Shown in pieces: positions 1 through 64,000 of a stretch of DNA of 64,000 nucleotides. Position numbers and translations under genes: made by a program. Numbering within the stretch: the first letter of the stretch is position 1; the number at the start of each line of letters is the position of its first letter. The notes beneath the pieces are model-generated. The model saw only the letters and a program-made list of their open reading frames with translations. It had not been told where the DNA came from and ran no database searches. This stretch comes from Candidatus Methanomethylophilaceae archaeon (GTDB taxonomy: Archaea > Thermoplasmatota > Thermoplasmata > Methanomassiliicoccales > Methanomethylophilaceae), in the NCBI GenBank assembly GCA_944320485.1, contig CALUHQ010000026.1:1-64000 (forward strand). Reading direction: 5' to 3'.

Positions 1-1
1 G

Positions 2-283
2 GCCGACAGGCTCAGGAAGGAGGCCGACGCCGCACAGGCGAAGTTCGTCGAGTGCAAGCAGGCCGCCGACGAGGAGCACAAGAAGCACATCGAGCAGATC
101 AAGTCCGTCCACGAGATGGACAGGGACGCCTCCAGCTTCCGCAACAAGAAGAACTCGGTCCGCAAGAAGAAGTCGGACAACGAGGGCAAGAAGGAGGCCA
201 AGGAGATCTTCGAGCGCTTCAAGGCCGGAGACAAGCTCTCCACCGAGGACCTCATGGCCCTCCAGAAGTCCGGGTACCTCTGA
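2..283 (+). CDS. C-terminal part of a coiled-coil protein (COG1340-like), truncated by window edge
   Basis: An open frame runs from the window edge to a TGA at 281-283 and gives 93 residues. It is almost entirely charged helix rich in Lys, Glu, Asp and Arg, and ends in a short segment containing LSTEDLMALQKSGYL. Archaeal COG1340 coiled-coil proteins have this composition and a similar tail, so that is my best match; their function is not established. The start and any N-terminal domain lie outside the window. A strong hairpin follows the stop at 293-313. Medium confidence that it is a real gene end, low on family. Confidence 0.65.
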   Translation, partial: ADRLRKEADAAQAKFVECKQAADEEHKKHIEQIKSVHEMDRDASSFRNKKNSVRKKKSDNEGKKEAKEIFERFKAGDKLSTEDLMALQKSGYL

Positions 284-292
284 GACTAAACA

Positions 293-313
293 GGGGAGGG
301 TCAACCCCTCCCC
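293..313 (+). terminator. Hairpin after the coiled-coil gene
   Basis: An 8-bp GC stem (GGGGAGGG at 293-300, CCCTCCCC at 306-313) with a 5-base loop TCAAC lies 9 bases after the stop codon and is followed by AT-rich sequence. The stem-loop centre GGGTCAACCC recurs after the gene ending at 53625. A 3'-end or termination role is inference. Confidence 0.5.
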
Positions 314-536
314 ATAACCTCTTAACGTCGAATCTAAACAATTTTAGCAATGAGCTTGATTTTTTGGAGAAATTATTTATAGCAACTCTTCATTGTTTGT
401 TTGCTGGGAACGGCCGGACTGTAGAGTGCATCCCATCCCTTCTTATATTCTGGCCGATCCCCACACCTCTCCCATTCTCCGTGCGCCACTCCATCATCTT
501 TATAATGCGCGCGCGTTTTATCCAGCCCGATACATC
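314..536 (+). other. AT-richer intergenic region with possible promoters before SRP54
   Basis: The gap between the coiled-coil gene and SRP54 contains no convincing gene. A T-rich block at about 340-400 includes a TATA-like ATTTATA near 371-377, and a second TATA-like CTTTATAATG lies at 499-508. Between them CGGCC (410-414) can pair with GGCCG (450-454). The first box could drive a longer SRP54 leader or a small RNA; nothing in the sequence settles this. Confidence 0.3.
499..508 (+). promoter_or_regulatory. TATA-like box of the SRP54 operon
   Basis: CTTTATAATG lies about 30 bases before the chosen SRP54 ATG at 537. In archaea transcription starts about 25 bases after the TATA box, which would give a very short leader. 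It probably drives the overlapping genes through EtfA. Confidence 0.45.
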
Positions 537-1898
537 ATGGTCTTGGAAGGATTGGGAAAATCCCTGAGGAACGTCCTGGGACGCATAGGAAGCGCGTCAT
601 CCGTGGACGAGGAGCTCATCAAGGACGTGTGCAAGGACCTCCAGAGGGCCCTCCTCGAGGCCGACGTCAACGTCAGGCTGGTCCTCGATGTCACCAACAA
701 GGTCAAGGACCGCGCCCTCAACGAGCCCCCCGATGCAGGGAGGGGCATGAAGGACCATGTCACGCAGATCATCTACCAGGAGCTCGTTGCCCTGGTGAAC
801 AACGGCGAGGGCATCGCCCTGAAGCCGCAGACCATCATGATGGTCGGACTGTACGGTCAGGGTAAGACCACCACCACCGGCAAGCTGGCCCTGTACTTCT
901 CCAAGAAGGGCCTGTCCGTCGGACTGATCGGGGCGGACGTCTACAGGCCCGCGGCCCTCGACCAGCTGAAGCAGCTGGGCGAGAAGGTGGGTGTCGAGGT
1001 CTACGGCGAGCCCGGTCAGACCGATGCGGCGCTCATCGTCAAGAACGGTCTCGAGCACTTCAAGGACAAGAAGATCGTGATCATCGACACGTCCGGAAGG
1101 CACGCCCTGGAGGACGACCTCATCGACGAGATCAAGAGGATCGCCGACGTGGCCAAGCCCGAGGAGAGGGTCCTGGTCCTGGATTCCCAGGTCGGTCAGC
1201 AGGCCGGTCCCCAGGCCGAGGCGTTCCACAACGCCGTCGGGGTCACCGGCGTCATCCTTACCAAGATGGACGGAACCGCCAAGGGAGGCGGCGCCATCTC
1301 GGCGATCGCCAAGACCAACGCCAGGATCGTGTTCCTGGGTACCGGCGAGCATATCCGCGACCTGGAGGCCTTCGACGCCAACAAGTTCATCTCCAGGCTC
1401 CTGGGCATGGGAGACCTGTCCAGCCTGATCCAGATCGCCGCCGAGGAGATCGACGATCAGAAGGGGATGGAGGCGGTCAGCCGCGCCATCATGACGGGCA
1501 AGTTCAACCTCAACGACATGTACTACCAGATGGCGGCCGTCGGGAAGATGGGCACCCTGGAGAAGCTGATGAGCATGCTGCCCGGCATGAGCAGCATGGA
1601 GGGCAAGATCGACTACGAGGCCTCCCAGAAGAAGCTCACTGTCTTCCGCACCATCATGGACTCCATGACCAACGAGGAGAAGGAGGACCCGTCCATCATC
1701 AAGGCCAAGCGCATCGAGAGGATCGCGGCCGGGGCGGGGGTGTCCACGCACGACGTGCGCGAGCTGCTCAGGCAGTACAATACCACCAAGAAGACCATGA
1801 CCTCGTTCGGCAAGGACCGCAAGATGCGCAAGCAGATGATGAAGCAGATGCAGGGCGTGGACCTGGACAGTCTCAGGGAGCTGCAGGGATCCGGATGA
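537..1898 (+). CDS. srp54: Signal recognition particle 54 kDa protein (SRP54/Ffh)
   Basis: The GTPase and signal-sequence-binding subunit of SRP, which targets nascent membrane and secreted proteins to FtsY and the translocon. The 453-residue product has the N domain, a G domain with P-loop GLYGQGKTTTTGKLA, DTSGR (G3) and TKMDG (G4), and a Met-rich M domain with LEKLMSMLPGM and a KMRKQMMKQMQG helix. The frame is open further upstream, but family N-termini begin MVLEGLG-like, and the TATA-like box at 499-508 fits this start. Its stop overlaps the trmY start (ATGA). It is the first gene of a chain of seven overlapping genes. High confidence. Confidence 0.97.
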   Translation: MVLEGLGKSLRNVLGRIGSASSVDEELIKDVCKDLQRALLEADVNVRLVLDVTNKVKDRALNEPPDAGRGMKDHVTQIIYQELVALVNNGEGIALKPQTIMMVGLYGQGKTTTTGKLALYFSKKGLSVGLIGADVYRPAALDQLKQLGEKVGVEVYGEPGQTDAALIVKNGLEHFKDKKIVIIDTSGRHALEDDLIDEIKRIADVAKPEERVLVLDSQVGQQAGPQAEAFHNAVGVTGVILTKMDGTAKGGGAISAIAKTNARIVFLGTGEHIRDLEAFDANKFISRLLGMGDLSSLIQIAAEEIDDQKGMEAVSRAIMTGKFNLNDMYYQMAAVGKMGTLEKLMSMLPGMSSMEGKIDYEASQKKLTVFRTIMDSMTNEEKEDPSIIKAKRIERIAAGAGVSTHDVRELLRQYNTTKKTMTSFGKDRKMRKQMMKQMQGVDLDSLRELQGSG

Positions 1899-2488
1899 GG
1901 TACTTCGTCATCACCGGACACAGGGCGGTGTCCACAGGGGACTTCAAGCTCGACGACATCGCCGGCGGCGCGGGCAGGCTGGACATACTCTGCAGGTGCG
2001 TCAACTCCGCCTTCTTCCTGAGCCACAACCTCCGCAAGGACGTGGAGATCTACCTCTGTCTGATGGGAGGGGACGACCCCCCGAAGACGGTCATATTCAA
2101 AGGGGACGAGCTGAGGTACCTCAACCCGGACGAGAGGAGCACAGCGTCCCTGATCCGCAACGCGCTGCTGAAGCCGGTGGGTGCGGACGAGGAGGTCAGG
2201 TCCTCGCCCGGGGTCTACGTGACCAGGATGCCGTTCTCCGAGGTCCTGAGGAAGCTGTCCGGCAAGGGCAGCTTCGTGTACCTCAAGGAGGACGGGACGG
2301 ACTGCAGGGACTTCGAGTTCCCCGGCAACCCCATCTTCGTGCTGGGTGACAACAGGGACCTGACGCCGGAGGAGGAGGCCGACCTGCTGTCCTACTCCCC
2401 GGAGAAGATCCGCATCGGGCCGCTGAGCCTGCACGCGGACCATTGCATGATCATAGTTCACAACGAGGTCGACCGCAGGGAGGCATGA
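1895..2488 (+). CDS. trmY: tRNA pseudouridine(54) N1-methyltransferase TrmY
   Basis: A 197-residue protein of the DUF358/TrmY family, the SPOUT-class enzyme that methylates pseudouridine 54 of archaeal tRNAs using SAM. It starts MRYFVITGHRAVSTGDF and has the C-terminal SAM-pocket stretch NPIFVLGDNRDLTPEEE and the segment ending LHADHCMIIVHNEVDR, typical of the family. Length matches archaeal TrmY. The ATG overlaps the SRP54 stop and its own stop overlaps the next ATG, so translation is probably coupled. Confidence 0.93.
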   Translation: MRYFVITGHRAVSTGDFKLDDIAGGAGRLDILCRCVNSAFFLSHNLRKDVEIYLCLMGGDDPPKTVIFKGDELRYLNPDERSTASLIRNALLKPVGADEEVRSSPGVYVTRMPFSEVLRKLSGKGSFVYLKEDGTDCRDFEFPGNPIFVLGDNRDLTPEEEADLLSYSPEKIRIGPLSLHADHCMIIVHNEVDRREA

Positions 2489-2691
2489 GCATGGCAGATA
2501 ACGTTGAGAGGATCCCGCAGCACAGGCACTGCGTCAACTGCGGGAAGGCGTTCGTGGGCGAGGGCAGGTTCTGCTCCGCCGCATGCAAGGAGACGGCGAG
2601 CGACGAGGTCAAGGGCAAACTCAGGAAGTACATGCTGATCTGGGTGGCCATAGTGGCCGTGACCGTGGTCCTGCTCTTCGGTGTCATATGA
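2485..2691 (+). CDS. Small Zn-ribbon membrane protein (DUF2116-like)
   Basis: A 68-residue protein with an N-terminal zinc ribbon (HCVNCGKAF then FCSAACKE) and one C-terminal membrane span (IWVAIVAVTVVLLFGVI). This arrangement matches archaeal DUF2116 proteins, which have no assigned function. I place the start at the ATG overlapping the trmY stop (2485), although the second ATG at 2491 is possible. The stop overlaps the start of the next gene. The ribbon faces the cytoplasm if the hydrophobic tail is a simple anchor. Confidence 0.8.
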   Translation: MSMADNVERIPQHRHCVNCGKAFVGEGRFCSAACKETASDEVKGKLRKYMLIWVAIVAVTVVLLFGVI

Positions 2692-3635
2692 GGACGGTAG
2701 CGGTCGCGGGGACGTTCGACGTCCTCCACGACGGTCACAGGGCCCTCCTGAGGAGGGCGTTCGAATCGGGGGACAGGGTGGTGGTCGGGATCACCACCGA
2801 CCGCATGGCCTCCGAGGGCAGGGACTCCGTGGTCCCCATGAGGTTCAGGCGCGCCGAGCTGGAGGGGTTCATCTCCACGCTCGGGAGGGCAGAGGTCTTC
2901 GAGATAGACGACATGTACGGCCCCGACGCGATCATGGACGGGGTGGACGCCCTGGTGGTCTCCGAGGAGACCCTGGGCAACGGGCGCATCCTCAACGAGA
3001 GGAGGGTCTCCCGCGGGCTCCCCCCGATGGAGCTCCTGGTGGTCCCCCTGGTCAGGGGCGACGACGGCTCCAAGATCAGCGCCAGCGCGATACTGGAGGG
3101 CAGGTACGGGAGGTCCGGCCACAGTTCGGTGCCGGACATCGCCGTCGGGTCCCTCAACCCCGTGAAGGTTATGGCCGTCAGGTCCGTGATGGAGCGTGTG
3201 TACGGCGAGGTTAGGATAACCGCCGTGGATGTGGACAGCGGGGTTCCTCCGCAGCCCTTCGGCGACCAGACCCACCAGGGCTCCCTCAACAGGGCCAGGG
3301 CCGCCCTCGGCGACCACGACATGGCCGTCGGGATCGAGGCGGGGGTGTTCGAGATGCTGGACGGCCTCTACGACATACAGCACTGCTCCATAGTCAGCCG
3401 CGACGGCAGGGAGACCTACGGCCAGGGTTCCGGGTTCAGGTACCCCGACCGCATAGCCGAGCTGGTCAGAGGGGGCATGACCGTGGGGGACGCCGTCCAC
3501 GAGGTCTACGGCGACAGCGACATCGGAAAGGGCCAGGGTGCCGTCGGCCTCCTGAGCAAGGGCCTCATAGACAGGAAGTCCCTGACCGAGCAGTCGGTCA
3601 CGGCGGCGATGATCCCGCGGATCTGGGATGAGTGA
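2688..3635 (+). CDS. coaD: Fusion of phosphopantetheine adenylyltransferase and DUF84 NTP phosphatase
   Basis: A 315-residue two-domain protein. Residues 1 to about 145 are an archaeal-type PPAT nucleotidyltransferase with GTFDVLHDGH (HxGH-like site) and SKISASAIL (equivalent of ISST). It joins ATP and phosphopantetheine to dephospho-CoA. Residues about 150-315 are an inosine/xanthosine triphosphatase of the DUF84/YjjX family, with VGSLNPVKVMAVR at the start and the GIEAG motif, which hydrolyses non-canonical purine NTPs. The domains are in one open frame without interruption. Start overlaps the previous stop (ATGA). The two activities have no obvious common substrate beyond nucleotide handling. 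Confidence 0.9.
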   Translation: MRTVAVAGTFDVLHDGHRALLRRAFESGDRVVVGITTDRMASEGRDSVVPMRFRRAELEGFISTLGRAEVFEIDDMYGPDAIMDGVDALVVSEETLGNGRILNERRVSRGLPPMELLVVPLVRGDDGSKISASAILEGRYGRSGHSSVPDIAVGSLNPVKVMAVRSVMERVYGEVRITAVDVDSGVPPQPFGDQTHQGSLNRARAALGDHDMAVGIEAGVFEMLDGLYDIQHCSIVSRDGRETYGQGSGFRYPDRIAELVRGGMTVGDAVHEVYGDSDIGKGQGAVGLLSKGLIDRKSLTEQSVTAAMIPRIWDE

Positions 3636-5194
3636 GAGAGATGTTCTACAGGCAGAGGATCAGGAGCGATTCCAAGTACCTCACCGACGAGTCCAAGATG
3701 ACCGGCAAGGGGGAGCATGTGATCATCCCCGTGGACGAGTCCGAGCTGAGGGAGGCCATGCGCATAAACAACTCCAAGGGGAACCCCGTGACGGTGAGCG
3801 CCATGCGCACCGGCGTCTGCGGGGGATGCGTCCCGCTGGAGGGCGACGTGATATCCCTTGAGAGGATGTCGGGCGTCATCGGGATAGGTAGGGACGACAG
3901 GGGCTACTTCGTCCGTGTCCTCCCGTGCACCACCATCGAGGAGATCAACAGGGTCCTTCGCACCGGGGACTTCTCTTCGCTCACCGATGTGACGGAAGGC
4001 GCCGGCGCCGCGCTGGCGGCCGAACCGGTCCCCTATTTCTATCCCGTCGACCCGACCGAGATGAACGGGTCTATCGGCGGGAACATAGCATGCAACGCCT
4101 CCGGCCCCAGGACCTACAGGTACGGGCCCACCCGCGACTGGGTGAGGAGGCTGATGGTCGTCATGCCCGACGGGCAGTTCGTCGACTTCAAGAGGGGCGA
4201 CTACAGGGCCGAGGGGAGGCGCATGAGCTTCCCGGCGGGTCGCTCGTTCTACTCCTTCGAGATCCCGTCGTACGACTTCAACACCGATGTCAAGAACGCC
4301 GCGGGACCCATGTTCCACAGCGACATGGACCTCATAGACATGTTCGTCGGGTCCGAGGGGATCTTCGGGATAATAGCCGAGGCGGACGTCTACATCGCCC
4401 CCTGGCATCCGCTGGTCTCCAGCATACTCTACTTCCCCACCGACGGGGACTGCCTGGCGGCGGTCCGCGAGTTCAGGGGGGACGACCTCATCGACCCCGA
4501 GTTCCTGGAGTACATGGACGGGAGGTCCCTGGACCTGGTTCGCGGGGTGATGGCCTCGGACCCGGCGATGATCAGGGTCCCGCGGATACCCGACGATGCC
4601 GGTTCGGCGTTGTTCTTCGACATGGCCGTCACGGGCGACATGCGCGCCCGCTTCGAGAGGGTGGGCGAGATTGCGTCCCGCCACGGCTCGTCGCTGTCCG
4701 AATCGTGGTGCGCCGACGACGACCAGGGCCGCGCCAGGATGAGGGAGCTCAGGCATTCCATCCCGCGCTCGGTGTTCGAGTACGTCGCATCGCTGAAGGG
4801 AGAGATGCCCGGCATCCACAAGATGGGCACCGACATGTCCGTTCCCGACGATGCGGCCGACGAGATGATGGATTACTACAGGTCCGAGCTGGACTCCGCA
4901 GGGCTGGAGTACGTCGTGTTCGGCCACATCGGGAACAACCATCCGCACGTGGAGATCATCCTGAAGTCGATGGAGGACTTCGAGAAGGCGCAGGAGGTGT
5001 ACGACCGGTTCGCCCGCAGGGCGGTGGATCTGGGCGGTTCCCCGAGCGCAGAGCACGGCATAGGAAAGATCAAGACCCGGTACATGGAGCTGATGTACGG
5101 AAGGGAGGGGGTGGAGCAGATCCGCAGGATCAAGGCCATCCTCGACCCCAAGGACATCCTCTGCCGCGGCAACATCACAGGGGGATCGAGATGA
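3632..5194 (+). CDS. FAD-linked 2-hydroxyacid dehydrogenase (GlcD/LctD-like)
   Basis: A 520-residue flavoprotein of the FAD_binding_4 / FAD-oxidase C family (glycolate oxidase GlcD, D-lactate dehydrogenase). The FAD-binding half shows NPVTVSAMRTGVCGGCVPLE, GSIGGNIACNASGPRTYRYG and GSEGIFGII; the C-terminal half has FGHIGNNHPHVEI and SAEHGIGKIKT. It begins at GTG overlapping the previous stop (GTGA). An internal ATG nine bases later is the alternative. Immediately followed by overlapping etfB and etfA, so its electrons probably pass to the Etf, as in the electron-confurcating lactate dehydrogenase LctBCD of acetogens. The hydroxyacid substrate cannot be read from the sequence. Confidence 0.88.
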   Translation: MREMFYRQRIRSDSKYLTDESKMTGKGEHVIIPVDESELREAMRINNSKGNPVTVSAMRTGVCGGCVPLEGDVISLERMSGVIGIGRDDRGYFVRVLPCTTIEEINRVLRTGDFSSLTDVTEGAGAALAAEPVPYFYPVDPTEMNGSIGGNIACNASGPRTYRYGPTRDWVRRLMVVMPDGQFVDFKRGDYRAEGRRMSFPAGRSFYSFEIPSYDFNTDVKNAAGPMFHSDMDLIDMFVGSEGIFGIIAEADVYIAPWHPLVSSILYFPTDGDCLAAVREFRGDDLIDPEFLEYMDGRSLDLVRGVMASDPAMIRVPRIPDDAGSALFFDMAVTGDMRARFERVGEIASRHGSSLSESWCADDDQGRARMRELRHSIPRSVFEYVASLKGEMPGIHKMGTDMSVPDDAADEMMDYYRSELDSAGLEYVVFGHIGNNHPHVEIILKSMEDFEKAQEVYDRFARRAVDLGGSPSAEHGIGKIKTRYMELMYGREGVEQIRRIKAILDPKDILCRGNITGGSR

Positions 5195-5967
5195 GGTACG
5201 TCGTCGCTGTCAAGCAGGTCCCCGACACGATGGAGATGTCGGTGGATGAGAACGGGTCCCTCGTCAGGGCGGGGGTCCCGTCGGTCCTCAACCCGTACGA
5301 CGAGTACGCCCTCGTGAAGATAAGGGGTATCATGGACGATGGTGATGAGCTCGTGGTGTTCACCATGGGCCCCCCGCAGGCCGAGGCGGCCCTGAGACGC
5401 TGTCTCCAGCTGGGGGCGGACAGGGCCTACCTGCTGACCGACCCCGCCTTCGCAGGGGCGGACGTCTGGGCGACGGCGAGGGTTTTGACCGCGTTCATAG
5501 GGAAGTTCGAGCCGGGGGCGTCCCTCTACATCTTCGGCAGGCAGGCCATAGACGGCGACACCGGGCAGGTGCCGTACGAGGTCGCCGGGCTAATGGGGGT
5601 CAGGCAGTTCGCATATGTGGATTCCCTGGAATCGGACGATGACGGTATCTTGGCGGTCCAGGACTACGGGGACATGGTCAGGAGGGTCCGTGTACCCGAG
5701 GGCTCCGTCGTGTCGTTCGGATCGGTCGACCCTAACGGCGTCTTCCCGAGCATCCAGGACCGTCTGGATGCGGAGTCGAAGGAGATCGTGAGGCTCGACA
5801 GGGTCGCCCTGGGCCTCGGACTCTACTCGGTGGGTCTCAAGGGGTCGCTGACGAGGATCGTCTCGACGAGGACGGTCACCAGCGCCCGCAGGAACAGGAA
5901 GGTGGAGATCAGGGACCCCGCGAAGGGCGCCGGGTTCATCATCGACGAGCTGGAGGCGCTGAGATGA
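5191..5967 (+). CDS. etfB: Electron transfer flavoprotein beta subunit
   Basis: A 258-residue EtfB. It starts MRYVVAVKQVPDTMEM and contains NPYDEYALV, TMGPPQAEAALRRCLQLGAD and GRQAIDGDTGQVPYEVAG, the AMP/second-flavin region that in bifurcating Etfs binds the beta-FAD. Translationally coupled to the upstream dehydrogenase and to etfA. With EtfA it should form the FAD-carrying electron carrier for the dehydrogenase; whether it bifurcates electrons between ferredoxin and another carrier is inference from gene order. Confidence 0.93.
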   Translation: MRYVVAVKQVPDTMEMSVDENGSLVRAGVPSVLNPYDEYALVKIRGIMDDGDELVVFTMGPPQAEAALRRCLQLGADRAYLLTDPAFAGADVWATARVLTAFIGKFEPGASLYIFGRQAIDGDTGQVPYEVAGLMGVRQFAYVDSLESDDDGILAVQDYGDMVRRVRVPEGSVVSFGSVDPNGVFPSIQDRLDAESKEIVRLDRVALGLGLYSVGLKGSLTRIVSTRTVTSARRNRKVEIRDPAKGAGFIIDELEALR

Positions 5968-7046
5968 GCGGTTGCGAAGGCGGTTCTTGCTCCACATGTT
6001 CCACATGCGGGTCGGACGACCCGGACAGGCTCCCTCCCGGCATGCTGGCAGCGTACAACCTCAACCAGTCCACGGCGGACGGCATCCTGGTGTGGGTGGA
6101 GACCGTCCAAGGGCCGGACGGTCCGGAGGTCGCCGCCGTCAGCGCGGAGCTCCTCGGGGCCGCCAGGAAGCTCAGCGACGGCCGCGTGTTCGCGGTGGTG
6201 TTCGGCGGACTCGAGGTCAAGCCTCTGTATCCCCAGCTGTTCGGATACGGCGTCGACACCCTGTACCATGTCCGCGGCAAGGGGATGGAGACCTACCGTC
6301 CCGAGCCTTACGCCGATTGCATGGCATCGCTGGTCCGCAGGATCGAGCCAGCGACCATCCTCATGGGCGCCACGTCGCGCGGAAGGGAGCTCGCTCCGCG
6401 TCTGGCCGCCGTACTCGGCACCGGCCTGACCGCGGACTGCACGGGCCTGACCGCGGACAGGAGGAGGATGGTCATGACCCGTCCCGCCTTCGGGGGCAAC
6501 CTCACCGCCGACATAGAGTGCTCCAAGTTCCCCCAGATGGCCACGGTGCGTCAGGGCACGTTCCCTAGACCTCCGGTCGAGGAGGGGGTCGGGACGGCGA
6601 TCTACTGGCAGTACGAGCCCGACTGCGAATCCGGGATCCTTTCAGATGAAAAGGTGGCCGAGTCGTCGGAGGACATCCGCGACGCCCGCATCCTGATCTC
6701 CCTGGGCGACGGGATCCGCGATCGCTCGCTGATCGATGTGGCGGAGTCCGTCGCGTCCAAGGTCGGCGGCATGGTCTCATGTTCTAGATCTTTGGTCGAG
6801 AGGGGATGGATGCCCAGGTCCCGCCAGGTCGGCATGTCAGGCCGCAACGTGGCACCGGAGCTGTACATCGCGTTCGGGATATCAGGTGCGGTTCAGCACC
6901 GCACAGGGATGTCGGGGGCCAAGAGGGTGATCGCCGTGAACAGCGACCCGGATGCGCCCATCCACGGGTTCGCCGACCTCAGTCTCATAGCCGATGCCGG
7001 CGACGTGCTCCGCGAGATGGACAGGGCTCTCTCGAAGAAGGGGTGA
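5964..7046 (+). CDS. etfA: Electron transfer flavoprotein alpha subunit with N-terminal Cys cluster
   Basis: A 360-residue EtfA. The C-terminal FAD domain is clear: SRSLVERGWMPRSRQVGMSG, then APELYIAFGISGAVQHRTGM and AVNSDPDAPI. The first 15 residues contain Cys at 4, 9, 12 and 15, which could ligate a small Fe-S cluster or zinc. Etf subunits partnered with lactate dehydrogenases sometimes carry an N-terminal ferredoxin domain; here only this short motif remains. Last gene of the overlapping chain and convergent with the gene at 7071. Confidence 0.93.
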   Translation: MSGCEGGSCSTCSTCGSDDPDRLPPGMLAAYNLNQSTADGILVWVETVQGPDGPEVAAVSAELLGAARKLSDGRVFAVVFGGLEVKPLYPQLFGYGVDTLYHVRGKGMETYRPEPYADCMASLVRRIEPATILMGATSRGRELAPRLAAVLGTGLTADCTGLTADRRRMVMTRPAFGGNLTADIECSKFPQMATVRQGTFPRPPVEEGVGTAIYWQYEPDCESGILSDEKVAESSEDIRDARILISLGDGIRDRSLIDVAESVASKVGGMVSCSRSLVERGWMPRSRQVGMSGRNVAPELYIAFGISGAVQHRTGMSGAKRVIAVNSDPDAPIHGFADLSLIADAGDVLREMDRALSKKG

Positions 7047-7070
7047 GACGGGGCCGAGGCTCCGCCTGGT

Positions 7071-8084
7071 TCAGTCATAGGGGTTGGCCATCGAGGTCTC
7101 CACCATAGCGCGGACGTTCTCGATGGGTGTGCCGTTCGGTTCGGCGCATCCTGCTCCGAAGATGAAGCCGCCGCCCTCGCCGGCGTCGTCGAAGCACTTC
7201 TGCGCCACGCGCCTCACGTCATCGGGTCCGCCCCTCATCATGATGGACACGGGGTCGATGTTGCCCATGACCGCCATCCTGCCGGCGAACCTCTCCTTGG
7301 CCCTCCTCAGGTCCACGGCGTGGTCCAGGCTCATGGCGGCCGCGCCGGTGGCCGCCAGGTCGTCCAGCATCGGTTCGGTGTTCCCGCAGATGTGGAGCAT
7401 CGTGGGCACCCCGTACCTCTCCTTCCAGTAGGTTATGTTGCGGTGCAGGAGGTCCCTGTTGAACGTCCTGAACATGTCGGCGTCGATCATGCTGGCGGAT
7501 GACACCGGGTCGGTGTAGACCACGTAGTCGGCATCGAACTCCTCCAGCTCGGCGGACACGATGTCCCTGGAGAAGTCGGCTCCCCTGGCGATGACGCGCC
7601 TGGCCTCGTCTGGCTCCATCAGCATGAGCATCAGAAGGTCCTCGGCGCCTCTGAGGAAACCGGTCGTCGTGAGCACCCCTTCGCACCAGGCGGGTGTCAT
7701 GACCTCCGGGCAGGCCTCGTGGGTGGCCTTGAGTGCGTCTATCACGTACCTGTGGAAGTTGGGGCACTCCGCCGGATCCAACGGGTCGTACAGGGGCTTG
7801 CTGTCGACGTCCTCGGCGGACCTGAAGTATGCGCCCTTCAGGGAGCCCTGGTCGTTCTCGGGGAGCTTGATCCTCACGTCCGGCAGGTCCATGAAGATCC
7901 CCTTGGTCTCGATCGGTCCGAAGAACAGGTCGGCGCCCGTGTCGGCGACCCACTTGGACATGACCTCCTTGATGACTTCGGTGCTCTCCCTGCATTCGTT
8001 GAGTGTGCGCCCGGTGTAACCGAGCATCGCGCCGTTGCCGAAGTCGCAGACGGGGGCCCTGTCGGGTACCTCGCCGTCGAACAC
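7071..8084 (-). CDS. Methylcobamide:CoM methyltransferase / uroporphyrinogen decarboxylase family protein
   Basis: A 337-residue HemE/MtaA-family protein. It retains the zinc-ligand pattern of methylcobamide:CoM methyltransferases: HICGN (His-x-Cys) and a later Cys in FGAGCAEPNGTP. It therefore more likely moves methyl groups from a corrinoid protein to coenzyme M than decarboxylates uroporphyrinogen; no partner corrinoid protein is nearby. The first usable start in frame is GTG at 8084, but the frame stays open upstream and encodes family-like residues (SKERCLA) before it. The real N-terminus may be 8-11 residues longer from a non-standard start, or the 5' end may be frameshifted. AAAGGAG lies 12 bases before the GTG. 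Confidence 0.85.
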   Translation of the reverse strand: MFDGEVPDRAPVCDFGNGAMLGYTGRTLNECRESTEVIKEVMSKWVADTGADLFFGPIETKGIFMDLPDVRIKLPENDQGSLKGAYFRSAEDVDSKPLYDPLDPAECPNFHRYVIDALKATHEACPEVMTPAWCEGVLTTTGFLRGAEDLLMLMLMEPDEARRVIARGADFSRDIVSAELEEFDADYVVYTDPVSSASMIDADMFRTFNRDLLHRNITYWKERYGVPTMLHICGNTEPMLDDLAATGAAAMSLDHAVDLRRAKERFAGRMAVMGNIDPVSIMMRGGPDDVRRVAQKCFDDAGEGGGFIFGAGCAEPNGTPIENVRAMVETSMANPYD

Positions 8085-8152
8085 CGCCAGACAGCGCTCC
8101 TTTGATTCGTATCTGATGGTCGTCGGATCACCATTGACGAATCGGATTGAGG

Positions 8153-8161
8153 GGTTATAAG
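8153..8161 (-). promoter_or_regulatory. TATA-like box of the MtaA-family gene
   Basis: On the minus strand TTATAACC lies about 70 bases before the GTG at 8084 and about 45 before the family-like residues begin. The resulting short leader leaves room for a start upstream of 8084. Confidence 0.35.
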
Positions 8162-8190
8162 GATGGACGGGGACCGATGAAAAAGGGGAA

Positions 8191-8207
8191 GGGGGCTTCC
8201 CGCCCCC
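8191..8207 (-). terminator. Hairpin plus T-run after peroxiredoxin
   Basis: On the minus strand GGGGG-7-CCCCC is followed 6-10 bases later by a run of five T (8180-8184). It lies just after the stop of the gene ending at 8214 and looks like the 3' end of the pheT-peroxiredoxin transcript. Confidence 0.55.
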
Positions 8208-8213
8208 ATGCTC

Positions 8214-8687
8214 TCACTCCACCTTCTTGGCGTGGGAGAGGGCGCACTCTGTGACCTTGTCGGCATGGCCGGCCACCTTCACGTTGCGCCAGGCGCCCTC
8301 GACCCTCCCGTCCTTGCCGACGAGGAAGGTAGACCTGATGGTGCCCACCGTCTCCTTTCCGTACGAGACCTTGGTTCCCCAGGCTCCGACCTTCTCCATC
8401 AGGACGTGGTCAGGGTCGCTCAGCAGCTTGACCTTCAGCTGCTGCTTGTCGATGAACTTCCTGTGGGACTCGGTGGAGTCCTTGCTCACCCCGATGACGG
8501 GGACGTTGCGCATCATCAGCTTGGGCACGTTGGCGGTGAACTCCACCGCCTCCTTGGTGCAGCCGGGCGTGTTGTCCTTGGGGTAGAAGTAGATCACGTA
8601 GCGGATGCCCTGGAGCATCCTGCTGTCGAACTCCTCTCCGTTCTCATCCTTCAGAACGAAATCAGGGAATGTGTCTCCGACCTCCAT
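8214..8687 (-). CDS. bcp: Peroxiredoxin, Bcp/PrxQ type
   Basis: A 157-residue thiol peroxidase with the peroxidatic site YPKDNTPGCTKEAVEF and the C-terminal GTIRSTFLVGKDGRV stretch. It reduces H2O2 and organic hydroperoxides in the cytoplasm, using thioredoxin-like donors. The Cys five residues after the peroxidatic Cys, found in many Bcp proteins, is absent; the only other Cys is near the C-terminus (ECALSHA), so this may be a 1-Cys or an atypical 2-Cys enzyme. Begins 9 bases after pheT ends and is probably co-transcribed with it. Confidence 0.93.
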   Translation of the reverse strand: MEVGDTFPDFVLKDENGEEFDSRMLQGIRYVIYFYPKDNTPGCTKEAVEFTANVPKLMMRNVPVIGVSKDSTESHRKFIDKQQLKVKLLSDPDHVLMEKVGAWGTKVSYGKETVGTIRSTFLVGKDGRVEGAWRNVKVAGHADKVTECALSHAKKVE

Positions 8688-8696
8688 GCCAACACC

Positions 8697-10355
8697 TCAG
8701 AACAGCGTGCCCCTCTTCTCGGCCATGATGGGCTCGAGGTCCAGCTCCATGAATATGATGGGGTGCGTGATCTCGTATCCGACCACGACCGCAGGGGACA
8801 TCTCCCCGAAGATCCCGACCTCTTTGCCGTCGAACATGACCCTCGCGCCCCTGCCGGGGACGAAGGTGGGGATGTCGCAGGCATCGAGGGTGCAGTCGAT
8901 GGCGATCTCCCTGAGCACGGACTCGGTGAGGGACTTGATCTCCGTGAACGACGTCTTGGACGCTGTCGCCATGGCGCAGAGGCGCGGCCTGGTGTGTCCG
9001 TCCCTGACGACGTATCCGACCTCGAATATCCTCTGGGGCAGGTCCCTGTGCTTGTTGTGCCTCAGGATCTTCACGAGGCTGGGCATCAGATAGGCTCTCA
9101 GACAGGTGTGGTCCTCGGTGATGGGGTTCAGCACCTTGACGACGTCTATCTCCGGGAGTCCGGAGATGACGAACTCGTCCTGCGGGTTGCTCAGGGTCAG
9201 GGTGGTGACCTCGGTGTACCCCAGGCCGATCATGATGTCCCTGAGGCTCTCCATGAAGACGGTCACGGGGAGGCTGGAACCGGCGGTCTGAACGAGGCTG
9301 TACGGGCCTCCGAACCTCTCGAACCCGTAGCCGGTGGCCACGTCCTCGTACAGGTCGACGTCGTGCATGATGTCGAGCCTGACGGAGGGGATCACGGCGG
9401 TGACCTCGTCGCCTTCCGCGGACGCGTCCATACCCATCCTGCGGAGGCACTCGACCATGCCCTCCGGCCCGAGCTCGGTGCCGAGGAACCTGTCGCAGGC
9501 GGATGCGGAGAACCTCCTGACGGAGGGTGTGAGGTCGGGCGACTCGAACGTCCTGTCGCCGTCGTGCATGGTGACGCTCTCGATCCTGCCGCCACGCTCC
9601 GCCAGTGCGGTGCAGACGATGTCCAGGGCGCCCTTGACGGCCTTGTAGTCGTTGCCGGTGACGTCGACGAACAGGTCGTGCCTGCCGACGGTGACGGTCG
9701 TCAGCACGCCGTTGATGATAGGGGGGAATGATAGCACGGACCCGTCCCTGTCCTGGATGACGGGGTATCCGGTGTAGCCGTCCAGGAGGTGCGCGTAGGC
9801 CCTGCCCTTCTCGTTCTTGGTCAGGATCTCCTCCAGGTCCATCTCCTCGTCCATGGCGAGGGGGACGAACCTGACGGAGTGCGGGTCGGCGAGCCTGTAG
9901 GTGAAAGGGGGTTCGACCTTGCTCAGGTCGTGTATGCCTATTGCCAGCTTGCTCCTCTTCCTCCCGATGGTGATGTGGAGCTTCTCCTGGAGCTCCATCA
10001 GCGACCTCAGGAACTCGTCGGTGACCTCGACGTCCCTGACGATCCCGCAGAGGAACCACGGCCTGACGGACTTGACGCTCTGGTCGACCGTGACCTCGAC
10101 GCCGGACCTGCCGACATCGTACTTCCTCATCCCGGGCTCGATGTCCAGGAACGCGCGCATCGCCCTTGCCAACCCCTCCACGCTGTAGAGGTCCGGACGG
10201 TCCGGGAAGAACTCGACGCCCATGTCGTCGCACCCGGGCTCGGTGTCGTGCATGTCGGCACCGATCATGGGGATCCTCTCCACGAGGGTCTCCTGGGGGA
10301 CCTTCTCACCCAGGAGGTCGCACAGGTCACTGTACTTGAAGTTGATCAAAGGCAT
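8697..10355 (-). CDS. pheT: Phenylalanyl-tRNA synthetase beta subunit (archaeal type)
   Basis: A 552-residue PheT of the short archaeal/eukaryal type, which pairs with PheS to charge tRNA-Phe. Start MPLINFKYSDLCDLLGEKV and the GVEFFPDRPDLYSVEGLARA segment are diagnostic; a B5 domain and the catalytic-like core (GYGFERFGGPYSLVQTAG, GLGYTEVTTLTLSNPQ) follow. The length is normal for archaea. The ATG at 10355 is supported by a TATA-like box about 25 bases upstream. pheS is not in the window. Confidence 0.96.
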   Translation of the reverse strand: MPLINFKYSDLCDLLGEKVPQETLVERIPMIGADMHDTEPGCDDMGVEFFPDRPDLYSVEGLARAMRAFLDIEPGMRKYDVGRSGVEVTVDQSVKSVRPWFLCGIVRDVEVTDEFLRSLMELQEKLHITIGRKRSKLAIGIHDLSKVEPPFTYRLADPHSVRFVPLAMDEEMDLEEILTKNEKGRAYAHLLDGYTGYPVIQDRDGSVLSFPPIINGVLTTVTVGRHDLFVDVTGNDYKAVKGALDIVCTALAERGGRIESVTMHDGDRTFESPDLTPSVRRFSASACDRFLGTELGPEGMVECLRRMGMDASAEGDEVTAVIPSVRLDIMHDVDLYEDVATGYGFERFGGPYSLVQTAGSSLPVTVFMESLRDIMIGLGYTEVTTLTLSNPQDEFVISGLPEIDVVKVLNPITEDHTCLRAYLMPSLVKILRHNKHRDLPQRIFEVGYVVRDGHTRPRLCAMATASKTSFTEIKSLTESVLREIAIDCTLDACDIPTFVPGRGARVMFDGKEVGIFGEMSPAVVVGYEITHPIIFMELDLEPIMAEKRGTLF

Positions 10356-10376
10356 GAAGCCCGAATCGGGGATTCC

Positions 10377-10397
10377 CTATAATAAACGCACGCGTGC
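10377..10397 (-). promoter_or_regulatory. pheT promoter with upstream palindrome
   Basis: Reading the minus strand, the perfect 10-base palindrome GCACGCGTGC (10388-10397) is immediately followed by the TATA-like TTTATTATAG (10377-10386), about 22 bases before the pheT ATG. The spacing predicts a leaderless or near-leaderless mRNA. The palindrome sits where a BRE element or regulator site would be. Confidence 0.5.
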
Positions 10398-10489
10398 GCG
10401 TGACTCCGCTGGGAATCGGATGTTACGCATCGGGACCCGGCATACATACGGTCCCGAGCTTGTCAGGGAAAGGACGGGGAAGTGCCAGC

Positions 10490-10508
10490 GGAGGGGGAGT
10501 GCCCCTCC
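10490..10508 (-). terminator. Hairpin after hmgA
   Basis: GGAGGGG (10490-10496) pairs with CCCCTCC (10502-10508) across a 5-base loop, 4 bases past the hmgA stop on the minus strand. The downstream minus-strand sequence is pyrimidine-rich but has no long T-run. Confidence 0.45.
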
Positions 10509-10512
10509 CGGC

Positions 10513-11667
10513 TCATCTGCCGAGGGCCGCGTGTGCGCTGCCCAGCTGTCCTGCCGCCTGTGCGGCCAGCGTTGAGAGCTCCCCGGCCAGGACCGTGACC
10601 GCCACGATCTCGGCCAGCTTCCTGGCCTTACCCTCGCCGAGGCAGCCGATCATGGAGAGGGCCTCCCTCTGGCAGGGCAGCCTGGTCCCTCCGCCGACGG
10701 TTCCTACCTCGACGGTGGGCATCCTGACGGAGATGTACAGGTCGCCGCCGACGTCCTCGCAGGATGTGACCGACATGCTCCCTCCGACGACCTGTGCAGG
10801 GTCCTGTCCGGTGGCGATGTAGAGGGCGGCCACCATGTTCGCCGCGTGGGCGTTGGCCCCCAGGGTCCCGGCGAGCGAGCTCCCCATGAGGTTCTTCCTG
10901 TAGTTGGTCTCCTGGACGGCGGCGGATGTGGTGTGCAGCCTCTGCTCCACCACGTCCTTGGGGATCAGGGCCTCCGCCACGACGGTCTTCCCGCGGCCGT
11001 TGATCATGTTGATCGCCGCGGGCTTCTTGTCCGAGCACATGTTCCCGGAGACGGACACCATCACGGCTCCGGTCTCCTTCTCGATGAGCCTGCATACGGA
11101 TTCCGACGCTATGGTCGCCATGTTCATGCCCATGGCGTCCCCCGTCTCGAAAGCGAACCTGAGGTACAGGCTCCTGCCGTCGGGGTACTTGTCGATCCTC
11201 ACGAGCCTCCCGTGGCTGGTGGTCTCGGCCACCGCCTCGTCGATGGCGGCCTTGTTGGAGTCTATCCAGTCGATGACCCTCTTCGAGTGCTCGATGCCCT
11301 CCACGCGGAGGACGGGGGCGCGGGTCATGGCGTCGGCGCAGACCATGGTCCTGGCACCGCCGCCCGAGTTGATCACGGACATCCCGCGCGAGATGGATGC
11401 CACCAGGGCCCCCTCGGTGGTGGCGAGCGGGACCAGGAACTCCCCGTCGGCGTATTCGCCGGAGATCCTCACGGGCCCGGCGTATCCGAGGGGGATCTGG
11501 GTGGTACCGATCATGTTCTCGATGTTCTTAGAAGCGGTCTGGGGATCGAAACCGTATTTCGATACGGTCTCCAGCGAAGCGCCTGTGAACTCCTCGGCCG
11601 CCTTGCGACGGTCTTCGACGTCGGCCGCCGTGTATCCGCGGTTCTTCAGACCGCTGTGCTCTGCCAT
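10513..11667 (-). CDS. hmgA: HMG-CoA reductase, class I
   Basis: A 384-residue 3-hydroxy-3-methylglutaryl-CoA reductase, the mevalonate-forming step of archaeal lipid synthesis. The four catalytic residues of the class I family are visible: Glu in LATTEGALVAS, Lys in MCSDKKPAAIN, Asp in IATGQDPAQ, and His in the C-terminal SAHAALGR. The segments ENMIGTTQIPLGYAGP and GTVGGGTRLPCQ are also typical. Length is normal for archaea. Own promoter upstream; pheT follows 157 bases downstream on the same strand with a separate promoter. Confidence 0.97.
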   Translation of the reverse strand: MAEHSGLKNRGYTAADVEDRRKAAEEFTGASLETVSKYGFDPQTASKNIENMIGTTQIPLGYAGPVRISGEYADGEFLVPLATTEGALVASISRGMSVINSGGGARTMVCADAMTRAPVLRVEGIEHSKRVIDWIDSNKAAIDEAVAETTSHGRLVRIDKYPDGRSLYLRFAFETGDAMGMNMATIASESVCRLIEKETGAVMVSVSGNMCSDKKPAAINMINGRGKTVVAEALIPKDVVEQRLHTTSAAVQETNYRKNLMGSSLAGTLGANAHAANMVAALYIATGQDPAQVVGGSMSVTSCEDVGGDLYISVRMPTVEVGTVGGGTRLPCQREALSMIGCLGEGKARKLAEIVAVTVLAGELSTLAAQAAGQLGSAHAALGR

Positions 11668-11687
11668 GCCGGGGCCATGGGGTTATC

Positions 11688-11697
11688 CAGATAATAA
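11688..11697 (-). promoter_or_regulatory. TATA-like box of hmgA
   Basis: On the minus strand CTTATTATCT lies about 25 bases before the hmgA ATG, predicting a leaderless transcript. Confidence 0.45.
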
Positions 11698-11741
11698 GAT
11701 GGTGGGGAATCCGCCTAGATTGTGCTGTTCCCATGTGTCGC

Positions 11742-11750
11742 CCTTTTATC
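11742..11750 (+). promoter_or_regulatory. TATA-like box of the 11774 membrane protein gene
   Basis: CTTTTATCA lies 24-30 bases before the ATG at 11774. This spacing favours 11774 over the in-frame ATG at 11753 as the start of translation. Confidence 0.45.
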
Positions 11751-11773
11751 ATATGGTCGCTTTAGACCACAAC

Positions 11774-12940
11774 ATGCGCAGGCGCTGGCTCTCCGAGAAG
11801 ATGGAGGACATCAACGAGAAGGTGGATCAGGTCGCCGAGAGGCTGCCGCCCAAGAGGGACTCCATCAGGTCCGTCCCGGACAGGGACCAGCGCATCATCC
11901 GGGTGTTCCCGTACTTCATAGGGATGTGCCTGGTGATCTGGCTCATCGGCTACCTGTACGTCGGTGAGTTCACCTTCTCCAAGATGATTGAGCTTCTCTG
12001 CCTTGTCTTCGTGTCATGCTTCGCCATACTCGGGGTCCCTTGCCTGATAATGATGGATCGGGGGGTCTTCAACAACTGGGTCATGTTCGCTATCGCGGTC
12101 GTCATGACGAGCTTCATGTGGATCTCCGGGATCGTCATGGGGCAGGTGTACTACGCCGAGGCCATCTACGATATGGTGGAGGTGTTCGGCTTGCACCTCA
12201 ACGACGTGCTGCAGTTCATCATCGGGTTCGGTGCCACCCTCGCCCTGGTCTACTTCACATCCATCGGCGTGCTCAGCGTGATATGCGCCTACATGCGCCA
12301 GTACGTGGCCCGCGTGTTCCTGACGATGCAGTCGAGGGTCGGCACGGGGGAGCGCGGCAAGGCCGAGAGGTTCTTCATGGTCCCGGACATCATAGACGTG
12401 GAGGATGTGGTCCTGGAGCCGGAGAGAGACCAGCACACGTTCCACTTCGCCTCAGCGTTCAGCCTCTGGGCGTACCTCTTCATCCTCGGTCTCCTCGTCT
12501 CGTCATACCTGTTCGTGAACCCGCTCCTGATAGAGGAGCTGGGAAGCTACACGATGCTCGCCGTCACGCTGATGCTGTCCATGTTCACGCCCGCACTGGT
12601 CATCCCGTGGATGGTGGTCAAGACGGTGGGTGCCAAGGTGAAGTCCAGGGCCCCGCGCGACTACTTCCTGTGGATAGGCGCCAGGAGGAGGCTGTTCACC
12701 ACGTTCATGGCACTGGGTGTGTTCATGATGATGTTCGTCCTCTCAGTGTACCTGGGGACCAACGCCCTTGAGATTGTAAAGAACTACATTTCGTTCCTGG
12801 TGCCGCTTTTCGCCACGACAGCGGTGTACGCGGGCCTCTACGTCAACAATTTCGAGACACCGGTGTGCGAACAGGTATGTGAGAAGTTCAGAGAAGGCAA
12901 GAGCAGGGGAGTCTCCAGGTCCGACGATCTTGATTGTTAA
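11774..12940 (+). CDS. Polytopic membrane protein of unknown function
   Basis: A 388-residue protein with a charged N-terminal helix (MRRRWLSEKMEDINEKVDQV) and about eight hydrophobic spans, four before and four after a central hydrophilic stretch of about 50 residues (GTGERGKAERFFMVPDIIDVE). The tail is charged and cytoplasmic-looking. I recognise no family and no catalytic or transport signature. It stands alone between the hmgA promoter and the GH3 cluster, convergent with the latter. An ATG seven codons upstream (11753) is in frame, but the promoter position favours 11774. Confidence 0.8.
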   Translation: MRRRWLSEKMEDINEKVDQVAERLPPKRDSIRSVPDRDQRIIRVFPYFIGMCLVIWLIGYLYVGEFTFSKMIELLCLVFVSCFAILGVPCLIMMDRGVFNNWVMFAIAVVMTSFMWISGIVMGQVYYAEAIYDMVEVFGLHLNDVLQFIIGFGATLALVYFTSIGVLSVICAYMRQYVARVFLTMQSRVGTGERGKAERFFMVPDIIDVEDVVLEPERDQHTFHFASAFSLWAYLFILGLLVSSYLFVNPLLIEELGSYTMLAVTLMLSMFTPALVIPWMVVKTVGAKVKSRAPRDYFLWIGARRRLFTTFMALGVFMMMFVLSVYLGTNALEIVKNYISFLVPLFATTAVYAGLYVNNFETPVCEQVCEKFREGKSRGVSRSDDLDC

Positions 12941-12965
12941 GATTGGTAAAGGAGGAAAGATGGGT

Positions 12966-13002
12966 CGGCTACAAAGCCGGGACTTCCCTGCTGGAACCAG
13001 GG
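12966..13002. other. Two adjacent hairpins in a 199-base convergent gap
   Basis: CGGCT-ACAA-AGCCG (12966-12979) is followed by CCCTG-7-CAGGG (12986-13002). A palindromic TATA-like block, TATATAAA, lies at 13015-13022. On the plus strand the hairpins could be the 3' end of the membrane-protein mRNA. On the minus strand they could form a short RNA driven by the TATA-like block, followed by a pyrimidine-rich tail. No reading frame covers them. Confidence 0.3.
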
Positions 13003-13139
13003 ATTAACTTCTAGTATATAAACTAAACTGATACCTTTATCGTAATGTCGGAAATTATCTTGTATTAACCATTGAAAATGATGATATGGGAAGTTGTTTC
13101 CGCCCTCGTCAGGGGACGGGAAAAGGGGTCCCGAAGGGT

Positions 13140-14843
13140 TTACTGTCCTTCTTCCAGGAGCGCCAGGAAGAACCTCCTCTGCATCTCGTTGTTGAGGATG
13201 TGCGGCGGCTTGAGCTGCGACGACGCCGTCCCCTTGGAGATGGCCAGGTCCCTGTACAGGAGGTATGTCTCCGGCTGGACGTACTTGACGTCCAGTCTCC
13301 CGAATATGCCCTTCTCGAACTTGTATCCGTACTGGGGGTTCGTGTCGCAGAGGTTGCGGTTCAGCTCCTCGGCGATCTCCTCGCGGGTGAGCCCCTCGGG
13401 CATTCCGTCCGGCTCCAGGAGGTAGACGTACCTCAGTGGGTCGCCGGACGCGTCGGGGTAGGCGGAGAAGTCTATGACGTCGAAGCCCAGGCTCCTCTCG
13501 GTCCTCTCCAGGGCCTCCCTGAGGGCGACCTCGGTGGTCTTCTCCCCGGTCATGTCGAGGCACTGGTCGATCCTGTACTGGAACTCCATGAGCGGCGTGC
13601 TGTTGTGCATGCCGGTCACCTTGAGGGCGTCCCTCATCCTGTAACGGTAGAATCCCGAGAAGTTGGTGGCGACGATCTCGTAAAGCCTGCCGACCTCCAG
13701 CTTGTCCATGGTGACTATGTCGGCGGGGTCGCCCGTGTCCACGGGGATGAACTCGTAGAACATGCTGTCCGGCACCACGATGGCGTTGACGTCGTCCATC
13801 GCCAGGGGGTTGGTGAACAGCCCCTCGGAAGCGGTGACCCCAGGGAACAGGTACCTGAACCCTTCGCCCGCATACTTCTCCTTGAGTCTCCTGAGGTAGT
13901 CGGCGAATCCTCCCGTGGAGATTCCGACTATGATGACCATGTTCGGCCAGATCCTGGGCATGACGGGCTCGTCGAAGCCCTTCTCGAATATCGCCCTGAG
14001 CTCGGCGGCCCTCTCGGGCATGGGCTCGACCTTCGCCTCCAGGCTCCTCCTGACCTCGTCGGGCATCTTGATGCTCTCGTCGATGGTGCCCTCCTCGATG
14101 TCCCTGACAAGCATGCGCCACTCCTTCTCGATGTACTGCATGATCTCCAGGGTCAGGCTGATGTAGCTGCACACAACCATGGTGACGTCCCTGTTCATCA
14201 GGGCGAACCTCGCGTGCAGGTAGCGGGTGTTGGTCTTCGGGTCCGGGACCAGGGCCTCCTGGGGGGAGGTCATGAAGAGCTTCAGGTGCTCGCCCAGGGA
14301 CAGGACGATCCTCCCGGAGATGGCCCCGTAGGTGGCCCCGTTCTTGAGGGTGGTCATGGGGGCCTCGATGAGGTTGATGACCGGCGGCTCGATCCATCCC
14401 AGCCCAAGGGCCTCGCATTGGATTGCCGTGCGGACCTGCTGGTTGTACCTGTCCAGTATGGCTACCGACTCGTCGGACACGGGGATCCTCTTCGGGTTCC
14501 CCATGGTGCCGGAGGACTTGGCGTAGTGCCCCACGTGGTACGAGGTGATGAGGTCTGTCTTCCCCTCCTCGGTCATCTGGTAGATGTACCCCGCGTAGTC
14601 GTCGTACATCGTTATGGGGACGCGCTTTTGGTACTCCTCGATGGAGTGGATGTCGGCGAAGCCGTACTTGCGTCCGTACTCGGTGTCCTTGTTGTCCCTG
14701 AGGATCTTCATCAGGACCTCGGTGTTGTACCTCATCGGGTCCTTCGTCATCTCCTCGAGCTTCTCGAGGACCGCCTTCCCCTCCATGTAGTTCTTCAGGT
14801 TCAGCTGTCCCATGGGGGTGAGCTTGGACGGGTCGATGTCCAT
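13140..14843 (-). CDS. GH3-family acyl-adenylating enzyme (first of two)
   Basis: A 567-residue protein of the GH3 family, which in plants activates a carboxylic acid as acyl-AMP and joins it to an amino acid. The adenylation motifs are present: SSGTMGNPKRIPVS (motif I, about residue 118), FPGVTASEGLFTN (motif II) and FYRYRMRDALKVTGM (motif III). Acid and amine substrates cannot be read from the sequence. Last gene of the seven-gene minus-strand cluster, 9 bases after the STAS gene, with a GAGGTG ribosome-binding site. A second diverged GH3 gene lies at 19632-21353. Ends with TAA. Confidence 0.88.
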   Translation of the reverse strand: MDIDPSKLTPMGQLNLKNYMEGKAVLEKLEEMTKDPMRYNTEVLMKILRDNKDTEYGRKYGFADIHSIEEYQKRVPITMYDDYAGYIYQMTEEGKTDLITSYHVGHYAKSSGTMGNPKRIPVSDESVAILDRYNQQVRTAIQCEALGLGWIEPPVINLIEAPMTTLKNGATYGAISGRIVLSLGEHLKLFMTSPQEALVPDPKTNTRYLHARFALMNRDVTMVVCSYISLTLEIMQYIEKEWRMLVRDIEEGTIDESIKMPDEVRRSLEAKVEPMPERAAELRAIFEKGFDEPVMPRIWPNMVIIVGISTGGFADYLRRLKEKYAGEGFRYLFPGVTASEGLFTNPLAMDDVNAIVVPDSMFYEFIPVDTGDPADIVTMDKLEVGRLYEIVATNFSGFYRYRMRDALKVTGMHNSTPLMEFQYRIDQCLDMTGEKTTEVALREALERTERSLGFDVIDFSAYPDASGDPLRYVYLLEPDGMPEGLTREEIAEELNRNLCDTNPQYGYKFEKGIFGRLDVKYVQPETYLLYRDLAISKGTASSQLKPPHILNNEMQRRFFLALLEEGQ

Positions 14844-14852
14844 CGGCGCACC

Positions 14853-15146
14853 TCACTCCATGGTTAGGACGTCGGTGAACCCGGTGGCCTCGAGGACCTC
14901 CATCACCATGTCCTGGACGTTCCTCACGGACATCCCGCCGCGGTTCACCATGAGCTTGTTCGCGGCCAGCAGGACCCTCAGGCCGGCGCTCGAGATGTAC
15001 TCCAGCTCCGACAGGTCCAGGACGAGCCCGTCGGCGACCTGGTTCGACCTGATGTACGAGTCCAGATCCGGCGCGGTGGTGGTGTCGAGCCTCCCGACGA
15101 TCCTGAGTACGGTCCTGTTTCCTTCCTTGCTCTCTATTATCTCCAT
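14853..15146 (-). CDS. STAS-domain protein (anti-sigma-factor-antagonist-like)
   Basis: A 97-residue single STAS domain related to SpoIIAA/RsbV. It contains the strand-helix segment LDLSELEYISSAGLRVLLAA, in which one of the serines aligns with the phosphorylated Ser of bacterial anti-anti-sigma factors. Archaea lack sigma factors, so here it is more likely a phospho-switch or scaffold for one of the neighbouring enzymes or the exporter. No cognate HPK-like kinase or PP2C phosphatase is in the window. Starts with a strong GGAGG site, 19 bases after the ABC gene. Confidence 0.9.
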   Translation of the reverse strand: MEIIESKEGNRTVLRIVGRLDTTTAPDLDSYIRSNQVADGLVLDLSELEYISSAGLRVLLAANKLMVNRGGMSVRNVQDMVMEVLEATGFTDVLTME

Positions 15147-15165
15147 AGGTCTCCCTCCTAAGCGT

Positions 15166-16923
15166 TCAGGGCGATGACATGCTGCGGTACATGTCCGCGT
15201 AGAGGCCGTCGAGCTCCATGAGCTGGTCGTGCGAGCCGACCTCCTTGATGTCCCCGTCCTTCATGAAAATGATTTTGTCGGCGTTGCGGATGGTGAACAG
15301 CCTGTGGGCGATGATGAACGTGGTCCTCCCCTCCATCATCCTCTCCATGGCCTTCGTCACCAGGGCCTCGGTCCTGGTGTCCATGTTGGACGTCGCCTCG
15401 TCCAGGATCAGTATCCGCGGGTCCGCCAGGACTGCGCGGGCGAGGATCAGGAGCTGCATCTCCCCGACGGAGAGCTGCGAGTTCTCCTCGCTTATGTAGG
15501 TGTCGTATCCGTCCGGCAGGACGTCTATGATGGAGTCGCATCCAACGGTTCTCGCCGCCTCCACGATCTCCTCGCGGGTGGCCCCCATCCTGCCGTAGGC
15601 TATGTTGTCGGCGATGGTCCCCTCGAAGACCCAGGAGTCCTGGAGCACCATGCCGAACGCCTTCCTGAGGGCGTCGCGGTTGATGCCGCGGGTGTCCGCG
15701 CCGTCGACGGAGATGGTGCCGCCGTATATCTCGTAGAACCTCATCAGCAGGTTGATGACCGTGGTCTTCCCGGCCCCGGAGGGTCCGACTATGGCCACGA
15801 CGGAACCGGGCTCGACATCGAACGACACGTCCCTGAACAGGGTCCTCTCCGGGACGTACCCGAAGGTGACGTCGCGGAACGCCACTCCTCCCTCGACCTT
15901 CGAGACGTCCAATCCGGGGAGCCCGCTCTCGTCCGGTTCCTCGTCCTCGTCCAGTATCTCGAAAAGCCTCTCCACGGCGGCCATCCCCGACTGCACCTGG
16001 TTCATGTTTGACGAGGCCGACTGCAGCGGGCCGCTCAGCATCTGCCCGTAGAGCAGGAAGGCCGTGAAGCCTCCGAGGGTGAGCGTGCCCTCGATGATCA
16101 TGTACGCACCGAAGATCGAGACGCAGATGTAGCCGATGTTGTTGATTATCAGGGTCAGCGGCATGATGAACCCGGATGCGAACTTCGATCTGACGTACGC
16201 CCTGTGGAACCTGCCGTTGATCTCCGAGAACCTCTCCTCGGACACGTCCTCCATGCCGTAGGCCTTCACCAGGGTGTGGTTGTTCAGGACGTCGCCCATG
16301 AACCCGTTCAGCTCCCCGACGGTGCTCTGCTGGAGCTTGAACCCCTTCTTCGTCTTCCTGGTGATGTACCGGATCATCAGGAACGAGACCGGCATCAGGA
16401 CGATGTAGATGATAGCCAGCGCAGGGTTGACGATGAACATCATGATCAGGATCAGGACGATCAGGAGCACCTGTACGATCAGGGTGAGCAGGTCGCTCTC
16501 CAGCAGCGACTCCACCGTGGTGAGGTCGTTGGTCAGGCGCGAGGATATGTCCCCCGAGGGATGCGTGTCAAGGAACCTGATCGGGACGCGGTTCAGCTTG
16601 TTGTGCAGGTTGCGCCTCATCCTCTGGGTGGCGTTCCTCGACACGATGATCATGTTCCTGTTGGATACCATCGTGGCGCAGTAGCCGAACACGTACAGCC
16701 CGGCGATGACGGCGATCAGCGTCAGGAAGCCGTCGTCAAGGTGGGCGTACCCGCCGGTGACATACTCCGTAAGCATGTCGATCAGGTTCCCTGCCAGCTT
16801 GGGCGCGAAGGCCAGGGCCATGCTGCCGAGGACCATGACGACCACCGCGATGATGGCCAGCCTGCGGTCCTTCGCCATGTATCCGCCGAGCCTCCTGAGG
16901 GAGCCCCTCTTGCCGCGTGCCAT
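15166..16923 (-). CDS. ABC exporter half-transporter, subunit with intact catalytic Glu
   Basis: A 585-residue exporter with six membrane spans and a C-terminal nucleotide-binding domain. Walker A is GPSGAGKTTVINL and Walker B is RILILDEATSNMD with the catalytic Glu, but the signature is LSVGEMQ instead of LSGGQ. The upstream partner has the opposite arrangement, so the pair should form one consensus and one degenerate ATP site, as in TM287/288 or BmrCD heterodimers. The start overlaps the partner's stop (TGATG). The open frame continues upstream only as a shadow. Probable substrate: the product of the surrounding ligase genes (inference). Confidence 0.93.
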   Translation of the reverse strand: MARGKRGSLRRLGGYMAKDRRLAIIAVVVMVLGSMALAFAPKLAGNLIDMLTEYVTGGYAHLDDGFLTLIAVIAGLYVFGYCATMVSNRNMIIVSRNATQRMRRNLHNKLNRVPIRFLDTHPSGDISSRLTNDLTTVESLLESDLLTLIVQVLLIVLILIMMFIVNPALAIIYIVLMPVSFLMIRYITRKTKKGFKLQQSTVGELNGFMGDVLNNHTLVKAYGMEDVSEERFSEINGRFHRAYVRSKFASGFIMPLTLIINNIGYICVSIFGAYMIIEGTLTLGGFTAFLLYGQMLSGPLQSASSNMNQVQSGMAAVERLFEILDEDEEPDESGLPGLDVSKVEGGVAFRDVTFGYVPERTLFRDVSFDVEPGSVVAIVGPSGAGKTTVINLLMRFYEIYGGTISVDGADTRGINRDALRKAFGMVLQDSWVFEGTIADNIAYGRMGATREEIVEAARTVGCDSIIDVLPDGYDTYISEENSQLSVGEMQLLILARAVLADPRILILDEATSNMDTRTEALVTKAMERMMEGRTTFIIAHRLFTIRNADKIIFMKDGDIKEVGSHDQLMELDGLYADMYRSMSSP

Positions 16924-18653
16924 CACTCCCCACCCCCTGCATAGGACTGGGTGGCGTGGATCTCGCGGTATATCTCGCAGGTCTCCAGCAGCTCCTCGTG
17001 GGTCCCCTGCTGGACTACGCGGCCCTTGTCCATGACCACGATGCTGTCCGCATCGCGTATGGTGCTGATCTTCTGCGCGACCATTATGACGGTCTTTCCC
17101 GCCAGGCGCTCGCGTATGTTCTCCCTGACGGTCCTCTCCGTCTTGGCGTCCAGGGCGGAGAAGCAGTCGTCGAAGACGTACACGTCCGCATCCCTGCAGA
17201 TGGTTCTGGCCAGGGACAGCCTCTGCTTCTGGCCCCCGGAGACGTTCATGCCACCTCTGGCCATCACGGTGTCCAGACCGTCGGGCATCCTCTCCAGGAC
17301 CTCGGAGAACATCGTGAGCCTGCAGGCCGCCTCCACGTCCTCCCTGGGCACGTCGGCCCCCATGGCCACGTTGGCGTACACGGTGTCCTCCAGGACCATG
17401 GTGCGCTGACTGGCGTAGGCTATCCTGGACCTCAGCTCCCCTATGTCCATGTCCCTGACGTCCACGCCTCCGAACAGCACCCTGCCGCCGGTGGGGTCGA
17501 AGAGCCTGGGCACCATCTGCACCAGCGTGCTCTTGCCGGAGCCGGTGGCGCCGATTATGGCCGTGGTGGTGCCCTTCCTTATCGTGATGTCCACGTCCGA
17601 CACGGCGTCCTTCGCCGCCCCTGCGTACCCGTAGGACACGTCCTCGAAGACGATCGCCTCGTCGCAGTCCGCCGAGGGCGAGACGCCCTTGGGGTCGTTC
17701 ACGACGGTGGGGTCGTAGTAGATGACCTCCTCCAGCCTGGCGGTGGAGACGACGGTCTTTGGCAGCGTGGTGACGATGAACGGGACGATCGCCAGGCAGC
17801 TGATGAAGTAGGTGACGTACTGGAAGAAGAGGATCATGTCCGATATCGTGATGAGCCTCTCCTGGAGCTCCACCGAGCCGAGGTAGTAGATCAGCAGCAC
17901 GGCCAGGTTCATGACCATCAGCGCGATGGGCGTCAGGTAGCAGATCTTCAGGGCGGCTCTCGTGGAGTCCTTGCGGAACTCCTCGTTGAGGTCGTTGAAC
18001 CTCTCGATCTCGTACTGCTGCCTCCCGAAGGCCCTGATGGTGCGTGCGCCCTCCGCCTTCTCCTTCACTAGAGTGTTCAACGTGTCCAGCTCCTCCTGGA
18101 CCTCGTTGAACATCGGCATGCTCTGGCGGCTCTTCACGACCATCATGGAGATGGTCACCACGAATGCCACCACGAGGACCGCGCAGAGGGTCAGGTTGAT
18201 CATGGCGGCGGCGATGACAAGGGCCACGATCACGATAGGCACCAGAAGGGCGTTCCTCAGGGCGTTGAGCATGAAGATTTGGATGCGTGTGGTGTCCGCG
18301 GTCAGGCGGGTCATCAGCGTGGACCCCCCGAACCTGCTGAAGTCCTTCTGCGAGAAGGTCATGATCCTCTTGAACAGGTCCCTGCGGACGTCGCATGTGA
18401 CGCTGGCGCTGAGGTACGCGCTGAGGTACGACACCAGGACTATGGACAGTCCGTACACCAGCGTCATGAGGATCATCCTGACCCCCGCGTCCTTGATGAA
18501 CCCCATATCCTGGTTGGCGACTCCTCCGTTGAGGATTGCATGGGTCTCCGAGAGGACCTGGAGCTGCAGGTACACCTGGAGCACCACGAACACGAGCAGG
18601 ACCAGTATCTGCTTCCAGTACGGGACCACGTAGTCCTTCAGGAAACGCCTCAC
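16923..18653 (-). CDS. ABC exporter half-transporter, subunit with degenerate Walker B
   Basis: A 576-residue exporter with an N-terminal six-span membrane domain and a C-terminal ATPase. Walker A is GATGSGKSTLVQM and the signature is NVSGGQKQRLSLART, both good. Walker B reads VYVFDDCFSALD, with Asp in place of the catalytic Glu. It therefore supplies the intact signature to the partner's active site while its own Walker site is impaired. Start is GTG. A 58-base gap containing a small GC hairpin separates it from the ATP-grasp gene upstream in transcription order. Confidence 0.93.
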   Translation of the reverse strand: MRRFLKDYVVPYWKQILVLLVFVVLQVYLQLQVLSETHAILNGGVANQDMGFIKDAGVRMILMTLVYGLSIVLVSYLSAYLSASVTCDVRRDLFKRIMTFSQKDFSRFGGSTLMTRLTADTTRIQIFMLNALRNALLVPIVIVALVIAAAMINLTLCAVLVVAFVVTISMMVVKSRQSMPMFNEVQEELDTLNTLVKEKAEGARTIRAFGRQQYEIERFNDLNEEFRKDSTRAALKICYLTPIALMVMNLAVLLIYYLGSVELQERLITISDMILFFQYVTYFISCLAIVPFIVTTLPKTVVSTARLEEVIYYDPTVVNDPKGVSPSADCDEAIVFEDVSYGYAGAAKDAVSDVDITIRKGTTTAIIGATGSGKSTLVQMVPRLFDPTGGRVLFGGVDVRDMDIGELRSRIAYASQRTMVLEDTVYANVAMGADVPREDVEAACRLTMFSEVLERMPDGLDTVMARGGMNVSGGQKQRLSLARTICRDADVYVFDDCFSALDAKTERTVRENIRERLAGKTVIMVAQKISTIRDADSIVVMDKGRVVQQGTHEELLETCEIYREIHATQSYAGGGE

Positions 18654-18711
18654 CCGCTGCCTTCCCCCATTCGTTTTCCCGCCGAGGCGGGGGCCGTCCC
18701 TGCGACGGAGG

Positions 18712-19635
18712 TCATATCAGGCCTTCCCTGTGGAGGATCTTCTTCGGCATGGAGAAGAAGCGCCGGACTAGCTCGTCGTCCCCCTCCTTCTGGGCCTTGA
18801 ACACGTAGGATATCCCGGGGACGGAGTTGACCTCGCAGAGGTAGAACTCCCCCTCGTTCTCGCCGAACAGGTAGTCGATGCTCCCGGTCTTCAGGCCGAA
18901 CGCGTCGGCGAGCCTGATGGACTGCTCCACCAGCTCCTGCGGGGGCTGGTAAGGCTCTATGTACCCTCCCTGGTGGAGGTTGGACTTGAAGTCCCCGTCG
19001 TTGTGCCTGACGAATGCGTACACCAGCTCGCCGGCCCCGACGACCACCCTCAGGTCCCTGCCCTTGGAGGACTGGATCGCCCTCTGCACGATGATCTGGT
19101 CGCCGAACGGCGCCGCCATGACCATGTCCAGGATGCTCTTCAGCTCACCCATGCCATTCACCAGGCACACGCCGCGGCCCTGGTAGCCGTGCATGATCTT
19201 CATCACCAGGGGGAACCCGATCCTCTCGGCGATGGAGTCCAGGCTGGTGTTCGGTCCGACGAGCATCGTGTCCGGGATCCTGATCCCGGGAACCGCCTGT
19301 TTCGCTATCTGGAAGGAGTAGAGCTTGTCGCCGGCCTTCTCCACGGCGTCGTAGGTGTTGACGCACACCACTCCGAGGGTCTCGAACATGCGGAGCACGG
19401 CCTTGAGCTGATAGGTCTCGCGCTCCTCGGTGGTCATTATGAACACGAAGTCCGGGCATTCGACCATCTCGCCGCGGATCCGGATCCGTCCGTCGAACGT
19501 GTCCATGGCCGTCACCTCGATGTCGTTGTAGTCGACGAAGTCCACGTCCAGCCCCTGGCTGGAGAACAGCGTCTTCGTCATCTCGAACTCCCTCATGAAC
19601 TGGGAGTAGTCCCCTGTGATCATTATGCCCTTCAT
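18712..19635 (-). CDS. RimK-like ATP-grasp ligase (first of two)
   Basis: A 307-residue ATP-grasp enzyme of the RimK/MptN/CofF group, which forms amide bonds between a carboxylate (as acyl phosphate) and an amino acid such as glutamate. Visible: nucleotide-binding Lys in PLVMKIMHGYQGRGV, IIVQRAIQSSKGRDLRVVV, and the metal-binding FYLCEVNSVPGISY near the C-terminus. The start at 19635 (MKGIMITGDY) overlaps the GH3 stop (ATGA); an in-frame ATG nine codons upstream is inside that gene. Pairwise it resembles the ligase at 21350-22264. The substrate is unknown. Confidence 0.88.
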   Translation of the reverse strand: MKGIMITGDYSQFMREFEMTKTLFSSQGLDVDFVDYNDIEVTAMDTFDGRIRIRGEMVECPDFVFIMTTEERETYQLKAVLRMFETLGVVCVNTYDAVEKAGDKLYSFQIAKQAVPGIRIPDTMLVGPNTSLDSIAERIGFPLVMKIMHGYQGRGVCLVNGMGELKSILDMVMAAPFGDQIIVQRAIQSSKGRDLRVVVGAGELVYAFVRHNDGDFKSNLHQGGYIEPYQPPQELVEQSIRLADAFGLKTGSIDYLFGENEGEFYLCEVNSVPGISYVFKAQKEGDDELVRRFFSMPKKILHREGLI

Positions 19636-21353
19636 CCAGATTCCTCCTCGTCCAACATCCAATCGTCATCGGGCGGGTTCATTATCCTTGTGTCCAGTTT
19701 GACCTGCGAGCGCGGGGCCCCCTCGGACTCGCGCCTGTCGTAGAGGCTCTCCTGCCATCCGCTTCTCATCAGGTGGATGGCGGGACCGTTGAGGGAACCG
19801 AGCTTGCGGTTCCTGTCGTAGAGTTCGAACGACCTCCTGAGCGCCGAGTCCAGGACCGAGGACCATTCCGTGGTGTCCACAGGGCCGTGGCCGGGCTCCG
19901 ATTCGACGTAGACGTCGTAGCGCTGCGCCGGGGCGTTCTCGTAGATCTGAACCTGCCTGGCGGTCAGCCCCATCGAGCCTGCGGTGGAGATCACCTGGTC
20001 GAGGACCCTGGGGGCCGGCAGCTTCTCCTGTGCGATGTTCAGGATCTCCCTGGACTTCGTGACGAACTCTATGTCCGGTGTGTCCCCCACGAAGCCCCTG
20101 ACCTTCACGATGTCGTGGATCATGTAGCGGTAGAGGCCTCCGTAGTTGGTGAGGAGGAGCTCGTACTCTCCGCCCTCCTCGAGCTGGTCGGCGGTCAGCA
20201 CGTCGCCTCCGCCGACGGGTATGAACTCGTAGAACACGGACATCGTGGCCAGCGTGCCGTAGCCGCATTCTGGGCGGTGGGGGATGTTGACCTTGGCCTC
20301 GCTGGCGCCGTATCCGATGTCGTAGTAGACCGTCCCCTCCGGGAGCAGGGGCCTGACCTTGGCCACGTTGACCCCCACGGACCCGGACAGCCAGAACCTG
20401 GCGGAGACCAGGTTCGGCCAATAGGTCCTGGGCGTGAAGTTCTCCCTGTCGGTGTCCAGTATGGCCTGCAGCTGCGCTGCCCTCTCGGGATGCGGGGACA
20501 TGTGTCCCTCGGCGGTCCTGCGCTCAGATTCGCTGAGGGCGAGGTCCGACCTGATGGTGCCGTCCCTCATGTCGCGGATGATCTCCTCCGCGTGCTCCTG
20601 CGCGTAGATTATCCTGGCGTACAGACGGGCGGCGTTGTTGGAGGTGACAACCATCACATCGTCGTGCATCAGCGCGAACAGCATCGTGAGGTACATCGTG
20701 GCCTCCCCGTCGGCCAGGCCCATGAACTCGCTGGGATACGCCAGGCCCTTGGAGAACGGGGATGACTCGAACGTCTTGCCCGATGCGAAGCCGACGCCTA
20801 TCCCGCCGGCGGTCCTCCTGTCGGGTATCGCGGAGGTCACCGAGTAGTAGTGGAACGTGTTGGCGAAATCCCTGGGCGTGGACATCCTGGGGTCCAGGCC
20901 CTTCGACCTCAGCATCCCCATGACGGACTCCGACCCGGTCATGACCCGGATCAGGTCCCCGGTCATGTACGCGTTCCTGATCTTGTTCACCGCGTTCTTG
21001 GCGTTCCTACTGACTTCTCCCTCAGGGATGAGCTTGGCCTTCCCGGTGGTACCGGATGTTGATATGAAGTACTCTGTCGGGCCGTGGAAGAGCACGTCCC
21101 CCTCACCGTCGGCCATGCGGTCTATGTAGGGGGCCAGGTCCTCGAACTCGTTGATCGGCACCGCTCTGCGGAACTCCTCCATCGTGCCGATCCCGGAGAA
21201 TCCGTGCTCCCGCCCGTAGGCGCTGTCGGCCGCCGCCGCGAGTATCCCCTTCAGGACTTCCTCCTGCGTCCCTCTGCAGTCGGTGCACATGGCCTCCCAG
21301 CGGGCAAGGGCCTCCCTGTCGCCCAGCGACAGTATCTCGTCGTGCGGCCTCAA
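19632..21353 (-). CDS. GH3-family acyl-adenylating enzyme (second of two)
   Basis: A 573-residue GH3-family protein with the adenylation motifs STSGTTGKAKLIPEG, DIGYGASEAKVNIP and LYRYMIHDIVKVRGF. It is clearly diverged from the GH3 protein at 13140 and probably acts on a different acid or amine. Start is TTG, overlapping the stop of the upstream ATP-grasp gene (TTGA), with GGAG 9 bases before it. Its stop overlaps the next ATP-grasp start. This tight coupling of ligase, GH3 and ligase suggests fixed stoichiometry or a complex. Confidence 0.87.
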   Translation of the reverse strand: MRPHDEILSLGDREALARWEAMCTDCRGTQEEVLKGILAAAADSAYGREHGFSGIGTMEEFRRAVPINEFEDLAPYIDRMADGEGDVLFHGPTEYFISTSGTTGKAKLIPEGEVSRNAKNAVNKIRNAYMTGDLIRVMTGSESVMGMLRSKGLDPRMSTPRDFANTFHYYSVTSAIPDRRTAGGIGVGFASGKTFESSPFSKGLAYPSEFMGLADGEATMYLTMLFALMHDDVMVVTSNNAARLYARIIYAQEHAEEIIRDMRDGTIRSDLALSESERRTAEGHMSPHPERAAQLQAILDTDRENFTPRTYWPNLVSARFWLSGSVGVNVAKVRPLLPEGTVYYDIGYGASEAKVNIPHRPECGYGTLATMSVFYEFIPVGGGDVLTADQLEEGGEYELLLTNYGGLYRYMIHDIVKVRGFVGDTPDIEFVTKSREILNIAQEKLPAPRVLDQVISTAGSMGLTARQVQIYENAPAQRYDVYVESEPGHGPVDTTEWSSVLDSALRRSFELYDRNRKLGSLNGPAIHLMRSGWQESLYDRRESEGAPRSQVKLDTRIMNPPDDDWMLDEEESG

Positions 21354-22264
21354 CGGACCAACTCCAGGAGCCTGTTCATCCCGTCCAGGTAGCGCTTGGA
21401 CACGTCTCCCCTCGTGCTGTCCATCAGATAGGGCAGCCCGACCGACGAGTTGGCCTCGCAGAGGTAGAACTCCCCCTCGTTCTCGCCGAACAGGAAGTCG
21501 ACGCTACCCATCACCATGCCGATCGCCTCGGCGAAACGGACGGCGGCGTCCTTCAGCTCCTGCGGGGGATCGAACTCCTCGACATGTCCGCCCTGGTGGA
21601 CGTTGGAGGTGAAGCTGCCCGGGTTCACGCGCACCAAAGCGTCGACGACTTGTCCGCCGAGGACGATGAGGCGCAGGTCCCTGCCCTTAGAGGACATGAT
21701 GGCCTCCTGGGCGATGATCTGGTCCCCGAACGGGGCTCCGTTGACAAGCTTCAGCAGGTTCTTGAGTTCGGCCTCCGACTCGGCCAGGACGATCCCGGCG
21801 CCCCCCTCCCCGTGGAGGACCTTCAGGACGACCGGGTATCCGATTCCTTCCCCGATGGTCCTCGGGTCCATGCCGGGGGTCACGAGCATCGTCCTCGGTA
21901 TCCTCACGTCGGGGATGACCCTGCTTGCGACCTGGAACGTCAGCAGCTTGTCTGAGGTTATGTCCTTGCATGTTGCGGGGTTGATACACAGCACCCCTCT
22001 CCCCTCCAGCATGCGGAGGACGGATTTCAGGCGGTAGGACTCGTTCGCGTCCAGTCCGAAGGCCCTGACGGACACGAAGTCGGGGAGCGGTACGCGCTTT
22101 CCGTCGGCGAGGAGCATCGTATCATCGTCATTATCGCCGACTGTCGTGACTATGTCCTCGAAGAACATCGACTCCACGTCTATGCCCAGGAGGGACCTCA
22201 TGACGCCGACCTCCTTGTCCACGTCTGTCCTCCTCCTGTTGACCAGATAGATTCCCTTGACCAT
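21350..22264 (-). CDS. RimK-like ATP-grasp ligase (second), first gene of the cluster
   Basis: A 304-residue ATP-grasp ligase with PVVLKVLHGEGGAGI, IIAQEAIMSSKGRDLRLIV and FYLCEANSSVGLPY. It shares long identical stretches with the ligase at 18712 (for example the segment around LFGENEGEFYLCE). A good ribosome-binding site (GGAGGAGG) about 6 bases upstream supports the ATG at 22264 over the longer open frame. First gene in transcription order of the cluster 22264 to 13140. MptN/CofF-type glutamate ligases of cofactor pathways are the main alternative, but these are not usually found next to GH3 genes. Confidence 0.87.
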   Translation of the reverse strand: MVKGIYLVNRRRTDVDKEVGVMRSLLGIDVESMFFEDIVTTVGDNDDDTMLLADGKRVPLPDFVSVRAFGLDANESYRLKSVLRMLEGRGVLCINPATCKDITSDKLLTFQVASRVIPDVRIPRTMLVTPGMDPRTIGEGIGYPVVLKVLHGEGGAGIVLAESEAELKNLLKLVNGAPFGDQIIAQEAIMSSKGRDLRLIVLGGQVVDALVRVNPGSFTSNVHQGGHVEEFDPPQELKDAAVRFAEAIGMVMGSVDFLFGENEGEFYLCEANSSVGLPYLMDSTRGDVSKRYLDGMNRLLELVR

Positions 22265-22370
22265 CCCACGCCTCCTCCTTCGACACCGAATCGGTCCGTA
22301 CGCCTTGTCCGACCTCATGCATCTTCGGGAATCGATTCGTTCCTAACCCGTATGCCGTAAGGCGGACGGC

Positions 22371-22426
22371 CCGTCTTCCGACGTCAGAACCGTCTTCCGA
22401 GTCGTATCGGTATACGAAATAAAAAG
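22371..22426 (-). promoter_or_regulatory. Candidate promoter/operator of the GH3/ATP-grasp/ABC cluster
   Basis: On the minus strand a TATA-like TTTTTATTT (22417-22425) is directly followed by the inverted repeat TCGTAT-CGGT-ATACGA (22402-22417). Next come two direct copies of TCGGAAGACGG (22390-22400 and 22371-22381), 19 bases apart. The first cluster gene starts at 22264, so these would lie in or near the 5' leader. The T-run could instead be the termination tract of the upstream gene ending at 22477. Confidence 0.45.
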
Positions 22427-22440
22427 CGCACAGTGAGCGG

Positions 22441-22455
22441 GGAGGGTGTCCCTCC
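22441..22455 (-). terminator. Hairpin after the 22477 membrane protein gene
   Basis: GGAGGG-TGT-CCCTCC is a perfect 6-bp stem just after the stop codon on the minus strand; a T-run follows about 16 bases later (22421-22425). Confidence 0.45.
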
Positions 22456-22476
22456 TACGTCGGAACGATCGAGGGC

Positions 22477-22860
22477 TCACTTCTTCCCCGTCTTCTTCCG
22501 TTTGCGGATCTCGAGGGTCTTGCCGATGATCAGGACTATCGCTAGCGTGGCCAGAGGGATGAAGGCGTCGGTGACGTCGCCGAGCAGCCAGTACGCGACC
22601 ACCAGCCCTACTATGCCGAATATGCCGAACTTTTTCAGTATCCCTCCTGCCCCCAGCAGCAGCATGAAGCCTATGATTATGAGCCACGTCAGTAGGTTGA
22701 CTATAACGTCGGAGGACAGCATCAGGAAGGACCTGTCCCCGATCAGACCCTCCAGGTACCCCGTGGCATACTGGTCCACGAAGACCGGCACCAGGACCAC
22801 CAGGACGATGGTCAGGACAAGGCCCCCGAGGAAGGATTTGGCGGCATCCCTGCATCCCAT
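22477..22860 (-). CDS. Small membrane protein of unknown function
   Basis: A 127-residue protein with four hydrophobic spans (roughly residues 9-28, 50-72, 74-95 and 98-115) and a very basic C-terminus (KTLEIRKRKKTGKK) that should face the cytoplasm. I recognise no family. It has its own TATA-like box about 25 bases upstream (22883-22892) and is divergent from the TPR gene. Its 3' hairpin separates it from the ATP-grasp cluster downstream on the same strand. Confidence 0.75.
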   Translation of the reverse strand: MGCRDAAKSFLGGLVLTIVLVVLVPVFVDQYATGYLEGLIGDRSFLMLSSDVIVNLLTWLIIIGFMLLLGAGGILKKFGIFGIVGLVVAYWLLGDVTDAFIPLATLAIVLIIGKTLEIRKRKKTGKK

Positions 22861-22882
22861 GCCTGTGGAATCCGCGCCTGAG

Positions 22883-22892
22883 TATTTATCCT
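22883..22892 (-). promoter_or_regulatory. TATA-like box of the 22477-22860 gene
   Basis: On the minus strand GATAAATACT precedes the ATG at 22860 by about 25 bases, predicting a leaderless mRNA. Confidence 0.4.
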
Positions 22893-22923
22893 GGACGCAT
22901 CGGCGGAAGGTTCCCGCCCATCC

Positions 22924-22933
22924 CCTAAATATC
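22924..22933 (+). promoter_or_regulatory. TATA-like box of the TPR gene
   Basis: CCTAAATATC lies about 22-30 bases before the ATG at 22954, predicting a leaderless mRNA. It forms a divergent promoter pair with the box at 22883. Confidence 0.4.
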
Positions 22934-22953
22934 TTGATTCACTTGCGGGGTTC

Positions 22954-23583
22954 ATGACTGACGCGGCTTACGAGGCCATGAGCAAGGCCAAGAGGCAGGC
23001 GGAGAGTGGCAACCCCCAGGGGGCGGTGGACACGCTGGAGGCGTATCTCGCCACGGACCCCCACAACACGAAGCCGAGGCTCCTACTCGCCGACATCATC
23101 ATCCACAAGCTCGAGGACATGAAGTACGGTATGATGCAGCTCGATATCATCCTGGACCTGGAGCCGGACAACACCGACGCCCTCAAGGCCCTGATCACCG
23201 TCCTCTCCAAGGACAAGAAGAACAACAAGGAGACGGACGAGAGGTTCAGACAGCTCATCGAGGCGGACCCCTCCGCACTGGTCTATAACGAGTACGCCAA
23301 GTTCCTCCGCCACCAGATGACGGACTTCAAGAAGGCTCAGGAGTACTACGAGAAGGCCATCGCCATGGACCCCTCCAAATACGAGTACCATCTCAACTAC
23401 TCGGTACTGCTGCTCAACGACATCAAGGACTACCCCAAGGCCAAGGAGGAGCTGGAGATCCTGCTGGGGATGAAGCCCAACGATGCCCTCGTCAAGAAGA
23501 ACTACGACAAGCTCATGAGGGAGAAGTTCGACAAGGACGGCAATCCCAAGAAGACCCTGTCCGGGATCTTCAAGAGGAAATGA
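22954..23583 (+). CDS. Tetratricopeptide-repeat protein
   Basis: A 209-residue soluble protein made of TPR-like helix pairs. Several repeats show the typical alternation, for example AKRQAESGNPQGAVDTLEAYLATDP, then AQEYYEKAIAMDPSKYEYHLNY and AKEELEILLGMKPNDALV. The tail is short and basic (SGIFKRK). TPR proteins act as binding scaffolds; the partner is unknown. A single gene between two promoters; no signal peptide or membrane span. Confidence 0.85.
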   Translation: MTDAAYEAMSKAKRQAESGNPQGAVDTLEAYLATDPHNTKPRLLLADIIIHKLEDMKYGMMQLDIILDLEPDNTDALKALITVLSKDKKNNKETDERFRQLIEADPSALVYNEYAKFLRHQMTDFKKAQEYYEKAIAMDPSKYEYHLNYSVLLLNDIKDYPKAKEELEILLGMKPNDALVKKNYDKLMREKFDKDGNPKKTLSGIFKRK

Positions 23584-23639
23584 GGGCCCCGCCAGGGGGA
23601 TTATTCCCCGGCATCGGATATTTAAATCGATGTTAGGCC

Positions 23640-23677
23640 TTGTTAAAAAATAACAGCGTTAACAATGTTTTTATAAT
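23640..23677 (+). promoter_or_regulatory. Rubrerythrin promoter with inverted repeat
   Basis: TTGTTAA (23640-23646) and TTAACAA (23659-23665) form a perfect 7-base inverted repeat with a 12-base spacer, ending 2 bases before the TATA-like TTTTTATAAT (23668-23677). The coding start is at 23710. This is a good position for a transcription factor that activates or represses rubrerythrin, plausibly in response to oxygen. Confidence 0.5.
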
Positions 23678-23709
23678 GGGTGACCCTCACTTACAATAGA
23701 GGTTACGAC

Positions 23710-24249
23710 ATGGAACTCAAAGGATCCAAAACGGAAGCCAACCTGCAGACCGCCTTCGCCGGAGAGTCGATGGCCAGGAACAAGTACTGGTACTACGCAT
23801 CCCAGGCCAAGAAAGAGGGATACGAGCAGATTGCCGACATCTTCATGGAGACCGCTGAGAACGAGAAGGAGCACGCCAAGCTCTGGTTCAAGGCCCTCCA
23901 CGACGGAAAGGTCCCCAAGACCGTAGAGAACCTGAAGGATGCCGCCGACGGGGAGAACTACGAGCACACCACCATGTATGCCGACTTCGCCAAGGAGGCG
24001 GAGGCCGAGGGATTCACCGAGATCGCCAAGCTGTTCACCATGGTCGGCGAGATCGAGGCCCACCACGAGGAGAGGTACAGAGCACTCCTGAAGAACATCG
24101 AGGACGGAATCGTCTTCAAGAAGGACAAGGTCGTCATGTGGAAGTGCCGCAACTGCGGATACATCCACATCGGAGAGGAGGCCCCCGCGGTCTGCCCCGT
24201 GTGCAAGCACGCCCAGTCCTTCTTCGAGCTCAGGGCCACCAACTGGTGA
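23710..24249 (+). CDS. rbr: Rubrerythrin
   Basis: A 179-residue non-haem di-iron peroxidase that detoxifies H2O2 in anaerobes. The N-terminal ferritin-like domain holds the iron ligands in [20 protein letters not shown] and [11 protein letters not shown]. The C-terminal rubredoxin domain has [24 protein letters not shown] with two CxxC pairs. Length is normal. The start at 23710 ([12 protein letters not shown]) fits the family; the frame is open 10 codons further upstream but without homology. Strong AT-rich promoter upstream and a UUCG hairpin downstream. Confidence 0.97.
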
Positions 24250-24262
24250 TTATCAAACTCCA

Positions 24263-24280
24263 GCCGCCCTTCGGGGCGGC
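24263..24280 (+). terminator. UUCG hairpin after rubrerythrin
   Basis: A perfect 7-bp stem (GCCGCCC / GGGCGGC) closed by a TTCG tetraloop lies 13 bases past the rubrerythrin stop and is followed by CCATTTTC. Confidence 0.6.
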
Positions 24281-24296
24281 CCATTTTCAAACGCTT

Positions 24297-24343
24297 TAGT
24301 TATAAGCAGACCAGTCGATTCATATTCCAGCGACATGCGTCGC
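24297..24343 (+). promoter_or_regulatory. Promoter and leader hairpin of the 24355 surface protein
   Basis: The TATA-like AGTTATAAGC (24297-24306) predicts transcription from about 24330. The mRNA would then open with a perfect 5-bp hairpin GCGAC-ATGC-GTCGC (24330-24343), 11 bases before the ATG. Confidence 0.4.
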
Positions 24344-24354
24344 GGGTTGATACG

Positions 24355-25923
24355 ATGGACAGCAGAATAAAACTGGCTACTCTCGCTCTCGCCCTCGTGC
24401 TCTCGGCGTCCCTGATCGCCGTCAGCGCCTCGGACGATGCGGAGGCCGCAGACGGTGTCCCGGCCACCGGAGACCTGACCCTTCAGGGCGACATGGGAGG
24501 TATCGGTGCCCACACCTTCGAAGCAGGCGATACTCTCACAATAACCAACCAGTTCAGCATCGAGAATTTCGAGTTCGTGTTCGAGGAAGGATCCGTCATC
24601 TCCATTATGGACATGCCCCAGGAGATCGTCGGCAGCGTCACCATCTCCTCGGACGGCGCCCTCTCCGTGAACATCGGGGAGACCATAAGCATAACATCCG
24701 GGACGCTGGATATCACCGCCGACACCCAGTCGATGTCGATCTCAGGACTGGATGTCACCGGATCACTCAGCAACGGAATGCAGCTCCAGGCCGGCATAGC
24801 ATCGATCAGTATCGATTCCGGCACCAGCACCACGGTCGCATCCGACATCCACATGACCTTCGGTTACACCATTTCCCAGTCCTCCGAGGGAAGCATCCAG
24901 GCATTCCTGGACGGCCCTCATATCGACATAGGTGGCGTGGAAGTCCGGGACGGAACGACCACCATACTGTCCGCCAGCGCCATCTCCCTCGACATCGAGA
25001 TGAATCAGGCGACCACCACCCAGACGGCCATCGTGTCCGCGTCGGTCGGCAGCCTCCAGATCGGCGGTACCACCGGATCCATCTCCGTGAGGGACGTCTC
25101 CGCGGAATTCAACCTCTCCGTCGAGGGCGATATGTCCGGCATAACGACCGGCACGTTCGTCGGATCCATGCACATCGACGCCAGGGTCGCCGTCGGAGAT
25201 TTCGAGTACGACGTCATATCGGGCAACGAAACGTCATCTCTCAACATCAATGACATAGAGGCGTCAGGAAGCTTCGACGCCGACGTGTCCGAGACCAGCA
25301 TCACGCTGACCTCTGACGGGGCGACATCCATCAGGGTCGGAGGTGCCACATTCGACAGTACCCAGGGTAAGATGGAGCTCTCGAACGCGAACCTGTCCGT
25401 GAGCGTCACTATGACCTCGCCCATGCAGTCCACTCAGCCGGTCCTGACGGCCCAGACGAACAGCCTCAAGGCATCCGTCGACGGTACCATCAGCAGCTTC
25501 TACTTCAACACCGACGGAGGAAGCATCACCATGAGGGATGTGGAACTCGACATCGGTCTGGACTCCGATTCGGCACAGTCCACAAGCGGTAGCATCGGCG
25601 CAAGGATATTCCAGTCGGACAACACCGATGGCGAGGGAACCAAGTGGATGATGGAGAACTTCATCGCGGACATCGACAACAACACGGTCAGTGCGGACAG
25701 GGGTATCAAGACCCTTGCGAACGGAACGAACGAGTACTACACCCAGGTCCATGAGGATCCGCAGACGGGTGAATTCACCGGAACGCCCTCAGACCCCTTC
25801 GAGATCGATGCCGACGGCGGAGGGGACGACAACACCATCCTCTACATCGCGATCGTCGTGGTCGTGATCGTCATCATCGCAGTGATTGCTGTGATGGTCA
25901 GCAGGCGCAAGAAGAGCGTCTGA
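24355..25923 (+). CDS. Secreted, C-terminally anchored surface protein
   Basis: A 522-residue protein with a Sec signal peptide (MDSRIKLATLALALVLSASL, probable cleavage near ASDDAEA) and a C-terminal membrane span (ILYIAIVVVVIVIIAVIAVM) with the basic tail SRRKKSV. Between them is a Ser/Thr/Asp/Gly-rich domain with few large residues and no Cys, made of repeating beta-type segments (for example EGSIQAFLDG, GSLQIGGTTG, GSIGARIF). It looks like a beta-helix or beta-sandwich cell-surface protein. No known family recognised. Shares architecture, not obvious sequence, with the giant surface protein at 57899. Confidence 0.8.
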   Translation: MDSRIKLATLALALVLSASLIAVSASDDAEAADGVPATGDLTLQGDMGGIGAHTFEAGDTLTITNQFSIENFEFVFEEGSVISIMDMPQEIVGSVTISSDGALSVNIGETISITSGTLDITADTQSMSISGLDVTGSLSNGMQLQAGIASISIDSGTSTTVASDIHMTFGYTISQSSEGSIQAFLDGPHIDIGGVEVRDGTTTILSASAISLDIEMNQATTTQTAIVSASVGSLQIGGTTGSISVRDVSAEFNLSVEGDMSGITTGTFVGSMHIDARVAVGDFEYDVISGNETSSLNINDIEASGSFDADVSETSITLTSDGATSIRVGGATFDSTQGKMELSNANLSVSVTMTSPMQSTQPVLTAQTNSLKASVDGTISSFYFNTDGGSITMRDVELDIGLDSDSAQSTSGSIGARIFQSDNTDGEGTKWMMENFIADIDNNTVSADRGIKTLANGTNEYYTQVHEDPQTGEFTGTPSDPFEIDADGGGDDNTILYIAIVVVVIVIIAVIAVMVSRRKKSV

Positions 25924-25931
25924 TGAAAACA

Positions 25932-25955
25932 GACGGCCCGGATGGACGGGCCGTC
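25932..25955. terminator. Bidirectional hairpin between convergent genes
   Basis: GACGGCCCG (25932-25940) and CGGGCCGTC (25947-25955) form a perfect 9-bp stem with a 6-base loop, between the surface-protein stop and the FttA stop. The plus strand then reads GCCTTTCCC. It could serve both convergent transcripts. Confidence 0.55.
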
Positions 25956-26019
25956 GCCTTTCCCTCATCCGTTTCATCGGATGGAGGGACGGTCCCGCGG
26001 TTGCCCGCGGGAAGGGGGC

Positions 26020-27924
26020 TCATCTGAGCCTTATGGTCTCGAGGTTCAGGGGGGCCTTGGTCTCGATGCCGTACTTCTTGTAGATGGAAGAGGCCAGGTC
26101 GGTGCACTTCCTGTCCTCCCCGTGGCCGATGATGATCTTGTCCGGCTTGGGCTCGAGGGACGAGATGTACCTCATGAGCTGCTTCCTGTCGGAGTGACCG
26201 GAGAATCCGTCCACGGTCTCCCTCTGCATCTTGATCTTGAGGGTGATGGGCTTGCCGCGCATGTTCATGGTGATCTCGGACCTTCCCCTCTGGATGGTCC
26301 TCCCTATGCTGCCCTCGGACTGGTATCCCACGAAGAGGAGCCAGTTCTTCTCGTCGTCCGCCCACTCGCGGAAGTACTCCATGACAGGTCCTCCGGACAT
26401 CATACCGCTGGTGGCGAGCACGATGCACGGGTCGGGTGAGTGGCAGATCTCCTCCCTCATGTCGGCGGTCTCGACCCTCTTGAAGATGGGGGACAGGAAC
26501 GGGTTCTCGTTCTGCTGGAATATCTGGGTCCTGAGCTGGCTGTTGAGGTACTCGGGGTACGCGGTGTGGATGGCGGTGGCCTCCCAGATCATACCGTCGA
26601 GGTAGACGGGCATCTTGGGGATGCGGCCGTTGCGCATGAGCTCCTCTATGACGAGCATGACCTCCTGGGACCTCCCAACGGCGAAGACGGGGATCAGCAC
26701 CTTGCCGCCGTGCTCGGAGGCCTGCACCAGGTACTGTCCGAGCTGCTCGGACGCATCGGCCCTGGAGGGCTGGACGTCGTTGTGGCCGCCGTACGTGGAC
26801 TCGATGACGAGGGTCTCGAGCCTGGGGAACCTGTTGGTGGCGGGGTTGAAGAGCCAGGTCTTCTCGTACTTGGTGTCACCGGAGAAGGCGACGTTGTGGA
26901 GGCCGTCGCCGATGTGGAAGTGGGCGATGGCGGACCCCAGGATGTGCCCGGCGTTGTGGAACGTGAGCCTCACATCGGGGGCGATGTCCGTGGTCTCGTT
27001 GTACTTCAGGGTGATCGTGTGGAGGATCTCCTGCCTGACGTGCTGGGCCTCGTAGGGGGTCTTCTTGTTCTCGCCGAACCCCAGCTTGATGTTGTCCAGC
27101 TGGAGCAGGGCCATCAGGTCCCTGGTGGGCGGGGTGCAGTAGACCGGTCCCTTGTAGCCGTACTTGAAGAGGGCGGGGAGGGTGCCGCAGTGGTCCAGGT
27201 GGGCGTGGGTGATGACCACGGCGTCGATGTCGGTCAGGGGCTGTATCTCCGGTATGGCGAAGTACGGGGTGGCGTCGGAGCTGGGGTCCAGACCGCAGTC
27301 GATCAGGATCTTGCTCTCCCTGGTGGTGAGCAGGGATGCGGACCTGCCGACCTGCCTGAACCCGCCCATGGCGGTCACCCTGACCCACTGCTCGCCCTCG
27401 AGCTTGGGCCTGGCGATCCTCCTGGCGACGTAGGTGAGCATCTCCTGGCGCTCGTCGTGGTTGGCCCTCAGGTACCCCCTGACGTCGGAGACAGTCTTGG
27501 AGGGTATGGGCGGGGCGCGGATGACCTTGACGTTCCATCCGGACTCCTTCCTCAGGTCGGCAAGGAGCTGTCCCTCCTTCCCGACGACCTCGTTGGGGTT
27601 GACGGCCTCGATCAGGGCCTCCCCGGTCTCCTCGATGAAGTTGATGTCGAATATCTCGGCGGACTCGGGGATCATCGAGCGGATCTTCTCCTCCACCTTC
27701 GCGATGTCCTCCAGGTTGGACGGGTCGGGGCGGATGTCCACCCTGCGGTGGATGTTCTGCGCCAGGGTCCTTGGGATGGAGTCGTTCGCGGATACCTTGT
27801 CGTAGTCGTCGGTGTAGACTACCACCAGCGGCCCCTCGAACTTGATCTCCTTGATCTTTATGTCCGGGGGCATGTGCCTCTTGACCTCTTCCGTGAGGTT
27901 CTCGAACAGTCTGTCGACATTCAT
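26020..27924 (-). CDS. fttA: Transcription termination factor FttA (aCPSF1), KH/beta-CASP nuclease
   Basis: A 634-residue archaeal CPSF1 homologue. Two N-terminal KH domains (to about residue 145, with NPNEVVGKEGQLLADL) precede a metallo-beta-lactamase fold with THAHLDHCGTLP, HNAGHILGSA and FSGDTKY, then a beta-CASP insert and FSGHSDRKQLM. These are the metal ligands of the 5'-3' exo/endonuclease that ends archaeal transcription at U-rich sites and processes RNA 3' ends. Full length and apparently intact. Located between the surface protein and the proteasome gene on the minus strand. Confidence 0.97.
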   Translation of the reverse strand: MNVDRLFENLTEEVKRHMPPDIKIKEIKFEGPLVVVYTDDYDKVSANDSIPRTLAQNIHRRVDIRPDPSNLEDIAKVEEKIRSMIPESAEIFDINFIEETGEALIEAVNPNEVVGKEGQLLADLRKESGWNVKVIRAPPIPSKTVSDVRGYLRANHDERQEMLTYVARRIARPKLEGEQWVRVTAMGGFRQVGRSASLLTTRESKILIDCGLDPSSDATPYFAIPEIQPLTDIDAVVITHAHLDHCGTLPALFKYGYKGPVYCTPPTRDLMALLQLDNIKLGFGENKKTPYEAQHVRQEILHTITLKYNETTDIAPDVRLTFHNAGHILGSAIAHFHIGDGLHNVAFSGDTKYEKTWLFNPATNRFPRLETLVIESTYGGHNDVQPSRADASEQLGQYLVQASEHGGKVLIPVFAVGRSQEVMLVIEELMRNGRIPKMPVYLDGMIWEATAIHTAYPEYLNSQLRTQIFQQNENPFLSPIFKRVETADMREEICHSPDPCIVLATSGMMSGGPVMEYFREWADDEKNWLLFVGYQSEGSIGRTIQRGRSEITMNMRGKPITLKIKMQRETVDGFSGHSDRKQLMRYISSLEPKPDKIIIGHGEDRKCTDLASSIYKKYGIETKAPLNLETIRLR

Positions 27925-28000
27925 TGAAATCCCGCTTTGATTTAGGTCTGAACAGATTCAGAAGGGAAGTGGTTTGGAAGCGGTTTGGGAGCCTTCCGGC

Positions 28001-28636
28001 TCAGTTGGGGAATGCGAACCCGAGGGCTTCGCATCTTGACTTGATCTCCTCGGCTGGGAGCGACTCGTAGCCGTCCGGGCCGATGTACGAGACGAGCATG
28101 CCGTCGCCGGTGCAGTTGTCCCTCCTCCTGGCGGAGTTCAGGGCGGTGATGGCGGCGTTGATGCCCTCCTCCTTGGTCATGTCCTTCTTGAAGGTGGCCT
28201 CCAGGGAACCGAGGGCGAAGTCGGAACCGGATCCGACGGAGCAGTAGTTGTCCTCGATGTATCCTCCGGCGCCGTCTATGCTGAACACGTGACCGCCGGT
28301 CTTGTCGTATCCGCCGACGATGAGTCCAAGGTAGAATCCCTGGCGGATGACGCTGGCGACGAGGGTCGCGGCGGTGCTGACGGACATGGGTGCACCCTTC
28401 TTCATTGCGTAGATGGAGATCTCGCTCTGCATGTAGCGGACCATGAGCTGGGCATCCCCCACCACTCCCGCGATGGTCATGCCTATGTTGTCCGACAGCT
28501 GGTAGACCTTCTGGACGTGGCTGTGGGCGATGATGTTGCCCATCGTGGCCCTCTGGTCGGAGGCAAGGATAACCCCGTCCTTGAGCTTTATTCCGATTGT
28601 GGTCGTACCGGTTTTAAGAGTCTCCTCGGCTGTCAT
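28001..28636 (-). CDS. psmB: Proteasome beta subunit
   Basis: A 211-residue 20S proteasome beta subunit. A short propeptide (MTAEETLKTG) is followed by the conserved TTTIGIKLKDGVILASDQRAT. Autocleavage after Gly10 would expose Thr11 as nucleophile, with Asp and Lys equivalents in the following strands. GSGSDFALGSLE and ARRRDNCTGDGM are family typical. The alpha subunit is not in this window. A TATA-like box on the minus strand near 28708-28717 implies a leader of about 50 bases. Confidence 0.96.
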   Translation of the reverse strand: MTAEETLKTGTTTIGIKLKDGVILASDQRATMGNIIAHSHVQKVYQLSDNIGMTIAGVVGDAQLMVRYMQSEISIYAMKKGAPMSVSTAATLVASVIRQGFYLGLIVGGYDKTGGHVFSIDGAGGYIEDNYCSVGSGSDFALGSLEATFKKDMTKEEGINAAITALNSARRRDNCTGDGMLVSYIGPDGYESLPAEEIKSRCEALGFAFPN

Positions 28637-28832
28637 TGGTCAATCTCCTAGTGAATGGAAAAAGGCACCGTCCTCGACCGTGCTGAACTCCATAAGACAC
28701 GGGGTTCTATATTAAGATGTTCCAAACGTGTTTCGATGCCGTCTTTATTTTGGAAGGACGGCCGTCGCACCGTACTTTGAGCACCTTCAATTCCTTTATA
28801 AATCGAAGGGTGGATTCGATCCCGGTGACGGG

Positions 28833-29387
28833 ATGCGTTCGGACACTGACGGAAGGTCCCTGGCACTGATCGTGCTGTGGGTCGTGGGGATAGCAGTGAT
28901 GCTGATGCCGCTGTTCATGGACTGGGTGTCCGTGGATGCGGTGCTGGTGGACGGGGACGCCGTGTCCTCGATGTCCGGCCTGGACGCGATGATGGGCAGA
29001 GGTGCCGAGGCGGTGCCTGGAGGGTTCATGGCCATGGTGATCGTCTGGTCCGCGCTGTCGTCCGCGGTCATGGCCGTAGTGACATGGTTCGACGTCCGGA
29101 TTGGCTTCATCGGCGTCCAGATGACCTTCGCGGTCCTCACGGTGATCATGCTGACCGGGATCAGCTCGGGATGCGTGTCGTTCATCGTCGACACCGGGAT
29201 CCAGAGCGGGTCTCTGATCGGCGAGTCCGTGACGGACCTGGTGCCCGCATGGGTCCAGGGGATGTTCGGCTCCGAGGTTGTCTCGGCCCTCGTGACGTAC
29301 AACATCTGGAACTACCTCGGTGCGGCCGGGCTCCTGGTGAGCTGGATGGCCTCGTACCTCATGATGCGCCGGAGTGCGTCAGCTTGA
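28833..29387 (+). CDS. Four-span membrane protein of unknown function
   Basis: A 184-residue protein with four predicted spans (about residues 10-28, 65-85, 90-112 and 155-178) and an external acidic loop after the first. No family recognised. I place the start at 28833 (MRSDTDGRSLAL) because a TATA-like TTTATAAATC lies at 28795-28804, about 30 bases upstream; the frame is open further 5' without hydrophobic or homologous content. The alcohol dehydrogenase follows 26 bases later on the same strand, so the two may share a transcript. Confidence 0.75.
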   Translation: MRSDTDGRSLALIVLWVVGIAVMLMPLFMDWVSVDAVLVDGDAVSSMSGLDAMMGRGAEAVPGGFMAMVIVWSALSSAVMAVVTWFDVRIGFIGVQMTFAVLTVIMLTGISSGCVSFIVDTGIQSGSLIGESVTDLVPAWVQGMFGSEVVSALVTYNIWNYLGAAGLLVSWMASYLMMRRSASA

Positions 29388-29413
29388 AGGCCGATGCGCC
29401 CATCCAAGGGAGC

Positions 29414-30463
29414 ATGAGAGCAGTCGTCTACGTGGAGAACGGGAGGTTCGAGGTCAGGGAGAGGTCGAAGCCGGAGGTTGTCGACCCCGGCGACGCGGTG
29501 GTGCGCGTGACCACTGCCTCGATATGCACCAGCGACCTCCACATCAGGGCCGGGGCGGTCCCCAGGGCGGTCCCGGGGATTACAGTCGGCCACGAGTTCG
29601 TGGGCGTCGTCGAGAGCGTCGGATCCGGTGTGGAGCGTTTCTTACCCGGTGACCGCGTGGCCGTCAACGTGGAGACGTTCTGCGGGCACTGCTTCTTCTG
29701 CCGGCGCGGATGGGTCAACAACTGCACCGATCCCTCCGGAGGATGGGCGATGGGATGCAGGATCGACGGGGGGCAGGCCGGGTACGTCCGCGTCCCCTAC
29801 GCCGACAACGGTCTGACCCACATCCCCGACTATGTCTCCGACGAGCAGGCGCTCTTCACCGGGGACCTGCTGTCCACCGGATACTGGGCGGCCGACATCG
29901 GGGAGGTCTCCGAAGGGGACACCGTGGCCATCATAGGCGCGGGCCCCACCGGGCTCTGCACGGCGATGTGCGTCCGTGCGAAGAACCCCGCCAGGATCGT
30001 CATGGTCGACGTGCTGGAGGAGCGTCTGGACTTCGCCAGGGCCCACGGCCTCGCAGACGACACCGTCCTGGTGCCCGATCAGGACCCAGTAGAGTTCATC
30101 CGGTCCGTCACCGACGGACGCGGCGCGGACGTGGTGATGGAGGTGGCCGGCGGCAAGGACACGTTCCAGACTGCCTGGAGGATAGCCAGGCCCAACGCGA
30201 TCGTGGTGGTCGTCGCGATGTACGGGGAGCCGCAGATGCTTCCCCTGCCCGACATGTACGGGAAGAACCTGGTCTTCAAGACCGGCGGCGTGGACGCCTC
30301 CCACTGCCAGGACATCATGGACCTGATCTCAGACGGCTCCATCGACCCGTCGGTGCTGGTTACCCACAGGTTCGACTTCGACCACATCATGGATGCCTAC
30401 GAGCTCTTCGCTGAGCACCGCGACGGCGTCATGAAGGTGGCCGTCAGGATATCCGACCCCTGA
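29414..30463 (+). CDS. Zinc-dependent alcohol dehydrogenase (MDR family)
   Basis: A 349-residue medium-chain dehydrogenase. Catalytic zinc ligands are in ICTSD and TVGHEFVG; the structural zinc loop is CGHCFFCRRGWVNNC. The Rossmann segment AIIGAGPTGLCTAMCVRAK binds NAD(P). Closest in look to threonine/sorbitol/isopropanol-type dehydrogenases; the substrate cannot be assigned. Start MRAVVYVENGRFEV at 29414 has GGGAG upstream. The frame is open far 5' as a shadow of the membrane-protein gene. Confidence 0.92.
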   Translation: MRAVVYVENGRFEVRERSKPEVVDPGDAVVRVTTASICTSDLHIRAGAVPRAVPGITVGHEFVGVVESVGSGVERFLPGDRVAVNVETFCGHCFFCRRGWVNNCTDPSGGWAMGCRIDGGQAGYVRVPYADNGLTHIPDYVSDEQALFTGDLLSTGYWAADIGEVSEGDTVAIIGAGPTGLCTAMCVRAKNPARIVMVDVLEERLDFARAHGLADDTVLVPDQDPVEFIRSVTDGRGADVVMEVAGGKDTFQTAWRIARPNAIVVVVAMYGEPQMLPLPDMYGKNLVFKTGGVDASHCQDIMDLISDGSIDPSVLVTHRFDFDHIMDAYELFAEHRDGVMKVAVRISDP

Positions 30464-30513
30464 CATCGTCACATGCAATCAGACCTGGGTATCGCAGGGG
30501 GCCGTTTCGTTCC

Positions 30514-30587
30514 ATTCAATGTATTGAATTATACATCAATGAACAATATATTGAAATAGTGCCTGATGATAATCAGTACCGACTGAT
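30514..30587 (+). promoter_or_regulatory. trpB promoter region with palindromes and motifs shared with trpE
   Basis: ATTCAAT-GT-ATTGAAT (30514-30529), then ACATCAATGA (30533-30542), a TATA-like AATATATTG (30545-30553), and ATCAGT-ACCG-ACTGAT (30572-30587) ending at the trpB ATG. TGTATTGAAT (30520-30529) and ACATCAATGA also occur, in the same order, upstream of trpE on the other strand. They are candidate sites for a tryptophan-responsive regulator. Confidence 0.5.
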
Positions 30588-31778
30588 ATGACGGGAGACG
30601 ACGGCAGATACGGCGAATACGGCGGACAGTACGTCCCGGAGACGCTGATGAACGCGGTGATCGAGCTGGACGAGGCCTACCACAGGTACATCAGGGACCC
30701 CGAGTTCCTGAAGGACCTGGACGACCTCAACCGCAGGTACACTGGCAGGCCGTCGATGCTCTACTACGCCGACAGGATGACCAGGGACCTAGGCGGCGCC
30801 AAGGTGTACCTGAAGAGGGAGGACCTGAACCACACCGGGGCCCACAAGATCAACAACGTCATCGGCCAGTGCCTCCTCGCCAAGAGGATGGGCAAGACCC
30901 GCGTGATAGCGGAGACCGGTGCCGGTCAGCACGGTGTCGCCACCGCCACCCTAGCGGCCTACCTCGGCCTAGAGTGCGAGGTCTTCATGGGTGCCCACGA
31001 CGTGGAGAGGCAGGCCCTGAACGTCTACAGGATGGAGCTCCTGGGTGCCAAGGTGCATCCGGTGACCTCCGGGACCGGCGTCCTCAAGGACGCGGTCAAC
31101 GAGACCCTCAGGGAGTGGACCAACCGCGTCTCCGACACCCACTACGTCATCGGCACCGTCATGGGCCCGGCCCCGTTCCCCGAGATGGTCTGCGAGTTCC
31201 AGTGCGTCATCGGGAGGGAGGTCAGGAGGCAGATCATGGAGGCGGAGGGCCGCCTCCCGGACTGCCTGGTCGCCTGCGTCGGGGGAGGCAGCAACGCCAT
31301 CGGGCTCTTCCACGAGTTCATCGACGACCCCGGCGTCAGGATGGTGGGGTGCGAGGCAGGTGGCAAGGGCGTCGACACGGACATGCACGCCGCCACCATG
31401 ACCAAGGGGTCCACGGGGATCTTCCACGGGATGAAGTCCCTCTTCTGCCAGAACGAGTACGGGCAGATCGCGCCGGTGTACTCGATATCGGCCGGTCTCG
31501 ACTACCCCGGGATCGGCCCGGAGCACGCGTACCTGAAGGCGATGGACAGGGCGGAGTACGTCGCCGTGACCGACGACCAGGCCGTTGACGCCTTCGAGTA
31601 CCTTTCCAGGACCGAGGGCATCATCCCCGCCATAGAGAGCGCCCACGCGGTCGCATACGCCAGGGAGCTGGCGCCGACCATGTCGAAGGACGACATCATA
31701 GTGGTGAACCTATCCGGCCGCGGTGACAAGGACGTCGCCGCGATAGCGAGGTACAGGGGGAGGGACATACATGACTGA
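30588..31778 (+). CDS. trpB: Tryptophan synthase beta subunit
   Basis: A 396-residue PLP enzyme that condenses indole with serine. It has the PLP Lys in [11 protein letters not shown], the catalytic Glu in [14 protein letters not shown] and the phosphate-binding GGGSNAIG loop. It is the TrpB1 type that pairs with TrpA, which overlaps its 3' end by 8 bases. The other trp genes are on the opposite strand 1.2 kb downstream, pointing toward it. Confidence 0.97.
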
Positions 31779-32577
31779 CCACTCCCTCGATCTCGAGAGG
31801 GTTTTCTCCCGCAGGGCGTTCATACCATTCGTCACCTGCGGAGACCCGGACATAGAGACCACCGAGAGACTGGTGCGCGCCATGGCGGAGGCCGGTGCCG
31901 AACTGATAGAGCTGGGGATCCCGTTCTCGGACCCGATAGCCGAGGGCCCAGTCATCCAGGCAGCAGACGTCAGGGCGCTGTCCTCCGGAGTCACCACCGA
32001 CGACATATTCGACATGGCGGAGCGCGTCAGGGCCGATTCGGACGTCCCGATGCTGGTGATGACCTACATCAACCCGGTGTTCGTCTACGGTCCCGGGAGG
32101 TTCATGGAGCGCTGCCGCAGGGCGGGGATCTGCGCGGTCATCGTCCCGGACATGCCCTACGAGCAGAAGCAGGACCTCCAGCCCTACTGCACGGAGTACG
32201 GGGTGAAGCTGATCTCCATGATCGCGCCAACGTCCGAGGACAGGATATCCATGATCGCTTCAGAGGCGGAGGGGTTCGTGTACATAGTGTCGTCTATGGG
32301 CGTCACAGGTGTGCGCACATCGTTCAGCTCCAACCTGGAGGACATGGTCGCCTCCGTGAGGAGGGCGACGGACATCCCCTGCGCCATCGGCTTCGGCATC
32401 TCCACGCCGGAGCAGGCCCGTCGCATGACGGACTTCGCCGACGGTGCCATAGTAGGCTCGGCGATCGTCAGGATCGTCGCCGAGCACGGGAGGGACTCGG
32501 TCCCGTACGTGGCCGAGTACGTCAGGCGGATGAGGGAGGAGCTGGACAGGGCGCGATCGCTGTCTGTCCCCATCTAA
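31771..32577 (+). CDS. trpA: Tryptophan synthase alpha subunit
   Basis: A 268-residue TIM-barrel enzyme that cleaves indole-3-glycerol phosphate. Catalytic Glu lies in [19 protein letters not shown], with the Asp in VPDMPYE and the phosphate-binding GFGISTPEQ and GSAIV loops. Overlaps trpB and is the last gene of the pair. Ends with TAA, one of few in the window. A 353-base AT-rich gap follows before the convergent trpF. Confidence 0.97.
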
Positions 32578-32930
32578 GCATCACAAGAAAGGGCGCCGCC
32601 AGTCGAAGCTGTCATCGGTATTCATTCAGAATGTCCAGAATGTGTTGTTCTCGGACAGGCAATGTATTCCAGGCTTATCTTCGAGGCTGATTTTAAGAAT
32701 GTTCTGAAGCATCTTTCAGTGAACCTCACATATTCTGAGAGTTTCTCTGTTTAATTCAGTGATTAGTCTCCACTCTTTATTCTGTCAGGGATTCGTTGGA
32801 AATTTCTACTCAGTATGATGTCATTGGATTGCAATACAGCAATTTTCACTACAGATTCCGATGTTTTTTGAAGAAATCCTCTACAGATTCCAGGATTCTT
32901 GATCGAGGATCCCGGTGCACGCACCGATGT
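32578..32930. other. AT-rich gap between convergent trpA and trpF
   Basis: This 353-base stretch is far lower in GC than its neighbours and has no credible gene on either strand. Variants of ATTCAGA/TTCTGAA recur through it (near 32624, 32693 and 32738). It also has TATA-like patches, a T6 run at 32863-32868 and the direct repeat CTACAGATTCC. It could hold termination sites for both operons, a small RNA, or the remains of inserted DNA. Confidence 0.4.
32849..32891. repeat. Two 11-base direct repeats 32 bases apart
   Basis: CTACAGATTCC occurs at 32849-32859 and again at 32881-32891 in the AT-rich gap next to the trpF stop. Confidence 0.4.
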
Positions 32931-33530
32931 TCAGGCGCGGCGGACCGCTTCTATGAAGGCGGCCATCTTGGCCGGATCCTTCCTCCCGTCGGTCTCGACC
33001 CCTGAGCTCACGTCCACGCCGAACGGGCGGTACCTGCCCACAGCCTCGGAGATGTTGCCGGGATCGAGCCCTCCGGACAGGATGTAGTCCCTCTCCATCC
33101 CCTCCAGAAGCGACCAGTCGAACGTCCTCCCGGACCCCATCCCTGCATCGAGGAGGACCATGTCGGCCTCGCACCTATTGGCGGCCTCGATGTCCGATCC
33201 GTCCCTCACGATGAAGGTCTTGATCACTGGCGCATCGATCAGTCTCTCCAGTCCGCGGATGTATGCCCCGTCCTCCACGCCGTGGAGCTGCACCGTGTCG
33301 ATGGCCCCGCATCCCACCAGCTCTGAGATCACCAGGGGATCCTCGTCGACGAAGACCCCCACCCTGCGGATGGAGGGGTCCAGCATCGACCCGAGCTCCA
33401 TGGCCCCCTCCCTTGTGACGCATCTCCTGCTGGGGCGGTGGAACACGAACCCGACCATGTCCGGCCTCAAGCGGTTGGCGGCCTCGATGTCCTCGGGGCG
33501 GGTCATCCCGCAGACCTTCACGATGGTCAT
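32931..33530 (-). CDS. trpF: Phosphoribosylanthranilate isomerase
   Basis: A 199-residue TrpF. Catalytic Cys in VKVCGMTRPEDI, catalytic Asp in LLDAGMGSGRTFDW, and phosphate loops ILSGGLDPGN and GVDVSSGVE are all present. Last gene of the trpEGDCF operon; its ATG overlaps the trpC stop (ATGA). Confidence 0.96.
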   Translation of the reverse strand: MTIVKVCGMTRPEDIEAANRLRPDMVGFVFHRPSRRCVTREGAMELGSMLDPSIRRVGVFVDEDPLVISELVGCGAIDTVQLHGVEDGAYIRGLERLIDAPVIKTFIVRDGSDIEAANRCEADMVLLDAGMGSGRTFDWSLLEGMERDYILSGGLDPGNISEAVGRYRPFGVDVSSGVETDGRKDPAKMAAFIEAVRRA

Positions 33531-34309
33531 GGCCTCATCGCCTCCAGGAGCCCCCTCCTGTCCGGGCTGCGCATGAACGCCTCGCCGATGAGGACGGCGT
33601 CGAACCCCGCCTCGGTGAGCCTGCGGATGTCGTCGGCGGTCGAGATCCCGCTCTCGGACACGCAGACGACGTCATCCGGTATCGAGTCCCTCAGGCGGAT
33701 GCTGTTCCCCAGGTCCACCTCGAAGGTCCCCAGGTCGCGGTTGTTGATGCCGATGACTGACGCACCGGAGGACACCGCCCTCTCCACCTCGTCGCGGGTG
33801 TGGGCCTCCACCAGCGCGGACATCCCCAGGGACTCGGATAGCTCGCGGTAGTCGGCCAGCTGCCTGTCGTTGAGGATGGTTGCTATGAGGAGCACAGCCG
33901 AGGCGCCGATCTCCCTCGCCCTGTAGATCTGGTACTCGTCGATGACGAAGTCCTTCCTGAGCACCGGTGTGCGGACGGTGTCGGCGATCTCCTCCAGGAA
34001 CCTGTCCTCCCCGCGGAAGTGTCTGGGCTCCGTGAGGACCGATATGGCCGAGGCGCCCATGGACTCGTACTCCATGGCGATGTCCAGGTAGGGGAAGTCC
34101 TCGCTGATCTCGCCCTTGGACGGGGACGCCCTCTTGACCTCGCAGATGAACGACATCCCATCCGCCTGGAGGTTCCTCTCGAATGGGAACCCGGTCCTCC
34201 TCGGACGGACAAGGCATCCCTCCCTGACCTCGTCCAGGGGCCTCACGGTGCGTTCGAAGTTGACGCGCAGGCGTGTGTCGGACACGATCTCGTCCAGTAT
34301 TGTGGCCAT
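33527..34309 (-). CDS. trpC: Indole-3-glycerol phosphate synthase
   Basis: A 260-residue TrpC with FICEVKRASPSKGEI (catalytic Glu/Lys), VLRKDFVIDEYQIYRAREIGA, GINNRDLGTFEVDL and SESGIST. These are the substrate-binding strands of the family. Stand-alone enzyme, not fused to TrpF. Coupled to trpD (TGATG) and trpF (ATGA). Confidence 0.96.
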   Translation of the reverse strand: MATILDEIVSDTRLRVNFERTVRPLDEVREGCLVRPRRTGFPFERNLQADGMSFICEVKRASPSKGEISEDFPYLDIAMEYESMGASAISVLTEPRHFRGEDRFLEEIADTVRTPVLRKDFVIDEYQIYRAREIGASAVLLIATILNDRQLADYRELSESLGMSALVEAHTRDEVERAVSSGASVIGINNRDLGTFEVDLGNSIRLRDSIPDDVVCVSESGISTADDIRRLTEAGFDAVLIGEAFMRSPDRRGLLEAMRP

Positions 34310-35328
34310 CAGGATGCCCCCGTGAGAGCGACGTACCTGTCCAGCGTCCTGAGGGCATCCCCGGAGTCTATGGCCTGAGCGGCCATCTCCATGCCGTCGC
34401 GTATCGACTTGACCTTCCCGACTGTGTACAGTCCCGCGCCGGCGTTGACCAGGACGGCGTCCCTCTTTGCCCCCTTCTTTCCGGAGAGCACGGCACGGGT
34501 TATCGCTGCGTTCTCGGTCGGGCCTCCGCCCAGGAGGTCGTCGTGGGGATGGCGCTTGATGCCGAAGTCCTCCGGGGACAGGACGTAGTCCTGCAGGGCT
34601 CCGTTCCTGACCTCGGTGCAGAGGGTGATGTTGGACACGGAGATCTCGTCAAGGCCGTCCACGCCGTAGACGACAAGGGCGTTCCTGACCCCCATCCTGG
34701 CCAGCACGCGGGCCATCGGCGTGATCATCGACTTGGAGTAGACGCCGGACAGCTGGCTCCCGGCCGCCGCGGGGTTGGTCAGTGGGCCGAGGATGTTGAA
34801 CACGGTCCTGAACCCCAGCTCCTTCCTGACCGGGGCGACGTACCTCATGGAGTCGTGGTACCTCTGGGCGAACATGAACCCGAAGTTGCAGTCCCGGAGG
34901 ATCTCCTGGGTCCGCTCCGGCGGGAGGTCTATCCTGGCGCCGAGAGCCTCCAGAACGTCGGCCGCCCCGCATCTGCTGCTGGCCGCCCTGTTGCCGTGCT
35001 TGGCGACGGGGACCCCGCAGGAGGCAACGACGAAGGCGGATGTGGTGGATATGTTGAACGAACCCGACCTGTCCCCTCCGGTGCCCACGATTTCGAGCGC
35101 ATCGGAGTGGTCCCCCGGGAGCTTCAGCCCGTGAGACCTCATCTCGGTGGCCGAGGCTGCTATCTCATCCACGGTCTCCCCCTTCACCGCCAGCGCGGTC
35201 AGGTAGGAGGCGATCAGCGTCGGGGAGCATCCCCCGCTCATGATGCAGTCCATGACGTCCCTGGCCTCGTCGAACGTGAGGTCCTCCCTGCGGGACAGCT
35301 TAAGGAGGGCGTCGGTTACGCAGCTCAC
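34309..35328 (-). CDS. trpD: Anthranilate phosphoribosyltransferase
   Basis: A 339-residue TrpD. GTGGDRSGSFNISTTSAFV binds PRPP, KHGNRAASSRCGAADVLEALG follows, and GPLTNPA is present. Stand-alone, not fused to TrpG. Starts with GTG overlapping the trpG stop (GTGA). Confidence 0.96.
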   Translation of the reverse strand: MSCVTDALLKLSRREDLTFDEARDVMDCIMSGGCSPTLIASYLTALAVKGETVDEIAASATEMRSHGLKLPGDHSDALEIVGTGGDRSGSFNISTTSAFVVASCGVPVAKHGNRAASSRCGAADVLEALGARIDLPPERTQEILRDCNFGFMFAQRYHDSMRYVAPVRKELGFRTVFNILGPLTNPAAAGSQLSGVYSKSMITPMARVLARMGVRNALVVYGVDGLDEISVSNITLCTEVRNGALQDYVLSPEDFGIKRHPHDDLLGGGPTENAAITRAVLSGKKGAKRDAVLVNAGAGLYTVGKVKSIRDGMEMAAQAIDSGDALRTLDRYVALTGAS

Positions 35329-35900
35329 ATCCTCACCCCCATGAAGTTGGCGACCATCCTCTGGCCGCAGGGGGTCAGTATGGATTCGGGATGGAACTGG
35401 AGTCCGAAGACCTTCCTGCGACGGTCCTCGACCGCCATGACCTCCCTGTCCGCCGTCACAGCCGTGACGGACAGGTCGGCGGGCAGGGTGTCAGGGTCCA
35501 CGGCCAGTGAATGGTACCTGCCGACGGTGGTCCTGTCCAGGAGTCCCGAGAAGATCTCGGAATCCGTGTCGACGGAAGCCTCCGACGGCTTTCCGTGCAT
35601 GAGCCTCGGTGCGTAGGTCACCGTGGCCCCGTATGCCACGCATATTGCCTGGTGCCCCAGGCACACGCCCAGGATGGGGACCTCGCCCCTCAGCTCCCTC
35701 ACGGTGTCGACGCATATCCCAGCGTTCTCCGGCCTGCCGGGTCCGGGGGAGAGCACGATCCGGTCAGGGTCCAGCCTCCTGAGGCCGTCGACGGTGACCC
35801 CGTCGTTCCTCACCACGACGACGTCGGGGTCGATGGCCCCCACGGCCTGGTAGAGGTTGTAGGAGAAGCTGTCGTAGTTGTCCACGATGACAGTCGTCAT
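35325..35900 (-). CDS. trpG: Anthranilate synthase glutamine amidotransferase subunit
   Basis: A 191-residue class I amidotransferase. Catalytic Cys in ILGVCLGHQAI and His/Glu in GLQFHPESILT; the N-terminus is VIVDNYDSFSYNL. Supplies ammonia to TrpE. I use the ATG at 35900 overlapping the trpE stop; the frame is open 20 codons upstream inside trpE. Confidence 0.96.
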   Translation of the reverse strand: MTTVIVDNYDSFSYNLYQAVGAIDPDVVVVRNDGVTVDGLRRLDPDRIVLSPGPGRPENAGICVDTVRELRGEVPILGVCLGHQAICVAYGATVTYAPRLMHGKPSEASVDTDSEIFSGLLDRTTVGRYHSLAVDPDTLPADLSVTAVTADREVMAVEDRRRKVFGLQFHPESILTPCGQRMVANFMGVRM

Positions 35901-37360
35901 TCCACTCCCTCCGATGCGGTGCGGATGGCCTCGACCACGGCCCTGGCCTTGTTGATGCACTCCTCGAATTCCCTTTCGGGGACGCTGTCGGCCACGATCC
36001 CGGCGCCGGACCTCACGAAGACCTTATCGTCCTTCCTGTAGGCCAGCCTGATGCCGATGCACACGTCCATGTTGCCGGAGAGGTCGATGTATCCGAACGC
36101 CCCTCCGTATATCCCGCGCTTGCATCCCTCCAGCCTGTCGATTATCCTGCAGGCCTCGATCTTCGGCGCCCCGGAGAGGGTCCCGGCCGGCAGCACGGAG
36201 CCGATGGCGTCGATCGCGTCCATGTCCCCGCGGATCCTGCCGTGTACGGTGGAGCCCAGATGCATGACGTGGGAGAACCTCTCGACCTCCAGGTACCTGT
36301 CCACGGTGACGCTCCCGAACTCCGAGACCCTGCCGATGTCGTTGCGGCCAAGGTCCACCAGCATGTTGTGCTCCGCGAGCTCCTTCTCGTCCGAGAGCAG
36401 CTCCGACTCGAGGGCCCTGTCCTCCTCTTCCGTCCTCCCGCGGGGCCTGGTCCCGGCGAGGGGGAAGGTCACAAGGTCCGTCCCGGTCAGCTTCACGAGG
36501 GTCTCGGGCGATGCCCCTGCGACCTCGATGTCGCTGCCCTTGAAGTAGAACATGTAAGGGGAGGGGTTCGTGGTCCTCAGGACCCTGTAGGCGTCCAGCA
36601 GGCTGCCCTCCATATCCGCCTCCAGGCGGTTTGACAGTACGACCTGGAACACGTCCCCCTCGCGGATGTGGTCCTTGACGGTCTCCACCATCCCGCAGAA
36701 GCGTCCCTTGTCGAACCTGGGCCTGAAGTCGGATCCGAGGGTCAGGCGCTGGTGCTCCCCTCCGGCACCTCTCCTTATGATGTCCATCACGGACTCGATC
36801 TCGTCGCAGGCCTCCTGGTACGTCCTCCTGCCCCGTATCACGTTGACTATGACTGATAGGGTCTGCCTGAAGTTGTCGAAGGCGATGATCTTGTCGAACA
36901 GCATGAGGTCCAGGTCCTCGAACCCCTCGTCGTCACTGGCATCCAGGGTCAGGCTGGGCTCCGCGTACTTGATGAAGTCGTAGGAGAAGTACCCGACGAG
37001 CCCCCCGGTGAACGGGGGCATGCCTTCGACGCGGGGGCTCCTGTAGTTTCCGAGGACGGACCTCATCGCATCACGAGGGTCCCCTTCGACTGCCTCGTCG
37101 ATGCCGTCCCTCACGATGCGGGTCCTCCCGTCCCTGCATACTATATCTAACATGGGGTCGAAGCCGAGGAACGTGTACCTGCCCCAGTGCTGCCTGTCCT
37201 CCGCACTCTCCAGTATGAAGCAGTGCCTGTCGTTCTCCATGAGGGCCCTCAGGACCTCGATCGGCGTCCTGACGTCAGACAGCATCTGGCGGGAGACGGG
37301 TATCGCACCGAATCCCTGGGCGGACAGCTCGTCCGCATATTCCTTCGTGGGGCTGTACAT
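35897..37360 (-). CDS. trpE: Anthranilate synthase component I
   Basis: A 487-residue chorismate-using enzyme, first in the tryptophan branch. The feedback-site motif reads CFILESAED (LLES-like), so tryptophan inhibition is likely. The C-terminal catalytic half shows PETLVKLTGTDLVTFPLAGTRP-type core, LVDLGRNDIGRVS and GTLSGAPKIEA. First gene of trpEGDCF; a GAGG site lies 9 bases upstream. Confidence 0.96.
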   Translation of the reverse strand: MYSPTKEYADELSAQGFGAIPVSRQMLSDVRTPIEVLRALMENDRHCFILESAEDRQHWGRYTFLGFDPMLDIVCRDGRTRIVRDGIDEAVEGDPRDAMRSVLGNYRSPRVEGMPPFTGGLVGYFSYDFIKYAEPSLTLDASDDEGFEDLDLMLFDKIIAFDNFRQTLSVIVNVIRGRRTYQEACDEIESVMDIIRRGAGGEHQRLTLGSDFRPRFDKGRFCGMVETVKDHIREGDVFQVVLSNRLEADMEGSLLDAYRVLRTTNPSPYMFYFKGSDIEVAGASPETLVKLTGTDLVTFPLAGTRPRGRTEEEDRALESELLSDEKELAEHNMLVDLGRNDIGRVSEFGSVTVDRYLEVERFSHVMHLGSTVHGRIRGDMDAIDAIGSVLPAGTLSGAPKIEACRIIDRLEGCKRGIYGGAFGYIDLSGNMDVCIGIRLAYRKDDKVFVRSGAGIVADSVPEREFEECINKARAVVEAIRTASEGVE

Positions 37361-37697
37361 TTATGTCGCCTCTTGTATTTTATGAATCATTGATGTGGTA
37401 TATAATGAATTTTATTGGTAGTTAATGTACTAAAATATTCAATACAATCTTTCATTGGTCCATGAAGGATGATTACGATTGTCGCCGGGATCCGTTGACG
37501 AACGGGGCCGAATCCGGAACTGACGGAACAATATGCCCCGATCTCGAATTATTTTAGCTGAGGTCTTATTGATTCGTACGCGACCCCAGCATTTTTATTG
37601 AATAATAATGTTATTGGATGTATAATCCAACTAATTCAATTAATAGGTCGAGAAGATACGGAACTGATTCGACAGAACGGAGAACGGGGGAGTAGAA
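37361..37697. other. Divergent promoter region trpE / nrdJ
   Basis: This 337-base AT-rich gap holds no gene. On the trpE side (minus strand) it has TGTATTGAAT (37437-37446), TATA-like ATTATATAC (37398-37406) and ACATCAATGA (37387-37396); the two 10-mers also precede trpB. A CGGGGC/GCCCCG pair (37503-37508, 37535-37540) lies mid-gap. On the nrdJ side a palindrome overlaps the TATA-like box (37614-37630). Confidence 0.5.
37614..37630 (+). promoter_or_regulatory. nrdJ TATA-like box inside a palindrome
   Basis: TTGGAT-GTATA-ATCCAA is a 6-base inverted repeat enclosing the TATA-like TGTATAAT, about 70 bases before the nrdJ start. A regulator bound here would block TBP. Confidence 0.4.
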
Positions 37698-39941
37698 TTG
37701 CAGATAGAGGAATGGTTAGGCGCTGACAATCAGTTGGGAATCGACATCTGGACGAAGAAGTACTGCCACGACAACGAGACGTTCGATCAGTGGCTGGACC
37801 GCATCAGCGACGGGGACGCTGACATCAGGCGCATGATCGCCCAGAAGAAGTTCCTCTTCGGGGGCAGGATCCTCGCCAACAGGGGGCTCTACAAGAGCGG
37901 CCTCAAGGTGACCTACTCCAACTGCTACGTCCTCAACCCTCCCGAGGACTCCATCGAGTCCATCTTCGAGACCGCGGGAAGGCTGGCCCGCACCTTCAGC
38001 TACGGCGGCGGCGCCGGCATCGACATCTCCAAGCTCGCCCCCAGGGGGGCCAAGATCAACAACACGGCCTCCGAGACCTCCGGTGCGGTGTCCTTCCCCG
38101 ATCTCTTCTCGATGGTCACCGGGCTCATCGGCCAGCACGGACGCCGCGGCGCCCTGATGCTCACGATGTCCTGCGAGCACCCCGACCTGGAGGAGTTCAT
38201 GGCCGTGAAGACCGACCTCGAGAGGGTCACCAAGGCCAACATGTCCATCAGGGTCAGCGACGAGTTCATGGAGTGCGTCAGGGACAGGAGGACCTTCGTC
38301 CAGAAGTTCGACCGCCCCGAGAGCAACCAGAAGATCAGGAAGGACCTCAACGCCGCCGAGTTCTTCGAGAAGCTCTGCCACAACAACTGGGACTACGGCG
38401 AGCCCGGATGCCTCTACTGGGACAGGATCTCCACCTGGAACCTCCTCAGCGAGTTCCCCGACTACAGCTACGCAGGCACCAACCCCTGCGCCGAGGAGCC
38501 TCTCCCCGCGGGCGGAAGCTGCCTGCTGGGAAGCATAAACCTCGCCGCCTTCGTGAGCGACGGCAAGTTCCAGAAGGACGAGTTCACGGAGGCCGTCAGG
38601 ATTTGCGTCCGCGGCCTGAACGACGTCCTGGAGGAGGGCCTCCCCCTGCACCCCCTCGAGGAGCAGAAGATCTCTGTCAGCGACTGGAGGCAGATCGGCC
38701 TGGGGATCATGGGACTGGCAGACATGTTGATCATGCTGGGATACAAGTATGGCACACCCGAGTCCGTGGACTTCTGCGACAAGCTCGGAAGGCTGATGAT
38801 GGACACCGCCCTGAACGAGTCCGCCCTTCTGGCGAAGGAGAGGGGGATGTTCACCAAGTGCGTCCCCCAGCAGATCGTGGACTCGCCGTTCTTCAAGGAG
38901 AACGCCTCCGACGAGACCAGGGAGCTGGTGCTCCAGTACGGTCTCAGGAACTCCCAGCTCCTCACGATCGCGCCCACCGGCACCCTGTCCACGATGATCG
39001 GGATCTCCGGAGGCATCGAGCCCATATTCGCGATCTCCTACGAGAGGAGGACTACATCGCTCTCCGACCACGACGACTACTACAAGGTGTACACCCCGAT
39101 CGTCCAGAGCTACATGGACCAGCACCCCGACGTGAAGTCGGAGTCGCAGCTGCCTGACTACTTCGTCACCTCGAAGACCCTGGACTACAGGCAGAGGATC
39201 GACATGCAGGCTACCTGGCAGAAGCACATCGACGCCTCCATCAGCTCCACCGTCAACCTCCCGGAGGACTTCCCCGAGTCGGACGTCTACAATATCTACA
39301 TGTACGCCTGGGAGTCCGGATGCAAGGGCGTCACCGTCTTCCGCGACGGATGCAAGCGCCTCGGTATCCTCTCCACCAAGGAGAAGGAGAAGCCCGCCAA
39401 GCCCGCACCGGTCAAGGAGGAGGAGAAGCCCGAGAAGCGCGGAATCGTCGAGAACGTGGGAGACAACGTCATCGGCAAGAAGCGCAAGCTGATGACCGGA
39501 TGCGGAAGCCTCCACTGCACGGCGTTCTTCGACCCCGTCACCGGGGAGCTCATGGAGGCCTACCTCAACAAGGGATCCACCGGAGGATGCAACAACTTCA
39601 TGGTCGGGCTGTCCAGGATGATCTCCCTGGCCGCCAGGTCGGGATGCGGCATCGACGCCATCGTCGACCAGCTCAAGTCCACCGGATCCTGCCCCTCGTA
39701 CGTGGTCAGGACCCACACCAAGAGGGACACCAGCCAGGGCTCCTGCTGCCCGATGGCCGTCGGATGGGCCCTCACGGACATGTACAAGGAGATGCAGACC
39801 CAGATCCACGGCATCAACCAGGAGGAGGCCGAGGAGAAGCCCAGGGAGATCAAGAACCCCTGTCCCAAGTGCGGGGCGGAGCTCGAGTTCCAGGGCGGCT
39901 GCAACGTGTGCAAGTCCTGCGGATGGACCAAGTGCGACTGA
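37698..39941 (+). CDS. nrdJ: Adenosylcobalamin-dependent ribonucleotide reductase (class II)
   Basis: A 747-residue B12-dependent ribonucleotide reductase. The barrel has TYSNCYVLNPPEDS, SYGGGAGIDIS and the active-site loop NPCAEEPLPAGGSCLLGSINL. The C-terminal extension carries Cys-rich segments and a zinc ribbon (CPKCGAELEF, then CNVCKSCGWTKC). Works with or without oxygen and needs cobalamin, which this lineage also uses in methyl transfer. Start is TTG with GGGGGAG about 6 bases upstream; no better ATG lies nearby in frame. Confidence 0.96.
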   Translation: MQIEEWLGADNQLGIDIWTKKYCHDNETFDQWLDRISDGDADIRRMIAQKKFLFGGRILANRGLYKSGLKVTYSNCYVLNPPEDSIESIFETAGRLARTFSYGGGAGIDISKLAPRGAKINNTASETSGAVSFPDLFSMVTGLIGQHGRRGALMLTMSCEHPDLEEFMAVKTDLERVTKANMSIRVSDEFMECVRDRRTFVQKFDRPESNQKIRKDLNAAEFFEKLCHNNWDYGEPGCLYWDRISTWNLLSEFPDYSYAGTNPCAEEPLPAGGSCLLGSINLAAFVSDGKFQKDEFTEAVRICVRGLNDVLEEGLPLHPLEEQKISVSDWRQIGLGIMGLADMLIMLGYKYGTPESVDFCDKLGRLMMDTALNESALLAKERGMFTKCVPQQIVDSPFFKENASDETRELVLQYGLRNSQLLTIAPTGTLSTMIGISGGIEPIFAISYERRTTSLSDHDDYYKVYTPIVQSYMDQHPDVKSESQLPDYFVTSKTLDYRQRIDMQATWQKHIDASISSTVNLPEDFPESDVYNIYMYAWESGCKGVTVFRDGCKRLGILSTKEKEKPAKPAPVKEEEKPEKRGIVENVGDNVIGKKRKLMTGCGSLHCTAFFDPVTGELMEAYLNKGSTGGCNNFMVGLSRMISLAARSGCGIDAIVDQLKSTGSCPSYVVRTHTKRDTSQGSCCPMAVGWALTDMYKEMQTQIHGINQEEAEEKPREIKNPCPKCGAELEFQGGCNVCKSCGWTKCD

Positions 39942-40105
39942 GCCCTCACAACACTAATAAACCCCTTCCCAATCCCTTTTCACGAGGTAGGGTAGACAGT
40001 AAGTCCCGTTCCGCGTTGCACCACTATCAAGAGCCGTGCACCTCAAATTGAATATATGGACGGGCCGTCGCCAGGTTGAATCGCCTGCCCTCCTCACCCT
40101 AGCGT

Positions 40106-40612
40106 TCAACCATCGGCGTCATCTGCGATGTCGCGGCAGAGGTACCAGCAGAGCAGAACGGAGATGCCGATCCCCGCGCAAACCCCGGATGCGATGCGCA
40201 GTCCGGGCATGTCCCCAACCATCCCCTCGCAGAGCCACTCCACCACCGTGACGCAGACCAGAGCAGCCCCGAGCAGCGCCCAGCGGAGGGACATGGCTCT
40301 CGGACGGACGGCGACGCATGCGGAGAATCCGAGGAGAAGTCCGATCAGTATGCCCGTGTCCCTGATGCACATGGGCATCTGCGAGCCGTTCAGGATGAAC
40401 GACCTGGACATCTCCTGATGGCAGACCACGTCGCCGATCAGGTACGCGACGCCGGCGGGACCGTGACCCAGCCATCCGTTGTCGATGACCGTGGGGGTCC
40501 CGTCCAGGTCCCCGAAGGTCCCTGACGGGGCGAGGAACGGCGCGGCCACCATCAGGGCCAGCAGTGCGCCTGACACGACGGCCGCCAACAAGAGGATGTC
40601 CCTGACTCTCAC
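40106..40612 (-). CDS. DUF2085 membrane protein
   Basis: A 168-residue membrane protein with four or five spans and the DUF2085 signature: VCHQEMSRSFILNGSQMPMC then a further DTGILIG segment. The usual CxRCTG pattern is altered to CIRDTG, losing one Cys. Function unknown. Start is GTG at 40612. It lies in the same frame as the upstream TadC gene, separated only by that gene's TAG stop and ten sense codons. Confidence 0.8.
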   Translation of the reverse strand: MRVRDILLLAAVVSGALLALMVAAPFLAPSGTFGDLDGTPTVIDNGWLGHGPAGVAYLIGDVVCHQEMSRSFILNGSQMPMCIRDTGILIGLLLGFSACVAVRPRAMSLRWALLGAALVCVTVVEWLCEGMVGDMPGLRIASGVCAGIGISVLLCWYLCRDIADDADG

Positions 40613-40642
40613 GACCTCTAATCCGGAGGAGGGCAGATAATG

Positions 40643-42037
40643 CTACCGTCGGACCCCAAGCGACGAGCAGACGGTGAAGATCGTCAGTGCGACGGGCGTC
40701 ATGAGGCAGAACCTCCAAAGGGCCGTGGAGGCACCATGCCCGCTCCCCAGGTTGCAGGTGAGCACCGATATCAGGCCGCACAGCTCGACCAGGTAGACCG
40801 AGAGGATCAGGCCGGAACCATCCATGGGCACGTATCCGGGTATGTCCGACAGGGGTTCAAGCATGGAGACGCTCATGCCGAGGACCATCGGTGCGAACAG
40901 GACCGCGGTGCCGACCATCATGTCGGTCATGCTCTTCAGCCTGAGGTCGAGGCTCCTACGTATCGAGTCGCTGTTGTGGAACTGGCGGCCAAGCGCTATG
41001 GCGAGACGTCCTGCGTTGTCGTTGTCCTCCTCGGAGCATGCCGATATGTCCCTGAACGCCCTGGAGACCTCACGGGAGGTCCCGCCTATCGCCGCCTCTA
41101 TGGCGGAGCCGATGTCCCCACGGCAGAGTGCCAGCTCCCTGCGGAGGCCCTCACGCACATGCGAGCATTCCGGTCTCCCTCCGAGCGATTCCAGGCAGAC
41201 GGTCTCGAAGCTCCCTCCTGACAGCATCCTGTTGCCCATCTCGAACACCGAATCCCTCAATCCCTGTTCGCAACCGCGGCGCCGGACATCCTCCCGATGG
41301 TCGTGATAGGCGAGGATCGCCGTGACGGCCGCCGCCGGTCCCACGGAAAGGAGGAGGGCGACATCCGGCGCGCTGCCCATCCAGATCTGCAGCATCGCCA
41401 GGGGTACCGCGAGGAGGAGGGGCGCCGCCGTCAGGGCTCCCATCCCCTTCGAGGATTCGCCCAGGAACGGGTTCCTCCTGCGGATCCCGATCGCCAGTGC
41501 CAGTATGATGGCGGGTATCATCACGAGCGTCACCAGGGACACCAGGCGGCCGTCGATGGCGGCCGTTCCGAAGACGCCGCCGATCCCCAGCATGGGCAGG
41601 AGGGACATCAGGACCATCGGGAGCATTATCCCGAGTCCGAATATCGTCATGCACGGGACTGTCAGCGAGTTGCTGTACGACTCCCCCATGGCCCTGACCG
41701 AATCCAGGGCTATGTCGGAAGCCTCTCCCAGGAGCCTGAGCCTCTCCGTGCCCTCGGACTCGGAGGCCGTTATGCAGAGCAGGAGGGCGTGCTTATACCC
41801 GGACACCGAGGACGGGAGCCTGCCGACCGCCTCACTCAACCCTTCCCGTATGCCGCTGCAATCCCTGGTGTCGGCCAGACGGACGACCTTCTCGAACATC
41901 CCTGACGTGAGCGGTGGCCCCTCCCCGGCGATGGACCTCACCGCCGTGTCCAGGGACCCTCCAGATTCCAGGGACGTGGTCAGCATGCCAACGACCGTCG
42001 GCCCTTCGGCGACGAGGCGCTTGCGGTCGATGCTCAT
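40643..42037 (-). CDS. tadC: TadC/PilC-like membrane protein of a type II/IV secretion-pilus system
   Basis: A 464-residue protein with two related halves, each with hydrophobic spans, as in archaeal TadC/FlaJ platform proteins (for example SNSLTVPCMTIFGLGIMLPMVLMSLLPM and MMVGTAVLFAPMVLGMSVSML). It should recruit the TadA ATPase encoded immediately upstream with an ATGA overlap. It is the only gene in this window that ends in TAG (40643-40645), and the frame continues into the DUF2085 gene. Confidence 0.82.
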   Translation of the reverse strand: MSIDRKRLVAEGPTVVGMLTTSLESGGSLDTAVRSIAGEGPPLTSGMFEKVVRLADTRDCSGIREGLSEAVGRLPSSVSGYKHALLLCITASESEGTERLRLLGEASDIALDSVRAMGESYSNSLTVPCMTIFGLGIMLPMVLMSLLPMLGIGGVFGTAAIDGRLVSLVTLVMIPAIILALAIGIRRRNPFLGESSKGMGALTAAPLLLAVPLAMLQIWMGSAPDVALLLSVGPAAAVTAILAYHDHREDVRRRGCEQGLRDSVFEMGNRMLSGGSFETVCLESLGGRPECSHVREGLRRELALCRGDIGSAIEAAIGGTSREVSRAFRDISACSEEDNDNAGRLAIALGRQFHNSDSIRRSLDLRLKSMTDMMVGTAVLFAPMVLGMSVSMLEPLSDIPGYVPMDGSGLILSVYLVELCGLISVLTCNLGSGHGASTALWRFCLMTPVALTIFTVCSSLGVRR

Positions 42038-43800
42038 GCATCCGCCCCCGTCCTCTTCCTGAACACCCTCAGGGCATCCTCGGCGGAGTATCCGCGCGGC
42101 ATCCCGGCCAGGACGTCGTTGGCGGCGAGTATCCATTCAGGTCCCAGGAAGCGCTCGTCCGACACGCCGAGCTCGGCGAGGTGGGACCTCATCATTGACC
42201 TTGCGCGGATCTCCTTGGCGATCTCCCTCCTCCCACTCTGGGACGTCTGCATCGCCCTGCGGATGACGGGAGAATCGAGCAGATGCTCCGTCTCCGAGAT
42301 GTCCATGAACTCGCCGGGTCTTCCGCAGGTTGCCACCATCTCGCTGACCCTGCGTATAGTGTGCCCGGTCCTGCGGTCCCTCACCGTGCCGAGCGTGACC
42401 AGCACGTCGGTGGCCATGAACGCCTCGGGGGATATCCCCATGTCGAAGACGACCCTGTTGTAGACGGATTCGGCCGAATCGCCGTGGATCGTCCCGAGGA
42501 TCGAGCTGCCGGCCCTTCCCGCCCTCATGCTCTGGTACAGGGTCCTGGCCTCCTCGCCCCTTACCTCCCCCAGCACGATGGCCGACTCGCCCAGCCTGAG
42601 CGATACCCTGAGGGCCTCCTCGGAGCGGGAGAGGTGGTCCCCGCGGATGCGTTCGTCTACCACCAGGGTCTGCACCTTGTACCCCATCCTCCGCATGACC
42701 TCCCCCGGGAGCTCTATGGTGTCCTCGATGGTCAGTATCCTTTGGCTGAGTGGGAACTCGAACATCAGCGCGGACAGCAGGGAGCTCTTCCCGGCACCCC
42801 TGGCCCCGCAGACCAGGAACGTCGCGCGGCTGTTCACGAGGTACGAGAGGATCCCCGCGGTGCGCGGGTCCACCGTTCCGTTGGAGATCAGCCTGCTGAG
42901 GGTCCAGGGTCTGGCGGAGCGCTTCCTTATGGCTACCGCGTTCCCGTTCGGGCTCATCGGGTGTCCGACGACCGTCACCCTGGCATCGAAGTCCCTGAAG
43001 TCCGTCTCCAGGACCGGGCTGGATGCGCAGAACCTCAATCCGCTCTCGCGCCTCAGTATGTTGATCAGGTTGTCAACCTCCCTGTCCTCCACCATGAGGT
43101 TGGTCCTGCACCTGATGTGCGAGTTCAGCCCCTCGATGCCGTTCAGGGTCACGTGAACCCTGTTCCTGGAGCAGGGGGCGTCGATGTAGACGTCCTCGAT
43201 GTGCGGGTCGGACAGCAGCACCTCGAACACCCCCGCTCCGACGGTGTGCCTGTAGGCGATGGAGCAGACGTCCTCCACTACCCGGTCGATTTCCTGCGTC
43301 CCCACGGCGTCTTTGATGTCTGCGGAGCGGTCCATGAGGATCTCGCGTGCCATCCCCATGACGCTGTCCCTGTCGAGGGCGCCGCCGTCCTTCCTGTAAC
43401 GGTCCCTTATCCCGTCCACGACATCCATCACGACAGAGTTGAGACCGTCCGGGTAGGCGTACTCCCGCAGGGTGAGGTTGTACTCGGTCTCCCCGTCGCG
43501 TTCGGAGATCCCGATGAGGACGCTGCCGTCCTCTGTCACATACGATGTCAGCGGCTCGAGCTCACAGGACTCGCTGATCATCCAGCAGTCCGTGTAGGAC
43601 GGCTTCGTGCGCACGTCGCCGGAAGGCAGCCGGGCGAACAGTGCCGGGAGGCCTCCGTCCCGGTTGCGGGCGGGAACCGGAGCCTTGTCCCGAACATCGT
43701 CGACCGCCGTCGTCCCGGTCACGTCCCCTGCGGGGACATCCGTGGGGGTCCGCGGTACCGGCCTGAGTATGATCCCCACCGGAGGGAGCCTCAGCCTCAT
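42034..43800 (-). CDS. tadA: TadA/VirB11-like secretion ATPase
   Basis: A 588-residue type II/IV secretion ATPase. After a variable N-terminal 250 residues come FLVCGARGAGKSSLLSALM (Walker A), LTIEDTIELP (Asp box), ILGEVRGEEARTLYQSMRAG (Walker B region) and GTIHGDSAESV (His box). Powers assembly of a pilus or pilin-like fibre with TadC. Start MRLRLPPVG at 43800 overlaps the stop of the Cys-rich gene (ATGA). The frame is open upstream only as shadow. Confidence 0.9.
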   Translation of the reverse strand: MRLRLPPVGIILRPVPRTPTDVPAGDVTGTTAVDDVRDKAPVPARNRDGGLPALFARLPSGDVRTKPSYTDCWMISESCELEPLTSYVTEDGSVLIGISERDGETEYNLTLREYAYPDGLNSVVMDVVDGIRDRYRKDGGALDRDSVMGMAREILMDRSADIKDAVGTQEIDRVVEDVCSIAYRHTVGAGVFEVLLSDPHIEDVYIDAPCSRNRVHVTLNGIEGLNSHIRCRTNLMVEDREVDNLINILRRESGLRFCASSPVLETDFRDFDARVTVVGHPMSPNGNAVAIRKRSARPWTLSRLISNGTVDPRTAGILSYLVNSRATFLVCGARGAGKSSLLSALMFEFPLSQRILTIEDTIELPGEVMRRMGYKVQTLVVDERIRGDHLSRSEEALRVSLRLGESAIVLGEVRGEEARTLYQSMRAGRAGSSILGTIHGDSAESVYNRVVFDMGISPEAFMATDVLVTLGTVRDRRTGHTIRRVSEMVATCGRPGEFMDISETEHLLDSPVIRRAMQTSQSGRREIAKEIRARSMMRSHLAELGVSDERFLGPEWILAANDVLAGMPRGYSAEDALRVFRKRTGADA

Positions 43801-44321
43801 GGTCCACCCGTCCCGGACGGCGACGAAACCTCCGTCACGACCCTGTCCAATCCCGCCTCCACCTGGTCGAGGGCCGCAGAGGTCCGCGCCATACACTCCG
43901 GGCATCCGCTGCGGTCGGGTCCGCCCTCCGACAGCAGTCCCCTGCCCGCGGCGACGGGGTCCAGAGGGAACGCTTCCCAGACAGCGTCCATGACGGCGCG
44001 TCTGGACACGGCACACCTCCCGCATGCCCGTCTCGTCCTTTCCTGAGGGTAGCTCCATCTCCTGACGGATGCCAGGTCCCTCAGGGCCCTGGCCGCCAAC
44101 CCGGACACCTCGGTGTCCCTGCCGGTGCGGAGGATAACCCTCTCCGTTCCCCCGAGCTCGCACAGCGCGAAGACCATGCACCGGATGCATTCGGGTGAGT
44201 GGACGACGGGTACCAGCCTGCACGACCTGCAGTCGAGGACCACGGACTCCCCGTCCCTGGTCCACCTGGTTTTCTCGTCACCGCCGCGCGATGCGCCCAT
44301 CTTCTCCAGGATGTTATTCAT
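43797..44321 (-). CDS. Cys-rich protein, first gene of the tad operon
   Basis: A 174-residue soluble protein with CRSC, CIRCMVFALC, CGRC and CPEC pairs, suggesting zinc or Fe-S ligation. I recognise no family. Start at the ATG at 44321 (MNNILEKMGASRGG); an earlier ATG 18 codons upstream is possible. Operon order is this gene, tadA, tadC. Its role may be regulatory or a cytoplasmic partner of the ATPase (inference). Confidence 0.72.
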   Translation of the reverse strand: MNNILEKMGASRGGDEKTRWTRDGESVVLDCRSCRLVPVVHSPECIRCMVFALCELGGTERVILRTGRDTEVSGLAARALRDLASVRRWSYPQERTRRACGRCAVSRRAVMDAVWEAFPLDPVAAGRGLLSEGGPDRSGCPECMARTSAALDQVEAGLDRVVTEVSSPSGTGGP

Positions 44322-44398
44322 GACCGGGCCTCCCCCTGCGGGCTTATCAACGGTCGGTGTGCATCCACGCTGCACCGGGGCACCGCCCCTTCAGAAGA

Positions 44399-44408
44399 AC
44401 CTTTAATA
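44399..44408 (+). promoter_or_regulatory. TATA-like box of the U32 gene
   Basis: CCTTTAATAC lies about 25 bases before the GTG at 44428, supporting that start and a leaderless mRNA. Confidence 0.4.
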
Positions 44409-44427
44409 CCCCCACCCATGGGGTCTC

Positions 44428-46329
44428 GTGGAGATACTATCGCCTGCAGGGAACCCGGACGGTCTCGCGGCCGCCGTCAAGGGAGGATGTGACGCAGTCT
44501 ATCTGGCCGGTAAGGATTTCGGGGCCCGTGCGTTCGCCGGGAACTTCACGGACCGTCAGCTGGAGGGTGCCGTGGGATACGCCCATGACCACGGGGTCAG
44601 GGTCCATGTGACGGTCAACACGTCGCTCAGGAACCAGGAGATGTCCGAGGCGGTGTCGTTCGTCAGGTTCCTCAGGGACATCGATGCGGACGCCGTGCTG
44701 ATACAGGACCTGGGCCTCCTGAGGGCCGTGCAGGGCATAGACATCCCCAAGCACGCGTCCACGCAGATGCAGATACACTCCGCAGAGGGTCTGCGCTGGT
44801 GCGCGGAGAACGGCCTGGACCGTGCGGTCCTCGCCCGCGAGCTCACGATGGAGGAGCTGGAATCGATCGTCCCGGACTCCCCGGTGGAGACGGAGGTGTT
44901 CGTCCAGGGGGCGCTGTGCTACTGCATGTCCGGCGGATGCCTGATGTCGAGCTTCATGGGCGGCCGCAGCGGGAACCGCGGGTCCTGCGCGCAGCCCTGC
45001 AGGAAGAGGTACGCCTCCGAGGAAAGCTCGGGATACCTCCTGAGCTGCGCCGACCTCTTCGGCGTCGGCCACATCGAGGACCTCCGCAGGATAGGCGTGG
45101 ATTCCCTGAAGATCGAGGGGCGCATGAGGTCGCCGGCTTACGCCTACCTGTCCGCCAAGGTCTACTCCATGGCCGAGGACGGTGACTTCTCCGATGAGTA
45201 CGAGGATGCGCTGAAGCTCCTGAGGACCGTGTTCAACAGGGGCACATGCGACGGTTACCTGGGCGGCGTCGTCTCGCCGGTGCAGTCGCTGTACCCGGAC
45301 AACAGGGGCTTCCTGCTGGGTGAGGTGAGCGTTAGGGACCGCTGCTTCAGATGGGACGGGGACGAGCCCATCGGTGTGAAGGACGGCCTGTCGCTGTTCC
45401 AGGGGGACGAGAAGGTCGGCGGCTTCAAGGTCGTCGAGACGGACCCCTTCAGGATACCGTTCAAGATCGCGGACGGCAAGTATCAGCTGTACCGCACGTA
45501 CGACCCGCGCATCGACGTGGTGAAGAACCTGATCGGACAGACGCCGAAGCTGGACGGGAAGACTGTCAGGCAGCCGGAGGACGCCCGTCTCCCCAAGCTG
45601 CCCCACAGGAAGGTCAGGCCGGACATCTCCGCCTACGTGAGCACCCTGAAGACCCTGGACGCCGTCCTGCCTTACGCCGACCGCGTGTACTTCGAGCGCG
45701 GGGACAGGAGCGACGAGGCCAGGGAGATGTGCTCCCAGAAGGGCGTCGAGTTCGTGGACCTGCTGCCGAGGTTCGATTCCGGGGACGAGTTCGTGTCCGA
45801 CGGCCCCGTGATGGTCAACGGACCGGGGCAGCTGAGGGCGTGCAGGGATTCCCCCAGGATATACGCCAGCAGCGTGTTCAACTGCTACAACTCATGGTTC
45901 CCTTCGGAGATCTACCAGGCCACCCTCTCCGTCGAGCTCTCCAGGAACGACGTCTCCGACCTGATCGCCCACCGTCCCGGCAGGGCGGAGGTCATGGCGT
46001 TCGGGAGGACGGAGCTGATGTACACCCGCGACCCGGCAATGGAGTCGTGCTCGCTGACCGATGAGACCGGGGCGTCATTCCCCGTGTACAAGGACAAGCG
46101 CGGATTCTCCCACATCCTGAACTCGGTGGACCTGTTCCTCCTGGACAGCATGGACGAGCTGGCCGGTTCGGGGGTGAGCTCCGTCGGGATCGACCTGAGG
46201 AAGCGCCCACCCGCGCTCGCGAAGGCGGTCGGGGAGTACTGCAGACGTCCCGACCAGAAGCTGAAGGCCAAGATCGAGCAGATGTGCGGCGGATTCACCA
46301 CCGGGCTGTACCGCAAGGGCGTGCAGTGA
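44428..46329 (+). CDS. U32 family protein (RlhA/YhbU-like) with DUF3656-like region
   Basis: A 633-residue member of peptidase family U32, starting MEILSPAGNPDGLAAAV. The family signature is EVFVQGALCYCMSGGCLMSS. The Cys set (CYC, GSCAQPCRKRY) can hold an Fe-S cluster. Long U32 proteins with a C-terminal DUF3656 region include RlhA, which hydroxylates a 23S rRNA cytidine; shorter ones hydroxylate tRNA uridines. An RNA-hydroxylation role is therefore more likely than proteolysis. The GTG start is supported by the TATA-like box upstream. Confidence 0.88.
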   Translation: MEILSPAGNPDGLAAAVKGGCDAVYLAGKDFGARAFAGNFTDRQLEGAVGYAHDHGVRVHVTVNTSLRNQEMSEAVSFVRFLRDIDADAVLIQDLGLLRAVQGIDIPKHASTQMQIHSAEGLRWCAENGLDRAVLARELTMEELESIVPDSPVETEVFVQGALCYCMSGGCLMSSFMGGRSGNRGSCAQPCRKRYASEESSGYLLSCADLFGVGHIEDLRRIGVDSLKIEGRMRSPAYAYLSAKVYSMAEDGDFSDEYEDALKLLRTVFNRGTCDGYLGGVVSPVQSLYPDNRGFLLGEVSVRDRCFRWDGDEPIGVKDGLSLFQGDEKVGGFKVVETDPFRIPFKIADGKYQLYRTYDPRIDVVKNLIGQTPKLDGKTVRQPEDARLPKLPHRKVRPDISAYVSTLKTLDAVLPYADRVYFERGDRSDEAREMCSQKGVEFVDLLPRFDSGDEFVSDGPVMVNGPGQLRACRDSPRIYASSVFNCYNSWFPSEIYQATLSVELSRNDVSDLIAHRPGRAEVMAFGRTELMYTRDPAMESCSLTDETGASFPVYKDKRGFSHILNSVDLFLLDSMDELAGSGVSSVGIDLRKRPPALAKAVGEYCRRPDQKLKAKIEQMCGGFTTGLYRKGVQ

Positions 46330-46344
46330 GGTTGCACGCCCATC

Positions 46345-46354
46345 GCTTTTAAAC
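46345..46354 (+). promoter_or_regulatory. TATA-like box of the pilin-like gene pair
   Basis: GCTTTTAAAC lies about 25 bases before the ATG at 46376. Confidence 0.4.
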
Positions 46355-46375
46355 TGACGAGCCGACACCCCCTCC

Positions 46376-46777
46376 ATGCGGTCCGACCGTAGGGGTGAGA
46401 TGGGCTTCATGGAGGCCATGGTCGCGTTCATGGCCGTCACAGTGGTCCTCACAGGGTACCTTGGGGCGATGGCGGGCATGGCCGCCGTCCCCATGGACCC
46501 GACGGATTCCATCGACCCTGACGAGTTCACGGGATCGATAGCCGGCGGTGTGTTCGAGTCGTCCTACCTGGACTACATGGGCACGTTCCTGGACGCGACC
46601 GGCTGCAGCGGGATGGCCGTGGAGGTCAGGATCCCGGGAGGGTTCTGCGAGGAGCAGGGGCCGACGGTCATCGGCGACATGGACGGCCACCGGTTCTCCA
46701 GGGTCTTCGTTTCCACGGTGTCCGACGACCAGGGGAGGACCGTGCCCGCCGTGTTCGAGGTGACCGTATGCGCATGA
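46376..46777 (+). CDS. Pilin-like small secreted protein
   Basis: A 133-residue protein with a short basic start (MRSDRRGEMGFMEAM), one hydrophobic segment (VAFMAVTVVLTGYLGAMAGM) and a polar remainder with two Cys in the central part. The basic stretch, Gly and acidic residue before the helix resemble class III signal peptides of pilins or Tad pseudopilins. With the second similar gene overlapping it and tadA/tadC only 2-3 kb away, it is probably a subunit or minor pilin of that system (inference). Confidence 0.65.
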   Translation: MRSDRRGEMGFMEAMVAFMAVTVVLTGYLGAMAGMAAVPMDPTDSIDPDEFTGSIAGGVFESSYLDYMGTFLDATGCSGMAVEVRIPGGFCEEQGPTVIGDMDGHRFSRVFVSTVSDDQGRTVPAVFEVTVCA

Positions 46778-47610
46778 GCCGTGACGGGATGCTGGCCATG
46801 ATGGACGCCGCGATATTCATGATGGTCCTGATGGCGGCCATCGCCGTGACGCTGCAGGCATCCGTTCCCGATGGGACGCACGATGGGGATGCAGGCGACC
46901 TCCTGGACGGCCTCCTGTCGTCCAAGGTCAGGATGTCCGACCTCTCGGAGGAGGGGGACGGCTCCCTGGTCAGGATGTCCGACATGATCGCGCTCTACCT
47001 GGTCACCGGCGATGATGGCGTCGGGGACTACCTGTCCGACCTCCTGGATTCGATGTCCAGGGGGAGAGGGTACTTTCTGGAGATGAGCTTCGGGGAGCAC
47101 GGGAAGACCATGGGATCACCTGACGGGACGATGTCGGCAAGTGCCGAGAGGACGGTGCCGGTGACCACCGGCGGGGAGCTCGTCGCGGTCCTGACGCTCT
47201 ACCGATCACGATCCGAACTTCTCGGTGCGGTTCGCCAGGTCCATGGCTATCGGGACGATGTCGTTTCCGCGTATCCTGCCGACCATGCCCCTGCTGCATC
47301 CTATCTCGCTGAACTCGCAGGCGTCGTCGCGGATGATCCCATCGGTGTAGAAGGCGATCGGGACAGGGTCCGCGCTGTGGTCCATCAGCGAGCAGGGCGT
47401 GCAGTGGTCCGATGTCAGCACGACCACGATGTCCTTGGGCAGCTCCTGCCTCATGTAGCCTGCCATGTCGTCCAGCTTCCTGACGGTCTCGCACTTCAGC
47501 TTCGCATCCCCGTCGTGCCCTGCGATGTCGGGGGCCTTGCAGTTCATCAGGACGAAGTCGTACTCCTTGAGGGCCTCGATGGCGCACTGGGCCTTGATGA
47601 TGTAGTCTGA
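46774..47610 (+). CDS. Second pilin-like protein, runs antisense into apgM
   Basis: The N-terminus (MSRDGMLAMMDAAIFMMVLM) again has a basic/Gly start and one hydrophobic segment, followed by about 110 acidic, polar residues ending in a beta-like [11 protein letters not shown] use the ATG overlapping the previous stop (ATGA); an ATG two codons earlier is in frame. The first 145 or so residues look genuine. From about 47206 the frame continues 405 bases antisense to apgM with a shadow-like composition, because no stop occurs where one is expected. The native stop may have been lost; the true C-terminus is uncertain. Confidence 0.55.
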   Translation: MSRDGMLAMMDAAIFMMVLMAAIAVTLQASVPDGTHDGDAGDLLDGLLSSKVRMSDLSEEGDGSLVRMSDMIALYLVTGDDGVGDYLSDLLDSMSRGRGYFLEMSFGEHGKTMGSPDGTMSASAERTVPVTTGGELVAVLTLYRSRSELLGAVRQVHGYRDDVVSAYPADHAPAASYLAELAGVVADDPIGVEGDRDRVRAVVHQRAGRAVVRCQHDHDVLGQLLPHVACHVVQLPDGLALQLRIPVVPCDVGGLAVHQDEVVLLEGLDGALGLDDVV

Positions 47611-48444
47611 TTCCAGGGAGCCGTCGCAGTCGTCCGGCAGAGGGTAGACGTCGAGGCCGCAGGCCTTGCAGATCCCCTTGATCATGCCGACGCCTGCAAC
47701 GCAGGTGGCGGATATCCCATGAACCTCCGGGAACGGGTCGATGTGCGGGAAGCTCCCGGCGCCCCTAGGCACCAGGATGTTGGCGGGCGGCAGTCCCGCG
47801 GCGACGCGCTTCCTGTTGGTAGGATGGTTCCTCAGACGCTGATGGCACTCCTCCATGAACAGGTTCACGACGTCCGCGGTGAGCTGGGCCTCCTCGACGA
47901 GCGGTTCCGCCATGCGGAGATGGGTGTCGCCTCCGGGATCGGGGTCCGTGATGCGGGGGTCCAGGTCATCCCCCCTCAGGAGGAGCACGGCGCGGTGCTC
48001 GGTGCTCTCCTTGACATAGCATTCGATCCCTTCGAACTCGATCCCGTCCAGTGCCTCCACGAGCTCGGTCGTCTCAGGCTCCCTGATCCTGCCCGCCCTG
48101 CGGTCGACGATCTCCAGCGAGTCGTCCACCGTGGCGAAGTTGCATCTGAGGGCGACGTCGCCGGGCTGTATGTCCATGCCGACGCCCAGCGCCTCGAAGG
48201 GCCCCCTCCCGGTGTAGACCTCGTTCACGTCGTATCCGAGTATGGACAGATGGGCGGTGTCGCTGCCGGGGCGGATCCCGGGGGATATGGGGTCGCAGAG
48301 GCCTCCCTGACCATGTGCGACGAACCAGTCCAGGTTGGGCGTGCGCATGAACTGGAGGGGTGTCATGCCCCTCAGCCCGGGGCAGACGCGGTCCCCCAGG
48401 CCGTCCATGACTATGATCAGGATCTTCTTCTGTGGGGCTGACAT
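47206..48444 (-). CDS. apgM: 2,3-bisphosphoglycerate-independent phosphoglycerate mutase, archaeal type
   Basis: A 412-residue ApgM of the alkaline-phosphatase superfamily, interconverting 3- and 2-phosphoglycerate. Metal ligands appear in [40 protein letters not shown] and [21 protein letters not shown]. The ATG at 48444 ([10 protein letters not shown]) is preferred over 48468 because a TATA-like CTTAAAGG lies 30-37 bases upstream. Convergent with the pilin-like gene, which overlaps its 3' third. Confidence 0.95.
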
Positions 48445-48472
48445 GTTATCCGTCCCCTGTATGGGCATGGAC

Positions 48473-48481
48473 CTTTAAGGG
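48473..48481 (-). promoter_or_regulatory. TATA-like box of apgM
   Basis: On the minus strand CCTTAAAGG precedes the ATG at 48444 by about 30 bases. Confidence 0.35.
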
Positions 48482-48534
48482 ATGTCGGGAGCCCGGGTCG
48501 CTGGGTTTAAGGACCGCACGGACCTTCGACAACC

Positions 48535-49371
48535 ATGTTCGCGGATCTGAACGGAGCAAGGCTGCACTACGAGGTATCGGGGACAGGCGAACCTATCATC
48601 CTCATAGGCGGGTTCGGGACCAACGCGGCCTTCTGGGAACATGCGAGGACCCTGCTCGACGGATACCGCGTGGTCACCTACGACAACCGCGGTGTCGGTC
48701 AGACATCATGCGCGGACGGTTACTCGGAGAGGGACATGGCCGAGGACGCCATCGCGCTGATGGACCATCTGGGGATGGAGAAGGCTCATGTTCTGGGATG
48801 GTCAATGGGTTCGCATCTCGGGCAGATCATCGGTGCCGAGCATCCGGACCGCGTGAGGTCGCTCACGCTAGTCTCGACCTATCTCAGGCTGCCGTCCAGG
48901 TCGTTGTACATCCTAGAGGGGCTGACGTCGATGGCGGTGCGCGAGGAGGCCCCCACGGGGTGCCTGGCGATGGCCGTTAACGCGTTCTGCTATCCAGAGT
49001 CACTGTTCCGCAGGTTCGCCGACGAGGGGAGGGACATACCTATCCCGGAGAAGCTGGAGGACCCCGGGGGTCTGATGGGCCAGCTTCGTGCGATGAGGGG
49101 TTCGGACACCACGGACGTGGCCACGATGGTGCGCGTGCCGACCCTGATAGTACACGGTTCCAAGGACATAATGGTGGAGCAGGAGGAGGGCAGTAGGGTG
49201 GCCGATGCGATCCCCGGATGCAGGTTCGTGCGCATCGAGGACGTCGGCCACGACATCCCGTTCGACTCCTATCTTGACGTTTTCAGGGGTTTCGTCGATT
49301 TGCACCGACGGCTCACATCGGGACGACGTCGGCGCGGGCGGCCTCTATCCTCTCGCGGATGTCCGCCTTGA
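48535..49371 (+). CDS. Alpha/beta hydrolase
   Basis: A 278-residue alpha/beta-hydrolase-fold protein. Oxyanion region LIGGFGTNAAFWEH, nucleophile elbow LGWSMGSHLG, Asp in IVHGSKDIMVEQ and His in EDVGHDIPF form a complete catalytic set. The fold continues to about FRGFVDLHRR; the last 15 residues are Arg/Gly-rich and lie antisense to the 3' end of the next gene (59-base convergent overlap). Substrate unknown: esterase, lactonase or C-C hydrolase are all possible. Confidence 0.88.
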   Translation: MFADLNGARLHYEVSGTGEPIILIGGFGTNAAFWEHARTLLDGYRVVTYDNRGVGQTSCADGYSERDMAEDAIALMDHLGMEKAHVLGWSMGSHLGQIIGAEHPDRVRSLTLVSTYLRLPSRSLYILEGLTSMAVREEAPTGCLAMAVNAFCYPESLFRRFADEGRDIPIPEKLEDPGGLMGQLRAMRGSDTTDVATMVRVPTLIVHGSKDIMVEQEEGSRVADAIPGCRFVRIEDVGHDIPFDSYLDVFRGFVDLHRRLTSGRRRRGRPLSSRGCPP

Positions 49372-49834
49372 TGACGCGGGTGCAGGGCCAGTCGTCGTCC
49401 ATGTACGAGATCAGGTCCATGATGTCCGCGTCCGGGTTGGTCAGGGCGAGGTAGACCCTCGACATGAACATGGACACGGCGTACGGGAAGTCGTCGCAGA
49501 TCTGGGGGCGGTTGCTCCATATCCTGCAGCGGTTGTCCGGGCCGAGGAACGCGCACGGGTTGGTCTTCTTGAACAGGAACCTGCCGTCCGACGTCTGCAC
49601 GAGGTAGTTCCTCATGAAGTCGTAGAGGGGGATGTCAGCCGCGGAGGAGATCCTGTCGATCTCTTCGGGCCTCACGACTATGTGTGGCTGGTGGCAGCAC
49701 CTCCCGCACATCTCGCAGGGGAAGCCGTCGCGGTAGGACATGCATATCCCGTACGCGATGTCCAGGTTGTGCTCCATCTCGGGGCTGATGGTGCCCAGCC
49801 CCTCCAGTATGTACTTCCCGCGGTATACTGCCAT
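49313..49834 (-). CDS. YkgJ-family cysteine-cluster protein
   Basis: A 173-residue protein with FPCEMCGRCCHQPH followed by CAFLGPDNRCRIWSNRPQICDDFP, the eight-Cys pattern of the YkgJ (CxxCxxxCC) family thought to bind an Fe-S or zinc cluster. Function not established; some relatives are oxidoreductase-associated or rRNA/tRNA modification partners. Starts at the ATG overlapping the stop of the upstream zinc-ribbon gene (TGATG). Confidence 0.88.
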   Translation of the reverse strand: MAVYRGKYILEGLGTISPEMEHNLDIAYGICMSYRDGFPCEMCGRCCHQPHIVVRPEEIDRISSAADIPLYDFMRNYLVQTSDGRFLFKKTNPCAFLGPDNRCRIWSNRPQICDDFPYAVSMFMSRVYLALTNPDADIMDLISYMDDDWPCTRVIKADIRERIEAARADVVPM

Positions 49835-50199
49835 CAGAACACTCCGGCGATGGCGGCGAACCCGAGGATGAACCCGAACACGCTCAGCACGACGCCCGCG
49901 GTGGCGAGGCCCATGCACACGCTCTTGTTGTCGGGGTTCAGGTACCTGGGGAGGTTGACCGAGTAGCTTCCCAGTATGAGTCCGACGGCTCCGACGCCTA
50001 TCGCGCCGTACTCGGCGCCGTCGACGAAGATCAGGATCGCCGACACCAGTCCGACGACCAGGGCCAACACGGCGAACGCCAGCGGGTTGCGCTTCTTGGT
50101 CTTCGGGGTGGCTCCGACGGGCAGGTCCAGCCTCCAGTCGCACTCCTCGCAGAAGAGCGCCTCCGGGGGATTGTCATGGCCGCATTTGGGGCATTGCAT
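49834..50199 (-). CDS. Zinc-ribbon membrane protein
   Basis: A 121-residue protein with an N-terminal zinc ribbon (CPKCGHDNPPEALFCEECDW) and three or four hydrophobic spans (AFAVLALVVGLVSAILIFV, GAIGVGAVGLILGSYSV and two near the C-terminus). This common archaeal architecture has no assigned function. Probably co-transcribed with the YkgJ gene. Confidence 0.8.
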   Translation of the reverse strand: MQCPKCGHDNPPEALFCEECDWRLDLPVGATPKTKKRNPLAFAVLALVVGLVSAILIFVDGAEYGAIGVGAVGLILGSYSVNLPRYLNPDNKSVCMGLATAGVVLSVFGFILGFAAIAGVF

Positions 50200-50245
50200 G
50201 TATGACGATAAGGGGGTCGGTAGTTAAGGGTTGGCATACCGGCAT

Positions 50246-50830
50246 TCACGGTCGCAGCGGCTTCCGCAGCAGGCATTCGGCCCTGGACCTCAGCGTCCCG
50301 AAGCGGGTCGGCTCGTCCACCCTCCTGGCGTACTCCATCTCCATGCCCTGGAAGTGCCTGAGGATGCCGTCGGGGTTGCGGTGCACGTACAGTATCCCCT
50401 CCCCCTGCCTCTTGCCGGACCTCATGTCCGAGGGGGTGAACGACCTGACGAAGAGCCAGGCCCCCGGACGCATGACCCTGAGGATCTCCGAGGCGGCGCG
50501 GGGCATGTCCGACTCCTCCACATGCTCCAGGACATGGACAGCGGTGACATAGTCGAAGGACGAGTCCTCGAAGGGCAGCTCCAGGATGTCGGCCACCTCG
50601 AAGCGCCCGGAGTCGAAACCGTCCCTGCACATCGACACGGCCTCCTCCGAGAAGTCGACCCCGGTCACGTCGTAGCCGAGGTCCAGGAGCGACGACACGG
50701 TCTTCCCGTTGCCGCATCCCAGGTCGAGAGCGCTCCCCCTGCCCCCCAGCGGGTCGGGTATCCTGGAGTTCCCCCTCCAAGCCACGCCGTTCACCCTGTA
50801 GAAGCCGTTCCAGAGGTCCACCTGTTCCAT
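50246..50830 (-). CDS. SAM-dependent methyltransferase, class I
   Basis: A 194-residue Rossmann-fold methyltransferase. SAM motif I is ALDLGCGNGKTVSSLL, the acidic residue of motif II is in VTGVDFSEEAV, and FDYVTAVHVLEHVEE is the post-II motif. The acceptor cannot be predicted. The minus-strand gene ends 46 bases before the zinc-ribbon gene starts and may share its transcript. Confidence 0.9.
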   Translation of the reverse strand: MEQVDLWNGFYRVNGVAWRGNSRIPDPLGGRGSALDLGCGNGKTVSSLLDLGYDVTGVDFSEEAVSMCRDGFDSGRFEVADILELPFEDSSFDYVTAVHVLEHVEESDMPRAASEILRVMRPGAWLFVRSFTPSDMRSGKRQGEGILYVHRNPDGILRHFQGMEMEYARRVDEPTRFGTLRSRAECLLRKPLRP

Positions 50831-50933
50831 GGGCTGTGGAAGGGCGTCCCATCTAATAACGGATGCGCGGACGCGCGCGTCCCCTTCATGTTATTATAGG
50901 GGGAGGGCCTAGGCCGTGGCATAAGCCAAGGGG

Positions 50934-52235
50934 ATGACCATGTACTGGAACCCGAAGATCGAATGCATGCCCAAGGAGGACCTCAAGGCCCTCCAGTACC
51001 GCGAGCTCAAGCAGCTCGTCAACAACCTCTACTCCTTCAACAAGTTCTACCACGACAGGATGGTCGAGCACAAGGTGCACCCGGACGACATCACCTGCCT
51101 GAAGGACATCGCCAAGCTGCCGTTCATGTACAAGCAGGACCTGAGGGACAACTACCCGACGAAGATGTTCACCGTCCCCAACAACGAGATCGTCAGGTAC
51201 CACGTGTCCTCCGGAACCACCGGCAAGCCCACGCTGGTCGGGTACACCCAGAACGACCTGGACTACTGGACCGAGGCCCTCGCCAGGTCCTTCACCTCCA
51301 TCGGGATCGGTCCCGACGACACCATGCAGGTGTCCTACGGGTACGGACTCTTCACCGGCGGACTCGGTGCCCACTACGGTGCCGAGAAGGTCGGCGCCAC
51401 CGTCCTGCCCGCCAGCACCGGGAACACAGAGAGGCAGGTGGAGCTCATCCAGGACCTGGGAGTCACAGCCATCGCCTGCACGCCCTCGTACATGATCCAC
51501 CTCCTGGACACCGCCAAGAAGATGGGCGTCGACATCCAGAGGGACACCAAGCTGAGAAAGGCGGTCCTCGGCGCCGAGCCCTGGTCCGAGAGCATGAGGG
51601 AGCACATCGAGAGCTACGGCGTCAGGGCCTACGACATCTACGGCACCTCCGAGCAGGCCGGGCCCATGTTCACCGAGTGCGAGGAGCGCAACGGCATCCA
51701 CATCTGCGGCGACATCATGTACGTCGAGATCATCGACCCCGAATCCGGCGAGCCCCTCGAGGAGGGCGAGAAGGGCGAGATGGTCGTCACCATGCTGAAG
51801 AAGGAGGCCATGCCCATGATCAGGTACAGGATCAAGGACATCACGATGCTGATGGAAGGGGAGTGCGCCTGCGGCAGGACCTCCCCCAGGATCGCCAGGA
51901 TCTCCGGAAGGACCGACGACATGCTCATCGTGCGCGGAATCAACGTGTTCCCCTCGCAGATCGAGTACACGCTGCTCCAGATCCCGGAGGTCGGGGACCA
52001 GTACATGATCTACGTCTCCAGGGAGGGTGCCCTGGACGAGATGACGATCCAGGTGGAGCTCAGGCCCGAGGCCTTCACCGACAAGCTGGAGGACATGCTG
52101 GCCCTCCGCGGACGCATCGAGGCCGCGCTTAAGAAATATCTCAACATCTATGTCAAGGTGGAACTCAAGGCGCCCGGAGAGCTCCCCAGGTTCACCGGAA
52201 AGGCCAAGAGGGTCGTCGACACGAGGGTGATCTGA
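50934..52235 (+). CDS. paaK: Phenylacetate-CoA ligase-like enzyme (first of two)
   Basis: A 433-residue PaaK-family acyl-adenylate/CoA ligase. AMP-binding VSSGTTGKPTLVGYT, YGYGLFTGGLGAHYGAEK, the YGTSEQAGPM motif, and the C-terminal hinge GRTDDMLIVRGINVFPSQIE are present. In methanogens such enzymes activate aryl acetates for reductive carboxylation to aromatic amino acids, but no iorAB genes are adjacent here. Overlaps the ACT gene by one base (TGATG). About half its residues match the second copy at 54655 in long runs. Confidence 0.9.
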   Translation: MTMYWNPKIECMPKEDLKALQYRELKQLVNNLYSFNKFYHDRMVEHKVHPDDITCLKDIAKLPFMYKQDLRDNYPTKMFTVPNNEIVRYHVSSGTTGKPTLVGYTQNDLDYWTEALARSFTSIGIGPDDTMQVSYGYGLFTGGLGAHYGAEKVGATVLPASTGNTERQVELIQDLGVTAIACTPSYMIHLLDTAKKMGVDIQRDTKLRKAVLGAEPWSESMREHIESYGVRAYDIYGTSEQAGPMFTECEERNGIHICGDIMYVEIIDPESGEPLEEGEKGEMVVTMLKKEAMPMIRYRIKDITMLMEGECACGRTSPRIARISGRTDDMLIVRGINVFPSQIEYTLLQIPEVGDQYMIYVSREGALDEMTIQVELRPEAFTDKLEDMLALRGRIEAALKKYLNIYVKVELKAPGELPRFTGKAKRVVDTRVI

Positions 52236-52660
52236 TGGATGACAACATTATCACACAGCTTTCGATTTTCGTCAACAACGAGCCCGGACGTCTGGCTCAC
52301 ATCGCATCCGTCCTCAAGGAGTGCGACATCAACATGAGGGCCTTCAACCTCGCCGAGTCCACGGAGTTCGGTATCCTGAGGGCCATCGTCGAGGACCCCG
52401 AGGCGGCCTTCGAGAAGCTCAAGTCGACCGGCATCATCGTGAAGAAGACGGATGTCATCGGTGTCGTCATCGAGGACACCCCCGGCTCCCTGTTCCAGGC
52501 CGCCGACATCATGGGCAAGGCCGGCATCAACATCGAGTACGGCTACGCATACACCGGCAGGAAGGCCGCCGCGTTCTTCATCAGGGTCGACGACCCCGAG
52601 AAGGCGGTGGAGGTCCTCAAGGGCGCCGGCATCAGGCTCATCCTCGATTCGGAGATCTGA
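52235..52660 (+). CDS. Tandem ACT-domain protein
   Basis: A 141-residue protein with two ACT domains: LSIFVNNEPGRLAHIASVLKE and VIGVVIEDTPGSLFQAADIM, each with the Gly-containing ligand loop. ACT pairs bind amino acids and regulate the enzymes next to them. This type is regularly encoded beside paaK in archaea, so it probably senses an amino acid (aromatic or branched) and modulates the ligase (inference). The EF-Tu-like gene starts 2 bases after its stop. Confidence 0.9.
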   Translation: MDDNIITQLSIFVNNEPGRLAHIASVLKECDINMRAFNLAESTEFGILRAIVEDPEAAFEKLKSTGIIVKKTDVIGVVIEDTPGSLFQAADIMGKAGINIEYGYAYTGRKAAAFFIRVDDPEKAVEVLKGAGIRLILDSEI

Positions 52661-52662
52661 AC

Positions 52663-53625
52663 ATGGGCAATCTGAACATAGCGGTCCTGGGGGCAAAGGA
52701 CTACGCCGGCAAGATCGGCAAGAAGGGCACCGTCACCGACATGACCTTCTACGACCACAAGGCCGGCACCGATTCCTTCACCCTGATCGAGCCCTCCAAG
52801 TACCCGGAGAAGCTGTCCTCGCTGTTCTACTCGGTGGCGATGTCCGAGTTCGCCATCCTCGTGGTGGACAAGATCGACTCCTTCCTCGGCGAGACCATCG
52901 TCATGACCGACGCCCTCGGGATCGACAGGGGATGGATCATCCTCCAGAACTACATCCAGCCCGAGCAGCTCAAGCCGCTCCTGGCCGGGACGTCCCTCGA
53001 GGGATACGAGTACAGGGAGGACGACCCCATCAAGCTGCGCGAGGAGCTCATCGCCCTGGCCAAGGCCGAGGGCAAGAAGGCAGGGGAGGGCACCTGTGGG
53101 TCGTGCCCGGTGGACAGTCACTTCAACGTCAAGGGCGTGGGCACCGTCATCCTGGGGTCCGTCATCGACGGGTACTTCAGGAAGCACGACAAGATGACCG
53201 TATTCCCGATCAAGAGGGAGGTCATCCTCAAGTCGATCCAGAAGCACGACCTGGACGCCGACGACGGCGTCAAGGGCGACCACGTCGGTCTCGCCCTCCG
53301 CGGCATCGAGTCCGACGAGCTGGACAGGGGCTACGTGGTCACCACGGACCCGTCCGTCAAGATGTCCAGGAAGGTGGAGGGGAAGGTGTCCCTGGTCAAG
53401 TACTGGCCCTCGCCCCTCAAGGAGGGCATGGTCCTCCACATCGGTCACTGGATGCAGATGGTGCCCTGCAGGGTCACCGCGGTGGACGACGGCTCCGACT
53501 TCAGGTCCGCCACCGTCACCTTCGAACTCGAGTCCGACATGATCCACAAGCCCGGCGACAGGGCCATCATCATGTACCTCGAGGGCGGCAAGCTCAGGGT
53601 CGCCGGATCGATCGTCCTGAATTGA
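52663..53625 (+). CDS. EF-Tu/SelB-like protein lacking the GTPase motifs
   Basis: A 320-residue protein. From about residue 150 it follows EF-Tu domain 2 closely (HFNVKGVGTVILGSVIDGYF, VILKSIQKHDLDADD, GDHVGLALRGIESDELDRG) and then a domain-3-like barrel. The N-terminal part should be the G domain, but the P-loop is replaced by VLGAKDYAGKIGKKGT and no NKxD or DxxGH motif is visible. It probably does not hydrolyse GTP as a normal elongation factor. Relatives annotated as EF-Tu-like or SelB-like occur in methanogens; a specific role is unknown. Confidence 0.78.
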   Translation: MGNLNIAVLGAKDYAGKIGKKGTVTDMTFYDHKAGTDSFTLIEPSKYPEKLSSLFYSVAMSEFAILVVDKIDSFLGETIVMTDALGIDRGWIILQNYIQPEQLKPLLAGTSLEGYEYREDDPIKLREELIALAKAEGKKAGEGTCGSCPVDSHFNVKGVGTVILGSVIDGYFRKHDKMTVFPIKREVILKSIQKHDLDADDGVKGDHVGLALRGIESDELDRGYVVTTDPSVKMSRKVEGKVSLVKYWPSPLKEGMVLHIGHWMQMVPCRVTAVDDGSDFRSATVTFELESDMIHKPGDRAIIMYLEGGKLRVAGSIVLN

Positions 53626-53634
53626 AACTCCAAA

Positions 53635-53648
53635 GGGGGTCAACCCCC
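53635..53648 (+). terminator. Hairpin after the EF-Tu-like gene
   Basis: GGGGG-TCAA-CCCCC lies 9 bases past the stop and is followed by CTATTCTC. The same GGGTCAACCC centre occurs in the hairpin at 293-313. Confidence 0.5.
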
Positions 53649-53697
53649 CTATTCTCATCATTCACTAACGCAGACGAGCTCCGTCATGTCGAACCGC

Positions 53698-54330
53698 TCA
53701 AGATGTTGTCTCGGGCGGAGTCAGGGTCAGCTGGTAGCTTCCGGAGTAGACGATTTCCTCGACGCCCAGATTGGCATTCTTCTCGAAGACGGCCTCCACG
53801 CCGATGTCGATGGTCCCGGTGCCGTTTATGACATGGAAGAACTGGCCGATCTCGCCGATGGACGGAGGGTCGTGCCCTATCCCGCTGCGGTCCGGGACCT
53901 CCCATCTGACGCTGTAAGCGTTCCTCCCGAAATCGGAGCCGTCGATCGCATCGATGTACACCGAGGTATCTCCCGGAGGATGGTATATGCTGGTGGTCGG
54001 GCTGTACCTCAGGAGCTTCATGCCCTCGTCCCCGGTCACATCGAGGCGGAACGACTTCAGGGAGTAGCCGTCGGTCGGCACCGGGTCGAAAACGTAGCTG
54101 ATGTACGCATAGGGCTGGTTGTTCTCCCAGTCCACATCCATGAGGAGGCGGCTGTCCGAGCCCGTGCCCTCGGCACGAATGACGTACATCCCCTCGGAGA
54201 GGTCAACGGTCTCCAGGTCCCCGAACCCATCGTGGCGGGTCTCGGTGAACGAGTCCGCGCAGTACAGGACGGCGGAGATCGCCAGGGCGGAGACCACGAT
54301 GACAGCGAAGAAGGTACGACGGTCCATCAT
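53698..54330 (-). CDS. Exported or membrane-anchored protein of unknown function
   Basis: A 210-residue protein with an N-terminal hydrophobic segment (FFAVIVVSALAISAVLYCA) that is a signal peptide or anchor, and an acidic extracytoplasmic domain with beta-type composition. A Cys sits at the end of the hydrophobic segment but without a clear lipobox. No family recognised. TATA-like ATTTAAATACT lies about 30 bases upstream (54357-54367). Divergent from the second paaK gene, with the inverted-repeat array between them. Confidence 0.75.
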   Translation of the reverse strand: MMDRRTFFAVIVVSALAISAVLYCADSFTETRHDGFGDLETVDLSEGMYVIRAEGTGSDSRLLMDVDWENNQPYAYISYVFDPVPTDGYSLKSFRLDVTGDEGMKLLRYSPTTSIYHPPGDTSVYIDAIDGSDFGRNAYSVRWEVPDRSGIGHDPPSIGEIGQFFHVINGTGTIDIGVEAVFEKNANLGVEEIVYSGSYQLTLTPPETTS

Positions 54331-54356
54331 GCATCATCGTATTGTCACCGTCATGG

Positions 54357-54367
54357 ACAGTATTTAA
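54357..54367 (-). promoter_or_regulatory. TATA-like box of the 53698-54330 gene
   Basis: The minus strand reads CATTTAAATAC about 27-37 bases before the ATG at 54330. Confidence 0.4.
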
Positions 54368-54461
54368 ATGGGATGGACAGCCAGCACGTGGAGAGGACCA
54401 TGTCCTATCCGGGCGTGGGTGGGCTCCGGTTCTTCCGTTTCGTAGTACTCTTTCGGACGTC

Positions 54462-54504
54462 GTAACCTACATGTAACCTACATCTGTAGGTTATTGTAGG
54501 TTAC
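54462..54504. repeat. Four-site inverted repeat array in the divergent promoter
   Basis: Two direct copies of TAACCTACA (54463-54471 and 54474-54482) are mirrored across a TC centre by two copies of TGTAGGTTA (54485-54493 and 54495-54503). The arms of about 20 bases are complementary apart from a CA/T difference. It lies 78 bases upstream of the second paaK TATA-like box and about 95 upstream of the opposite TATA box. It could be a multimeric operator or a long hairpin. Apart from this array, the elements at 54537-54635 and the TATA box at 54357, nothing else is seen in 54331-54654. Confidence 0.65.
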
Positions 54505-54536
54505 AGCTCTCTCCACCATTTGTCGTTATGAAAATG

Positions 54537-54635
54537 AGACGGGATTGCAGGGTGCACAGGGTGTATCCCGCCATTCATAGATTATAAATACAATCCCGTC
54601 TAAACCGATTCAATACCGTGCTACTTGATAGCACG
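54537..54635 (+). promoter_or_regulatory. Promoter, flanking inverted repeat and leader hairpin of the second paaK
   Basis: AGACGGGATTG (54537-54547) and CAATCCCGTCT (54591-54601) are a perfect 11-base inverted repeat enclosing the TATA-like ATTATAAATAC (54581-54591). A 7-bp hairpin CGTGCTA-CTTGA-TAGCACG (54617-54635) falls at the predicted start of the mRNA, 20 bases before the ATG at 54655. Confidence 0.5.
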
Positions 54636-54654
54636 AATCAATGTGGTGTTCAAG

Positions 54655-55956
54655 ATGGCGTTCTGGAACAAAGAGATCGAGACGATGCCCCGCGAGGAGC
54701 TCGAGAAGATGCAGCTCAGCCTGCTGAGGGCGAAGGTCCGCGAGATGTACGATGCATCCCCTTTCTTCCACGATAGGATGAGGGCCGTCAATCTCCTTCC
54801 GGAGGACATCGACAGCTTCGAGAAGTTCCGCCAGGTCCCCTTCATGAAGAAGACCGACCTGAGGGACAACTACCCGGACAAGCTGTTCGTAAGGCCATAC
54901 GACGACATAGTCAGGGTTCATGTCTCCTCCGGGACCACCGGGAGGCCCACGGTGGTCGGGTACACCCAGGGCGACATCGACAACTGGACCGAGTCCCTGG
55001 CCAGGGGCATGACGTCCTTCGGCATGACCAGGAAGGACATGCTCCAGAACTTCCACGGATACGGCCTCTTCACCGGGGGCCTCGGCGTGCACTACGGTGC
55101 GGAGAGGATCGGCGCCACGGTCCTCCCCATCGGAACCGGAAACACCGCAAGGCAGATCCAGCTGATGCAGGACCTCCCCGTGACGGCATGGGCCGGGACG
55201 CCGTCCTACATGTTCCACATCGCCGACGTCTGCGACCAGATGGGCATAGACATCCGCAGGGACACCAAGGTCAGGCTGGCAATCGCAGGAGGGGAGCCCT
55301 GGTCCGAGAGCATGAGGCAGAAGCTCCAGGAGAGGACCGGCGTCCGCGTCCACAACTGCTACGGGGCGAGCGAGTTCTACGGCCCCATGTTCCTGGAGTG
55401 CGAGAAGCAGCAGGGCCTGCACATCTGGGCCGACCTCTGCTACATGGAGGTCCTCGATGAGAACGGCGACCCCTGCGCCGAGGGCGAGAGGGGCGAGATC
55501 GTCGTCACAATGCTCAAGAAGGAGGCGTTCCCGCTGATCCGCTACAGGATCGGGGATGTCTCATCCATCACATGGGAGAAGTGCGAGTGCGGAAGGACCC
55601 ACCCGAGGCTCATGAGGATCTCCGGGAGGACCGACGACATGCTCGTGGTCCGCGGTGTCAACGTGTTCCCGTCGCAGATCGAGAGCGTCATCGGCGAGAT
55701 GCCGTTCCTGTCCCCGTTCTACCACATCACGCTCACCAACGAGAACTACATGGACAACATGGTTGTCGAGGTGGAGCTGGACGAGGCCCATCTCACGGAG
55801 GACATGGTCGAGCTCACCCGCATGACCCACGCCCTCAGCTCCAGGATGAAGGAGGTCCTCAACATCAAGTCCGATGTCAGGCTCGTCCTGCCCGGCACGC
55901 TCCAGAGGTTCGAGGGCAAGGCCAACCACGTGACGGACAACAGGAGCTACGACTGA
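54655..55956 (+). CDS. paaK: Phenylacetate-CoA ligase-like enzyme (second of two)
   Basis: A 433-residue PaaK-family enzyme with VSSGTTGRPTVVGYTQ, HGYGLFTGGLGVHYGAE, CYGASEFYGPM and GRTDDMLVVRGVNVFPSQIE. Same length as the copy at 50934 and clearly paralogous, but with its own regulated-looking promoter and no ACT neighbour. Start is the ATG at 54655 (MAFWNKEIETM); the TTG ten codons earlier lies inside the leader hairpin. A different acid substrate or different growth condition is likely (inference). Its stop is adjacent to the convergent winged-helix gene with no gap. Confidence 0.9.
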   Translation: MAFWNKEIETMPREELEKMQLSLLRAKVREMYDASPFFHDRMRAVNLLPEDIDSFEKFRQVPFMKKTDLRDNYPDKLFVRPYDDIVRVHVSSGTTGRPTVVGYTQGDIDNWTESLARGMTSFGMTRKDMLQNFHGYGLFTGGLGVHYGAERIGATVLPIGTGNTARQIQLMQDLPVTAWAGTPSYMFHIADVCDQMGIDIRRDTKVRLAIAGGEPWSESMRQKLQERTGVRVHNCYGASEFYGPMFLECEKQQGLHIWADLCYMEVLDENGDPCAEGERGEIVVTMLKKEAFPLIRYRIGDVSSITWEKCECGRTHPRLMRISGRTDDMLVVRGVNVFPSQIESVIGEMPFLSPFYHITLTNENYMDNMVVEVELDEAHLTEDMVELTRMTHALSSRMKEVLNIKSDVRLVLPGTLQRFEGKANHVTDNRSYD

Positions 55957-56298
55957 TCACCAGCGGATCTCCCCGCCGGTGACGTCCTCCCGTCCGGCCT
56001 CGGAGTAGGCGAAGGCATCGCCGCCCACCGAGGCCTCCAGCTCGCAGAGCCCGCGGGCCAGGACGATCCCTAGCGGGGTCAGGTCCACCATGTTCCTGGG
56101 ACGCTCCAGGGTCCCCTCGCGGACCACGGATATGTATCCCTCCTCCTCGAGGAACGCCAGCTTCTGCGGCATGCGGGGGTTGGTGGATATGCTGTTGTAG
56201 ATCTCGGTCTTCGACTTGCGGCCGGTCAGGTACAGCAGCAGGATGATCTTGTTGTAATGGCAGTCCCCCATCAGACGGCCTATCTTGCCGAATCTCAT
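55957..56298 (-). CDS. Winged-helix transcriptional regulator
   Basis: A 113-residue protein with an N-terminal winged helix-turn-helix: KIILLLYLTGRKSKTEIYNSISTNPRMPQKLAFLEEEGYISVV. The pattern is close to ArsR/MarR-like small archaeal regulators. The tail is acidic. Convergent and directly abutting the second paaK gene, whose promoter region carries palindromic elements it might bind (inference). TATA-like CTTTATAC at 56319-56326 predicts a leaderless mRNA. Confidence 0.8.
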   Translation of the reverse strand: MRFGKIGRLMGDCHYNKIILLLYLTGRKSKTEIYNSISTNPRMPQKLAFLEEEGYISVVREGTLERPRNMVDLTPLGIVLARGLCELEASVGGDAFAYSEAGREDVTGGEIRW

Positions 56299-56318
56299 GG
56301 ATGTTCCGAGGCCTGCAT

Positions 56319-56326
56319 GTATAAAG
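56319..56326 (-). promoter_or_regulatory. TATA-like box of the winged-helix gene
   Basis: The minus strand reads CTTTATAC about 24 bases before the ATG at 56298. Confidence 0.4.
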
Positions 56327-56372
56327 CCTCATATGTGATATATTACGATAATATAATCTTAGAATGGAACGT

Positions 56373-56392
56373 GGCCCGCCCGAAGGCGGGCC
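56373..56392 (-). terminator. Strong GC hairpin after the LeuA/NifV-like gene
   Basis: GGCCCGCC-CGAA-GGCGGGCC is a perfect 8-bp stem 8 bases beyond the stop at 56401. A TTTT tract follows it on the plus strand, so its orientation as terminator is ambiguous. Confidence 0.5.
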
Positions 56393-56400
56393 TTTTGGCG

Positions 56401-57591
56401 TCACTGGGTGACGGGAGCGACGGGTGTGTCGTCGTCGAAGGTGTTGTTGCCGGACATCATGTCCTCGTACAGCAGGAAGAGCTCCCTGTCGCTGAGGCTG
56501 CGGTGCATCATGACGGATGCCTTCCTGACCATGCCGAGGAGCTGCTCGCCCTCGTCCCTGCTGAGCTCGATGCCCATCTTCGCCATCGCGGCGACGATGG
56601 TGTTCCTGACGGAGTGCTTGCCGATGACGAGGGTCCTCTCCATGCCGACCTCGGCCGGATCGTAGGGCTCCGTGCACTCGGGGATGTTGAGGATGCCGTC
56701 CTCCTGCGCGAAGCACTTGCTGCCGATGATGGGCTTGGTGGGCCAGATGAGGAACCCGGACGCGGTGGACACGGACTCGGCGACACCGCGGAGCTTGGTG
56801 GTGTCGATACCCGTGTCGATACCGAGCATGTGCTTGCTGGCCATGGCGACCTCCTCCAGCGGGGCGCATCCGGCCCTGGGGCCGAGACCCATGGCGGTGG
56901 TCCTGGCGAACCTGGCTCCGGCCTTGATTGCGGCCACGGTGTTGGCGGTGGCCATGCCGAAGTCGTTGTGGGTGATGATCTCCACGTCGAAGCCGGAGAT
57001 CTGCTTGATCATCTTGATCTTCTCGTAGCAGTTGAAGGGGTCGTCCAGGCCGAGGGTGTCGCTGTATCCGAAGCGGTCGGCACCAGCCTCCTTGGCCTCC
57101 TTCGCGAAGTCGATGAGGTATCCGAGGTCCGCGCGGCTGGCGTCCTCCGCGACGACGGAGATGTACAGTCCGTGCTCGGCGGCGTAGGCGGTCGACTCGT
57201 AAATCTTGTCCAGGACCCACTGCTTGTCCTTCTTCAGCATGTTCTCGATCTGGATGGACGACGAAGGGAGGGCGATGGTGACGGAATCCACATCGCAGTC
57301 CAGGCTGGCGTTGACGTCGCCGATGTCGGCCCTGTTCCAGGCCATGACGGAGGCGTCCAGGCCCATGTGGGCGACATGCCTGACCGCTTTCTTCTCCTCC
57401 TCCCCGAGGATGGGGTTGCCGGCCTCGATCTGCCTGACGCCCGCCTCGTTCAGGAGCTGTGCGATCCTGTACTTTTCGATGTTCGAGAAAACCGCTCCCG
57501 CTGCCTGCTCTCCGGACCCGAGGGTGGAGTCGCAAATGCAGAGAGGAGCGCTGAGACAGCTGACCACTTCGTTCTTGCTCTTCATTGTCAT
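56401..57591 (-). CDS. LeuA/NifV-family acyltransferase homologue with altered active site
   Basis: A 396-residue HMGL-like TIM-barrel protein of the isopropylmalate/homocitrate/citramalate synthase family; length and overall pattern are nearest NifV/AksA. The canonical DxTLRDGEQ is CDSTLGSGEQ, so the catalytic Arg and the metal-binding Asp are replaced by Gly and Ser. The HxH metal motif (HxHNDxG) reads IITHNDFGMATAN, so the first His is Ile and only the second remains. Other barrel segments (IEAGNPILGEEEKKAV, YSDTLGLDDP) are intact. It may catalyse a different reaction or none. The start may be 57591 or 57585. Confidence 0.8.
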   Translation of the reverse strand: MTMKSKNEVVSCLSAPLCICDSTLGSGEQAAGAVFSNIEKYRIAQLLNEAGVRQIEAGNPILGEEEKKAVRHVAHMGLDASVMAWNRADIGDVNASLDCDVDSVTIALPSSSIQIENMLKKDKQWVLDKIYESTAYAAEHGLYISVVAEDASRADLGYLIDFAKEAKEAGADRFGYSDTLGLDDPFNCYEKIKMIKQISGFDVEIITHNDFGMATANTVAAIKAGARFARTTAMGLGPRAGCAPLEEVAMASKHMLGIDTGIDTTKLRGVAESVSTASGFLIWPTKPIIGSKCFAQEDGILNIPECTEPYDPAEVGMERTLVIGKHSVRNTIVAAMAKMGIELSRDEGEQLLGMVRKASVMMHRSLSDRELFLLYEDMMSGNNTFDDDTPVAPVTQ

Positions 57592-57830
57592 CCCTTACCG
57601 CTCCGTCGAACCGATGGTGATGCGGAGCCGTGTGCGTGGGACCCTATGTTTCACGGCTATTTAAGAATTAGATTTAAGGGGGCTGAACGGCCTATGCCCG
57701 TGGTTCAGGGGGCCGCGGGGATGCCGGGCGCGGAGTACGGAGAATACGCCCCGATGTACCGATACGTAGAATCCTGCGCATATGCAGTCCACCAGCGGCC
57801 ATATAGAATCATTCGGACAGGTAGATAACC
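57592..57830. other. Divergent region before the giant surface protein
   Basis: No gene is seen. On the minus strand TTCTTAAATAG (57659-57669) is a plausible TATA box for the LeuA/NifV-like gene, giving a leader of about 45 bases. On the plus strand CCATATAGAAT (57799-57809) is a plausible TATA box for the surface-protein gene, with transcription expected from about 57828-57831. Confidence 0.4.
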
Positions 57831-57898
57831 CTCCGCTGGATGGATGGACAAACGGTTTCCATCCACACGGATCCGAAGATCCGCGGAGCGTTATAATC
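57831..57898 (+). promoter_or_regulatory. Structured leader RNA that hides the ribosome-binding site
   Basis: The predicted leader can fold as a three-way junction. P1 is CTCCG (57831-57835) with CGGAG (57884-57888). P2 is TGGATGG (57841-57847) with CCATCCA (57859-57865). P3 is CGGATC-CGAA-GATCCG (57868-57883). P1 contains the only Shine-Dalgarno-like GGAG (57885-57888), 10 bases before the ATG at 57899. Pairing would therefore block translation, as in a riboswitch, thermometer or protein-bound leader. The fold is read from complementarity only. Confidence 0.5.
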
Positions 57899-60800
57899 AT
57901 GAGGGACATACAGACAATGGCCGTGTTCTGCATGGTCGCGGTCGTGCTCTCGGTCTGCGCAGTCACCGTTGCCAGCGACGGAACTGATGCCGCATCCGGG
58001 AACACGGTTTACATAGACCAGGACGGCGGATGCGACGGCGACGAGGAATACGGCGACCCGGTCCAGAACCTGGAGTACGCCATCGATGTCGCGGGGAAGA
58101 ACGGGACGATAGTGATCGTCAACTCGCCCGTTCTCCTGCCCGAGACCGAGGGAGACAGGGAGACCTACAAGGCCGACAGCATAACATTCCAGAGGGGCGA
58201 GGGCCTTAGCGGCCCGCTCTTCGTGACCAACGGGGGAGACGGGTCCTCCGTCGTTTTCAAGAAGTGCGAGATCGACAACGGCGGTTCATCGGACCCCGTG
58301 TTCGAGATGCACAGCAACTCCATAGAGCTGGACGACACCAGCATCGTGAACAGCAACGGCCATGCGATTGTGGCCGACGGCTCCTCGGTGGTCGAGGTCG
58401 GAGGCGACGTGTCCATAGAGGGAGGGGTGCTCATCGGGGACATGCCCGAGGCGCTCTTCCTGGTCAACGACGATTTGGACGGTGAGACCATTGACATATC
58501 CGTCGAAGAGGGCGCGAATGCCAATGCCCTCGTCGAGTACGACGACGGCGACTACGAGGAGGACGACTTTTCCTCTGAGGACGTCGAGCTTCTGGAGCTC
58601 GACGGAAACATCGTCAAGAAGGCCGATGCCGACTACGTCTATCTGGACGGCGTGAACGGAGACGACGGCAACACCGGCTACTCCGAGGATCAGGGAGTCG
58701 CATCTCTCCAGAAGGCCGTGGAGCTCTCCCAAGGATGGCTCGACATCGTCGTCCTTAGCGCCACCTACGTCAACGGCGACTACACCCTGAGGGATGCCAC
58801 CATCCTCCGCGGCGAGTCCTGCACCGGTAACATGCTGATCGTCAACGACACCCTTGATCTCTACAACGTCACCGTGGACGGGCTCGGCATACTCACTGAC
58901 CGTGAGTCCGACGTCACCACCAGGCCCGACGGGGCCTACCTGCTGATGGCCTACGGTGGAACCGGTACCGTCAACATCCACGAGGGCACCGTCATCAAAG
59001 GGAACACCGACACCGCCGTTTATGGGATGCAGTCCGGGACCTCCGTGAACGTCATGGGAGGGACAATCGAAGGCGGGGACAGCTACGCGATCTACGCCTA
59101 CCGCGGCTCCTCCGTAACCGTCTCGGGCGGAACCGTCTCCAGCGACGGCTACGCCATATGCGCCTATGGCTCCTCTGTCGAGGTCACCGGCGGCTCGATC
59201 GAAGGAAGCTACGGCATCTGGGCGAAGTCCTTCGACAGCTCCGGGTTCGAATTCCCCGCACCCGTAACCGTCTCCGGAGGATCCATCTCCGGAACAGCGA
59301 CAGCAATCGTCTCGGAAGGGTCCGACGTCACAGTCGGAAACGCCGAGATATCTGGATCCGTCGGATTCGAAATCGGAGTCTCCGACAGCTGGGAATACGA
59401 GCCCGAGCTGCGCCTCTGCGAAGGCGTGGCGCTCACCGGAAGTATATCCCTCGACTACAAAACCGACACAAACGGCCCCGTGATCGTCATGGACGGATTC
59501 GAGCCAGAGTCCCCGATCGTCATCGAATTCAGCCTCATCCCCAAGGTGCCATTCGCGAAGAACGCTGCGCTCGACATGTTTGCCACGGACTACATCATCT
59601 ACGAGACCACCCAAGGTCTCATGGTCTCCGAGGAGGAGCCTGCGGAGCAGATCTATCTCGATCCTGTCGAGGGCAGTGACGACAACGACGGACTCACCGC
59701 CGACACGCCAGTCCAGACCCTGGAGAGGGCAAAGAGCCTTGCCTACGGCATGCCCATCATTGTCAGCGGGACCATATCCGTCGGAAACGACGAGACCCTC
59801 GTGGTGGAGGATGTGACACTCCAGCGCGCCCAGGGGTTCGACGGGCGTCTGATTCTGGTGGGCATGTACGGCGAGGTCACCGTCAGGGATGCGACCATAG
59901 ACGGCATGGGCATCGATACTGGATACTCGCTGATCCACACTCAGGGTGGGACCATCAACATCGGGGACGGCGCCATTATTTGCAACAATGGGTACACGGC
60001 CGTCACTGTCGTCAACAACGGAGATTTCGTGATGACCGGGGGCGAGATCTACGGCAACTTCTCCGAGGACGACGGAGGGGCTGTCTACATCCGCAAAGCC
60101 AACGCAGACATCAGCGGGGGCTCTATCCACGACAACCAGACGGAGAAGAGCGGCGGCGCCATCGCCCTAAACAGTGGCAGACTGACCGTCGGCGCTGTGG
60201 AAATCTACGGCAATGTCGCCAACGGGACGCACTTCGGGTTCTCCGATGAAAACACGTCTATGGTCGGCGGCGGGGCGGCGATATACGCCGAGTCCAACAA
60301 GCAGACCGACGCCACTCTCGCCGTGAACGGTGCTGTCATCCACCACAACGAGGCCAAAGGTCCTGGCGGTGCCATCTGCATTGTCGACTGCCACAGAAAC
60401 AAAGACATAGATGTCTCTCTCACGGATGTCGAGATCCGCGACAACACAGCCTTACACGGTTCGGCCCTCTACATAGGCACATACGACGCTACCTACGGGT
60501 ACCCGTCCGTGAGCCTCGCGGGATCCAACTCCATAGAGGGCGACATCTCCATATATCTGGCTGCTGAGACCGACGGCCCGGTTCTTGAAGTCGCTGAGGG
60601 CTACTCCAACTCAGAGCGCGTGAAGGTCATCTTCACCGACGCGCTCCCATCCGTCATGTTCGTCAGCTATGCTGGGGAGCCGGATGTCAACGACTTCATG
60701 GTCGACGGTCATCTGGTCCAGGCCACTGATGGCGGGCTTGTCATCGGGGCTGAGTTTGACGCAATCTACCTGGACCCCGCAGGGGGAAGCGACGACAACA

Positions 60801-62770
60801 GCGGCACATCCAGGGACCAGGCTGTGAAGACACTCGACAAGGCCAAGGAGTTGGCGGGGGACATGCCCGTCGTCGTCTGCGGCACCATCGAAGTGGGCAA
60901 CAGCAAGGACGTCGTCATCGAGGACGTCACGCTCCAGCGCGCCGACGGATTTACCGGATACCTCATCCAGGTGTACGTCGGAGGCGAGGTCACAATCAGG
61001 AACGCAACCATAGACGGAATGAACCGGGAAGCCGAGAACTCCCTGGTACATGCCGGACAGGGAACAGTCAACATCGAGGACGGAGCCGTCCTCAGGAACA
61101 ACGGCTACTCCGCGGTGACGATCACGAACGGCGGAGGAGAGCTGTTCATGACCGGAGGGGAAATCTACGGGAACAACGCGACCCGCGACGGAGGTGCCAT
61201 ATATGTGCGCCACGCCGAGGCAACCATCACCGGAGGATCCATCCACGACAACACCGCCGCCATGAGCGGAGGCGCAATCGCCGGAATCAATGCCAAGATC
61301 CATATCGGAGATGTCGAGATTTACGGGAACCGCGCCAGCGGAACCCACTCATCCAGTGCGTACTATGGACAGGACTCCTACATCGGAGGAGGCGGAGCCA
61401 TCTACATCGAGGCCTCCAGCCAGTCTACCGATCCGGTCCTCGACATCGAGGGAGCAAACATCCATGACAACACCTCTTCCGGATTCGGAGGTGCGGTCTG
61501 CATCTACGACAGCAACGACTACGAGTCCTTCGCCGGCATTACCATCGGAACCTGTCACATCGCCGGTAATACAGCCGCCAGAGGTGCTGCCATCTACGCC
61601 GGATTCGACGACTCCTCGGACGAGAGGGCCGTCATCGCCATGGGCGGAAGTCCGGAGGTCTCCGGAGACGTGTACATCGACGACTGCAGTGGAGATGATG
61701 GAATCACCATCTCCGTGGCAGAGGGATTCCAGCCCGCTGCCCCCGTCCTCATCTCATTCTCCGAGGTCCCTGGATACGCCATCATAACCGGGGCCCCCGA
61801 GGCATCGGACTTCTCCGCTGGAGAGGGGTACGCCCTCGTCCCGACCGATGGCGGCCTCTGGGTCGGAACCGTCGGAGAGGACGGGTCCGTGACCATAAAG
61901 GAGACGGTCGCCGATGAGAGCGGGAACGTGACCACCACGACCGTCATGGACTCCCAGGGCAACATGACACAAATCACCACAGAGAAGGACGACATGTCCG
62001 TCACCACGGACTTCTCCTCCGGATCCGCCGTCACCAAGGTTTCCGGAGAGGATGTGGACGAGGGGATCTCCATCGCCGTCGATCAGATGTCCTCCTTCGA
62101 TGGGGAGAAGACCGTAGTCGTCACAGGAGAGGCTACTTTGTCCAAGGATTCCATCAAGGCCCTCGCCGACGCAGGAGCTTCTCTCGAGTTCGTGAGCGGA
62201 GGATACTCCGTGGAGATCGGCCCGGAGACCTTCTCGACCGTCACCGAAGAGATGGTGTTCACAGTCAGCGAGTCCCCCGAGCTTACCGAGCAGCAGATCT
62301 CCGCCATCGGTGGCGCCCACTGCTTCGACATCACCCTGGGAACCGCGTTCGTAGGAACCGTCTCCGTCGAGGTGCCCTACACCCTGCCCTCCGGAATGGA
62401 TCCCGCATCCGTCACGGTCTCCTACGTCGCTGAGAACGGAGGTGTCGAGGAGATCCCGGGAGCCGAATACTCCGACGGAAAGGTGTCTTTCGAGACCACC
62501 CACTTCTCCGTGTACATGATTGAGGCGGAGCCGGTTCAGACCCCGGTCGATCCCGATGACCCCTCGATCCCCGGCTCCCCCGACAACCCGGACATACCGG
62601 TCATCCCCGGAGGAGGAGACGAGGAGGGAGTCGTGGTCCCGCCGACCGTCGTCATCGAAGACGGCGGAGACGACGGTCTCAGCACCACCGAGACCGCCAT
62701 CGTCATCGTGCTGGGAGTCCTGACGGCCATCGCGGCAGTCATGCTGATTGTGGCGTCCAGAAGAAGCTGA
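57899..62770 (+). CDS. Giant adhesin-like surface protein with beta-helix modules
   Basis: About 1623 residues. It has an N-terminal signal peptide (MAVFCMVAVVLSVCAVTVAS), four modules opening with a YLD-x-GSDDNDG-like line (near residues 36, 247, 585 and 956), right-handed beta-helix repeats (GGEIYGNN, GGAIYV, GGSIHDN), and a ZU5-like/Ig-like C-terminal region. A Pro/Asp stalk (PVDPDDPSIPGSPDNPDIP) and a membrane span with SRRS tail follow. The last two beta-helix modules are a 371-residue tandem duplication. This is the architecture of methanogen adhesin-like proteins that bind host or microbial glycans. The start at 57899 is favoured by the leader; an ATG six codons later also works. Confidence 0.88.
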   Translation: MRDIQTMAVFCMVAVVLSVCAVTVASDGTDAASGNTVYIDQDGGCDGDEEYGDPVQNLEYAIDVAGKNGTIVIVNSPVLLPETEGDRETYKADSITFQRGEGLSGPLFVTNGGDGSSVVFKKCEIDNGGSSDPVFEMHSNSIELDDTSIVNSNGHAIVADGSSVVEVGGDVSIEGGVLIGDMPEALFLVNDDLDGETIDISVEEGANANALVEYDDGDYEEDDFSSEDVELLELDGNIVKKADADYVYLDGVNGDDGNTGYSEDQGVASLQKAVELSQGWLDIVVLSATYVNGDYTLRDATILRGESCTGNMLIVNDTLDLYNVTVDGLGILTDRESDVTTRPDGAYLLMAYGGTGTVNIHEGTVIKGNTDTAVYGMQSGTSVNVMGGTIEGGDSYAIYAYRGSSVTVSGGTVSSDGYAICAYGSSVEVTGGSIEGSYGIWAKSFDSSGFEFPAPVTVSGGSISGTATAIVSEGSDVTVGNAEISGSVGFEIGVSDSWEYEPELRLCEGVALTGSISLDYKTDTNGPVIVMDGFEPESPIVIEFSLIPKVPFAKNAALDMFATDYIIYETTQGLMVSEEEPAEQIYLDPVEGSDDNDGLTADTPVQTLERAKSLAYGMPIIVSGTISVGNDETLVVEDVTLQRAQGFDGRLILVGMYGEVTVRDATIDGMGIDTGYSLIHTQGGTINIGDGAIICNNGYTAVTVVNNGDFVMTGGEIYGNFSEDDGGAVYIRKANADISGGSIHDNQTEKSGGAIALNSGRLTVGAVEIYGNVANGTHFGFSDENTSMVGGGAAIYAESNKQTDATLAVNGAVIHHNEAKGPGGAICIVDCHRNKDIDVSLTDVEIRDNTALHGSALYIGTYDATYGYPSVSLAGSNSIEGDISIYLAAETDGPVLEVAEGYSNSERVKVIFTDALPSVMFVSYAGEPDVNDFMVDGHLVQATDGGLVIGAEFDAIYLDPAGGSDDNSGTSRDQAVKTLDKAKELAGDMPVVVCGTIEVGNSKDVVIEDVTLQRADGFTGYLIQVYVGGEVTIRNATIDGMNREAENSLVHAGQGTVNIEDGAVLRNNGYSAVTITNGGGELFMTGGEIYGNNATRDGGAIYVRHAEATITGGSIHDNTAAMSGGAIAGINAKIHIGDVEIYGNRASGTHSSSAYYGQDSYIGGGGAIYIEASSQSTDPVLDIEGANIHDNTSSGFGGAVCIYDSNDYESFAGITIGTCHIAGNTAARGAAIYAGFDDSSDERAVIAMGGSPEVSGDVYIDDCSGDDGITISVAEGFQPAAPVLISFSEVPGYAIITGAPEASDFSAGEGYALVPTDGGLWVGTVGEDGSVTIKETVADESGNVTTTTVMDSQGNMTQITTEKDDMSVTTDFSSGSAVTKVSGEDVDEGISIAVDQMSSFDGEKTVVVTGEATLSKDSIKALADAGASLEFVSGGYSVEIGPETFSTVTEEMVFTVSESPELTEQQISAIGGAHCFDITLGTAFVGTVSVEVPYTLPSGMDPASVTVSYVAENGGVEEIPGAEYSDGKVSFETTHFSVYMIEAEPVQTPVDPDDPSIPGSPDNPDIPVIPGGGDEEGVVVPPTVVIEDGGDDGLSTTETAIVIVLGVLTAIAAVMLIVASRRS
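59651..60763 (+). repeat. Beta-helix module, first copy of tandem duplication
   Basis: Opens with IYLDPVEGSDDNDG and encodes 371 residues including VEDVTLQRAQGFDG, MTGGEIYGN and SGGSIHDN. Each landmark recurs at the same offset in the next copy. Confidence 0.75.
60764..61876 (+). repeat. Beta-helix module, second copy of tandem duplication
   Basis: Opens with IYLDPAGGSDDNSG, with IEDVTLQRADGFTG, MTGGEIYGN and TGGSIHDN at offsets matching the first copy (period 1113 bases). Insertions are limited, and the GG-rich rungs align well by eye. Confidence 0.75.
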
Positions 62771-62887
62771 AACCTCTGAAAACCCTGCCGGGGGAAGGCC
62801 GCGATAGCCTCCCCGGCTCATACCTTACATCATCAGGAACTGTTCGGAGCCCGGTCCGTTCCGGATCGGTTCTGACCGAACGGCCTC

Positions 62888-63928
62888 TCAGTCCATCCTG
62901 TACCTCAGGATGGCCCCCATCCCACCGAGGGATGCCAGCTCCCTTCCGCCGTCGTGCTGCCCGGAGACCACGATCACATTCCCCTTCTGCGATTCGACGG
63001 CGCGGACCACGTTGTCCAGGTCCTGCTCCCTAACCTTGGAGTCCAGGACCAGCAGGGTCTCCACCGCCCCCGAAAGGGCCGCGTCCCTGACCTGCTGGGT
63101 GCCGTATGTCCCGAGGCCGTTCCTGGCTATCTCGGTCATGAGCCTCTCGACGGCTTCCATCTCCGCGCCCACGGAGGATTCCCTGAGGACCTCCGCGCCC
63201 ATGCCGGTCTTGATGAGCTCGTTGACCCCGGCCATGCCGCACTGCCCGGTGTGGTACACGTGCAGCTTGGAGAACAGGTCGGGGCGGGCCCTCTTCAGGT
63301 CGTCGGCCAGGGACTCCTTCTCGAACCCCGGGCCCAGGAGGACCACCGGCATGTTGGGCTCCACCAGGGGCACCATCTTCGAAAGTATCTCGTCGTGGTA
63401 CCCGTCGGCCTGCGGTTTCTCGGCGTACTGCTTGCCGGACCTGCCGGAGCGGACGGTCACGATCTCCTTGAGACCGAACTGCCTGAGGACGGCGACGGTG
63501 GCCTCGTCCTGGTCCAGGGACACGAACAGTATCCTGGGCTTCTTGGAGTCGTCTACAGCGCGCTTCAGGCGCTCCAACTGGGTCTCCCTCCAGTGCCTCT
63601 TCGTGATCAGCAGCGAGTCGCCGGTCTCCAGGATCAGGGTGTGGTGCTGCCCGATGTCCTGGGGCCCAGTCTCTATGGTTCCCAGGAGCTTCAGTCTGAG
63701 GTCGTCCTCGGAGAACTCCATCTTCTCAATGCGCACGCCGAGCGTCATCCTCTTCTTCTCCGCGCGTTCGGCCCTGAGCTTGTCCGCGGCCTTCTCCTCA
63801 CGGCGGGTGGTGGAGGCTGTGACCAGGTCCCCGACCTCTACCACGTTGTAGAGGTGCCAAATGTCCTCGTCCGTCTCTATCTGGACCCTGACTCCGTCGC
63901 CGGACGGGTCCTGTCCCAGTATGCGCAT
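62888..63928 (-). CDS. pelA: Pelota homologue (ribosome rescue factor Dom34)
   Basis: A 346-residue archaeal Pelota. The N-terminal Sm-like domain (ETDEDIWHLYNVVEVGDLVTASTTR), the eRF1-like central domain and the C-terminal L30e-like domain are all present. As expected for Pelota, there is no GGQ. With aEF1A and ABCE1 it splits stalled ribosomes. Start at ATG 63928 (MRILGQDPSGDG) fits the family. A TATA-like TTCTATAC lies about 25 bases upstream on the minus strand. Confidence 0.95.
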   Translation of the reverse strand: MRILGQDPSGDGVRVQIETDEDIWHLYNVVEVGDLVTASTTRREEKAADKLRAERAEKKRMTLGVRIEKMEFSEDDLRLKLLGTIETGPQDIGQHHTLILETGDSLLITKRHWRETQLERLKRAVDDSKKPRILFVSLDQDEATVAVLRQFGLKEIVTVRSGRSGKQYAEKPQADGYHDEILSKMVPLVEPNMPVVLLGPGFEKESLADDLKRARPDLFSKLHVYHTGQCGMAGVNELIKTGMGAEVLRESSVGAEMEAVERLMTEIARNGLGTYGTQQVRDAALSGAVETLLVLDSKVREQDLDNVVRAVESQKGNVIVVSGQHDGGRELASLGGMGAILRYRMD

Positions 63929-64000
63929 GGCCCGAGGTATGCCGGTTCCGTATAGAACGCTTCTGCCGGTCCCGCATCGGCACCGCATATCTTCGGAGAC

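Follow-up and report, generated by a model that had tools for sequence, protein, structure and literature searches.

The genome of a Candidatus Methanomethylophilaceae archaeon carries a compact run of genes for two GH3 proteins, two RimK-type ATP-grasp ligases, two ABC half-exporters and a STAS protein. What could such a set of genes make, and what would control it? A preliminary description of the window (the whole stretch of 64,000 nucleotides that was analysed) suggested that the four ligases build an acyl-amino-acid or a short non-ribosomal peptide, that the ABC pair secretes it, and that the STAS protein acts as a switch.

The cluster occupies positions 13140-22264 on the minus strand (Table 1). 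In the direction of transcription the order is ATP-grasp A, GH3b, ATP-grasp B, ABC-A, ABC-B, STAS and GH3a, with intergenic gaps of -4, -4, +58, -4, +19 and +9 nt. In the Pfam search every one of the seven assignments was far above the curated cut-offs. The earlier picture of a seven-gene cluster on one strand, with overlaps or short gaps, is thus borne out by the coordinates, the gap lengths and the domain assignments. Alternative start codons occur in both ABC genes (GTG) and in the second GH3 gene (TTG) and leave the overall picture unaffected. Scans for sigma-70 promoters and terminators gave results at chance level; such models do not suit archaea. Neither a dedicated precursor gene nor a self-immunity gene was found with the cluster. 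A role in anti-phage defence was considered and rejected: PADLOC returned a generic ATPase-domain overlap for the ABC proteins only and no match for the other five genes.

Table 1. Features of the cluster in transcription order, with positions in the window
Feature	Position	Strand	Basis
ATP-grasp ligase A, RimK family, 304 aa, first gene	21350..22264	-	PF08443 99.0 bits
GH3b, predicted acyl-adenylating amide ligase, 573 aa	19632..21353	-	PF03321 207 bits, GH3_M, GH3_C
ATP-grasp ligase B, RimK family, 307 aa	18712..19635	-	PF08443 102.8 bits
ABC half-exporter A, degenerate-site partner	16923..18653	-	PF00664 + PF00005; Walker B FDD, H-loop Gln
ABC half-exporter B	15166..16926	-	PF00664 + PF00005; Walker B LDE, H-loop His, signature LSVGE
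STAS-only protein, anti-sigma-factor-antagonist type, 97 aa	14853..15146	-	PF01740 53.3 bits; TIGR00377 59.7 bits
Codons Ser52-Ser53 in YISSAGLR; Ser53 is the predicted phospho-acceptor	14988..14993	-	motif conservation
GH3a, predicted acyl-adenylating amide ligase, 567 aa, last gene	13140..14843	-	PF03321 243.5 bits

Both GH3 proteins have the N-terminal, middle and C-terminal GH3 domains, all above the Pfam cut-offs. Judged by the motifs SSGT..G..K, Y/TASE and G-L/F-YRY...D, the ATP motifs are intact in GH3a (SSGTMGNPK, TASE and GFYRYRMRD) and in GH3b (TSGTTGKAK, YGASE and GLYRYMIHD). The inactivity of the GH3 proteins, which the preliminary description had named as a way for its reading to fail, finds no sign in these motifs. 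The two proteins are 28% identical and fall into separate clades of the GH3 tree, where the GH3b clade is distinct with a support of 100. GH3a is 71-90% identical across three sister species; in UBA71 the GH3b copy contains a TAG in frame. The whole genome (88% complete) contains exactly two GH3 genes, both inside the cluster.

ATP-grasp ligases A and B are 45% identical, and both clear the PF08443 cut-off of 21 bits. Their catalytic Lys, Asp, Glu and Asn residues (K/K, D/E/N) are invariant over 23 aligned family sequences, including as outgroup a further RimK-family gene of this genome on contig C39. In ABC-A an Asp replaces the Walker B Glu and the H-loop residue is Gln, i.e., the ATP site is degenerate. 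ABC-B has the canonical Walker B Glu and the H-loop His, and its signature is degenerate. One degenerate and one consensus ATP site are the pattern of heterodimeric exporters of the TM287/288 type. The ABC-A/ABC-B pair fits this pattern and is predicted to act in export.

The cluster is rare in the genus of the window's genome: GH3a occurs in 4 of 31 genomes, and the cluster is confined to these four, with the same gene order in all four carrier species. Two carriers (G000 and G015) have it at a common chromosomal site; in two others (G027 and G023) it lies at a different site, adjoining PAC2-SpoIIE-kinase genes. Methanobrevibacter RGIG2541, a member of another archaeal phylum (Methanobacteriota), also has all seven genes in unchanged order. 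Outside archaea, two Clostridial genomes have the order STAS-GH3b-GH3a-ABC-ABC-ATP-grasp-ATP-grasp on one strand, and a third has this arrangement without STAS. The identical order in three related genomes and Methanobrevibacter, together with the same families reordered in two Clostridia, indicates that the grouping is not due to chance. No precursor gene that would hint at the substrate is found among the genes on either side of the Clostridial and archaeal clusters.

GH3 genes are present in 18 of the 139 genomes of the family to which RGIG2541 belongs; for the phylum of the window's genome the figure is 5 of 390 sampled genomes. In a quick tree with some weak forks, the archaeal GH3a sequences nest among those of Bacillota, which fits horizontal transfer. 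Judging by these sequence comparisons, the cluster is accessory and has probably spread horizontally. The neighbourhood of the genes, proposed earlier as a check, is found in related and unrelated genomes alike. The framing of the system as archaeal stands as far as archaeal carriers are concerned, but not as archaeal specificity, given the Clostridia with the same seven families.

The STAS protein scores above the cut-off of TIGR00377 (53.45 bits), the model for anti-sigma-factor antagonists. The Ser-Ser pair of SSAGLR/SSSGLR is kept in all 11 aligned STAS proteins and would provide the site of phosphorylation. Among 80 related loci, found by GH3 sequence alone, a gene for STAS, an RsbW-like kinase or SpoIIE lies no more than 8 kb from GH3 in at least 32, and STAS lies no more than 300 nt from GH3 in at least 19; many contigs end early, so these counts are minimum ones. 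Mapped on the GH3 tree, the presence of a nearby switch gene requires 12 changes of state, i.e., this neighbourhood recurs in distant clades. In two genomes (G137 and G124) the switch genes bracket the operon, with SpoIIE-STAS-GH3b-ATP-grasp-ABC-ABC-GH3a-kinase on one strand. In the sister species G027 and G023 only a few nt separate GH3a from a kinase gene downstream of it, and the next gene, for SpoIIE, is convergent.

The window's genome has one SpoIIE match and one HATPase_c_2 match, adjacent on contig C52 and beside a second STAS gene. Since the kinase and the phosphatase are found only there, the STAS protein of the window either shares that pair or works without them; by count and by analogy, the pair may serve it. 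The kinase has an intact N-box and intact G-boxes. A structure model of the SpoIIE protein, of moderate confidence, matches the PP2C domain of SiaA, and its putative sensor region has no PDB match among the matches listed. Kinase domains also occur in fusions. Proteins of about 712 aa with a GH3 part and a C-terminal kinase domain are found in several Methanobacteriaceae genomes, and a more degenerate kinase domain is fused to MATE exporters. The structure model of a GH3–HATPase fusion is unreliable past residue 567, and the domain interface is not readable from it. A 905/1150-aa fusion in one locus (L192) was discarded as an artefact of a masked run of N. By the evidence of sequence, the STAS gene is the mark of a full predicted partner-switching module (STAS, kinase and PP2C phosphatase). 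The idea of STAS as a switch is thereby kept for an antagonist-type protein and extended to a module whose kinase and phosphatase lie outside the window.

The product of the cluster is hinted at by its associations. A rumen Eubacterium encodes an 850-aa fusion of a RimK-type ATP-grasp ligase with GH3, beside genes for GH3, ATP-grasp and ABC-ABC. In Methanobrevibacter RGIG2541 the first ATP-grasp gene is preceded, at a distance of 21 nt, by the end of a gene for a 2190-aa non-ribosomal peptide synthetase (NRPS; A-T-C-A-T-reductase). Genes for STAS, kinase, SpoIIE and a phosphopantetheinyl transferase run divergently from the NRPS gene. Another Clostridial genome has the order GH3a-GH3b-NRPS(A-T-C)-ABC-ABC. 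Taken together, the ATP-grasp–GH3 fusion and the NRPS neighbours are independent signs of a predicted role in the synthesis of an amide natural product. In the window's genus SpoIIE-kinase-STAS genes stand immediately after NRPS genes in 12 genomes; in three they stand immediately after a radical-SAM/C39-ABC cluster. No condensation domain, and with it no NRPS gene cluster, was found in the window's genome, an absence that is soft at 88% completeness. The idea that NRPS and GH3 clusters exclude each other in the genus (13 genomes with the former, 4 with the latter, zero overlap) was considered and not accepted (p = 0.097), and RGIG2541 has both.

A comparable association has been described for Methanobrevibacter ruminantium M1. 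In the portion of the genome paper that deals with mru0066-mru0071, the first archaeal NRPS is placed amid serine phosphatases, an anti-sigma antagonist and a MatE exporter, and Leahy et al. (2010) proposed a bacterial origin for this cluster (PMC2812497). A separate cluster, mru0512-0516, also has an anti-sigma-type serine kinase according to the same portion. Both that system and the window's cluster thus combine an adenylating peptide-forming enzyme, switch genes and an exporter in a gut methanogen. They differ in that M. ruminantium has an NRPS and MATE where the window has GH3, ATP-grasp and the ABC pair, and the part of the paper on these clusters describes no GH3 (PMC2812497). With switch genes at NRPS clusters in the window's genus and in M. 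ruminantium, the cluster of the window would be the GH3/ATP-grasp counterpart of the NRPS clusters.

We therefore propose, with somewhat more confidence than doubt, that the cluster encodes a horizontally spread, largely NRPS-independent pathway for an amide natural product, with export and under control of a partner switch; its substrates and product are putative. The GH3 enzymes would adenylate a carboxylic acid, giving an acyl-AMP, and couple the acid with an amino acid or another amine, the RimK-type ATP-grasp enzymes would add further amino-acid units via acyl phosphates, and the heterodimeric ABC exporter would secrete the amide product. An RsbW-like kinase would keep the STAS protein phosphorylated. 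On a signal, a SpoIIE-type PP2C phosphatase of the membrane, equipped with a putative sensor region, would dephosphorylate STAS, which in its free form would bind the kinase and so release the target of the kinase. The released target could be an enzyme or the exporter directly, or transcription. The preliminary idea of a secreted amide gains from the intact motifs, the ATP-grasp–GH3 fusion and the NRPS neighbours, and an acyl-amino-acid or a short peptide may be the product, as suggested there. Several observations count against this pathway: the kinase and phosphatase genes of this genome are unlinked to the cluster, only 4 of 31 genomes of the genus have the cluster, neither a dedicated precursor gene nor a self-immunity gene was found, and some bacterial GH3 genes stand apart from ATP-grasp and switch genes, most commonly in the company of an amidohydrolase.

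This pathway has to be weighed against other roles of the same families. The only NCBIfam match of both GH3 proteins is OlsH (NF052613), and the best NCBIfam model for the ABC proteins is MsbA, which would suit a membrane aminolipid pathway with OlsH-like synthesis of lyso-aminolipids by the GH3 proteins and flipping of these lipids by the ABC pair. Biochemical work has established OlsH, a bacterial GH3 protein, as a lyso-ornithine-lipid synthetase, which uses ATP to couple an acid with an amino acid (PMC12493201). Its nucleotide motifs recur in the GH3 proteins of the cluster. However, the relationship is very distant, as the scores (72.1 and 63.0 bits) are far under the cut-off of 620, and the MsbA match is also below its 602-bit cut-off. 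The cluster is without an O-acyltransferase, i.e., it has no counterpart of OlsI, the partner of OlsH, and archaea are stated to be without ornithine lipids (PMC12493201). The sporadic distribution and the NRPS linkage fit a specialised metabolite better, and we consider an aminolipid product quite unlikely. We judge as unlikely, too, that the GH3 proteins detoxify free acids, aromatic or from plants, by conjugation with amino acids, with the exporter removing the conjugates. It is true that the nearest solved structures are those of plant hormone-conjugating GH3 proteins, and plant GH3 conjugates auxins. An Amidohydro_3 gene, whose product could reverse conjugation, also lies directly beside GH3 in 20 of the 80 loci. 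But the amidohydrolase is absent from those clusters of the survey that have ATP-grasp genes, and conjugation would need neither two GH3 proteins, nor two ATP-grasp ligases, nor NRPS neighbours. The preliminary description had also allowed that the ATP-grasp proteins could be ordinary MptN/CofF cofactor ligases. Both proteins do belong to the RimK superfamily, but they miss every equivalog cut-off: 55-82 bits against 350 and 300 for MptN and CofF, and at most 92 bits against 350, 300, 275.6 and 331 for MptN, CofF, LysX and the S6 ligase. With the RimK subfamily model TIGR00768 they score 139.7 and 135.4, just under the cut-off of 143.4, whereas the separate gene on contig C39 exceeds it (178.9). 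The two ligase genes accompany GH3 genes in more than one phylum, and it is very improbable that ordinary cofactor or protein-tailing ligases (MptN, CofF, LysX, RimK) stand beside an exporter by chance.

The target of the switch is a separate matter. To our knowledge, archaea do not use sigma factors, and their transcription relies on TBP/TFB instead, which makes the usual target of a partner switch unlikely. Direct and transcriptional control stand nearly even, and the fusions favour the direct one. Action on transcription through an archaeal target, compatible with the amide pathway, falls just short of an even chance in our estimate. Among characterised STAS-only systems, the majority act at the level of gene expression (reviewed in PMC8256260), free-standing kinase and STAS genes predominate, and for the comparable genes of M. 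ruminantium Leahy et al. suggested a role in regulating the expression of the NRPS (PMC2812497). Against this, the fusions of kinase domains with GH3 and with MATE exporters suggest that the target is a protein close at hand, and no transcription-factor family is found among the recurring neighbour families. More tentatively, and with less than an even chance by a clear distance, a sigma-free switch of archaea and gut bacteria might gate GH3 and the exporter directly, with STAS, once a sensor phosphatase has dephosphorylated it, pulling an RsbW-like kinase domain off the GH3 protein or the transporter. Under such direct gating the GH3-kinase and MATE-kinase fusions would be covalent forms of the switch, and the exported amide may be the signal sensed by the phosphatase.

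An NRPS-independent amide-ligase pathway and a partner switch are each of a known kind. What appears to be new is their combination: in the open-access literature we found no description of it, nor of GH3 linked to partner-switch or ATP-grasp genes. The synthesis of E-64 and that of cystargolide (CysC/CysD) are NRPS-independent pathways with ATP-grasp ligases and amide bond synthetases. In the E-64 pathway a short pseudopeptide is assembled step by step by an ATP-grasp ligase together with an adenylating amide synthetase, a likeness to the proposed pathway; the synthetases are of the ANL family, and the portion of the source on these pathways describes neither GH3 nor partner-switch genes (PMC12568646). 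The proposed switch resembles RsbU/RsbV/RsbW and SpoIIE/SpoIIAA/SpoIIAB in its conserved-Ser STAS protein, HATPase_c_2 kinase and PP2C phosphatase, and differs from them in that no sigma-factor target is expected in an archaeon and the genes lie inside natural-product clusters. A direct target is known from SiaABCD of Pseudomonas aeruginosa, although SiaC is not a standard STAS protein. In that system a phosphatase and a kinase control the phospho-switch SiaC, which directly activates the bound enzyme SiaD, a diguanylate cyclase and thus a different target (PMC7278518, PMC8457831).

If the proposed amide pathway is true, there would be a class of gut-microbiome small molecules built by GH3 and ATP-grasp enzymes, without NRPS or alongside it, and common to methanogens and Clostridia. 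Genome mining centred on NRPS and PKS could miss such clusters. The pathway would also make it testable what a partner switch controls in organisms without sigma factors. As the same switch genes are found at NRPS, RiPP-type and GH3 clusters in the genus, the answer would cover the secreted products of gut methanogens generally.

In rumen Lachnospiraceae and others, the gene for the acyl-adenylating amide ligase GH3 forms a two-gene operon with an Amidohydro_3 amidohydrolase gene, possibly a pair that makes and breaks an acyl-amino acid. A gene of the choloylglycine hydrolase family (Ntn) adjoins GH3 in Coriobacteria and Eubacterium oxidoreducens, and in these Coriobacteria STAS and SpoIIE genes are adjacent as well. 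In two Lachnospiraceae, large genes lie immediately upstream of the STAS-GH3 set; judged by eye alone, they look like contractile-tail baseplate genes.

In G027, a UBA71 relative carrying the cluster, GH3b contains one in-frame TAG, which aligns with a Glu codon of the window's GH3b; the rest of the frame is intact. TAG is the pyrrolysine codon in the order of the window's archaeon. Because the order decodes it in this way, both read-through and a recent loss are possible.

Loci and coordinates of the described arrangements
Feature	Loci or position
GH3 + Amidohydro_3	within L034-L047 (some excepted), L052, L055-L057, L062, L064, L069, L082, L085, L098
GH3 + choloylglycine hydrolase family	L061, L071, L075, L076
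Large genes upstream of STAS-GH3	L093, L095
In-frame TAG in GH3b (G027)	L019:7522-7524
GH3-HATPase_c_2 fusion	L203-L205, L023
SpoIIE-kinase-STAS, MATE-HATPase nearby	L228, L229, L231
NRPS, then SpoIIE-kinase-STAS	L131, L134, L213, L216, L220-L227
Radical SAM/SPASM export cluster	L130, L211, L215

Several GH3 proteins (about 712 aa) end in a C-terminal HATPase_c_2 kinase domain. Their genes neighbor STAS, two SpoIIE genes and a MATE exporter, which in most cases has a degenerate HATPase tail. Methanomassiliicoccales other than the window's archaeon have SpoIIE-kinase-STAS and, nearby, a MATE-HATPase gene, but lack GH3 there.

In 12 genomes of the window's genus, NRPS genes are directly followed by SpoIIE-kinase-STAS. 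These NRPS genes carry a terminal reductase, which suggests that the products are peptide aldehydes. At three further loci, radical SAM/SPASM, C39-peptidase ABC, second ABC, STAS and SpoIIE-kinase genes are grouped in a single RiPP-like export cluster, which carries the same switch genes as the NRPS loci.
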